Shown in pieces: positions 1 through 35,514 of a stretch of DNA of 35,514 nucleotides. The translations under genes and the position numbers were made by a program. Position 1 is the first letter of the stretch, and each line of letters starts with the position of its first letter. The notes under the pieces were generated by a model, which searched no databases, was not told where the DNA came from, and saw only the letters and a program-made list of their open reading frames with translations. The stretch is from Bacteroidota bacterium (GTDB lineage Bacteria; Bacteroidota; Bacteroidia; Palsa-948), in assembly GCA_016213435.1 (NCBI GenBank), contig JACRAL010000181.1:1-35514 (forward strand), written 5' to 3'.

Positions 1-60
1 AACATCTATGCCACAGCCCCGCTCTACGTGCTGCTCAAATTCTATTGTTTCTTTATTCAT
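1..60 (-). CDS. IS110-family transposase, N-terminal fragment (cut by window edge)
   Basis: The reverse strand from base 60 to the window edge reads as 20 uninterrupted codons beginning with ATG and ending in RGCGIDV. That N-terminus is typical of IS110-family (DEDD) transposases, in which the Asp of GIDVHK is the first catalytic acid of the RuvC-like domain. The rest of the gene lies outside the window. It is downstream of, and in the same orientation as, a peptidase gene whose C-terminus looks truncated, so the element probably inserted into that gene. The family call rests on 20 residues and is therefore good but not certain. Confidence 0.75.
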   Translation of the reverse strand, partial: MNKETIEFEQHVERGCGIDV

Positions 61-113
61 ATGGTGTAAGTTTAAAGTTTGCACTAAAGTTACATTTTCA
101 TGCCCCTTTGTGG
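61..113. mobile_element. probable end of the IS110-type element
   Basis: This AT-rich 53-bp stretch separates the transposase ATG (base 60) from the stop of the M48 gene (114-116). The last recognisable M48 residues are encoded around 130-150, so the element's upstream non-coding end can be only about 55-85 bp. In IS110 relatives the bridge RNA is encoded in a longer non-coding end. If this element has one, it would have to lie on the far side, as in IS1111-type elements; that is inference. No boundary can be fixed without the empty site. Confidence 0.4.
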
Positions 114-884
114 TTATTCAACCATGTGGGTTTCATCTGTTAATGGATGTGTTGTTGCCTTAAGCTCCCATGTATTTTCTGATCTTTTAATCCTGTTTCT
201 TTCCAATCTTCTCATGGTTTCAAAAAAGGAGTTGAATCCATTCAAATTATAATTAGAATTTTGTAACCATCTGATTGCTAAGGAATCGGCTTGCAACTCC
301 TGTTTCTGCGAATATCTATAAAATGGCTTGTTGGAATAAGATAGTAACCCTTGATCGAATTCACCGGTTTCCTCTTGAATAAATGTGTATAAAGAATGTT
401 TTAAATAGTAGTGTCCTAATTCATGGGCTAATACTCCTGCAATAGCTGCTTCATTTGGAACTTCTGCTAATAACCCAATATTTATGAAAGTATATCCTGA
501 TGGAGTCATAAAGGCATTACAATCCCCATCCTGAATGATATAGGCATGTATCATAGAATCGTTTTTAAGTTCTTTAGGAATTACTTTATTAAAAATTTCA
601 TTTAGATAATTCTCAAGAGGTAGCCAATCGCTATATACTTGTCCGCTAGCTAATAAATTGCTAATTTGGTATGCATTTTCATCCGCAAATCGATAGGTCA
701 TCACTTCATGCCAATCCCTTTTTAAACTGCTTGGAACTCCCACATAAATGTGTTCCCTTAATTTGGCAACATTTAGGATATATTTTTCGGGAATAGTATC
801 ACTGTAACTTCGACCATAATCAAAAGTGTTTTGTGTAAAGGATGTTAGTGGCAATAGGAAGAGCCAGATAAAAAGTTTTTTCAT
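114..884 (-). CDS. secreted M48-family metallopeptidase, probably C-terminally truncated
   Basis: The 256-residue protein starts with a Sec signal peptide (MKKLFIWLFLLPLTSF). It carries the zinc-binding motif HELGH at residues 154-158 and a likely third ligand, Glu196, in QKQELQAD, the pattern of M48 (HtpX/Ste24/BepA-like) peptidases. It should act in the periplasm or at the outer membrane on misfolded or envelope proteins. Near the end it has the family motif THPLTDE, after which M48 proteins normally continue for many residues; here it ends five codons later (THMVE). An IS110-type transposase begins 54 bp downstream, so the last codons are probably IS-derived. The catalytic part appears intact. 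Confidence 0.85.
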   Translation of the reverse strand: MKKLFIWLFLLPLTSFTQNTFDYGRSYSDTIPEKYILNVAKLREHIYVGVPSSLKRDWHEVMTYRFADENAYQISNLLASGQVYSDWLPLENYLNEIFNKVIPKELKNDSMIHAYIIQDGDCNAFMTPSGYTFINIGLLAEVPNEAAIAGVLAHELGHYYLKHSLYTFIQEETGEFDQGLLSYSNKPFYRYSQKQELQADSLAIRWLQNSNYNLNGFNSFFETMRRLERNRIKRSENTWELKATTHPLTDETHMVE

Positions 885-924
885 CCTCTTTGTATTTTAT
901 TATCTAAACGAAATCCGGTATTTC

Positions 925-3045
925 CTAAGACAATTTTCCTCCAACTTCCACATCCTTACCCGGCTCAACAAGAATGGATTCATTGTTTTTATCGGGTACA
1001 CCAAGCGTAAGTACTTCAGAAATAAACGGACCAACTTTTCTGGGAGGGAAATTTACAACTGCAAGAATAAGTTTCCCTTTCAATTGCTCTTTAGCATAGT
1101 TTTTTGTGATTCCTGCGCTGGAGTTTTTTATTCCGATCTCTTTTCCAAAATCTATTTTCAGCTTGTAGGCAGGTTTCTTTGCTTCTGGGAAATCCAGAGC
1201 TTCAATAATTCTTCCAACTCGTATGTCGAGTTTTTTGAAATCGTCAATGGTTACAGCCCCACCTAAATTTTTCCCATTAGGGAGAATTTTTTGTTTTTCC
1301 TTCCCCCCTCCTGATGGGAGGGGCGGGGAAGGGCTCTTTTTTAATTTCTCCATTTGTTTGTCTATTGCTTCATCTTCTATTTTCTCAAACAAAAGTTTTG
1401 CTGTTCCCAACGGATGACCTGTTTTCAGAATATCGGTTCTTCCTCCATCGCGCCAGTTTAATTTTCCGATGCCGAGTATGGAAGAAAGATTTATGCACAT
1501 GTTTGGTAAAAACGGTTCTGCAAGAACGGCAATGTTGGCGCAAACCTGTAGGCAGATGTTCAGAATGGTTTCAACTCTTTTTTGATCCGATAATTTCCAA
1601 GGTTCGTTCTCGGCAAGATATTTATTTCCAATACGTGCAAGATTCATCATTTCTGCCAGCGCTTCTCTGAAACGAAATGCATCGAGCGAAGCAGAGATCT
1701 TTTGTGGAAATCGACAAATCTCTTCCATTAGCAGCACATCTGTTTTTGTAAATTCTTCTGCCGGAGGAACTTTTCCTGCAAAATATTTTTGCGTAAGCAC
1801 CACTGTGCGATTCACAAAATTTCCGAGAATAGCAACCAGTTCGCTGTTATTCTTCTGCTGGAAATCTTTCCAGGTAAAGTCGTTGTCTTTTGTCTCAGGC
1901 GCATTTGCCGTAAGCGTATAACGAAGCACATCCTGCTTATTCGGGAAATCAATTAAATATTCATGCAGCCACACCGCCCAGTTGCGCGAAGTGGAAATCT
2001 TATCGCCTTCCAAGTTCAAAAATTCATTTGCAGGAACATTGTCGGCAAGAATATAATCTCCGTGTGCCATCAACATCGCAGGAAAAATGATGCAGTGAAA
2101 AACAATATTGTCTTTGCCGATGAAGTGAACGAGGCGGGTTTCTTTGTCTTTCCAGTATAATTCCCAAAGCTCCTCTCCACCTCTCCCCGAAGGGGAGAGA
2201 GCTCCCTTCCCTTTGGGAAGGGTTGGGGATGGGCTCAGGAGCTCCTTCGTTGCTGAAATATATCCAATTGGTGCATCAAACCACACGTACAAAACTTTTC
2301 CTTCTGCATCTTTGATCGGAACTTTTACGCCCCAATCCAAATCTCGAGTCATTGCGCGTGGCTGTAATTTCTGATCGATCCATGATTTGCACTGACCGTA
2401 CACATTCACTTTCCAATCCTTATGCGACTCAATATATTTTTCGATCTGCGGTTGCATTTTATCAAGAGGCAGAAACCAGTTCTTTGTTTTTCTCAACACA
2501 GGTTTTTCTCCCGACAAAGTTGATTTTGGATTTATCAGATCGGTTGGACTCAATGTGCTTCCGCATTTTTCGCATTGATCGCCATACGCATTTTCATTCT
2601 GGCATTTCGGACAAGTGCCGACAATGTATCGGTCAGCAAGAAATTGATTTGCCTTTTCATCAAAATACTGTTCTGTAATTTCTTCCGTGAAAATATTTTT
2701 GTCGTAAAGCGTTTTGAAAAATTCCGAAGCTGTTTCGTGATGGATTTTACTGGATGTGCGTGAATAAATATCAAACGAAATTCCAAACTCCGCGAAGGAA
2801 TCCTTCATCATCTTGTGGTATTTATCAACTACCTGTTGAGGTGTGATCCCTTCATTCTTCGCTTTAATAGTAATCGGCACACCGTGTTCGTCCGACCCGC
2901 AGATGAATTTCACGTCCTCGCCTTTTAAACGGAGGTAACGCACATAAATATCTGCCGGCAAATAACAACCCGCCAGATGCCCGATATGAACGGGGCCATT
3001 TGCATAAGGAAGCGCAGCAGTTATGGTATGACGTTTAAACCCCAT
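925..3045 (-). CDS. metG: methionyl-tRNA synthetase with C-terminal tRNA-binding domain and two repeat-derived inserts
   Basis: This cytoplasmic class I synthetase charges tRNA-Met. The HIGH signature is at residues 20-23, and a KMSKS-type loop reads KISTS at 349-353. The CP1 region has zinc-binding Cys pairs (CPKCQ, CEKCG). Residues from about 600 to 706 form the EMAPII-like tRNA-binding domain seen in longer MetG forms. Two stretches look foreign: residues ~264-292 ([12 protein letters not shown], then SPSGRGGEE), in the catalytic domain between SATKE and [14 protein letters not shown], and residues ~571-593 ([15 protein letters not shown]), in the linker before the C-terminal domain. Both are translated palindromic repeats and keep the frame. 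The gene is divergent from the S66 peptidase gene. Confidence 0.97.
1268..1336. repeat. composite palindromic repeat, in frame inside metG (linker)
   Basis: A small inverted repeat (TTCCCATTAGGGAGAA, about 1270-1285) is followed by a larger imperfect palindrome centred near 1312 (CCCCTCC/GGAGGGG arms), with a G-rich tail. It is read on the minus strand as a Pro/Ser/Gly/Lys-rich stretch of MetG and contains no stop codon in that frame. The arms match the repeat family at 2170-2255, 7205-7272 and elsewhere. Confidence 0.8.
2165..2256. repeat. composite palindromic repeat, in frame inside metG (catalytic domain)
   Basis: Two perfect 8-bp-arm hairpins lie in tandem: CTCTCCCC/GGGGAGAG (2181-2188 and 2192-2199, loop GAA) and CCCTTCCC/GGGAAGGG (2204-2211 and 2215-2222, loop TTT). 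Flanking GGAGCTCC-type sequence extends the element on both sides. The unit adds roughly 27 residues to MetG between conserved segments, so it is a genuine insertion that the gene tolerates. Confidence 0.88.
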
Positions 3046-3057
3046 GATGTTCGTAAA

Positions 3058-3092
3058 ATTCTTTATTCTTTATTCTTTATTCTTTATTCTCT
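3058..3092. repeat. 7-bp tandem repeat (ATTCTTT) x5 between metG and the S66 peptidase gene
   Basis: Four perfect copies of ATTCTTT (3058-3085) and one variant copy (ATTCTCT, 3086-3092) fill most of the gap between the two divergent genes. Copy number in such a short tandem repeat is prone to slippage, and its position could change spacing in either promoter. Confidence 0.9.
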
Positions 3093-3119
3093 GATAATTT
3101 CGTGTCAAAGATAATAAGA

Positions 3120-4010
3120 ATGACTACTCCTCCTTATTTAAAGAAAGGCGACAAGATTGGAATTGCGGCTCCTGCCAGAAAAATTTCTAAAGAAGAAATT
3201 CAGTTTGCAGTTGATACTTTTGAAAAATGGGGATTAGAAGTTGTTCTTGGGAAAAATCTTTTTGGAATAAAGCATCAGTATTCGGGGAGCGATGAACAGC
3301 GTACAGAGGATCTGCAGAAAATGCTGGATGATAATTCTATCAAAGCAATTATTTCTGCACGCGGAGGATATGGAACTTTGAGAATAATTGATGAACTTGA
3401 TTTTAAAAAGTTTCAGGAAACCCCTAAATGGATCATCGGTTACAGCGACATAACGGTTCTGCATTCTCATATTCATCAGAATTTTGAAATAGAAACTCTT
3501 CATGCCACAATGCCCATTAATTTTTCTAAAGATGAAGAATCGGTGGAATCTTTGAGAAAAAATTTATTCGCAGAAGAAATAGTTTACAAAATCGGTCCAC
3601 AACCGCTCAATAGAAAAGGAAATGCTGAAGGCGAATTGGTTGGCGGTAATTTATCTCTCCTTTATGCATTGAAAGGAAGTAAGTCAGGAATTTCTACATC
3701 CGGAAAAATTCTTTTTATCGAAGATCTGGATGAATATTTGTATCACATTGATCGAATGATTATTTCATTGAAACGGTCTGGCATGTTTTCTCATCTCGCA
3801 GGATTGATTGTTGGAGGAATGACGGATATGAAAGATAATTCGGTTCCATTTGGTAAAACTGCAGAGCAAATTATTTCGGATGTTGTAAAAGAATTTGATT
3901 ATCCGGTATGCTTTGGATTTCCTGCCGGACATGCGCAAAAAAATTTAGCCCTTCTGTTTGGCAGAAGGGCTAAACTAAAAGTAGCAGATGGATTAAACCT
4001 GTCTTTCTAG
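3120..4010 (+). CDS. LD-carboxypeptidase family protein (peptidase S66)
   Basis: This is an LdcA/MccF-type serine peptidase that trims the terminal D-Ala from muropeptide tetrapeptides during cell-wall recycling. From the ATG at 3120 the protein has 296 residues and opens with the usual S66 N-terminus (PPYLKKGDKIGIAAPAR). The triad is visible: Ser109 in IIGYSD, Glu201 in LFIEDLDEY and His271 in PAGHAQ. A GTG at 3102 would add six residues (MSKIIR); I prefer the ATG because family members begin at this point. No signal peptide is seen, consistent with a cytoplasmic recycling role. It converges with the DUF4412-like gene, leaving only 3 bp between them. Confidence 0.92.
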   Translation: MTTPPYLKKGDKIGIAAPARKISKEEIQFAVDTFEKWGLEVVLGKNLFGIKHQYSGSDEQRTEDLQKMLDDNSIKAIISARGGYGTLRIIDELDFKKFQETPKWIIGYSDITVLHSHIHQNFEIETLHATMPINFSKDEESVESLRKNLFAEEIVYKIGPQPLNRKGNAEGELVGGNLSLLYALKGSKSGISTSGKILFIEDLDEYLYHIDRMIISLKRSGMFSHLAGLIVGGMTDMKDNSVPFGKTAEQIISDVVKEFDYPVCFGFPAGHAQKNLALLFGRRAKLKVADGLNLSF

Positions 4011-4013
4011 AAA

Positions 4014-4664
4014 TTATTTCTGAAACTTCGCGTAATCTTTCGGTATTTCAAACATATTGGCATCAAGAGATTTTTTCTCCACCTTCGTTACTTCCAACCT
4101 TACTTCTTCCGTATTTGTTTCAAGATTTATCAGGCTGGAGAGGAAAGGGAACATTCCATCAACTCCTGTAAGCTGAAGGATATATACTGATGATTTGTCT
4201 TTTCTATTAAGTATTTTCAAAAGTTTGAAGAAGAAATCAAAATTTCCGCTTGCCATCCAGTAAGTAACCTGAATCTTTTCCTCTGTATTTTTAACAACAT
4301 ATTCCGTGCACTTCATGCCTTGAATTGTTTTTGTATTTCCTGTTTTTTTAACTTCCGGTTTCCCGGTTATAACTGCTGGCGTGCTAGATGCCTGTTCCAT
4401 ATAAAGTTTTCTGTCGTGGCTGAGGGAAATCATGCTGTTTGTTTTTAGATCAATAATAAAACTTCCTTCCACCTTTTTTGATCTGCTGCTAATCTCATCC
4501 AAACGGACTTTATCTCCTTTTATATAATATACATAGTTGACGGTATCGGCAGGAGTTTGTTTTTTGAATGCGATAGTACCTTCAAATGATTGTGCGGAGG
4601 AATTGAAGACACTCCCGATAGTCATCGGTAGGACGAATAAAGTAGAAATAAATAGTTTTTTCAT
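4014..4664 (-). CDS. secreted DUF4412-like protein
   Basis: The 216-residue protein starts with a clear signal peptide (MKKLFISTLFVLPMTIGSVF, cleavage probably after SSA). The pattern FEGTIAFKK, then YYIKGDKVRLDE, IDLKTNSMISLS and a later KCTEYVV is that of the Bacteroidota DUF4412 family of periplasmic or outer-membrane beta-rich proteins. Its biochemical role is unknown. It is monocistronic, with convergent and divergent neighbours. Confidence 0.8.
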   Translation of the reverse strand: MKKLFISTLFVLPMTIGSVFNSSAQSFEGTIAFKKQTPADTVNYVYYIKGDKVRLDEISSRSKKVEGSFIIDLKTNSMISLSHDRKLYMEQASSTPAVITGKPEVKKTGNTKTIQGMKCTEYVVKNTEEKIQVTYWMASGNFDFFFKLLKILNRKDKSSVYILQLTGVDGMFPFLSSLINLETNTEEVRLEVTKVEKKSLDANMFEIPKDYAKFQK

Positions 4665-4750
4665 TTTGTGGATTTTTAGTGCTACGAAAATAATCTTTTT
4701 TTATAAATAAGGGTAGAAGATTCAATAATCATACCAATTAACACTTAAAA

Positions 4751-4776
4751 TTACGAATACGTTTGTACATTCGTAA
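4751..4776 (+). promoter_or_regulatory. promoter -7 element inside an 8-bp perfect inverted repeat, upstream of yraN-response regulator
   Basis: TACGTTTG at 4758-4765 fits the Bacteroidota -7 consensus TAnnTTTG. It sits inside a perfect inverted repeat, TTACGAAT (4751-4758) / ATTCGTAA (4769-4776), with a 10-nt spacer. A dimeric repressor bound there would block the promoter, so this is a candidate operator. No good -33 TTG is seen at the ideal distance. The yraN ATG follows 28 bp after the palindrome. Confidence 0.5.
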
Positions 4777-4803
4777 AAAATTGTACTTCGAAGGAAGAAG
4801 GAA

Positions 4804-5166
4804 ATGGCTGAACACAACCAAACCGGAACAAAAGGGGAAGATATTGCCGCCTCTTACTTAGAAAAGCAAGGGTATGCACTTCTTGAAAAGAATTGGCGTT
4901 TCGGTCATGAAGAAATTGATATCATTGCAAGCAACGATTCAACTCTTGTTATTGCCGAAGTGAAAACAAGAAAGAGCAATCATTTCGGTGAGCCGGAAGA
5001 ATTTGTTACCCGTCAGAAACAAAAACATCTGATCAAAGCCGCTAACGCATACATTGAAAAAAAGGATCTTGATCTGGAAGTAAGGTTTGATATTATTTCA
5101 ATACTACTTTCAGGAAGCGAACAAAAAATAATTCATATTGAAGATGCATTTCACCCGATAGCATAA
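4804..5166 (+). CDS. YraN/UPF0102 endonuclease-like protein
   Basis: The 120-residue cytoplasmic protein has the PD-(D/E)xK-type core of UPF0102: Glu12 in KGEDIAA, Asp39 in EEIDIIA, and Glu52/Lys54 in IAEVKTRKS. The family is structurally related to Holliday-junction resolvases, but its cellular role is poorly known. The ATG at 4804 is preceded by GAAGGAAGAAGGAA, a purine-rich region that can act as a ribosome site. The response-regulator gene starts 4 bp after the stop, so the two are almost certainly co-transcribed. Confidence 0.93.
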   Translation: MAEHNQTGTKGEDIAASYLEKQGYALLEKNWRFGHEEIDIIASNDSTLVIAEVKTRKSNHFGEPEEFVTRQKQKHLIKAANAYIEKKDLDLEVRFDIISILLSGSEQKIIHIEDAFHPIA

Positions 5167-5170
5167 AATT

Positions 5171-5866
5171 ATGGTTTACAGAATATTATTAGTTGAAGAC
5201 GAAGATCATTTGCGTAGCACCATTCGTCTTAATCTTGAAATGGAAGGCTATCATGTTACAGAGGCGCATGACGGGAAAATCGCATTCAATCAGTTTCGTA
5301 CCGCGCATTTTGATCTGATCATTCTGGATGTGATGCTTCCTGAAATGGATGGTTATACTTTGTGCCAGAAAATACGCCTTGAAAACACACAAGTCCCTGT
5401 CATTTTTCTTACCGCAAAAGGAGCGAGCGATGAACGTGTGCAGGGTTTAAAATTGGGCGCGGATGATTATTTGTCTAAGCCCTTCAACCTGGAAGAACTT
5501 TTGCTTCGCGTCACTTCCTTAATAAGAAGAGGGGGAAAATCGTCTGAGGAGAGAAGCGAGATCAATACCTGCCGCTTTGGAAAATGTGAAATTAATTTTC
5601 TGACATTTGATGTGATTGGAACAGATGGTACAAAGCGGTCACTTCCCAAACGTGAGATTCAATTGTTGAAGCTTCTGATAGAACGAAAAAATGAAGTGGT
5701 TTCTCGTGAAGACATTTTAAAAAATGTTTGGGAATACGATGTATATCCATCCACGCGTACCATTGATAATTACATTGTAAATTTCCGAAAATACTTTGAA
5801 AAAAATCCACGCGAGCCGAAACATTTTTTCTCCGTGAGAGGTGTAGGGTATAAATTCAGTGAATAA
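5171..5866 (+). CDS. OmpR/PhoB-family response regulator (no adjacent kinase)
   Basis: The 231-residue protein has a receiver domain (residues 1-120) with acidic pocket D10/D12, phospho-acceptor D53 in ILDVMLPEMDG, T81 and K103 (YLSKPF). A winged-helix DNA-binding domain follows from about 130 to the end (SVRGVGYKFSE is the usual C-terminal hairpin). It should be a phosphorylation-controlled transcription factor. It is tightly linked to yraN, and no histidine kinase gene is in the window, so its partner is elsewhere. Its stop overlaps the convergent glycosyltransferase stop by 11 bp. Confidence 0.95.
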   Translation: MVYRILLVEDEDHLRSTIRLNLEMEGYHVTEAHDGKIAFNQFRTAHFDLIILDVMLPEMDGYTLCQKIRLENTQVPVIFLTAKGASDERVQGLKLGADDYLSKPFNLEELLLRVTSLIRRGGKSSEERSEINTCRFGKCEINFLTFDVIGTDGTKRSLPKREIQLLKLLIERKNEVVSREDILKNVWEYDVYPSTRTIDNYIVNFRKYFEKNPREPKHFFSVRGVGYKFSE

Positions 5867-7199
5867 TTTTGTTTAACAGTTCTGAAAACTTTCCGGCAAG
5901 AATTTTTCTTGAATATTTTTTATAAGCATCAGATTCAGTCAAAAGATTTTTATTACTCCTCCATTCATTCAGCAGATGTTGCAGATGCATTAGAATTCCT
6001 TTTTCATCATTTGCTTCAAACATTTTTCCCGCATTGCAGGATGAAATGATCGTAGCGGCATCTCCATCAACAGGTCCTGTGGCGATGATCGGTTTTCTTG
6101 CCGCAAGATACTCGAAAAGCTTTCCTGTTAGTATGCCTTTGTTTCCTTCCGACTGAGGGATTGCCAGATAAAGGACAGAAGAAGCAAGCATGTATTCAAC
6201 CACTTTTTCATGAGGAGAGTAGGGGATATATTCAAATTGTCCGTTCCATGAAATTAATTTTAAAAGATCCTGCATTTCCTTTGGCATACTTCCGATAAAC
6301 CTAAAAAGAATGTTTGCATCAGAATTATTTTTAATCAATTTTTCAATTGCACTGAAGAATGGATAAGGGGAATAACTTTCCGCAATAGTTCCTGTATAGG
6401 TAATGATAAATCTATTCTCAGTTTTTACCGAAACTTTATTGTCTCCGAAGGAATCCGTCCGGACAAAATCTTTTTCATCATAACCATTTGGTATCACAAC
6501 CAGATTTTCCGGCTTGATCCGTTTGCTTTTCTGAATGAAAGATTGCCTGATAGATTCACTCACTACCACTACTTTATCTGCATTCTCCAAAACTTTTCTT
6601 TCGTAATTTTTATCGATCCATTTTGCAATGGGGGTGTGCAATAATTTCTTGTAGTAATAAATATCTGTCCATGGATCGCGCATATCAGCAATCCATGGAA
6701 TGCGAATGCCAAATTGTTCTTTCAGTTTCAATCCTATGAGTTGTGTGGAATGTGGCGGACTCGATGTAATAATGGCATCGGGTTTTTCTTTCCGGATAAT
6801 CTCACAAGCTGCTTCATACGCAAATTTGTTCCAGCCCATTCGCGCATCGGGAATAAAAAAATTACCCCTGAAAAACCGCATCAGTGCATCTTTAAAGGAA
6901 GAAGAGTTTCCGCTGGAAAATCCTCCGGAAGGAATTTGTTTTTTCCCCGTCAGTTTTTTGTAAATACCGAAAGGTTCTTTTGTCTTCGTGCGGATTACCT
7001 TTAAGTTTTCCGGAACCTCTTTCAGCAGAGATTCATCAAGTACAGGATAGGATGCAAACGCTCCATCGACTGTGATAACGATGGGCTGAAAATTAAACTC
7101 TGGAAAATAGTTGGAGAGCTTCAGCCAGCGCTGAACTCCGGCACCTCCGCTCGGAGGCCAATAGTAGGTTATGATTAAAAATTTTTTCATGAAGCCCAT
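5856..7199 (-). CDS. GT4-family glycosyltransferase
   Basis: This 447-residue GT-B fold enzyme has the N-terminal start of GT4 proteins (FLIITYYWPPSGGAGVQRW). Its C-terminal domain contains the EX7E motif region (SEGNKGILTGKLFEYLAA), where the donor nucleotide sugar binds. It likely adds a sugar to a surface glycan or glycolipid, but donor and acceptor cannot be told. A second Met at codon 4 (MKKFLI, base 7190) may be the original start, because the first ATG lies within repeat-like sequence (ATGGGCTTC). It shares strand with the YfhO-like gene upstream (33-bp gap) and may be in one operon with it. Confidence 0.92.
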   Translation of the reverse strand: MGFMKKFLIITYYWPPSGGAGVQRWLKLSNYFPEFNFQPIVITVDGAFASYPVLDESLLKEVPENLKVIRTKTKEPFGIYKKLTGKKQIPSGGFSSGNSSSFKDALMRFFRGNFFIPDARMGWNKFAYEAACEIIRKEKPDAIITSSPPHSTQLIGLKLKEQFGIRIPWIADMRDPWTDIYYYKKLLHTPIAKWIDKNYERKVLENADKVVVVSESIRQSFIQKSKRIKPENLVVIPNGYDEKDFVRTDSFGDNKVSVKTENRFIITYTGTIAESYSPYPFFSAIEKLIKNNSDANILFRFIGSMPKEMQDLLKLISWNGQFEYIPYSPHEKVVEYMLASSVLYLAIPQSEGNKGILTGKLFEYLAARKPIIATGPVDGDAATIISSCNAGKMFEANDEKGILMHLQHLLNEWRSNKNLLTESDAYKKYSRKILAGKFSELLNKIIH

Positions 7200-7204
7200 C
7201 CTTT

Positions 7205-7272
7205 ATCCTTCCCAAAGGGAAGAACTTTATGTTCACTCCTCCCTTCCCTTTTGGGAGGGATGGGGAAGGGCA
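7205..7272. repeat. composite palindromic repeat at the YfhO-like / glycosyltransferase junction
   Basis: CTTCCC/GGGAAG (7208-7213 and 7217-7222, loop AAA) lies beside a second imperfect hairpin (CCCTTCCC...GGGAGGG, about 7240-7259), followed by GGGGAAGGGC. The element supplies the last 13 codons or so and the stop of the upstream gene, and much of the spacer before the glycosyltransferase. Confidence 0.8.
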
Positions 7273-9872
7273 TTTCTTTTTAACTCAACAAATGCTGCTC
7301 CACCGCAAAGCAAGAAAAGTAAAATTATGCTTGCTCCAGAGATTTTTTCTCCTGTTATAAAAACTTCGGGCTCAAATTTAAATTCAACATTGTGCTTTCC
7401 TGCCGGAATTCTCATCGTGCGAAGCACATAATCTGCACGGAAGTGCGGAGTAGCTTTTCCATCCACATAGGCGTTCCATCCGCTGGAATAATAAATTTCA
7501 GAAAATACTGCCAGTTGTTCGGAGGAAGCATTGGCTGCATACACAAGATCATTAGGCTTGTAAGAAGTAAGTTTAATACTTGCGGAAGAATCTTTTTGCG
7601 CCTTGAATCCGTTGAGCTCGCTTTCAAATTTTTTGTCTACAATTGCTGTGGAAGAAGGATTAAAATGTGTAAGAGCGGTAATCTCAGAATCAGCATTGGC
7701 AACCAATTTATATTCGCCTACAAACCAGGCATTGCCAAGCGCTTCGCGGTTGGGATAAACCATCGGTTGATTTTTGTCACCGCCAATGATGATGTATTTT
7801 GTATTCAGCATGTTTATCACGTTCAAATTTCTTGTGCTTTGTGTATTATAAAATCCACGAAGCTCTTGGTTGATATGAAAATCAATCAGTTCCTGATACC
7901 TGCGAAGTTTCGCTCCATGATAACCACCGATGGATTTATGAAAGTAAGAAGTGGCTGCATCCTGATCAGGACGCGCTAATGTATTCCACACCCTGTAATT
8001 CGGGTCGGTATCTTTCATTATTTCAAGATCAGCGCTGTTCGGACGTCCCATTGCGGCAAGAGGATTTTCATTTTTATTTTTCTTCTTATCCACAAAACTT
8101 TCGTTATTCAAATAGCGCTTGTCGATCACTACCATATCGAGCAGAATCAGAATAATGAGTGAGCCGACAAGAATATTTTTATTCACTAATTTATTTTTCG
8201 AATAAAGCCAGATGGCGGCAGCGGCAAACAGAATGAAAAGAAAACTTCGCAATGCATCTGCTTTTACTATTGCTTTTCTAGCTTCAATCGCTCCTGAAAT
8301 AGTACTGTCATAAAAAGTTTTTATTTGATCTTCTGTCCACCCGCTTCGCTGAAGAGTATTGGTTACATCAGGCAAATCGCTTGCGGTGGAAAAATTGGTA
8401 AACATTCCAGGTGCAAGCCAGCATAGGAACGCAATGCCGCCTGAAAGTGCAAACGCGATAATCAATACTTTTTGTCCTGTTAAAATTTGTTTAAAAGGAA
8501 GCGTAATATTTTCTTTCAGGAAATTTTTATTCTTGATCAGGCTGTCAATGGCAAGAATTCCGAGTAAAGGAAGGGTGAATTCTGCAATCACGAGTATCGT
8601 AACCACCGCGCGGAATTTATTGTATGCCGGAAAATGATCGAGCATCCAGTTACTAAAACCAAAAGGATCATTTCTTCCCCATGCGAGCCAGATGGAAAGT
8701 ACAGTAGCAAGCGTAAGCGCCCATTTAAGGGAACCTTTCACAATAAATAATCCGAGCATAAATAAAAATATAACGATGGCTCCCGAATAAATAGGACCTG
8801 CTGTAAAAGGCATATCACCAAAATATCCTGAATAAACTTGCGCAGCAACATTAGCGGCTTGAGGATCTAAACCAGATAGTGCATTTTCAATTGATTTATT
8901 TTTTCCAATAGGTGACGAACTCCCTCCTTTAAAATTCGGGATCAGCAGCGTCATGGTTTCGCCAATGCCGTAACTCCATGCGGTAGCATAATCTTTATCG
9001 AGACCGGAAGTTACGTTGTGTTCGTTCTTCGTTCCGTCAGGATTGATGGTAAGCTCAGTTCCTCCGCGGATGGTGTACTTGCTGTAATCGGCAGTTGCCC
9101 ATAAACTCGTGATGTTTACTCCTACAGCGATGAGTCCTGCGATTCCAACTACCGCTGATCGTTTAAAGAAATCAATCAATTTTTTTTCTTTCCATGCATT
9201 GAAAAGCTCTGCCAAGGCATAAAAAAGTATAACAAATCCAAAGTAATACGTCATCTGGGGATGATTCATAAATATTTCCATCGTAAGGAACAAAGCGGTG
9301 ATGGCTCCGCCTGTAAGAAGTTTTCCCCGATAGGTCAGGATGATTCCCGCCAGCAAAGGAGCAAAATACATAATGGCAGCCATTTTTGTATTATGTCCAG
9401 TATCAATGAAAATAAAAAAATAGGACGACAATCCGAATGCCAGTCCTCCAATTACTGAGAGCCAAGTATCAACCTTGAGCACCTGCAACAAAAAATAAAA
9501 ACCGAGGAAGCAGATGAAGATCATTCCCGCAGGATGAGGAAGAAATAAAGAAAAGAGTTTGCTCAGGTAATTCAATTTACTTGAGAGATAGTAAACCGAT
9601 ATCTGGTACGCGGGCATTCCGCTGAAGAGCGAGTTAGTCCACAATGCTTCCTGTCCTGTTTTTTCTCGGAAGTCCGATAATTCCTTCGACACGCCCTGTG
9701 CGCGCATAATATCTTCCTGAAAAATTTGTTTGCCTCCGAAAATAACAGGAGAGAAATACCCGGTTGTTACCACCAGAAAAATTCCGATGGCGATGAGATG
9801 AGGGGTGAATTGCCCCATCCCGCCCTTCCCCTTCAGGGAAGGAGAAATAGTTGAAGAAGTTTTTTCTGACAT
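7233..9872 (-). CDS. YfhO-family multi-pass membrane protein
   Basis: The 879-residue protein has about a dozen hydrophobic segments in its first ~540 residues and more later. A large extracytoplasmic region (about 610-840) and a last membrane segment (SIILLFLLCGGAAFVEL) follow. This is the layout of YfhO/GT-C-like proteins, some of which take part in glycosylating lipoteichoic acids or other surface polymers; the substrate here is unknown. The start (IFLVVTTGYFSPVIFGGKQI) and the late YYSSGWNAYVDGK motif are typical. Both termini are repeat-derived: residues ~8-20 (ISPSLKGKGGMG) and the last ~13 (LPHPSQKGREE). The neighbouring glycosyltransferase suggests a shared surface-glycan role. Confidence 0.88.
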   Translation of the reverse strand: MSEKTSSTISPSLKGKGGMGQFTPHLIAIGIFLVVTTGYFSPVIFGGKQIFQEDIMRAQGVSKELSDFREKTGQEALWTNSLFSGMPAYQISVYYLSSKLNYLSKLFSLFLPHPAGMIFICFLGFYFLLQVLKVDTWLSVIGGLAFGLSSYFFIFIDTGHNTKMAAIMYFAPLLAGIILTYRGKLLTGGAITALFLTMEIFMNHPQMTYYFGFVILFYALAELFNAWKEKKLIDFFKRSAVVGIAGLIAVGVNITSLWATADYSKYTIRGGTELTINPDGTKNEHNVTSGLDKDYATAWSYGIGETMTLLIPNFKGGSSSPIGKNKSIENALSGLDPQAANVAAQVYSGYFGDMPFTAGPIYSGAIVIFLFMLGLFIVKGSLKWALTLATVLSIWLAWGRNDPFGFSNWMLDHFPAYNKFRAVVTILVIAEFTLPLLGILAIDSLIKNKNFLKENITLPFKQILTGQKVLIIAFALSGGIAFLCWLAPGMFTNFSTASDLPDVTNTLQRSGWTEDQIKTFYDSTISGAIEARKAIVKADALRSFLFILFAAAAIWLYSKNKLVNKNILVGSLIILILLDMVVIDKRYLNNESFVDKKKNKNENPLAAMGRPNSADLEIMKDTDPNYRVWNTLARPDQDAATSYFHKSIGGYHGAKLRRYQELIDFHINQELRGFYNTQSTRNLNVINMLNTKYIIIGGDKNQPMVYPNREALGNAWFVGEYKLVANADSEITALTHFNPSSTAIVDKKFESELNGFKAQKDSSASIKLTSYKPNDLVYAANASSEQLAVFSEIYYSSGWNAYVDGKATPHFRADYVLRTMRIPAGKHNVEFKFEPEVFITGEKISGASIILLFLLCGGAAFVELKRNALPHPSQKGREE
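9814..9852. repeat. palindromic repeat in frame at the N-terminus of the YfhO-like gene
   Basis: CCTTCCC (9824-9830) and GGGAAGG (9836-9842) form a hairpin with a 5-nt loop, flanked by CCCCATCCCGC. It is translated on the minus strand as about a dozen Ser/Gly/Lys-rich residues placed just before the first membrane segment. It belongs to the family seen in metG. Confidence 0.75.
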
Positions 9873-9987
9873 GTATATAAATTTGATTGCCGAAAGTAAA
9901 GAAAAGTTTGGGAATGGAAGATGTTGTTATTTCAGTAGAGATTAGCCAATGAAATTCATCAGCTAATTAACAAATCGTCAAATCTTT

Positions 9988-12804
9988 TTATCTGCTCAGA
10001 TACAAATTTCTCTCCCCATATACCTGCTGGAAGAACTCATCCTCCAGATTGTCGATGAAGTAGATCGCTTCACCGGTAGATTTCATTTCCGGACCGAGTT
10101 CCTTATTTACATCCAAAAATTTATCGAATGAAAATACAGGAACCTTAATTGCATATCCTTTTTTCGTGGGATTGAATTTAAAGTCCTTCACTTTTTTTAC
10201 TCCAAGCATCACCTTGGTAGCGTAGTTGATATACGGCTCATCGTATGCTTTGGCAATAAAAGGCATGGAGCGCGAAGCACGGGGATTGGCTTCAATCACA
10301 TATACTTCTTCATCCTTAATCGCAAACTGAATATTGATAAGTCCTTTTGTTTTCAGCGCAATCGCAATTTTCTTTGTGTATTCTTCTAATTTTTTTATCA
10401 CCTTGTCGCTCAGATCAAAGGGAGGAAGCACCGCGTTGGAATCACCAGAGTGAATTCCCGCAGGTTCAATGTGCTCCATGATCCCCATGATGTAATTGTC
10501 GGTTCCATCGCAAATGGAATCTGTTTCCGCTTCAATGGCCTGTTGCAGAAAATGATCCAACAGAATTTTATTTCCCGGAATATCATTCAGGATCTTTACG
10601 ATGTGCTGTTCCAGTTCCTGTTCGTTGATGACAATCTTCATGCTCTGTCCGCCCAGTACATACGAAGGACGCACCAGCAGCGGAAACCCGAGCGTGCGCG
10701 ATAACTGCACCGCCTGTTCCGCATCTTCCGCCACTCCGAATTTAGGATAAGGAATTTTGAGATCGCTCAGCAGCGTAGAAAAACTTCCTCGGTCTTCAGC
10801 AAGGTCTATGCTTTCGAAATCGGTTCCTATGATTTTAATTCCATACTTCACCATCTTCTCGGCAAGCTTCAGAGCGGTTTGTCCTCCCAGCTGAACAATT
10901 ACGCCTTCGGGTTTTTCATGCTGAATAATTTCATACACATGCTCCCAGAAAACAGGTTCGAAATAAAGTTTGTCGGCAATATCAAAATCGGTGGAGACCG
11001 TTTCGGGATTACAATTGATCATGATGGTTTCGTAGCCGCACTCTTTTGCAGCCAAAACTCCATGCACGCAGGAATAATCAAACTCAATTCCCTGTCCGAT
11101 TCGGTTAGGACCCGAGCCAAGTATCACCACTTTCTTTTTCTTCGATGGAATGGATTCGTTCTCTTCCTCAAAAGTAGAATAGTAATAAGGCGTTTTTGCT
11201 TCAAACTCAGCAGCGCAAGTGTCCACCAATTTATAAACCCGGTTGATGCTCATCTCTTTTCTTTTCTTGAACACCTGGCTCTCCAGGCATTTCAGCAAGT
11301 GAGCGATTTGTCGGTCGGCATATCCTTTTTGTTTTGCTTCCAGTAAAAGATATTTTGGAATATTTGCGAGCGTATGTTTTTCAACTTCTCTTTCCAACGC
11401 GATCATTTCTTCGATCTGATTCAGGAACCATGGATCGATCTTCGTCAGTTTATGAATGGTGTTGAACGGAATTCCCATCTTGAACGCATCGTACACATGG
11501 AACAATCGGTTCCATAAAGGTTTTTCAAGATTGGCAAGTAATGTTTTCTGATCAGCAGTTTCCCTGCCGTCTGCTCCCAAACCGTTTCTTTTTATTTCCA
11601 AACTCTGACAGGCTTTTTGCAAAGCTTCCTGGAAACTTCTGCCGATTCCCATTGCTTCTCCCACAGATTTCATCTGCAAGCCTAGGTGGCGGTCACTTCC
11701 TACAAACTTGTCGAAATTCCAGCGCGGAACTTTCACGATCACATAATCAATGGTTGGTTCGAAGAATGCAGAAGTAGATTTTGTAATTTGATTTTTCAGT
11801 TCGTCAAGATTGTATCCTATAGCAAGTTTTGCCGCGATCTTTGCGATCGGATAACCGGTTGCTTTTGATGCAAGTGCCGAGGAACGCGACACACGCGGAT
11901 TGATCTCGATCACGATCATTTCTTCTTCGTTCTCGGGATTCATCGCAAACTGAATGTTGCATCCACCCGCAAAGTGTCCGATGCCGTTCATGCATTTGAT
12001 AGCAGCATCGCGCATCCGCTGGTAAGCAGTGTCGGAAAGCGTCATGGCAGGAGCCACTGTTACAGAATCGCCTGTGTGGATTCCCATCGGGTCAAAGTTT
12101 TCAATGGAGCAGATGATGACCACGTTATCATTTGCATCGCGCAAAAGTTCCAGTTCAAATTCTTTCCATCCGAAAACACTTTGCTCGATTAGTACTTCAT
12201 GAGTAGGGGATGCATGCAAGCCGCGGTTGAGGGCAGCGTCAAATTCTTCTTTGGTGTTTACAAAACCTCCGCCTGTGCCTCCAAGTGTGAACGAAGGACG
12301 AATCACAAGTGGAAAACCAACTTCCTGTGCAATTTCTTTTCCTTCGAGGAAGGAGGTGGCCGTTTTTCCCTTGCAAACACCCATTCCAAGATGCAGCATT
12401 CTTAGACGGAATTTTTCACGGTCTTCGGTGGTATGAATCGCTTCCACATTCACACCGATCATTTTTACGTTATGCTTTTTCCAAATACCTGCTTTCTCGC
12501 ATTCCAAAGCCAGGTTGAGTGCAGTTTGTCCTCCCATGGTGGGAAGTACGGCATCTATTTTATGTTTCTTGAGAATTTCTGAAATGGACTTTTTCGTAAG
12601 CGGCTTGAGATAAATATTATCCGCAGTAACCTTATCCGTCATGATAGTTGCCGGATTGGAATTAATAAGCGTTACTTCAATTCCTTCTTCCTTGAGCGAG
12701 CGTGATGCTTGCGAGCCGGAGTAATCGAATTCGCAGGCTTGCCCGATAATGATGGGGCCGGAGCCGATGATGAGGACGGATTTAATGGATTTGTCTTTGG
12801 GCAT
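9988..12804 (-). CDS. carB: carbamoyl-phosphate synthase large subunit, without the C-terminal allosteric domain
   Basis: This is the synthetase subunit that makes carbamoyl phosphate from bicarbonate, ammonia (channelled from CarA) and two ATP, feeding pyrimidine and arginine synthesis. The start ([20 protein letters not shown]) and the internal duplicate ([20 protein letters not shown]) mark the two homologous ATP-grasp halves. At 938 residues it ends at about the point where the MGS-like allosteric domain begins in the ~1070-residue E. coli enzyme. Such short forms are, as far as I recall, normal in Bacteroidota. No carA is in the window. Confidence 0.97.
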
Positions 12805-12865
12805 TAGTGTTTACAGTTTTCGGTCTGCTGTTTAGGGTTAAAATACAGTTTTGGAATTGCGGTGG

Positions 12866-12873
12866 CAAATTTA
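12866..12873 (-). promoter_or_regulatory. candidate -7 promoter element of carB
   Basis: On the minus strand this reads TAAATTTG, a full match to TAnnTTTG, followed by C as is common. It lies 62 bp upstream of the carB start. No TTG is seen at the ideal -33 spacing, so the call rests on the -7 element alone. Confidence 0.4.
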
Positions 12874-13180
12874 GGTAAATTGAAAATCAATTCGGGGAAA
12901 AAGAGAAAAGTTTCAGGAAAAACTTATTGACAATTTTTATCGCTTGTTCATTTTGTTTGATACATGACTTATATACCCCTTTCAAACTGCGAAATATATT
13001 TTTAGAAACAGCTTTCTTAATGCTCCATGCATTAGGCCTAAACTATAATTTACTACCAACCAACCTTTGAAATAGCTTTGTGGCGTACGTTAAAGTAACC
13101 TTACATGCAACTTTTTTCCTGCTTTTGCATCTACTAATTGGATGAAATAATGAAGAAGGAGAACATACTTTTAAAAAATA

Positions 13181-13225
13181 CGTTATTCTTTAATAATTAA
13201 GAATCAAAAATAACGATTAACTTTA
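13181..13225 (+). promoter_or_regulatory. nested inverted repeat plus weak -7 box upstream of the universal stress gene
   Basis: Perfect 7-bp outer arms and overlapping 6-bp inner arms end just before TAACTTTA, leaving an 86-bp leader to the ATG at 13312. The arrangement suggests an operator or an RNA hairpin near the promoter. A -33 TTG is not evident. Confidence 0.35.
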
Positions 13226-13311
13226 CACATTGATTACTAACTATTTAACGTTTTTTAGAAGATGATTTAAATAGAAGCAAGCTGATTGATAAAAACGAAA
13301 TACCCCATACA

Positions 13312-14094
13312 ATGTCTCAAAATAACATTCTGGTACCAATTGATTTTTCAGAGCAATCGATTATAGCGCTGGAACAATCTTATAATTTGGCAAGATCTAC
13401 TGCATCCACTATCATTTTATTGCATGTTACGGATAGCGTGGAACAAGACACTCAGAGCAAACTTGATAAATTGGCTCAGCAGGTTTCAACACAATCAGGC
13501 CTGCAAGCCAATACGATGATTGTTAAAGGAAAAGTATATGAGCAAATTATTAAGGCAGCAGAAAAAATAAATGCAATACTAATTGTAATGGGATTTAAGT
13601 CTTCAAAAGAAGTGATGAAGCTTATAGAAAGATCTGCCTGTCCTGTAATAACAATAAAGGGAAAGACCCATCGTAACGGTTGTAAGAATATTGTCCTGCC
13701 ATTGGACCTTACAGAGGCCACAAGAGAAAAAGTAAACAAAGCAATAGAGTTTGCCAAATTTTTTAATTCCACTATTCGGGTTATTTCGGTCCGTTTAGTT
13801 AAAGAGAGGAGTTATGAAAACAAATTGATTGCTTATTCTCACCAGGTGCAAAAATTTATTAAAGAAAAAGGGGTTCCATGTACTATCAAAACATTGGAAG
13901 GAAAGAATATTGCGGATTTAGTTATTGACTATGCCGATGAAGTAGAGGCTGATTTGATTATGATCATGAGTCAGCGGGAATTTAACTTAACCACTCTCTT
14001 TATAGGGAGTACTGCTCAAAGAATTGTCGAACTTTCGAAAATTCCTGTTTTGAGTATCCGTCCTATGAGGCGGAAAGCGGTTGCGCGGTATTAA
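13312..14094 (+). CDS. tandem-domain universal stress protein (UspA family)
   Basis: The 260-residue cytoplasmic protein contains two Usp domains. The first (residues 1-~120) begins ILVPIDFSEQSIIALEQSYNL. The second (~125-255) begins NIVLPLDLTEATREKVNKAI and ends DLIMIMSQREFN, IGSTAQRIVELSKIPVLSIRP. In the second, the loop TLFIGSTAQRIV keeps part of the nucleotide-binding motif. The first half (VMGFKSSKEVMKLIERSACP) is shorter and lacks a clear G-2x-G-9x-G(S/T) pattern, so probably at most one half binds ATP. It is monocistronic, with a long upstream region that may hold stress control. Confidence 0.9.
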   Translation: MSQNNILVPIDFSEQSIIALEQSYNLARSTASTIILLHVTDSVEQDTQSKLDKLAQQVSTQSGLQANTMIVKGKVYEQIIKAAEKINAILIVMGFKSSKEVMKLIERSACPVITIKGKTHRNGCKNIVLPLDLTEATREKVNKAIEFAKFFNSTIRVISVRLVKERSYENKLIAYSHQVQKFIKEKGVPCTIKTLEGKNIADLVIDYADEVEADLIMIMSQREFNLTTLFIGSTAQRIVELSKIPVLSIRPMRRKAVARY

Positions 14095-14239
14095 AATTTT
14101 TGATTCTAAAATATTTCGAAACCAATGAACTTGGTTTTGCAAATACTCGCGGATACGTAAAACGTAAGTCTTATATCAATAAATAAAAAAGTCTATTCAC
14201 AACCCTTGTTTGGTTTTAATGAATTTTTCGCGTATTTTC

Positions 14240-14270
14240 TTGCAGGGCTTACATAAATTTACTTACTTTG
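14240..14270 (+). promoter_or_regulatory. Bacteroidota-type promoter of the PorP/SprF-like gene
   Basis: TTG at 14240-14242 and TTACTTTG at 14263-14270 are 20 bp apart, close to the -33 TTG / -7 TAnnTTTG arrangement. A following C strengthens the match. The ATG lies 21 bp downstream of the -7 element, giving a short leader. Confidence 0.55.
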
Positions 14271-14291
14271 CATCTCTAAAGATTAAGCACC

Positions 14292-15395
14292 ATGAAAACA
14301 TTCACCTTGTTACGTAATTCCTTCTTAGGAGCAGTATTATTGTCCGTTACTGTTGCAAGCGCACAGGACATCCACTTTTCTCAATTTGATCAATCCCCTT
14401 TAACGTTAAATCCTGGTCTTGCAGGCACCACTACTTGGTTGCGTGCTGCAATGATGTATCGCACACAGTGGCGCGCTGTTACGGATAAGCCATACAACAC
14501 CATAGCCGCTTCATTTGATATAAAGTCAAAAAAACACTGGATAAAAATTAAAAATGCAACATCAAAATTCAGAAAATCCGATGAAAGCGGATTTGGATGG
14601 GGAGTTAATTTTTTTAATGATAAAGCCGGGGATGGAAAAATGGGAACATTGCAGGCAAACGGATCGCTTGCATACCAGATATACTTGAGCGGAAAAAGCA
14701 TGCTTGCGTTAGGATTTCAAGGAGGAATCTTGCAACGCAGTATTGATGTAACAAATTTTCATTGGGGAACCCAGTACGATCCAACTTCATCAACCGGGTA
14801 TACTACGAGTCCAGCACTTGCGGATAAAGCAATTGCCAACGTCAATTCCAGTTTCATTAGAGGAGATGGAAGCACGGGGCTTGTTTATGCATATAAAAAA
14901 AGTGAAAGCAGGATAAGCGGAAACGATCAGTTGGATATAATAGTGGGTGCTTCCATGTTTCACCTTTTTACTCCAAAATATTCTTTTCTTGGAGAGAATG
15001 AAAAACTAAGCCAGCGAATTGTGTTTCATGGAAATGCAGTTATTGGAATAAACAATACAAATATTGCAATTGTTCCAGGCTATATGGTATCCATGCAAGG
15101 ATCTAACAGGGAGATTTTTGCCGGAGGAATGATACGATACATGCTTCAGCAAAATTCTATAGTTACTGGTTTTGTGAAAGGAGCTTACCTTTATGCGGGT
15201 GGATATTACCGCAATAAAGATGCATTTGTTGCTACCGCCCTGTTTGAATTTTCCAGTTTTGGAGTTGGCATGAGTTACGACTTTAACATTTCCGGGCTCA
15301 AAACAGTCAGTTCAGGGCGAGGAGGATTAGAAATTACATTGAGGTTTCTAAACCCTGCTCCGTTTCTTTATAGTCAGGCAAGTTTTAAAAAATAA
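14292..15395 (+). CDS. PorP/SprF family type IX secretion system membrane protein
   Basis: The 367-residue outer-membrane protein has a signal peptide (cleavage probably after VASA). The family start is QDIHFSQFDQSPLTLNPGLAG, followed by the YRTQWRAVTDKPYNTIAASFD segment characteristic of PorP/SprF proteins. It is predicted to be a beta-barrel in the outer membrane. Some relatives are needed for export or surface fixation of a particular adhesin encoded next door (SprF with SprB), while many orphans like this one have no adhesin neighbour. No type IX sorting-domain protein lies nearby. Confidence 0.93.
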   Translation: MKTFTLLRNSFLGAVLLSVTVASAQDIHFSQFDQSPLTLNPGLAGTTTWLRAAMMYRTQWRAVTDKPYNTIAASFDIKSKKHWIKIKNATSKFRKSDESGFGWGVNFFNDKAGDGKMGTLQANGSLAYQIYLSGKSMLALGFQGGILQRSIDVTNFHWGTQYDPTSSTGYTTSPALADKAIANVNSSFIRGDGSTGLVYAYKKSESRISGNDQLDIIVGASMFHLFTPKYSFLGENEKLSQRIVFHGNAVIGINNTNIAIVPGYMVSMQGSNREIFAGGMIRYMLQQNSIVTGFVKGAYLYAGGYYRNKDAFVATALFEFSSFGVGMSYDFNISGLKTVSSGRGGLEITLRFLNPAPFLYSQASFKK

Positions 15396-15490
15396 GTTCG
15401 TTTTTACTTGATAGTTTGTCTTATTTATTCATTGATAACGTGTAGTTATTTTCATAGATACATGCCGTACTTTTTAAATGAATTGCCAAC

Positions 15491-15928
15491 ATGTTCAACT
15501 TAAAATCAAACCCCATGGCAAAACCAGGCATCACCGAAACACCTTCCATAAACATTATCGGAGCGGGAACTGTTATTGAAGGCGATATCAAATCAGAAGG
15601 CGACATTCGTGTTGACGGTACGCTCAACGGTTGTCTCATTACAAAAGGAAAACTTGTGCTTGGCACCACCGGTATGGTGGAGGGTGAAATTACCTGCCAG
15701 AACGGGGACATCTCAGGCATCATCACAGGAAAAATAAAAGTAGCAGAACTGCTTTCTCTCAAAGCTACCAGCAAACTCTCGGGCGATATTATCACTAATA
15801 AACTTTCCATTGAACCGGGCGCTAACTTTGTTGGCTCCTGCGCAATGGCAGGCACAGCACCCACTATCAACATCAGTAATGGTCCAGGAGGAGAATCCGA
15901 AAAATCCGAAAAAGCAGCGGCTTACTGA
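15491..15928 (+). CDS. bactofilin
   Basis: The 145-residue cytoskeletal protein consists mainly of the bactofilin beta-helix (residues ~15-120): INIIGAGTVIEGDIKSEGD, IRVDGTLNGCL and LSGDIITNKLSIEPGANF are diagnostic. Bactofilins polymerise without nucleotide at the inner face of the membrane and organise cell-wall or morphology factors. An internal Met at codon 9 (MAKPGI, 15515) is an alternative start. Its 3' end overlaps the start of the AtpZ gene by 50 bp in another frame, indicating translational coupling. Confidence 0.93.
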   Translation: MFNLKSNPMAKPGITETPSINIIGAGTVIEGDIKSEGDIRVDGTLNGCLITKGKLVLGTTGMVEGEITCQNGDISGIITGKIKVAELLSLKATSKLSGDIITNKLSIEPGANFVGSCAMAGTAPTINISNGPGGESEKSEKAAAY

Positions 15929-16112
15929 TTACGGTAAATTTTCCGCCATGGCTTTCCAGATGGGAATCACCATCGCGCTGGGCGTGTGGGGCGGAATGAA
16001 ATTAGACAAGTATTTCCCAGTTACCCGATTTCCTCTCTTTACAATTACGCTCTCGCTGCTTTCTGTGTTCGCATCCATTTATTTTGTGATAAAGGATTTG
16101 TTGAGGAAGTAA
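15879..16112 (+). CDS. AtpZ/AtpI-family membrane protein
   Basis: The 77-residue protein starts at an ATG inside the bactofilin gene (MVQEENPKNPKKQRL). The upstream extension of this frame is shadow sequence. Two membrane helices follow: FSAMAFQMGITIALGVWGGM, with the conserved KLDKYF after it, and PLFTITLSLLSVFASIYFVI. This is the small F0 accessory protein that helps assemble the ATP synthase ring or carries Mg2+/Ca2+. In many Bacteroidota a bactofilin-AtpZ pair precedes atpB; here ATP synthase genes do not follow. Confidence 0.88.
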   Translation: MVQEENPKNPKKQRLTDYGKFSAMAFQMGITIALGVWGGMKLDKYFPVTRFPLFTITLSLLSVFASIYFVIKDLLRK

Positions 16113-16211
16113 ATCCAAGTCCACAGTCTGCTGTTGATAGCTACTCTTAACCGTACCTCTACCTTTTATATAGGAACTAACACAATCTTGCTGTAATGTT
16201 TTTATCTTCGC

Positions 16212-16661
16212 ATGAAACATAAGAGGATGGATTATTTACAGGCAATTGATACATTGATTTCTCCCGCTTCTGAAAGTGATCTGCCGGTTATCGAACTTTT
16301 TGCAAAAAGTTATGACCTTGACTGCGAAGATTTGTCATGGAAACAATTTATTGTTGCAAAAAATAGTGATGCCATCATCGGCTTTGGAAGATTGAAAACG
16401 TATCCTGAATGTACCGAGATCGCTACCGTTGGAGTACTGCCCGAAGAGCGCAACAAAGGGGTGGGTCTATCCATTGTAAAAGAATTGATTCGCATTGCGC
16501 CTTCAGAAATTTTTGTGACTTGCGTGATTCCGAATTTCTTTCACAAGGCAGGATTTGAAACAGTGAAACAATATCCATTCGTACTTCAAAAAAAAGTAGA
16601 TTTTTGTAAACTATATGATTTCAGTGATGAACAGATTTTTGTAATGAAGCTCCAAAAATGA
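16212..16661 (+). CDS. GNAT-family N-acetyltransferase
   Basis: The 149-residue protein has the GNAT core. The segment CTEIATVGVLPEERNKGVGL contains the acetyl-CoA pyrophosphate-binding motif (R/QxxGxG/A as RNKGVG), preceded by AIIGFGRLKTYPE. The later FFHKAGFETV matches the usual substrate-side strand and helix. The acceptor is unknown. A second ATG (MDYLQ, 16227) directly follows AAGAGG and could be the true start. Confidence 0.87.
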   Translation: MKHKRMDYLQAIDTLISPASESDLPVIELFAKSYDLDCEDLSWKQFIVAKNSDAIIGFGRLKTYPECTEIATVGVLPEERNKGVGLSIVKELIRIAPSEIFVTCVIPNFFHKAGFETVKQYPFVLQKKVDFCKLYDFSDEQIFVMKLQK

Positions 16662-16679
16662 ATGGGGGAAACGAAGAAT

Positions 16680-16693
16680 CGGAGAAACGGTGA
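16680..16693 (+). repeat. left arm of 14-bp perfect inverted repeat around the four-helix-bundle gene
   Basis: CGGAGAAACGGTGA here is the exact reverse complement of 17094-17107. Looser complementarity continues outward (AAACGAAGAAT against AATCTCCGTTTCTTT). The two arms lie 16 bp before the gene's ATG and 5 bp after its stop. Confidence 0.9.
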
Positions 16694-16708
16694 TTAATAC
16701 AGAAAATA

Positions 16709-17089
16709 ATGGCGGAAAGGATTAATAGTTATAGAGATTTGAGAGTTTACAAAGCCGCCATAGCCGCCACAATGGAAATTTTTGAGATGACAAAAAAGTT
16801 TCCATCTGAAGAAAAATATTCCATGACGGACCAGATTCGCAGAGCATCACGCTCTGTATGTGCTAATCTTGCTGAGGCATGGAGAAAAAGAAGATACAAG
16901 GCTGCCTTTATCGCAAAACTTAGCGACTCCGAAACGGAAGCATGCGAAACGCAGGTTTGGCTGGAGATTTCTTTTCTTTGCGGATATATTTCAAAAGAAC
17001 ATTTTGAAAAACTTAATAAAGGATATGAAAATATTATAGGACAAATAGTAACTATGATTGATGGTGCAGATAAATGGGTAATTAAATAA
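16709..17089 (+). CDS. four-helix bundle protein (23S rRNA intervening-sequence type)
   Basis: The 126-residue, mostly helical protein has the hallmarks of this family: SYRDLRVYKAAI at the start, FPSEEKYSMTDQIRRASRSV, ANLAEAW and the LSDSETEACETQVWLEIS stretch. Members occur inside 23S rRNA intervening sequences, free in chromosomes, and as Avd accessory proteins of diversity-generating retroelements. No reverse transcriptase or variable repeat is nearby, so the Avd role is unlikely. The gene is bounded by a 14-bp perfect inverted repeat, mimicking the stem that surrounds such genes in 23S rRNA. Function is unknown, with nucleic-acid binding assumed for relatives. Confidence 0.93.
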   Translation: MAERINSYRDLRVYKAAIAATMEIFEMTKKFPSEEKYSMTDQIRRASRSVCANLAEAWRKRRYKAAFIAKLSDSETEACETQVWLEISFLCGYISKEHFEKLNKGYENIIGQIVTMIDGADKWVIK

Positions 17090-17093
17090 TTCT

Positions 17094-17107
17094 TCACCGT
17101 TTCTCCG
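17094..17107 (-). repeat. right arm of the 14-bp inverted repeat
   Basis: TCACCGTTTCTCCG pairs perfectly with 16680-16693. A related unit (ATCTCCGTTTCTTT, about 17118-17131) follows at once, so the right side carries a partly duplicated arm. Confidence 0.9.
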
Positions 17108-17138
17108 TTTCACCTAATCTCCGTTTCTTTACTTAAAT

Positions 17139-19394
17139 ATGGCAAAGCAAAATACCAAAAAGGTTCAATCACAAAAGAAGCAACAACCTGCAGCTATTCC
17201 TGTGCCGCCTGCACTCTCTCCCATTTCTTCGTTCCGGCAACAATCTATTTTTATTGTACTGATTGGGTTAATCATTTATTTCAATTCCGTTATTTCCCAC
17301 TGGGAGGTAAGAAGATATGCTGCGGATGCCAAAATACCTGCTGCGGATACTACAGGAGTAAAAAAGATCATCTTTAATTTTAACAATACAAAATGGTGCA
17401 TTATTCCAACGCTGAATAAATACGCACTGGACGATGATATTGTAATGCGCCTGAATGATTATGTACAGCAAGGGTTTGCAGGAATTGGGACAATCATGAC
17501 TACCGATTCGTACGATAGTTTTTTCAAATCCATGGGTTCCAAAGGAGAACTTTCAGGCGGGAGGTACCGTCCGCTTTCCATCTTCACCTTCGCGGTCGAA
17601 CAGCAAGTATTTGGCGAGTGTTACGGAACACGCATGCTTGAAGTGCGCGATTCGTTGACGGATGTTGGGATGTTACAGATGAATCCTAACATTGCCAACA
17701 AGCTAATTTCTGAGAAAGCAGGTCTTGAAGCTAAAATTTCCCAGTCGCACGAAAACCTTGCCATGATCAGGCATATCATAAGCGTGCTTTTGTACATTCT
17801 TTCTGTGGTGCTGCTTCTTAAACTTCTGCGCGATTATGTTTTCAAATATGCCAATTTGAAATTCATCAATCACAACGACATTGCATTCATCACCGCCATT
17901 ATTTTTCTGGTTCATCCTATCCACACCGAAGTGGTGGCGAACGTAAAAAGCCGCGATGAGATTATTTCCTTCCTTTTCATTGTACTTACGTTCATTTTTG
18001 TTTTTAAATACGATAAGAAGAAAGAGTCGAAAACGCTTTTTCTTGGATTGCTTTTTTATTTTTTTGCATTACTATCCAAAGAATGGGGCATCACGCTGAT
18101 GGCGCTTATCCCTATGTCGTTTTTCATCTTCCGGAAAAAGACTATTGCAGAAAGCATTAAAAACTCCCTGCCATACATTGGGATTGGAGTATTTTACCTG
18201 ATGCTGCGCTATCATTTTGTGGGTGCTGGAAAGACAGGCGAAATCACCGAAGTGCTGAACAATCCTTTTGTGTTTGCAACGCCTATCCAGAAAGTAGCCA
18301 CTGAAATATTTGTGCTGATAAAATACCTTCGCCTGCTCATCTTTCCGCATCCGCTTTCCGCAGATTATTCATGGAAAACCATTCCGTATAGCAGTTTCGG
18401 AGACGCACTGGTTTGGTTATCCATTCTTGTGCATGTTGTTATTGTATATTATATGGTTGCTCTTCTGAAGAAAAGGAACTGGATCGCTTTCGCTATTGCA
18501 TTTTATCTCTCGCATCTTTTTCTTGTTTCCAATCTTGCCATGCCGATTGGCGCCACTATGGGCGAGCGCCTGATCTATCATTCTTCCCTTGGGTTTATCA
18601 TGGTTGCAGCGTTCGGATTGCTTACTCTGCTCAATCGCCTCAGCCAACCTCACCCCCAACCCCTCTCCCAGGGGAGAGGGGAGGAAACCCTCAAAGGAGA
18701 AGGGAACGAGAAGCGAAAAATGATTTTCGTTGTTTTACTTGTTTTACTTGTCGTTCCGATGGGATATAAAACTATGGCACGCAATCCGGATTGGGAAACC
18801 GATAATATTCTTTTCATGCACGATGCATGGGTGGTGCCAAACAGCGTATTGGCGAACGGAAATTCCGGTAAAGCATTTATAGAACTTACGCAAGTGACAA
18901 AAGACACCACCCAAAGGCGTATCTTACTCGACTCAGCCATTTATCACCTTGACAAAGCAGTTACGATTCATCCAAAATACGTGAACGGGTATCTGAATCT
19001 CGGGCTTGCCTTTTTTCAGAAGAGAGACCTGGATAAAGCAGAATATTACTGGGGACAGGCGAGAAAGTATTTCCCTTCGCATCCTTTTTTCCGCCAGTCC
19101 TATGATCCTGCTTTATCAAATGCACTGGTAGAACGCGCCAAGGACGAAGGTAAAAGAGGCAACGTGCCTCTTGCCATCCAATATATTTCCCGCGCATTGA
19201 AATACGACAGCACGAATGCAGAGATATGGTATCACTATGGCGGTGCAAATTTCAGTACCGGAAATATAAACGAAGCATACCGCGGATGGACAAGATGCCT
19301 GCGCTTAAATCCGAATCATGCGGAAGCGCTGAAGGGCATGGACATGCTGAAACAGTACATGAACCATCAGCAACCGGGGAAACAAGCAAACTAA
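17139..19394 (+). CDS. multi-pass membrane protein with C-terminal TPR repeats (TMTC/GT-C-like)
   Basis: The 751-residue protein has an N-terminal membrane anchor (~30-50) and an extracytoplasmic stretch with RYRPLSIFTFAVEQQVFG. A bundle of membrane helices then carries the motif FLVHPIHTEVVANVKSRDE, as in TMTC-type and related GT-C glycosyltransferases. Tetratricopeptide repeats occupy ~600-745 (YVNGYLNLGLAFFQKRDLDK, AEIWYHYGGANFSTGNINEA). A role in protein glycosylation is plausible but unproven. Residues ~503-520 (QPHPQPLSQGRGEETL) are a translated palindromic repeat in a loop between membrane segments. Confidence 0.85.
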   Translation: MAKQNTKKVQSQKKQQPAAIPVPPALSPISSFRQQSIFIVLIGLIIYFNSVISHWEVRRYAADAKIPAADTTGVKKIIFNFNNTKWCIIPTLNKYALDDDIVMRLNDYVQQGFAGIGTIMTTDSYDSFFKSMGSKGELSGGRYRPLSIFTFAVEQQVFGECYGTRMLEVRDSLTDVGMLQMNPNIANKLISEKAGLEAKISQSHENLAMIRHIISVLLYILSVVLLLKLLRDYVFKYANLKFINHNDIAFITAIIFLVHPIHTEVVANVKSRDEIISFLFIVLTFIFVFKYDKKKESKTLFLGLLFYFFALLSKEWGITLMALIPMSFFIFRKKTIAESIKNSLPYIGIGVFYLMLRYHFVGAGKTGEITEVLNNPFVFATPIQKVATEIFVLIKYLRLLIFPHPLSADYSWKTIPYSSFGDALVWLSILVHVVIVYYMVALLKKRNWIAFAIAFYLSHLFLVSNLAMPIGATMGERLIYHSSLGFIMVAAFGLLTLLNRLSQPHPQPLSQGRGEETLKGEGNEKRKMIFVVLLVLLVVPMGYKTMARNPDWETDNILFMHDAWVVPNSVLANGNSGKAFIELTQVTKDTTQRRILLDSAIYHLDKAVTIHPKYVNGYLNLGLAFFQKRDLDKAEYYWGQARKYFPSHPFFRQSYDPALSNALVERAKDEGKRGNVPLAIQYISRALKYDSTNAEIWYHYGGANFSTGNINEAYRGWTRCLRLNPNHAEALKGMDMLKQYMNHQQPGKQAN
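18648..18700. repeat. palindromic repeat in frame inside the membrane-TPR gene
   Basis: CCCCTCTCCC (18660-18669) and GGGAGAGGGG (18672-18681) form perfect 10-bp arms with a 2-nt loop, flanked by CCTCACCCC and AACCCTCAAAGG. The frame stays open through it. It is of the same type as the copies in metG. Confidence 0.85.
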
Positions 19395-19409
19395 TTTTTT
19401 ATCTCTTTT

Positions 19410-19459
19410 CATCAGAGTCACTTAACAGTCCGGAGGTCTTCCTCGGAGGAGAACTGCTC
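19410..19459. repeat. left copy of imperfect direct repeat flanking the nuclease-helicase gene
   Basis: Starting at CATCAGAGTC and running to CTGCT, this segment aligns by eye with 22996-23048 at roughly 70% identity with small gaps. Shared blocks are CATCAGA, CT.AACA, CGGAG, CTT.CT.GGA and CTGCT. It also contains an internal hairpin (CGGAGG/CCTCGG), so it could act as a terminator for the upstream gene. Confidence 0.55.
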
Positions 19460-19500
19460 GGACGAAAATTATTACATTTATACAAGTTTTATTTTTAGAA

Positions 19501-22500
19501 TTGAAAGTTAAAAACCTTATATCAAACTCCAAGAATTGGCAAGACTTCAAGTCTGCCATTGATATTGAAAACAACAAGGTTAAAGGAGATGCATTTGAGT
19601 TGTTGACCAAACTATATTTTCAAGTTAATCCTGAACATAAGAGTTTATATGAAGAGGTTTGGTTACTTTCTGAAGTACCTTCTAGTGTCCTAGAGTATTT
19701 GGAATTACCAGATCAGGATTTGGGGATTGACCTTATTGTTAAATCTGGAGAGGAATACCACGCCATTCAGTGCAAATACCATAGCGATATAACATCCTCG
19801 GTTACTTTTAAAGAAGTATCTACATTTTTATCGCTAATCGAAAGCAACAAGAAAATTTTACGAGGATATATTTGTTCAAGCGCTTTTGATACCTCTAAGA
19901 ACTTTCAGAAGTTAAAGACTAAGCCAATTAGCACATTGATGTCTGATGTATGGCAAAATCTTGATGAGGGCTTTTTCCTGCAAGCTCAAATGGTTTTAGA
20001 TGGAAAAGAAGTTAAGCTCACTCCTTCTCAGCCCCGAGAACATCAGAAGATAGCCATTGAAAAGGCTGTAAGGCATTTTGAAAATGAACATCACGCTAGA
20101 GGGAAACTTATATTCCCTTGTGGAGCAGGAAAAAGCCTTACAGGCTTCTGGATCGCTGAGCAACTGAAGTCAAAATCTACATTAGTAGCTGTTCCTAGTT
20201 TATTTCTGGTACAGCAAACGCTGGGGGTTTATCTAAAAGAAATAGTAGCAAATAATAGTAAAGTTAAATGGTTGTGTATTTGTTCGGATGAGGGCATAGG
20301 AAAGAATGATGATGTTGTTTTTAATACCGAGAACTTAGGAGTTCCTTGTCTAACGGACTCTAAATATATTGAGCAGTGGTTAATAAAGAATATGGATGAA
20401 AAGAAAATCATCTTTACTACCTATCAAAGTGGACGAATTATTGCAGAGATTTCGAAGAAGTTAAACTTCGCTTTTGATGTAGGAATATTTGATGAGGCAC
20501 ACAAAACCGTTGGTCCGGACAAGAAGCTTTTTTCCCATTTGTTATTTGAAGATACTATTTCAATAGCAAAGAGAATGTTTATGACTGCTACAGAGCGTTT
20601 TTATGTTGGTTCAAAGGATGATATTATTTCTATGGATAATGAAGGCATCTACGGGGAAACATTTGCTCAAATGAGCTTTAAAGAAGCTATAGAGTTGAAA
20701 CTTCTGACAAATTACAAAGTAATAACTATAGATGTAAAGAAATCAGAAATAGCAAAATTTATAAGGGATAATAATCTTGTACAGTTAAACGATAAGTGGA
20801 AAAAAGAAACTGAAGCTCGTTCATTAGCTTCAATGTTAGCTTTAAGAAAGGCAATGAAGCGATTAAATATTAAGAATGCAGTTTCATTTCATTCTTCTAT
20901 TGAGAAGGCTAGACGTAATAAGGATTTACAACAGTACATTACCAAAACCTACAATTATCAACCAATTGATACTTATACTGTAAGCGGGAAAGACAACATA
21001 GCTAAAAGAAATAATATCGTACAGGAGTTTGCGAACTCTGAAAAAGCTTTAATCACCAATGCTAGGTGCCTTTCAGAAGGTGTTGATGTGCCAAACATAG
21101 ATTGTATTGTATTTGCAGATCCTCGTAAAAGTAAAGTGGATATTGTTCAAGCATTAGGGAGGGCATTAAGAAAGAAAGTTGGAAAAGAATGGGGGTATGT
21201 AATATTACCTGTAATATATGATGAAGCTACTTCTGAAATTGACAATGACAATTTTAATGAAATAATAGATGTAGTAAGAGCTTTAGCTTCTAATGATGAA
21301 AGAGTAATTGCATATTTTAAGGACAAAGCTGAGGGTAACATTAATGCTAAAATAGAAAAACAATTAAGCGCTGAGTTTTTTTCCGATTATCTTAATGAAA
21401 CAGAATTAAAAAATAATCTTCAAATAAGAATCTGGAAGAAACTTTCTAAGTTTAATATGATGCCTTTTGAAGATGCGAGAAATTTCGTTAGGAAATTAGG
21501 GTTGAGCTCTTATAAAAATTGGTTTGCATATTGTGAGTCAGGTAAGAAGCCAGAGGATATTCCCTTTTCCCCTGCTTCCTACTACAATGGCAAAGGATGG
21601 ATAGATATGAGAGATTGGCTTGGGAATGAAAAAAGATCTTTTGAAGAAGCGAGGGATTTTGTTAGAAAGCTCAATTTTAAAAGTTCAACCGAATGGAAAG
21701 CGTATTGCGAGTCAGGTAAGAAGCCAGATGATATCCCATTTTCCCCTGCTTCTTACTACAAAGGTAAAGGATGGAAAGATATGAGAGATTGGATAGGTAA
21801 CGAACAAAGACCTTTTGAAGAAGCAAGAACTTTTGTAAGAAAATTAGGATTAAACTCACATAAAGGTTGGATAGAATATTGCAATTCAGGTGAGAAGCCA
21901 GATGATATACCTAATTTTCCGGCTTCATCATACAAAGGCAAAGGATGGATGGGTTTTAGTGACTGGATAGACAATGAATTTTTTCCATCAAGAGATAAGG
22001 AATATATGCCCTTTGAGGAAGCAAGAGCATTTGTTAGAAAGCTCAGTTTAAAAAGTTCAAACGAATGGTATACATATTGCAGATCAAGTGAGAAGCCAGA
22101 TGATATACCTACAGCGCCCCACGCCATCTACAAAGATAAAGGGTGGGTAGGTATGGAAGATTGGATTGGCAAGACAAATATTTTTTTGCCCGTGGTTAGG
22201 GAGTATCGACCTTTTGACGAAGCAAGAGCCTTTGTTAGAAAGCTCAATTTAAAAAGTTCAACCGAATGGTATGCATTTTGCAAGTCAGGAGAGAAACCAG
22301 ATGATATACCCACTGCGCCAGCAGTTCCATACAAAGATAAAGGGTGGACAGGTTTTGGAGACTGGCTTGGTAATTCGGAAAATTATTCACCGGTGGTTCG
22401 GGGGTATCGGTCTTTTGAAGAAGCGCGAGCCTTTGTTAGAAAACTTAATTTGAAAAATTCAACCGAATGGAACAAGTATTGCAAGTCAGGAGAAAAGCCA

Positions 22501-22980
22501 GATGAGATACCTACAGCACCACATTCTATATACAAAGATACAGGCTGGGTAGGTTTTAGGGACTGGATTGGAACAGGAAGTGTTAATGGAAGAGAGTATA
22601 GAATCTTTGAAGAAGCAAGGTGCTTTGTTAGAAAACTTAATTTGAAAAATTCAACAGAATGGTATACGTATTGCAAGTCAGGAGAGAAACCAGATGATAT
22701 ACCCACTGCGCCAGCAGTTCCATACAAAGATAAAGGATGGACAGGTTTTGGAGACTGGCTTGGCACAGGAAATATTATGAAACAATTTCGGGAGTGGAGA
22801 TCCTTTGAAGAAGCAAGAGCATTTGTTAGAAAGCTCAATTTAAAAAATTCAATAGAATGGAATCAGTATTGCAAGTCAGGAGAGAAACCAAATGACATAC
22901 CTTCAGCGCCAACTAGCAAATATAAAGACAAAGGATGGGAAAGTATGGAAGATTGGCTAGGTAATCCTCCATATTTATAG
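19501..22980 (+). CDS. Mrr-like nuclease / SF2 helicase fusion with eight C-terminal repeats (probable restriction or defence protein)
   Basis: This 1159-residue protein starts at TTG. An N-terminal PD-(D/E)xK nuclease shows Glu33 (GDAFE), Asp77 (GID) and Gln90-x-Lys92 (IQCKY), the Mrr arrangement. An SF2 helicase/translocase follows: Walker A PCGAGKS with Lys211, DEAH at 331-334, MTATER, and motif VI QALGRALR from 550. Residues 654-1159 are eight copies of a ~60-residue repeat, consensus FEEARAFVRKL, then W..YC.SGEKPDDIP, P...YK.KGW and DWLG. Similar repeats occur in some phage-integrase-like and algal or protist proteins and may bind DNA. No methyltransferase or specificity gene is adjacent. 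It looks richer in A/T and AGA codons than its neighbours and is flanked by imperfect direct repeats, suggesting transfer. Confidence 0.9.
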   Translation: MKVKNLISNSKNWQDFKSAIDIENNKVKGDAFELLTKLYFQVNPEHKSLYEEVWLLSEVPSSVLEYLELPDQDLGIDLIVKSGEEYHAIQCKYHSDITSSVTFKEVSTFLSLIESNKKILRGYICSSAFDTSKNFQKLKTKPISTLMSDVWQNLDEGFFLQAQMVLDGKEVKLTPSQPREHQKIAIEKAVRHFENEHHARGKLIFPCGAGKSLTGFWIAEQLKSKSTLVAVPSLFLVQQTLGVYLKEIVANNSKVKWLCICSDEGIGKNDDVVFNTENLGVPCLTDSKYIEQWLIKNMDEKKIIFTTYQSGRIIAEISKKLNFAFDVGIFDEAHKTVGPDKKLFSHLLFEDTISIAKRMFMTATERFYVGSKDDIISMDNEGIYGETFAQMSFKEAIELKLLTNYKVITIDVKKSEIAKFIRDNNLVQLNDKWKKETEARSLASMLALRKAMKRLNIKNAVSFHSSIEKARRNKDLQQYITKTYNYQPIDTYTVSGKDNIAKRNNIVQEFANSEKALITNARCLSEGVDVPNIDCIVFADPRKSKVDIVQALGRALRKKVGKEWGYVILPVIYDEATSEIDNDNFNEIIDVVRALASNDERVIAYFKDKAEGNINAKIEKQLSAEFFSDYLNETELKNNLQIRIWKKLSKFNMMPFEDARNFVRKLGLSSYKNWFAYCESGKKPEDIPFSPASYYNGKGWIDMRDWLGNEKRSFEEARDFVRKLNFKSSTEWKAYCESGKKPDDIPFSPASYYKGKGWKDMRDWIGNEQRPFEEARTFVRKLGLNSHKGWIEYCNSGEKPDDIPNFPASSYKGKGWMGFSDWIDNEFFPSRDKEYMPFEEARAFVRKLSLKSSNEWYTYCRSSEKPDDIPTAPHAIYKDKGWVGMEDWIGKTNIFLPVVREYRPFDEARAFVRKLNLKSSTEWYAFCKSGEKPDDIPTAPAVPYKDKGWTGFGDWLGNSENYSPVVRGYRSFEEARAFVRKLNLKNSTEWNKYCKSGEKPDEIPTAPHSIYKDTGWVGFRDWIGTGSVNGREYRIFEEARCFVRKLNLKNSTEWYTYCKSGEKPDDIPTAPAVPYKDKGWTGFGDWLGTGNIMKQFREWRSFEEARAFVRKLNLKNSIEWNQYCKSGEKPNDIPSAPTSKYKDKGWESMEDWLGNPPYL
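21460..22977 (+). repeat. eight tandem ~60-codon repeats in the helicase gene
   Basis: The repeats start at residues 654 and 713 and continue to the last, at 1101-1159. Spacers between DWLG and the next FEEAR vary (a few to about 13 residues). Copies five and seven share an identical stretch from SGEKPDDIP to GFGDWLG and are nearly identical in DNA, which points to recent duplication or gene conversion, while the first three are more diverged. Confidence 0.93.
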
Positions 22981-22995
22981 AAATTTTTTTCTTCC

Positions 22996-23048
22996 CATCA
23001 GAATCCTCCGCTGAACATCGGAGAGACCTTTCTTGGACATAATCTGCT
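22996..23048. repeat. right copy of imperfect direct repeat flanking the nuclease-helicase gene
   Basis: It begins CATCAGAATC 16 bp after the helicase stop and ends CTGCT, matching 19410-19459. It has an internal inverted repeat (CTCCG/CGGAG) that could terminate the helicase transcript. The pair may mark the ends of an acquired segment, or may simply be two copies of a dispersed repeat. Confidence 0.55.
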
Positions 23049-23153
23049 AAAAAATGTTAAAAGTATTCTTCCTCCTCAATAATTCCATGCGCGCTTCGTT
23101 ATGGGTATAATTTATGATACGCATGATGCATCTCTACTCTACAATTAACTACA

Positions 23154-23501
23154 ATGTCAGTACCGCTTACATTCCGCAAGAATGGTTTCCCTTACACACG
23201 GGAAGCAAGCGATGTGCTCTATGCCGAATCGGCAGGGCAAAACTGCATACTGCATTTTGAAAACGGGGATACAGAATTTTACGGCTACCCTTTAAAGTTC
23301 TTTCATCAAAAAGTATGGAGCACCAATTTATTCAGGCGCTTGCACCGCTCTTACCTTGTAAAAATGAGCAAAGTGATCAGCCAGGTCTGGTTAAAAGCCA
23401 TTCTCTTCAATGGCAAAATTATTTCCCTCAGCCGCAAAGGCCATAAAAGGGTGAAAAAACATCTTTCCGGCATTATGCAATCAACTCCTGAAAAAGAGTA
23501 A
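23154..23501 (+). CDS. stand-alone LytTR DNA-binding regulator
   Basis: The 115-residue protein is almost entirely a LytTR domain. DVLYAESAGQNCILHFENGD is the usual first half, FRRLHRSYLVKMSKVISQV the conserved central strand and turn (R..HRSYLVN), and ISLSRKGHKRVKKHL the recognition end. No receiver domain or membrane sensor is fused, so its activity must be set by abundance or a partner. LytTR proteins bind pairs of ~9-bp direct repeats one or two helical turns apart, and three repeats with a 20-nt period begin 3 bp after its stop. Five small genes in the same direction follow, which it may control. Confidence 0.93.
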   Translation: MSVPLTFRKNGFPYTREASDVLYAESAGQNCILHFENGDTEFYGYPLKFFHQKVWSTNLFRRLHRSYLVKMSKVISQVWLKAILFNGKIISLSRKGHKRVKKHLSGIMQSTPEKE

Positions 23502-23504
23502 GCC

Positions 23505-23560
23505 ACCGCTGCTCAGGAGAAAACACCGCTGCTCGGGAGAATGTACCGCTGTTCGGGAGA
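23505..23560 (+). promoter_or_regulatory. three 16-nt direct repeats at 20-nt period, candidate LytTR sites
   Basis: ACCGCTGCTCAGGAGA (23505-23520), ACCGCTGCTCGGGAGA (23525-23540) and ACCGCTGTTCGGGAGA (23545-23560) differ at single positions and are separated by 4 nt. The near-two-turn spacing puts them on one face of the helix, as for LytTR targets. They lie between the LytTR gene and the first gene of the downstream cluster, whose ATG is 78 nt further on. Confidence 0.5.
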
Positions 23561-23637
23561 ACTGGCAAACATTGCACACATTCCCTCCGTTATATCCCAA
23601 AAACAAGCACACATTAATACAAACAAAAGAAACCTCA

Positions 23638-23955
23638 ATGAACCATTCAGAAACATATCCCCGAAACAATGCAATGCTGCTCCAAAGAAGTGTTGAAATG
23701 AACTCCTTCGGAGTAAACCCGCAAAGCGATTTTACAGTTTCAGCAAGCAGCGGATCAATGTTTCACAGGGGCTATACCATGTTTCACAGAGGTAGTTCAG
23801 TATTGAACAGGAGTAGTTCAAGGTTGCACAGGAGCTGCTCAAGATTGAATCAAAGCAGTTCAAGGTTGAACAGGAGTAGTTCAAGATTGAATCAAAGCAG
23901 TTCAAGGTTGAATCAAAGTAAAAAACAATTCAAAATAAACACTAACCCCCGATAA
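23638..23955 (+). CDS. Ser/Arg/Asn-rich heptad tandem-repeat protein
   Basis: From the ATG at 23638 the protein has 105 residues. After a ~37-residue leader (MNHSETYPRNNAMLLQRSVE) it consists of eight 7-residue units and a decayed ninth, moving from SGSMFHR and GYTMFHR through GSSVLNR to SSSRLNQ/SSSRLNR. The repeat is strongly basic and polar with one or two hydrophobic positions per unit, so it could form a fibre, a coiled or solenoid-like helix, or a nucleic-acid-binding tail. No signal peptide is seen. A longer reading from a TTG at 23572 is possible but less likely. It is the first gene of the cluster behind the LytTR regulator. I cannot assign a function. Confidence 0.7.
   Translation: MNHSETYPRNNAMLLQRSVEMNSFGVNPQSDFTVSASSGSMFHRGYTMFHRGSSVLNRSSSRLHRSCSRLNQSSSRLNRSSSRLNQSSSRLNQSKKQFKINTNPR
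23749..23937 (+). repeat. 21-bp tandem repeat within the heptad-repeat gene
   Basis: There are eight copies at exact 21-bp period (23749-23916) and a degenerate ninth (23917-23937). Units such as AGTAGTTCAAGATTGAATCA and AGCAGTTCAAGGTTGAACAG alternate, and the final ones are nearly identical, showing recent expansion. There are no spacers, so it is not a CRISPR array. Confidence 0.93.
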
Positions 23956-23963
23956 CTATCGGG
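23948..23963. repeat. CCCGAT/ATCGGG short palindrome between cluster genes
   Basis: Perfect 6-bp arms with a 4-nt AACT loop overlap the end of the heptad gene (stop at 23953-23955). The same TATCGGGA-type motif recurs at 26641-26658, so it belongs to a second, smaller dispersed palindrome family. It could attenuate transcription into the FN3 gene. Confidence 0.6.
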
Positions 23964-23979
23964 ATAAAACCTAAAAACA

Positions 23980-24618
23980 ATGTTACACATTATTGCAAAA
24001 CTCGGATTACGCAGCATCAGCGATGCCGGACTTGGCGATTACGCTCAAGACAAAATTGACAAGATCAATGCGGCTCCCGCATTCGCGGCAGTGGATCCAT
24101 CCACCGCCACGCTGCAAACAAAAACGGACGAGTACGAAAGCGCCCTTGTAAAATCCGACAACGGAACCGTTGCCGACACCGCGCTAAAAGACCAAAGGCG
24201 TGCGGAACTGGAAAACCTGCTCACCATTCAGGCGCAGAACTGCGCTGTAATTGCCAATGGTGATCTGCCTTTGTATTTAACCACCGGCTATGGCGCCAGG
24301 GATACCAAGGGCAGCCCAACAGGACATTTGCCCGCAGTTACCGGCTTGAATTTGTTTTATGGAAACAGCCCGGCAGAACTTGAGGCAAGCTGGGATGTGA
24401 TGGAAGATGCCCAAAACTTTACCGTGCAGGTTTATACCGACATAGCCAACCCCGATGGCTCTAAGATAAAAGAGTACATGAAACCAAAGATCGGTAAAAA
24501 GAAAACAACGCTCGATGGATTGCCTTCGGGGCAGATGGTATTTGTGCGTGTACGTGCCAATGGTGGCAGCACCGGCTTTGGTCCATGGAGCGATGTGGCG
24601 GAGAAGAGAGTGCCGTAA
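23980..24618 (+). CDS. fibronectin type III-domain protein with helical N-terminal region (copy 1)
   Basis: The protein has 212 residues. Residues 1-31 form a short module (LHIIAKLGLRSISDAGLGDY then QDKIDKINA) shared with the small acidic protein at 24682. Residues ~43-104 are mainly helical (KTDEYESALVKSDNGTVADT, QRRAELENLLTIQAQN, ANGDLPLYLTTGYGA). Residues ~117-212 are an FN3 domain: ELEASWDVMEDAQNFTVQVY, LDGLPSGQMVFVRVRANGG, GPWSDVAEKRVP. I recall this helical-plus-FN3 layout from unassigned Bacteroidota proteins. There is no signal peptide, which is unusual for FN3 proteins and fits an intracellular or phage-like structural role. A paralogue lies at 25542. Confidence 0.83.
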   Translation: MLHIIAKLGLRSISDAGLGDYAQDKIDKINAAPAFAAVDPSTATLQTKTDEYESALVKSDNGTVADTALKDQRRAELENLLTIQAQNCAVIANGDLPLYLTTGYGARDTKGSPTGHLPAVTGLNLFYGNSPAELEASWDVMEDAQNFTVQVYTDIANPDGSKIKEYMKPKIGKKKTTLDGLPSGQMVFVRVRANGGSTGFGPWSDVAEKRVP

Positions 24619-24681
24619 ATCAACGAAAAGCAAAACTGTACGAAAAATACGAAACAAAAAAAATCCTTAATCCTAAATAAA

Positions 24682-24870
24682 ATGTCTGCTCCAAATATGC
24701 ACCCCATCATTCCGAAATTAGAACTGCACAAACTGCACGATGATGAATTGGATGAATACACGCAGGAGAAGATCAATAAAATAAATGCGGTGAATGCAGA
24801 GGAAGATACGATGCTGTATGAAGATGGAGAAGAAATGCTTTTTGAAAATAATGAAATGATGATGTATTAA
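24682..24870 (+). CDS. small acidic protein sharing a module with the upstream FN3 protein
   Basis: This 62-residue protein would be doubtful on length alone, but its residues 8-36 (HPIIPKLELHKLHDDELDEY then TQEKINKINAVNA) align with residues 3-31 of the 212-residue FN3 protein. It has the same orientation and cluster. The second half is an acidic, Met-rich tail (LYEDGEEMLFENNEMMMY). It may be the shared docking module on its own. Function is unknown. Confidence 0.7.
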   Translation: MSAPNMHPIIPKLELHKLHDDELDEYTQEKINKINAVNAEEDTMLYEDGEEMLFENNEMMMY

Positions 24871-24876
24871 CTAAAG

Positions 24877-24960
24877 CCCCACCCCCGCCCTCCCCATTAG
24901 GGAGGGAGAAAAAAATACAAGTCCTCCCCAATGGGGAGGATTTAGGAGGGGCACGGGGAA
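24877..24960. repeat. composite palindromic repeat, intergenic copy 1
   Basis: Hairpin one is CCCTCCC (24888-24894) / GGGAGGG (24900-24906). Hairpin two is TCCTCCCC (24922-24929) / GGGGAGGA (24933-24940). Outer arms GCCCCACCC...GGAGGGGC can close the whole unit. This is a well-preserved copy of the repeat also found inside metG. Confidence 0.9.
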
Positions 24961-24974
24961 AAAACACAAACACC

Positions 24975-25433
24975 ATGGCAAAGAAATGGTCAGAAAAAAC
25001 AGAGAAGGCAACAGTGGTTGCCAATGATGAACTACTCATCCTGGACAGCGAGGATGCCAATGCAGCAACAAAAAACAAACGGGTGAAAGCAAGCTTGCTC
25101 CTTCCTCCCTATAAAAAATATGTAGCGCTGCTCACGCAGACTGGAACCAATCCGCCCACAGCCATTGTGCTGGAAAACACCATTGGCAATATAGTGTGGA
25201 CATACCTTTCCACAGGAAGTTATACCGCAACACTTGCCAACGGATTTACCGGCAATGTATGGGCGATCATAGGAACCAAAGGAGTGGAAGCCGGTCCGCC
25301 TCAGCCCATTGCTTTTGCCAACCTGTATAAATACAGCAACAGCGAAGCGGTGCTCCGCACCTACAATCAGCAAAATCAAATCAACAACGATTTGCTTTGG
25401 AAAACAGCTATAGAAATAAGAGTGTATGCGTAA
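24975..25433 (+). CDS. small protein resembling Bacteroidota phage tail/appendage domains
   Basis: The 152-residue protein has two parts. Residues 1-45 (TVVANDELLILDSEDANAATKNKRVKASLL) resemble the opening of many phage and prophage fibre-like proteins (a list of 'data' then 'NKRI..S.L'). Residues ~48-152 start YKKYVALLTQTGTNPPTAIV, continue LENTIGNIVWTYLSTGSYTA and end AIEIRVYA. I recognise this beta-rich pattern from hypothetical and phage-structural proteins of Bacteroidota. There is no signal peptide. It sits between two FN3 paralogues, inside flanking palindromic repeats. Its role is inferred only from resemblance. Confidence 0.72.
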   Translation: MAKKWSEKTEKATVVANDELLILDSEDANAATKNKRVKASLLLPPYKKYVALLTQTGTNPPTAIVLENTIGNIVWTYLSTGSYTATLANGFTGNVWAIIGTKGVEAGPPQPIAFANLYKYSNSEAVLRTYNQQNQINNDLLWKTAIEIRVYA

Positions 25434-25516
25434 ACCACCCCCTCTCTTATCTCCCCCAAAGGGGGAGAAGCTTACGCGTGAAAGTCCTCCCCTTTGGGGA
25501 GGATTTAGGTGGGGTG
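25434..25516. repeat. composite palindromic repeat, intergenic copy 2
   Basis: Hairpin one is CTCCCCC/GGGGGAG (25451-25467, loop AAA). Hairpin two is TCCTCCCC (25485-25492) / GGGGAGGA (25496-25503). Outer arms CCACCCC and GGTGGGG lie at the two ends. The layout is the same as at 24877-24960, and together they bracket the 152-residue gene. Confidence 0.9.
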
Positions 25517-25541
25517 TGAATAGTAACTAACCTTCAACACC

Positions 25542-26087
25542 ATGGGAACATTTTCAAACCTACAACCCGGCACAGCCGAGCTGGATGCTAAAAACCAGCA
25601 GTGGCGCGCTGCGCTTGCTAAAGCCAATGACGGCAGTAAAGCAGACACCGCCTACAAAAATCAGGTACGTGCAGAACTGGAAGCTATGCTCACCCTTCAG
25701 GCGCAAAACTGCGCTGAGATTGCCAATGGCGATTTGGTTTTGTATCTCAGAACAGGATATGAAGCAAAAAACACGCAGGGATCACCCACCCCGATGCTCG
25801 GGGCAGTAACCGGATTAGAATTATTTTATGGCGACAGTGATGGAGAGCTCAAAGCAATGTGGAACCCTATTGAAGATGCCCAAAACTTTACTGTGCATGC
25901 GTATTCCGACATCAGTAATCCGGAAGGTACCCTCATTAAGGAATACCTCATCAAAAAAATCGGCAAGCAGAAAATAATTCTCAGCGGGCTGCCCAGCGGG
26001 CAAAAAATATTTGTGCGTGTTCGTGCCAATGGTGGCAGCACAGGTCATAGTCCTTGGAGTGACCCCGCAGAAAAAAGAGTGCCGTAA
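25542..26087 (+). CDS. fibronectin type III-domain protein with helical N-terminal region (copy 2)
   Basis: The 181-residue protein is a paralogue of the 212-residue one. The helical part is similar (QQWRAALAKANDGSKADTAY, QVRAELEAMLTLQAQN, ANGDLVLYLRTGYEA), as is the FN3 domain (LKAMWNPIEDAQNFTVHAYS, LSGLPSGQKIFVRVRANGG, PWSDPAEKRVP). It lacks the first ~30-residue module and begins MGTFSNLQPGTAELDAK instead. The two copies have diverged most in the N-terminus and in FN3 loops. It is the last gene of the LytTR-linked cluster; the next gene is on the other strand. Confidence 0.83.
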   Translation: MGTFSNLQPGTAELDAKNQQWRAALAKANDGSKADTAYKNQVRAELEAMLTLQAQNCAEIANGDLVLYLRTGYEAKNTQGSPTPMLGAVTGLELFYGDSDGELKAMWNPIEDAQNFTVHAYSDISNPEGTLIKEYLIKKIGKQKIILSGLPSGQKIFVRVRANGGSTGHSPWSDPAEKRVP

Positions 26088-26124
26088 CGGTTTTCCATTG
26101 CCGTCTCAGGCGGGAATGAACATC

Positions 26125-26475
26125 TTATGCCTTTTTCACAAATTCTGATTTTAAATCCATAGGTCCGAATCCATCAACCTTGCAGGCAATATTATGGTCG
26201 CCATCGGTAAGGCGAATATTTTTCACTTTTGTTCCGGCTTTTATGGATTTAGAGGCGCCTTTAACAGGAAGGTCTTTGATGATAACAACCGTATCGCCAT
26301 CGTTCAGCTCGTGGCCGTTTGCATCCAGTATTTTATCCGTGTTGTCAGTTTCTGCCTTTTCTTCTTTTTCCGCTTTCGGATCCCATTCATGGAAACATTG
26401 CGTACAAACCATCAGGTTTTTTTCGGGGTACGTTATATCTGAATTGCATTTTGGGCAGTGTGTGTTATCATTCAT
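26125..26475 (-). CDS. PhnA/YjdM-family zinc-ribbon protein
   Basis: The 116-residue protein has an N-terminal zinc ribbon with Cys7, Cys10, Cys24 and Cys27 (CPKC, CTQC). The C-terminal PhnA domain reads [31 protein letters not shown], then [20 protein letters not shown]. The name derives from linkage to alkylphosphonate genes in E. coli, but PhnA itself has no proven phosphonate activity, and no phn genes are nearby. It has a linker rich in Lys and Glu ([12 protein letters not shown]). Confidence 0.93.
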
Positions 26476-26600
26476 TTCATTTTGAATTTTAAAATCTAAA
26501 GGTAAGGAGAAAAAGGCTTGGCACTAACGTTCATGCATTGCCACAGGCAAGTATCGGGAGAGTGATGAGCCGAGAAACGGGTGCCGTAAAAAAAGCCCAC

Positions 26601-26658
26601 CTCTGACGGAGTCCGATACTCGTCAGAGTCATCGGACCCATCCCGACAGCTATCGGGA
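26601..26658. repeat. cluster of nested palindromes between the PhnA-like and OmpA-like genes
   Basis: CTCTGACG (26601-26608) pairs with CGTCAGAG (26621-26628). GTCCGAT (26611-26617) pairs with ATCGGAC (26631-26637), in conflict with the first stem. TCCCGACAGCTATCGGGA (26641-26658) is a near-perfect 18-nt palindrome. The first two stems are mutually exclusive, like an attenuator. The last resembles 23948-23963. The rest of the 216-bp gap shows no gene. Confidence 0.7.
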
Positions 26659-26691
26659 TTCCCAAAGGTAGGGGGCAAACCAAATCAAAAC

Positions 26692-27699
26692 TTAATTCGT
26701 CTCCAGCACTTTCAGCAGTTCATCCAATTTTGGAGTAAGGATAATTTCTGTCCTGCGGTTTTTCGCCCTCGCTTCTTTTGTCTTTGCATCGTCAAGCGGA
26801 AAAAACTGGGATCTTCCGGCAGCAGTCAGTCGTTTTGGATCGGTAGTGCTGTTCTGCATAATTATTTTTACAACAGAAGTGGCGCGCACCGCACTGAGGT
26901 CCCAGTTGTCTTTTACATCGCCCAGCCCTTTCATCGTTACATCATCAGTATGTCCTTCCACCATCACATTTATATCGGTGTTTGTTTCCAGCACTTTGGC
27001 AAGTTTTTTCAGCACTTCCACGCCTTTGGGTTCCACCGCCCATTTTCCGCTCTGGAATAATAAACTTTCTTCGAGCGATACATATACTTTCCCATTCTTC
27101 TGGGTAACGGTCAATCCTTTTCCTTCAAATCCGGTAAGCGCATCCGAAACTTTTTTCTTGAGTGCATTCACGGCTTCGTCTTTTTGTTTCAGCACATCTT
27201 CCAGCTCTTTCACACGGTCTTCGCGTTTTTTCAATTCAGCGGTGAGCGCGTCAAGATCCGTTTTTTTCTTGTCTAATTCGATTTGCAGTTGCTTCAGGTC
27301 ATCTTGTTTTTTTTGCAGCTGATCCTGTGTAGAGGAAAGTTGTCCGCTCAGTTTCTGGCTTTCGGAAGCACTTCCTGTAAGCAGTTTGTTGTATTTATCC
27401 AGAATGTTTCCGTTCACATCATTCAGTTTGTCGTATTTCGAGGTGAGATTTCTGTACGTACTGCCAAGAATGGAAGTATCCTTTTGCAAACCGGAAAGCC
27501 GTTTTTCGGCATCGGTCATTTTATCTTTCAGTTCATTCAGTTGAGTTTCCAGACTCTGAGAGGAAGATTTGTAGTTGGCAAGTTCTTTTTCACAGTTCTC
27601 GCGCTTGGCTTTTTCATCCTGGAATTTACTTGCAGGAACACAGGAAAAAAAACAAATAAACAGTAGGCAGTAGGCAACAGGTAAAATAATTTTTTTCAT
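26692..27699 (-). CDS. OmpA-family lipoprotein with long coiled coil
   Basis: The 335-residue protein has a lipoprotein signal (MKKIILPVAYCLLFICFFSC, lipid-modified Cys20). A coiled coil of about 160 residues follows (ENCEKELANYKSSSQSLETQ through LKKKVSDALTGF). The OmpA/MotB peptidoglycan-binding domain occupies ~200-335 (LLFQSGKWAVEPKGVEVLKK, INVMVEGHTDD, AVRATSVVKIIM, AKNRRTEIIL). It should tether the outer membrane to peptidoglycan across a long spacer. It is monocistronic. Confidence 0.94.
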   Translation of the reverse strand: MKKIILPVAYCLLFICFFSCVPASKFQDEKAKRENCEKELANYKSSSQSLETQLNELKDKMTDAEKRLSGLQKDTSILGSTYRNLTSKYDKLNDVNGNILDKYNKLLTGSASESQKLSGQLSSTQDQLQKKQDDLKQLQIELDKKKTDLDALTAELKKREDRVKELEDVLKQKDEAVNALKKKVSDALTGFEGKGLTVTQKNGKVYVSLEESLLFQSGKWAVEPKGVEVLKKLAKVLETNTDINVMVEGHTDDVTMKGLGDVKDNWDLSAVRATSVVKIIMQNSTTDPKRLTAAGRSQFFPLDDAKTKEARAKNRRTEIILTPKLDELLKVLETN

Positions 27700-27716
27700 A
27701 ATAAAGATGTTTTATT

Positions 27717-27734
27717 CCGAAGACTTCCCTTCGG
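27717..27734 (-). promoter_or_regulatory. hairpin in the 5' leader of the OmpA-like gene
   Basis: CCGAAG (27717-27722) and CTTCGG (27729-27734) form a 6-bp stem with a 6-nt loop, 18 bp upstream of the start codon on the minus strand. It could stabilise the mRNA or modulate translation. Confidence 0.35.
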
Positions 27735-27982
27735 GATTGATTTTCGAAAAACAAATTTGCAAGAAAATACGAGAATATGTTCTTTCGTATTTTTCGTATT
27801 GTTTTGCTTTTCGTTGATTTAGCAATATTATTCCTTTTTAATGGAGAAAAACTTAGACGGAGGGTCAATTATCAACACATTTCTGCTGATAAACCGGAAA
27901 ATACCCGAAACATTTGACATGAATTTTCGTTTGATTCTATCAGTTGTGAGTGTCGGTTGTTAGTCTAATCTTGAACGTTTAT

Positions 27983-28714
27983 ATGACAGAATTAAGTAAA
28001 AACTGGCTTACCGAAAGGTGCATTGACTTTGAGTACAAGAAATATTTGCTCCTCGCCTATCTGCAGGATGTGAGCAGGCAATTTGGCGAAACAAAACTTT
28101 ACCCTTGGTTAGCGGATCTCATTGAACATTACAGAAGCGCTGTGGCTGTCCGCGAGAACAAACAAAACCTGAAAAATCTTTTTCCGCACCGGATTTCAGG
28201 GATTGATGCAACCACCAAACAGTTGAGCTATGAAAATATGCTGAACGATGATGATCTTATGCAGGAACTTTCAACTATTATTGAGTATGCCATTCCCCAG
28301 TTTGAAAACCGTGTGGAAGAAGGCAAAACAGTTTATGATATTGTGGAAGATCATCTTCACCTTGAGCCGGTTGGCATCATTCCACTAAATGCAGAATATG
28401 GATATATGTTTTTGAAGGGAGGAGAAACCGCTTCAACAAATGTATATGAATATCAGGTAACGTTTTTTGAGAACGCCACCGAAAAATTCAAAGCAATACA
28501 CACACATTTTATAAAAACATTTGCTGCAACTATTTCCACTACATTTCAGTCGATCAAAGTAAATTTAATAAGGGAAAATAAACAAATTCCGAACCCGGCA
28601 GTTTATTCTATTGAATCAGAAATAATTCTGCCGCTGGAGGAAACATTTCTCCCCATAGCAAAACGAATGCTTGTAAGGCATCTTTCTCAGGCAGGGAATA
28701 AAACGGAAAGTTAG
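27983..28714 (+). CDS. conserved hypothetical protein (Bacteroidota type)
   Basis: From the ATG at 27983 (MTELSKNWLTERCIDFEYKK) the protein has 243 residues. An upstream TTG would add 11 hydrophobic residues, but that start is unlikely. It is soluble and mixed helix/strand: an N-terminal helical part (KYLLLAYLQDVSRQFGETKL), a middle charged region (SGIDATTKQLSYENMLNDDD) and a C-terminal part with YGYMFLKGGE and YEYQVTFFE. I do not recognise a catalytic motif. I believe similar proteins exist in other Bacteroidota, but the function is unknown. It converges with the peptide-binding lipoprotein gene, with 85 bp between the stops. Confidence 0.8.
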   Translation: MTELSKNWLTERCIDFEYKKYLLLAYLQDVSRQFGETKLYPWLADLIEHYRSAVAVRENKQNLKNLFPHRISGIDATTKQLSYENMLNDDDLMQELSTIIEYAIPQFENRVEEGKTVYDIVEDHLHLEPVGIIPLNAEYGYMFLKGGETASTNVYEYQVTFFENATEKFKAIHTHFIKTFAATISTTFQSIKVNLIRENKQIPNPAVYSIESEIILPLEETFLPIAKRMLVRHLSQAGNKTES

Positions 28715-28760
28715 CAAGAACTCAGCACCTTGGGAATACTACAGGTAGGTAATTGGTGAA

Positions 28761-28798
28761 CAGCAATCAATAGTTAAACCGATAACTAATCACCTTTT
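28761..28798. terminator. weak hairpin in the convergent gap (possible bidirectional terminator)
   Basis: AGTTA/TAACT arms with a 6-nt loop lie in an AT-rich context, and wider arms GGTGA...TCACC surround them. This is weak evidence. It is placed where both converging transcripts must end. Confidence 0.25.
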
Positions 28799-28799
28799 A

Positions 28800-30551
28800 T
28801 TACTTTTTATCCTTTTCTTCTTCAGGAACAAAATAAACGCTGGTCAAATCGCGGTACTCCATTGCGTTCACATCAAATTGTTTCACATTCTTTTGGATGA
28901 GCCGATAAACCTCATCATAAAAGATAGGCATAATAGCGCCCTCATCAATGGCAACTTGATCTGCCTGTGTATAAAGATCATATCGCTTTTTGTCATCAAC
29001 TTCCTTCATTGCAAGAGAGAAGAGCGAGTCAAACTTTGCACTTTTATATCTTACCGAATTTATAAAGGAGCGATCCGATAAATTTTCAGGAATGTTTTCA
29101 CCGTAAAGAAGGGTGAGAAATGATTCAGGGTCCGGATAATCTGATGTCCATCCTGTGCGCCATAAGAGTGTCTGTCCGCCTTCAATTTTATCTAAATGCT
29201 GTGTAAAAGGAAGTGTTTCAATATTTACATCAATATTGAGATTTTCCTTCAACATACTTTGAATCACCTGTGCGGTAAGCACATTACGGTCTCCGCCACC
29301 GCTGTTTATCTGAAGAGTAAGGTGAGGGAAGTTTTTCCCGTTGGGAAATCCTGCCTCAGAAAAAAGCTTTTTCGCAAGGTCCGGATCATACGTATATCCT
29401 TTAAGCGCTTTGAAATTATATCCTTTAGTTTTAAAACTGGCAGCAGGAGGAACAATGCCGTAAAAAGCAGGAATGCCATCTCCTTTGAGTGTGTAATCAA
29501 CAATTTTTTGTCTGTCAATAGCATGATTGAACGCAAGACGAACACGTTTGTCATTAAACGGTGCCTTAGGATGAAGAAACCCATAATAGAAAACACTCAT
29601 GGCTGGTGTTACCTGTATTAAAAAAGTATTTTCTTTTGCTTTCTTAAGATCAGAAAGGATATCGCCTATGTTTTCGGTTGGAATACGGTATACCATGTCC
29701 AGGTTTCCCTTTTTGAATTCAAGAAATTCCTGTTTCTTTTCTTTGATAAAAGAATAACGTACAGCATCTAAATAGGGAAGTTGATTTCCATCTGCATCTT
29801 TCGCCCAATAATCAGGATTTTTTTCCATGATGACCGTTTCTCCTTCTTTGACTGTCTTTAAAATGAAGGGACCTGTTCCTACTGTTTTGATACGCATTCC
29901 GTCTTCTCCATATTTTTCCAATGCTTCTTTTGGGAAGAGGTAGCATCCCGGCACAACAAGAATATTAAGAAATCCTGCAAAAGAATTGTTGAGTGTGATC
30001 TCTAATGTATAATCATCTATCACTTTTACTCCACTTACTCCACCTGCCAGTGATTTTTTATCTTTCGTGGATTGGTAATATTCGTTGGCTCCTTTTACGC
30101 GGTCTTTGAAGGTAGTGGAATACCACTGATTATGAGGACTTCCGGTACACAAATTATCAAAACACCACTTGAAGTCTTTCGCGGTAACTTCTCTTCCTTT
30201 TCCGCCAAAACATTCATCCTTATGGAATTTTGCTCCTTTGCGGATATGAAATGTCCAAACAGTAGCGTCTTCATTACTTTTCCAACTTTCTGCCAGTGCG
30301 GGAATAACCGATAAATCAATCTGAGATAATTTAACCAGTCCTTCATACATTTGGCTGGCGATGAATTTAGAACTTTCCTCTGTAATATCTAAGGGATAAA
30401 GATTACGGAAGTCTTCTACTATATTCAAACGCAGAACTCCCCCGCTATATTTTCCTCCGTTAAGTTTTTGAAGTCCGCCTTCAGTATTTACTTCCTGCCC
30501 GCAGGAATAAATTAATGCTAAGGCAACAAAAGGTAAAATAATTTTTTTCAT
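28800..30551 (-). CDS. ABC-type peptide-binding lipoprotein (SBP family 5)
   Basis: The 583-residue lipoprotein has signal MKKIILPFVALALIYSC (Cys17). It has the DppA/OppA fold motifs: FIASQMYEGLVKL, ALAESWKSNEDATVWTFHIR with KGAKFHKDE, VTAKDFKWCFD, GTGPFILK, and RLAFNHAIDRQKIVDYTLKG. It should capture oligopeptides for an ABC importer, but no permease or ATPase genes adjoin it, so they are elsewhere. It is monocistronic. Confidence 0.94.
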   Translation of the reverse strand: MKKIILPFVALALIYSCGQEVNTEGGLQKLNGGKYSGGVLRLNIVEDFRNLYPLDITEESSKFIASQMYEGLVKLSQIDLSVIPALAESWKSNEDATVWTFHIRKGAKFHKDECFGGKGREVTAKDFKWCFDNLCTGSPHNQWYSTTFKDRVKGANEYYQSTKDKKSLAGGVSGVKVIDDYTLEITLNNSFAGFLNILVVPGCYLFPKEALEKYGEDGMRIKTVGTGPFILKTVKEGETVIMEKNPDYWAKDADGNQLPYLDAVRYSFIKEKKQEFLEFKKGNLDMVYRIPTENIGDILSDLKKAKENTFLIQVTPAMSVFYYGFLHPKAPFNDKRVRLAFNHAIDRQKIVDYTLKGDGIPAFYGIVPPAASFKTKGYNFKALKGYTYDPDLAKKLFSEAGFPNGKNFPHLTLQINSGGGDRNVLTAQVIQSMLKENLNIDVNIETLPFTQHLDKIEGGQTLLWRTGWTSDYPDPESFLTLLYGENIPENLSDRSFINSVRYKSAKFDSLFSLAMKEVDDKKRYDLYTQADQVAIDEGAIMPIFYDEVYRLIQKNVKQFDVNAMEYRDLTSVYFVPEEEKDKK

Positions 30552-30614
30552 ATTTTATGAATACAAAAGTTAATCTTTGTAAATAATACATTTTCCGACA
30601 CTTGCTCGGAATTG

Positions 30615-30622
30615 CAAATATA
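30615..30622 (-). promoter_or_regulatory. candidate -7 promoter element of the peptide-binding lipoprotein gene
   Basis: On the minus strand this reads TATATTTG followed by C, a full TAnnTTTG match 63 bp upstream of the start. A TCCGA/TCGGA inverted repeat (30594-30610) lies in the predicted leader. The -33 TTG is not at the ideal distance. Confidence 0.4.
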
Positions 30623-30671
30623 GATTTTAATTTATATAGAAGGTGTATTTTGCAAGAGTAAAATCTACTAA

Positions 30672-31436
30672 TTATATATCTATTTCAACCATCAGGGGGC
30701 AATGGTCAGAATGTTTTGCTTCCGGAAGGATAATGGATCGCTTTAATTGCTTTTCAAGAGCTGCGCTGGCAAGGTGGTAGTCAATTCTCCAACCAAGGTT
30801 TTTAGCCCTCGAATTAGCCCGATAGCTCCACCAGGTGTAGTTATGTGGTTCCTGATTGAAATATCGGAAAGTGTCTATAAAACCACTTTTCAGGAACTGA
30901 TCGATCCATTCTCTTTCTTCGGGCAGAAATCCGGTTGAGTTTGCGTTGGCAATGGGATTATGAATGTCTATCGGTTTATGACAGATATTAAAGTCACCGC
31001 ATAGTATAAGTTTTGGTCTTTTCTTCTTCAGGGTATCAATGTATTTTCGAAAATCATCGAGGAATTCAAATTTGAAATCCTGTCTTATATCGCCCATTGT
31101 TCCTGAAGGAAAATAAACACTTATCACAGAAACATCCCCAAAATCCGCACGAAGAATGCGCCCTTCATCATCATATTTTTTTATGCCGCATCCGTATTCA
31201 ACATGATCTGGTTTTTTCTTTGAGAAAATGGCAACACCGCTGTAGCCCTTTTTTTGCGCAGGATACCAATAGGTAAAATCATGAAGGTTGTCGTAAATTT
31301 CCTTATCTAATTGTTCGGGGTGTGCCTTAATCTCCTGCAGGCAAACGATATCGGGATCTGTCTTTTTCAGCCAATCCAATAATCCTTTACTGACTGCAGA
31401 GCGTATTCCGTTAACATTATATGATATTATTTTCAT
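30672..31436 (-). CDS. xth: exodeoxyribonuclease III
   Basis: The 254-residue AP endonuclease/3'-5' exonuclease acts in base-excision repair. The fold motifs are complete: ISYNVNGIRSA, IVCLQEIKA with metal-binding Glu35, YWYPAQKKGYSGVAIFSK, LILCGDFNICH, WRIDYHLAS and KHSDHCPLMVEI. It belongs to the XthA/ExoA class of the EEP superfamily. It is divergent from the SprA-like gene. Confidence 0.96.
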   Translation of the reverse strand: MKIISYNVNGIRSAVSKGLLDWLKKTDPDIVCLQEIKAHPEQLDKEIYDNLHDFTYWYPAQKKGYSGVAIFSKKKPDHVEYGCGIKKYDDEGRILRADFGDVSVISVYFPSGTMGDIRQDFKFEFLDDFRKYIDTLKKKRPKLILCGDFNICHKPIDIHNPIANANSTGFLPEEREWIDQFLKSGFIDTFRYFNQEPHNYTWWSYRANSRAKNLGWRIDYHLASAALEKQLKRSIILPEAKHSDHCPLMVEIDI

Positions 31437-31451
31437 TTTCCTTAGCCTAAC

Positions 31452-31469
31452 CTTCTCAAAAAGGAGAAG
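31452..31469. repeat. short CTTCTC/GAGAAG palindrome in the divergent gap
   Basis: CTTCTC (31452-31457) and GAGAAG (31464-31469), with a 6-nt A-rich loop, sit in the 90-bp gap between two divergent genes. It may be a decayed member of the window's palindrome family or an operator. Confidence 0.35.
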
Positions 31470-31526
31470 AAATTAAGGAAACAAATTTAGTAATTGCACG
31501 TTATCTGAAACGAATTACGCAACTTT

Positions 31527-34500
31527 GTGAAATCAACGAAAAACGAATTGCATACGAATTTACGAAATAGAATTTTTTTTCTTGCTACTTGTTGCTTGTT
31601 ACTTGTTGCCTGTTTTTCTTTTGCTCAATCTAATTCCCGCACAAAGAACATTACTGTTTCAAACGATACGATGCGCTTAGACACGCTCAGTATTATCCCC
31701 GGAACGATTACAGTTAAAAAATTAAATGGAAATCCGCTGGATTCCTTCTCTTACAAGATTGACTATGTGAATGCTTTACTTATTTTATCCTCCTCCGGGA
31801 GTGGGCAGGGGGAGGATTCACTTGTGATTTTATATAAAGTTTTTCCTTTTCTGTTTTCTCAGAAGTACCAGCACAAAGACGTAAGCAAAATACAAAACAA
31901 CCAATACGGAGAAGTTTACACATATTCCTATGATAAATCAAAAGATATTGATTTTTTCAAATCCGAAGGGTTGACCAAAAGCGGAAGTATCTCTCGGGGA
32001 CTTTCATTTGGCAATAATCAGAGCGTGGTGCTAAACTCCAATTTGAATTTACAATTGGCAGGAAAACTCAGCGACAACGTTGACATCAAGATGGCTGCCA
32101 CTGACCAGAACATTCCCATCCAGCCAGAAGGCACCACACAGCAGCTTCAGGAGTTTGATAAAGTATTTATTCAGTTTGGGATAAAAGACTTGCCAAAATC
32201 TGGAAAAACTACTGTCACCGCAGGAGATTTTCAGATAGGAAAGCCGAGCGGTTATTTCATGAACTTCAATAAAAAGTTGCAGGGACTGAGTTTTCAATCT
32301 GATGTTGCCGCTTCAAAATCGGATACGCTGAAAGTGACAGGGAGTGCTGCCGTATCGAAAGGAAAGTTTGCTCGTAATGTTTCTACGGAGAGTTCTAATG
32401 GAAATACTCTTAACGGAACAAGACAAGAGCGAAATCAGGGGCCATACAAACTTCGAGGGGCAGAGAAGGAGCAATTCATCATTGCGCTTGCCGGGTCAGA
32501 AACTGTTTACCTGAATGGGCGGCTCCTCGCACGCGGACAGGAGAATGATTATGTTATCAATTACAATACTGCCGAGATTATTTTTACTCCAAAAAATCTC
32601 ATTACAAAAGATGCTCGCATCGTAGTGGAGTTTCAATATTCGGATAAAAATTATGCCCGCTCACTGATGCACGCTGGGACAGAATACAAAGGGAAAAATA
32701 TCAAAGCAAGGATCAATCTATACTCAGAACAGGATAATAAAAATAAGCCTCTTCAGCAACAATTAACGGACGCGCAGAAAAATAAACTGGCAGGCGTTGG
32801 CGACAGCTTGCAAAATGCCATTTGGCCTTCGGGAGACAGCATTGCATTTAACAACACGGAGGTTTTGTATCAGAGAAAAGATTCGACAACAGGAACCTAT
32901 GCTTTTTCCGGGATATATATTTATTCCACCGACAGCAGTAAGGCGTATTTCCGTCTGAGTTTTTCTTTCGTGGGCATTAATCAAGGGAATTATAACCTGA
33001 AACAATCGGCAGCAAACGGAAAAGTATATGAATGGATTATGCCTGACACAATCACTGGATTGAAAAGAGGTTCTTACGAGCCGGTAATTTTACTTACAGC
33101 ACCGAAACAAAAACAAATGGTAAGCGCAGGAGCAGATATTATTTTGTCAAAAAATTCAAAACTTTCGGTAGAAGGTGCCGCAAGTAATAACAACATCAAT
33201 ACTTTTTCGCAGTTGGACAGGGCAAATGATATTGGGCTTGCTGGAAAGATACGTTGGGGTGTAAGATTTCCTCTTTCCTCTTCTCCTCTTCTCCCTGTCC
33301 CCGATTCTTCATTATCGGAAACGGGGAAGCAGGGAAATGGAGAAGCGGGGAAAAATGCAGGCTGGAATTTGCTGACGAACGTGAATTACGAATTCGTTCA
33401 AAAAACTTTTGCACCCATAGAGCGATTTCGTGCTGTGGAATTCGAACGCGACTGGAATTTAGGTGCCCCTGTAGCTTACGATCAGCACATCCTTGGAGGA
33501 AGCGTGGGCTTGGCGAAAAAAGAGAATGTCATCGTTTACGATTACAAGTCTTTGATGGAAGGAAGTTTTTATAATGGAATGAAGAATTCTTTGCATTCTA
33601 ATCTGGAATATAATGGGTTACACTTCGCAATGGATGGCAGTTATCTTGATTCGAAGAGTACCATAAACGCGACAAATTTCCTGAGAAGTACCGCATCTCT
33701 TTCGCAAAAAATAAGAAATCTTACTATAGGAATTCGCGAACAGCAGGAACAAAATTTGATTAAGCCAAGAACTATTGATTCGCTTATTGCCGGTAGTTAT
33801 CAGTTTCTTGAATGGGGTCCATATGCCGAGTTTCAGGATTCATCCAGAAATAAATACACCATTAATTACAAACAGCGGACGGATTACTCTTTAAAAAATG
33901 CATTGATATCTAGAGCAACTTATGCGGAAAGTTTTGGAGGCGGAATTGAACTCATGAGCAATCCAAACAGCCAGTTCCGCATTACTGGCAGTTACCGCAG
34001 GCTGGTAATACTTGACACAAACATCACAACACAAAAACCCGAGAATACCGTTGTAGGAAGGACCGAATATAATTTTTCAGCGTTGAAAGGATTTTTTTCA
34101 TCCAATATTTTTTATGAAGTTGGTTCGGGGCTGGAGGTGAAGAAGCGATTTATTTTTCTGGAAGTTGCACCCGGACAGGGCATATATATATGGAACACTT
34201 CTACCGACTACAACCGCAATGGTATAAAAGAGCTGAACGAGTTTGAAATCGCTTTGCCCAATGAGGGGAATTATATAAAAATATGGATGCCTACTTCAGA
34301 TTATATCAGCACATACACTAACCAATTCAGTGAAGTGTTCACAGTGAAGCCGGCTGCTCTGTGGAACGGGAAAAAAGGAGTAAAAAAAATCGTTTCTCGA
34401 TTTTCCAATCAAACTGCTTACCGCACGGATCGCAAGACCACAAACAGCGATCTGGGTGTAGCCTACAATCCTTTTTTGTCTGATACAAAAGATAATACGC

Positions 34501-35165
34501 TTGTTACGCTAAATTCTTCTCTTCGTAATACTTTTTATTTTAATCAAACCGATCCTGTTTTCGGAATGGATTATTCTTTTCAGGATGTGCGTAACAAAAC
34601 GTTACTGGAAAACGATACTTCTACGCGCGCAAGCACATCCAGCGAAGTGCATCTGCGCTGGAACCTGAGCAAGCAGTGGACATTTCAGCATTCATACAAG
34701 AATGGGATTAAACAAAGTAATTCGAAATTCTTCGCCACACGTAATTTCAGCATTAATTATTTTGAGACCGAACCCAAAGTAAGTTTTCAGCCAACTTCTG
34801 CGTTCCGCATCAGCGCATCGTATAAATATTCCGAGAAGAAAAATACCCTTGCGATCGTACCGGCACTACAGCCAAAAGCCACCGCGCAAAATTTTGGCGG
34901 TGAGATTAAATACAATGCGCTGAACAAAGGAAGTTTGATTGTAAAAGCCAACTTTATACAAATTGCATACAACGATGCGGAGAATTCTCCCCTGTCCTAC
35001 GAAATGCTGGATGGGCTGAAAACCGGAGAGAACTATACTTGGAGTGTGAATTACAGCCGAACGCTTGCCAACAATATTCAACTTACTTTATCTTATGAGG
35101 GAAGGCAATCTCCCGGAATAAAAACTATTCATACGGGGAATGCGCAGGTAAGAGCCTACTTTTAA
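31527..35165 (+). CDS. large SprA-like outer-membrane beta-barrel protein
   Basis: The 1212-residue protein starts at GTG, with a signal peptide (FFLATCCLLLVACFSFAQ). Residues ~150-260 carry the block GSISRGLSFGNNQSVVLNSN...IPIQPEGTTQQLQEFDKVFI...GDFQIG, which strongly resembles a conserved region of SprA, the type IX translocon. At half the usual SprA length (~2400) it is not SprA itself. Alternating polar and aromatic strands (NYEFVQKTFAPIERFRAVEF, YNRNGIKELNEFEIALPNEG) continue to a final YEGRQSPGIK...AQVRAYF, consistent with an outer-membrane barrel. Residues ~581-609 (SSSPLLPVPDSSLSETGKQG) look like a translated palindromic insert. Substrate and role are unknown. Confidence 0.85.
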   Translation: MKSTKNELHTNLRNRIFFLATCCLLLVACFSFAQSNSRTKNITVSNDTMRLDTLSIIPGTITVKKLNGNPLDSFSYKIDYVNALLILSSSGSGQGEDSLVILYKVFPFLFSQKYQHKDVSKIQNNQYGEVYTYSYDKSKDIDFFKSEGLTKSGSISRGLSFGNNQSVVLNSNLNLQLAGKLSDNVDIKMAATDQNIPIQPEGTTQQLQEFDKVFIQFGIKDLPKSGKTTVTAGDFQIGKPSGYFMNFNKKLQGLSFQSDVAASKSDTLKVTGSAAVSKGKFARNVSTESSNGNTLNGTRQERNQGPYKLRGAEKEQFIIALAGSETVYLNGRLLARGQENDYVINYNTAEIIFTPKNLITKDARIVVEFQYSDKNYARSLMHAGTEYKGKNIKARINLYSEQDNKNKPLQQQLTDAQKNKLAGVGDSLQNAIWPSGDSIAFNNTEVLYQRKDSTTGTYAFSGIYIYSTDSSKAYFRLSFSFVGINQGNYNLKQSAANGKVYEWIMPDTITGLKRGSYEPVILLTAPKQKQMVSAGADIILSKNSKLSVEGAASNNNINTFSQLDRANDIGLAGKIRWGVRFPLSSSPLLPVPDSSLSETGKQGNGEAGKNAGWNLLTNVNYEFVQKTFAPIERFRAVEFERDWNLGAPVAYDQHILGGSVGLAKKENVIVYDYKSLMEGSFYNGMKNSLHSNLEYNGLHFAMDGSYLDSKSTINATNFLRSTASLSQKIRNLTIGIREQQEQNLIKPRTIDSLIAGSYQFLEWGPYAEFQDSSRNKYTINYKQRTDYSLKNALISRATYAESFGGGIELMSNPNSQFRITGSYRRLVILDTNITTQKPENTVVGRTEYNFSALKGFFSSNIFYEVGSGLEVKKRFIFLEVAPGQGIYIWNTSTDYNRNGIKELNEFEIALPNEGNYIKIWMPTSDYISTYTNQFSEVFTVKPAALWNGKKGVKKIVSRFSNQTAYRTDRKTTNSDLGVAYNPFLSDTKDNTLVTLNSSLRNTFYFNQTDPVFGMDYSFQDVRNKTLLENDTSTRASTSSEVHLRWNLSKQWTFQHSYKNGIKQSNSKFFATRNFSINYFETEPKVSFQPTSAFRISASYKYSEKKNTLAIVPALQPKATAQNFGGEIKYNALNKGSLIVKANFIQIAYNDAENSPLSYEMLDGLKTGENYTWSVNYSRTLANNIQLTLSYEGRQSPGIKTIHTGNAQVRAYF
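33268..33352. repeat. imperfect palindromic insert in the SprA-like gene
   Basis: CTTCTCCCTGTCCCC... and ...GGGGAAGCAGGGAAATGG are loosely complementary around a CCGAT (33301-33305) / ATCGG (33314-33318) core. It encodes a low-complexity Ser/Pro/Gly/Lys stretch in frame. It differs in sequence from the metG copies, so it may be an independent or older insertion. Confidence 0.6.
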
Positions 35166-35260
35166 AATGAAATAAGGTGGCGCGATTCCACATTTACTTC
35201 GGGATGGGGGCGTTCTTCTAACTGTTTTAAAGAGGGTACGACACTTTAATCGAATGAATT

Positions 35261-35281
35261 CCTCGCAGCTCTGCTGCGGGG
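35261..35281 (+). mobile_element. IS200/IS605 left-end hairpin
   Basis: CCTCGCAGC (35261-35269) and GCTGCGGGG (35273-35281) form a 9-bp stem with one G-T pair and a TCT loop, 30 bp before the transposase start. IS200-type elements carry such a subterminal hairpin, which TnpA binds and cuts beside. The exact left tip should lie a little upstream, perhaps near the GAATGAATT stretch. Confidence 0.7.
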
Positions 35282-35310
35282 TGGCTGTTAGTGTTTAGTA
35301 TCTTTGTTGT

Positions 35311-35514
35311 GTGAGTGAGCATATATATAAGCGACACAATAAAAATTTATTGTTGTATCATTTGGTTTGTCCTAATAAAGTACCGAAGAAGTATCTTGTC
35401 TGAGGCGGTGGAAAAAAGTTTGGTTGATGTATGTCGTAGTATTGAGGAAAGGTTTGAAATACATTTTATAGAGATAGGAGCCGATGAGAACCACGTTCAT
35501 TTTATGATACAAAG
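35311..35514 (+). pseudogene. IS200/IS605-family Y1 transposase TnpA, frameshifted and cut by window edge
   Basis: From GTG at 35311 the frame reads SEHIYKRHN then LLLYHLVCPNK, which is the usual TnpA opening. The frame then breaks and stops (TGA near 35401). Dropping one base at about 35380 restores YRRSILSEAVEKS, then IEERFEIHFIEIGADENHVH and FMIQ up to the window end. HVHF is the HUH metal-binding motif of Y1 transposases. A single extra base therefore inactivates this copy, unless it is a sequencing error. The catalytic Tyr would lie beyond the window. Confidence 0.85.

Follow-up and report, generated by a model that had tools for sequence, protein, structure and literature searches.

Tandem arrays with 20–22-bp spacing upstream of a helical/FN3 gene family in Bacteroidota as candidate operators

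Most genes for a family of helical/FN3 proteins in Bacteroidota are preceded by tandem repeat arrays with a spacing of 20–22 bp, which as a class carry no coding signal and which possess dyad symmetry in register with the repeat period. The explanation that we favor, with about even confidence, is that these arrays are non-coding cis elements, acting as private, helically phased operator arrays of the helical/FN3 genes that lie behind them. The window, by which we mean the whole analyzed stretch of 35,514 nucleotides, makes up contig C131 in a draft genome of 3.7 Mb that was assigned to Bacteroidota from its gene content and its relatives, and the window contains one such array at 23756–23923, to which no strand is assigned. 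This array consists of about eight 21-bp units with an alternating 42-bp super-unit, and was delimited by TRF to 23792–23918 but is recognizable from about 23756.

Arrays across the helical/FN3 family

A profile built from 16 diverse helical/FN3 proteins matched members of the family in 68 of the 395 genomes searched from this Bacteroidota class (E 1e-8), and the genome of the window yielded 14 matches at E 0.001, of which two are weak. The genes are mostly dispersed and single, and the proteins are leaderless. Application of TRF to family genes revealed upstream arrays with a period of 20–22 bp or multiples thereof, the period being 41 bp for the arrays on contigs C208 and C160, and copy number ranged from 6 to 24 units. 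Some arrays end less than 100 bp from the ATG. As a TRF-independent test, we determined the best self-match lag (12–40) in the 800 bp before each gene and obtained a value of 20–22 for 69 of 96 family genes (59 at 21, 6 at 22, and 4 at 20). The downstream control gave such a lag in 3 of 99 cases (Fisher p 3.6e-26 versus upstream, with genes that are not fully independent, several coming from one genome or genus and a few being orthologues). Counting by genome answers part of this non-independence and gave upstream arrays in 38 of 45 genomes, compared with downstream arrays in 2 of 46. When new loci were drawn from across the phylum, four additional family loci were obtained, three belonging to genomes from outside this class, and every one of the four has 21-bp arrays. 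Because arrays are present at all three family genes tested in the single-contig genome G156, they are no artefact of assembly.

The association with the FN3 family is not exclusive, since a background of ~240 kb of this genome, composed of separate stretches plus the window, contained three arrays, of which two precede helical/Ig genes and the third lies between two genes for secreted proteins. The earlier note on this DNA, which described a LytTR-linked cluster of small proteins at 23154–26087, had missed that the 21-bp array is a general feature, present before FN3-family genes of many genera. We found no description of such arrays in the open-access literature.

The LytTR locus and its proteins

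The lone LytTR regulator that had been reported at the head of the cluster was confirmed, as the plus-strand gene at 23154–23501 encodes a stand-alone LytTR DNA-binding protein of 115 residues (PF04397, E 1.3e-8, with 35.4 bits against a Pfam cut-off of 22.6). The three phased repeats behind it are also present, on the plus strand at 23504–23561, as direct repeats placed 20 bp apart (TRF period 20) with the core GCTGYTCNNGAGAA. Six exact copies of this core occur in the genome, three at the window locus and one at the LytTR locus on C208, and the DNA behind the LytTR gene can be aligned in four loci of the genus, with repeats like GCTGYTCNNGAGAA within the aligned stretch. The repeats fit the site geometry known for LytTR proteins (PMC4847170), and judging by sequence they are probably the sites at which this regulator binds.

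Within the genus, the link between the LytTR gene and the cluster is real. The same layout, LytTR gene followed by array and then by a gene for a helical or beta-sandwich protein, is shared by all five of the fully visible LytTR loci (C131 and C208 in this genome, C16 and C60 in G006, and C59 in G001), a set from which one locus interrupted by the end of its contig and one truncated LytTR copy were left out. The array of G001 C59 is degenerate (lag-21 identity of 0.49), and the paralogous locus on C208 is arranged as in the window, with its array in the 41-bp period. The OmpA-family gene beside the window locus also adjoins the locus on G006 C16, which is thus probably the same locus carrying other cargo.

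Five small genes had been placed behind the regulator, and four of these are present; the fifth, the putative Ser/Arg heptad-repeat protein, is probably no gene and corresponds to a frame over the 21-bp array. The first FN3 protein (23980–24618, plus strand, 212 residues), which belongs to the family by profile, was modeled by AlphaFold as a helical bundle over approximately residues 15–100 followed by an FN3 sandwich (pLDDT 89), and Foldseek assigned it the FN3 fold with a best E value of 1.9e-6 to an FN3 domain in the PDB. Neither FN3 protein had any match above cut-off in Pfam or NCBIfam, FN3 included. The second FN3 paralogue (25542–26087, plus strand, 181 residues) is 64% identical to the first and is without its N-terminal module. 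This module, IIPKLELHKLHDDELDEYTQEKINKIN, is carried by the small acidic ORF (24682–24870, plus strand, 62 residues), as compared by eye, together with an acidic MLYED tail (MLYEDGEEMLFE), so that both the pair of paralogues and the third protein sharing a module were indeed seen. No obvious signal peptide was found by eye in any protein of the cluster, again as described before, and searches of the cluster against defense systems and Rfam gave no match. The proposal that five genes work together as a set was not supported, because the five-gene set is not conserved and one member is probably not a gene. Close relatives of the LytTR protein were found only within the genus and relatives of the IEIRVY protein in 4 of 149 genomes, and when the core FN3 alignment was used to scan the genome collection, the close FN3 subfamily turned up in just one further MAG.

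The remaining protein, named here after its IEIRVY motif (24975–25433, plus strand, 152 residues), is beta-rich and predicted to be of phage tail-fibre or structural type, with relatives on 42 IMG/VR contigs and in 76 phage records and a fold search that used a model with a mean pLDDT of only 73. This likeness, and the known occurrence of FN3 domains in phage tail proteins, would be expected if the protein set were a phage-derived structural assembly (a fibre or particle) under LytTR control. We regard that origin as highly improbable, given that the ORFs of the window include by eye no tube, sheath, baseplate, or capsid gene, that the FN3 family consists mostly of scattered single genes, that the FN3 protein has no IMG/VR relative at the sensitivity of that search, and that matches of FN3 proteins to PHROG are no better than 0.02. 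The suggestion of phage-type domains stands for the IEIRVY protein, nothing else in the cluster being phage-like, and no prophage surrounds the cluster, the flanks of which are ordinary chromosomal genes. Arrays of the kind described here are absent from the phage contigs with IEIRVY relatives (485 kb), which contain one short 21-bp repeat that is probably coding because its unit is of the Lys/Glu/Ala type. An IEIRVY paralogue on C90 has short 21-bp repeats upstream and, beside it, a helical protein with the same acidic tail as the small ORF of the window, which suggests that the IEIRVY protein has been recruited to this group of genes.

Coding signal, sequence, and symmetry of the arrays

The frame that had been read as a heptad-repeat gene spans 23638–23955 on the plus strand. 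It is open for 106 codons, the mismatches among units of the window array have a codon-like distribution (0.29, 0.11, and 0.44 at positions 1, 2, and 3), and at four homologous LytTR loci an open frame with a similar start runs into the array, although the homology of this stretch makes shared descent the simpler reading of the common start. Across the class, however, no codon phase is apparent. Open frames over 60 arrays numbered 32 in the sense and 37 in the antisense direction, the share of unit mismatches at codon position 3 in open sense frames was 0.328, which is the chance level, and many arrays have stops in all frames. A period of 20, 21, or 22 bp follows the helix rather than the codons. 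Two further arrays suggested a DNA element and not a protein, namely that on C208, where a 41-bp period shifts the frame with each unit, and one of the two arrays upstream of the FN3 paralogue on C37, which has a window-like unit in opposite orientation and is interrupted by stop codons. Heptad coding by the class as a whole was rejected on the basis of the 20-, 22-, and 41-bp periods, the stops, and the lack of codon phase, and it appears very unlikely that the window array encodes a heptad-repeat protein.

Spacing and in-register dyads are what the arrays share, and for the most part sequence is not. Random pairs of unit consensus sequences match at a mean of 9.9 of 21 positions, and pairs belonging to related proteins (59–85% identity) mostly match at 9–11, with a few at 15–16; in one pair of 98%-identical orthologues the unit was kept at 21 of 21. 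No motif common to the arrays was seen by eye, half-period (10–11 bp) similarity inside units was absent, and the arrays showed no strand composition bias worth noting. Stronger conservation of one half of the unit was a weak effect (p < 0.05 in 9 of 44 arrays, combined p 8e-5). Dyads lying in register with the repeat were observed at P ≤ 0.05 in 27 of 63 arrays (combined p 4e-15), and a control on artificial arrays taken from neighboring DNA was null (8 of 126). In favor of operators, some arrays adjoin genes for local regulators, namely LytTR, LuxR-type response regulator, or Cro/C1-type helix-turn-helix genes. Against operators, most arrays have no adjacent regulator, the window array taken alone has no significant dyad (P 0.098), and a simpler dyad test on the merged unit consensus was negative.

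The rapid turnover of array sequence, and the different copy number of the near-identical orthologues L151 and L153, would suit minisatellites that expand by slippage and are tolerated or used for phase variation, their spacing being set by the expansion. Slippage alone predicts neither a period of 20–22 bp nor the restriction to one gene family and one side of the gene, nor dyads in register, and we consider this origin improbable. Somewhat better placed, but still unlikely, is an action of the array in the transcript, as a self-pairing, repetitive 5′ leader through which the FN3 mRNA is regulated in its translation or stability. A search for Bacteroidota promoter motifs placed no promoter relative to the arrays, which is the main weakness of the operator reading and leaves room for a transcribed leader element. 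In favor of such a leader, the arrays are more self-complementary than their column-permuted versions, about ten of them reach to within 90 bp of the start codon, and those of the LytTR loci are located behind the LytTR sites. On the other side, both strands fold alike (z of −1.29 for sense and −1.37 for antisense against permuted versions, with +0.22 for the control) and thus do not point to selection on a single RNA strand, the Rfam search gave no match, and RNA hairpins would not predict a constant spacing of 20–22 bp.

Proposed control element and comparison with known systems

If the arrays are operators, each would present operator-like sites lined up along one face of the helix at two-turn intervals, to which a dimeric or oligomeric regulator could bind cooperatively. 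Every gene copy would thereby hold a private, switch-like element for the control of its transcription. In the window, the LytTR protein would probably act at its own sites at 23504–23561 and control the operon, and the 21-bp array would constitute a second layer of control, with either LytTR in a different binding mode or an unlinked factor as its binder. The arrays of the LytTR loci are situated downstream of these sites and hence may be transcribed.

An operator function would provide an uncharacterized Bacteroidota family of many copies with a readable regulatory signature, of use for finding the binder and for annotating the family, and would raise the question why members of the family need separate addresses. 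It would also offer a natural test of the extent to which control at the DNA level can rely on helical phasing as the sequence drifts. Should the arrays not be operators, the constant spacing of 20–22 bp would still have to be explained.

Several known kinds of repeat resemble the arrays in part. Plasmid iterons are tandem direct repeats of ~17–22 bp that are bound cooperatively and form replication origins beside a Rep gene, whereas the arrays precede a dispersed chromosomal gene family, and no replication initiator is among the Pfam families listed (25 of 75) for 66 upstream neighbors of arrays. LytTR sites, such as those of YpdB, are repeats of 9–11 nt with spacers of 11–13 nt (PMC4847170). 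Like the arrays, they stand about two turns apart and have no consensus common to different regulators (PMC4847170), and in this genus a LytTR gene is adjacent to arrays; unlike them, they occur as pairs, whereas the arrays have 6 to 24 copies, mostly have no LytTR neighbor, and differ in unit from gene to gene. Operators of BldC contain variable numbers of direct repeats on which cooperative multimers form along the DNA (PMC5859096), but these repeats are spaced by about one turn and have one consensus (PMC5859096), in contrast to the two-turn spacing, absence of shared sequence, and dyads of the arrays. The TAACTGA repeats are intergenic direct-repeat arrays upstream of start codons, found also in some Bacteroidetes, which share one fixed sequence of 7 bp and are not followed by genes of any common function (PMC4679880). 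The arrays described here have a period of 20–22 bp, no fixed sequence, and one family behind most of those examined; identity with the TAACTGA heptamer was ruled out, the window unit being 21 bp long and of different sequence. Tandem operators, iterons, and BldC-type repeats are thus already known as kinds of element. We put forward more tentatively, at somewhat less than even confidence, that the arrays represent a novel class of Bacteroidota cis elements, in which two-turn spacing is conserved and sequence is not, and in which each copy of a large protein family has a private array that acquires a new sequence by re-seeding after gene duplication, so that paralogues can be addressed separately.

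Flanks of the IEIRVY gene and its paralogue

The gene for the beta-rich, phage tail-fibre-type IEIRVY protein (152 aa; window 24975–25433, + strand) lies between GC-rich, palindromic REP-like sequences at 24879–24960 and 25434–25520, an arrangement that would fit insertion of the gene between dispersed repeats. A paralogue with 59% identity was found at locus L246 (genome G000, contig C90), where short GGGGGAGAAAGATTAAACTTC repeats of 21 bp lie ahead of it, as does a gene for a helical protein. This helical protein carries the same MLYED acidic tail as the small acidic ORF at 24682–24870 in the window.

Arrays and other upstream elements

Tandem arrays were also observed upstream of genes with a combined helical and Ig-like make-up, from a family other than helical/FN3, with periods of 41 bp at loci L015 (contig C208) and L219 (C160) and 42 bp at L221 (C37). 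For two FN3-family genes of genome G006 (L102 and L195), the 21-bp array is located downstream, not upstream. Another array, of period 42 bp (L218:1009–1215), is flanked by two secreted-type genes and adjoins no helical/FN3 gene.

Directly upstream of the first FN3 start in the window is a palindrome, CCCGATA..TATCGGG (23950–23966), which also precedes other start codons on contigs C137 and C16. The truncated LytTR copy at L004 (C92), which retains the gene start and a similar upstream region, is probably a pseudogene.

The helicase/nuclease gene

The helicase/nuclease gene (window 19501–22980, + strand) encodes ResIII, Mrr_cat_2 and Helicase_C domains. Its C-terminal part comprises approximately nine repeats, each of roughly 58–67 aa, with the motif FEEARAFVRKLxLKSSTEWxxYCKSGEKPDDIPxAP...KGW, and its N-terminal half gave a type IIG-like match in PADLOC.
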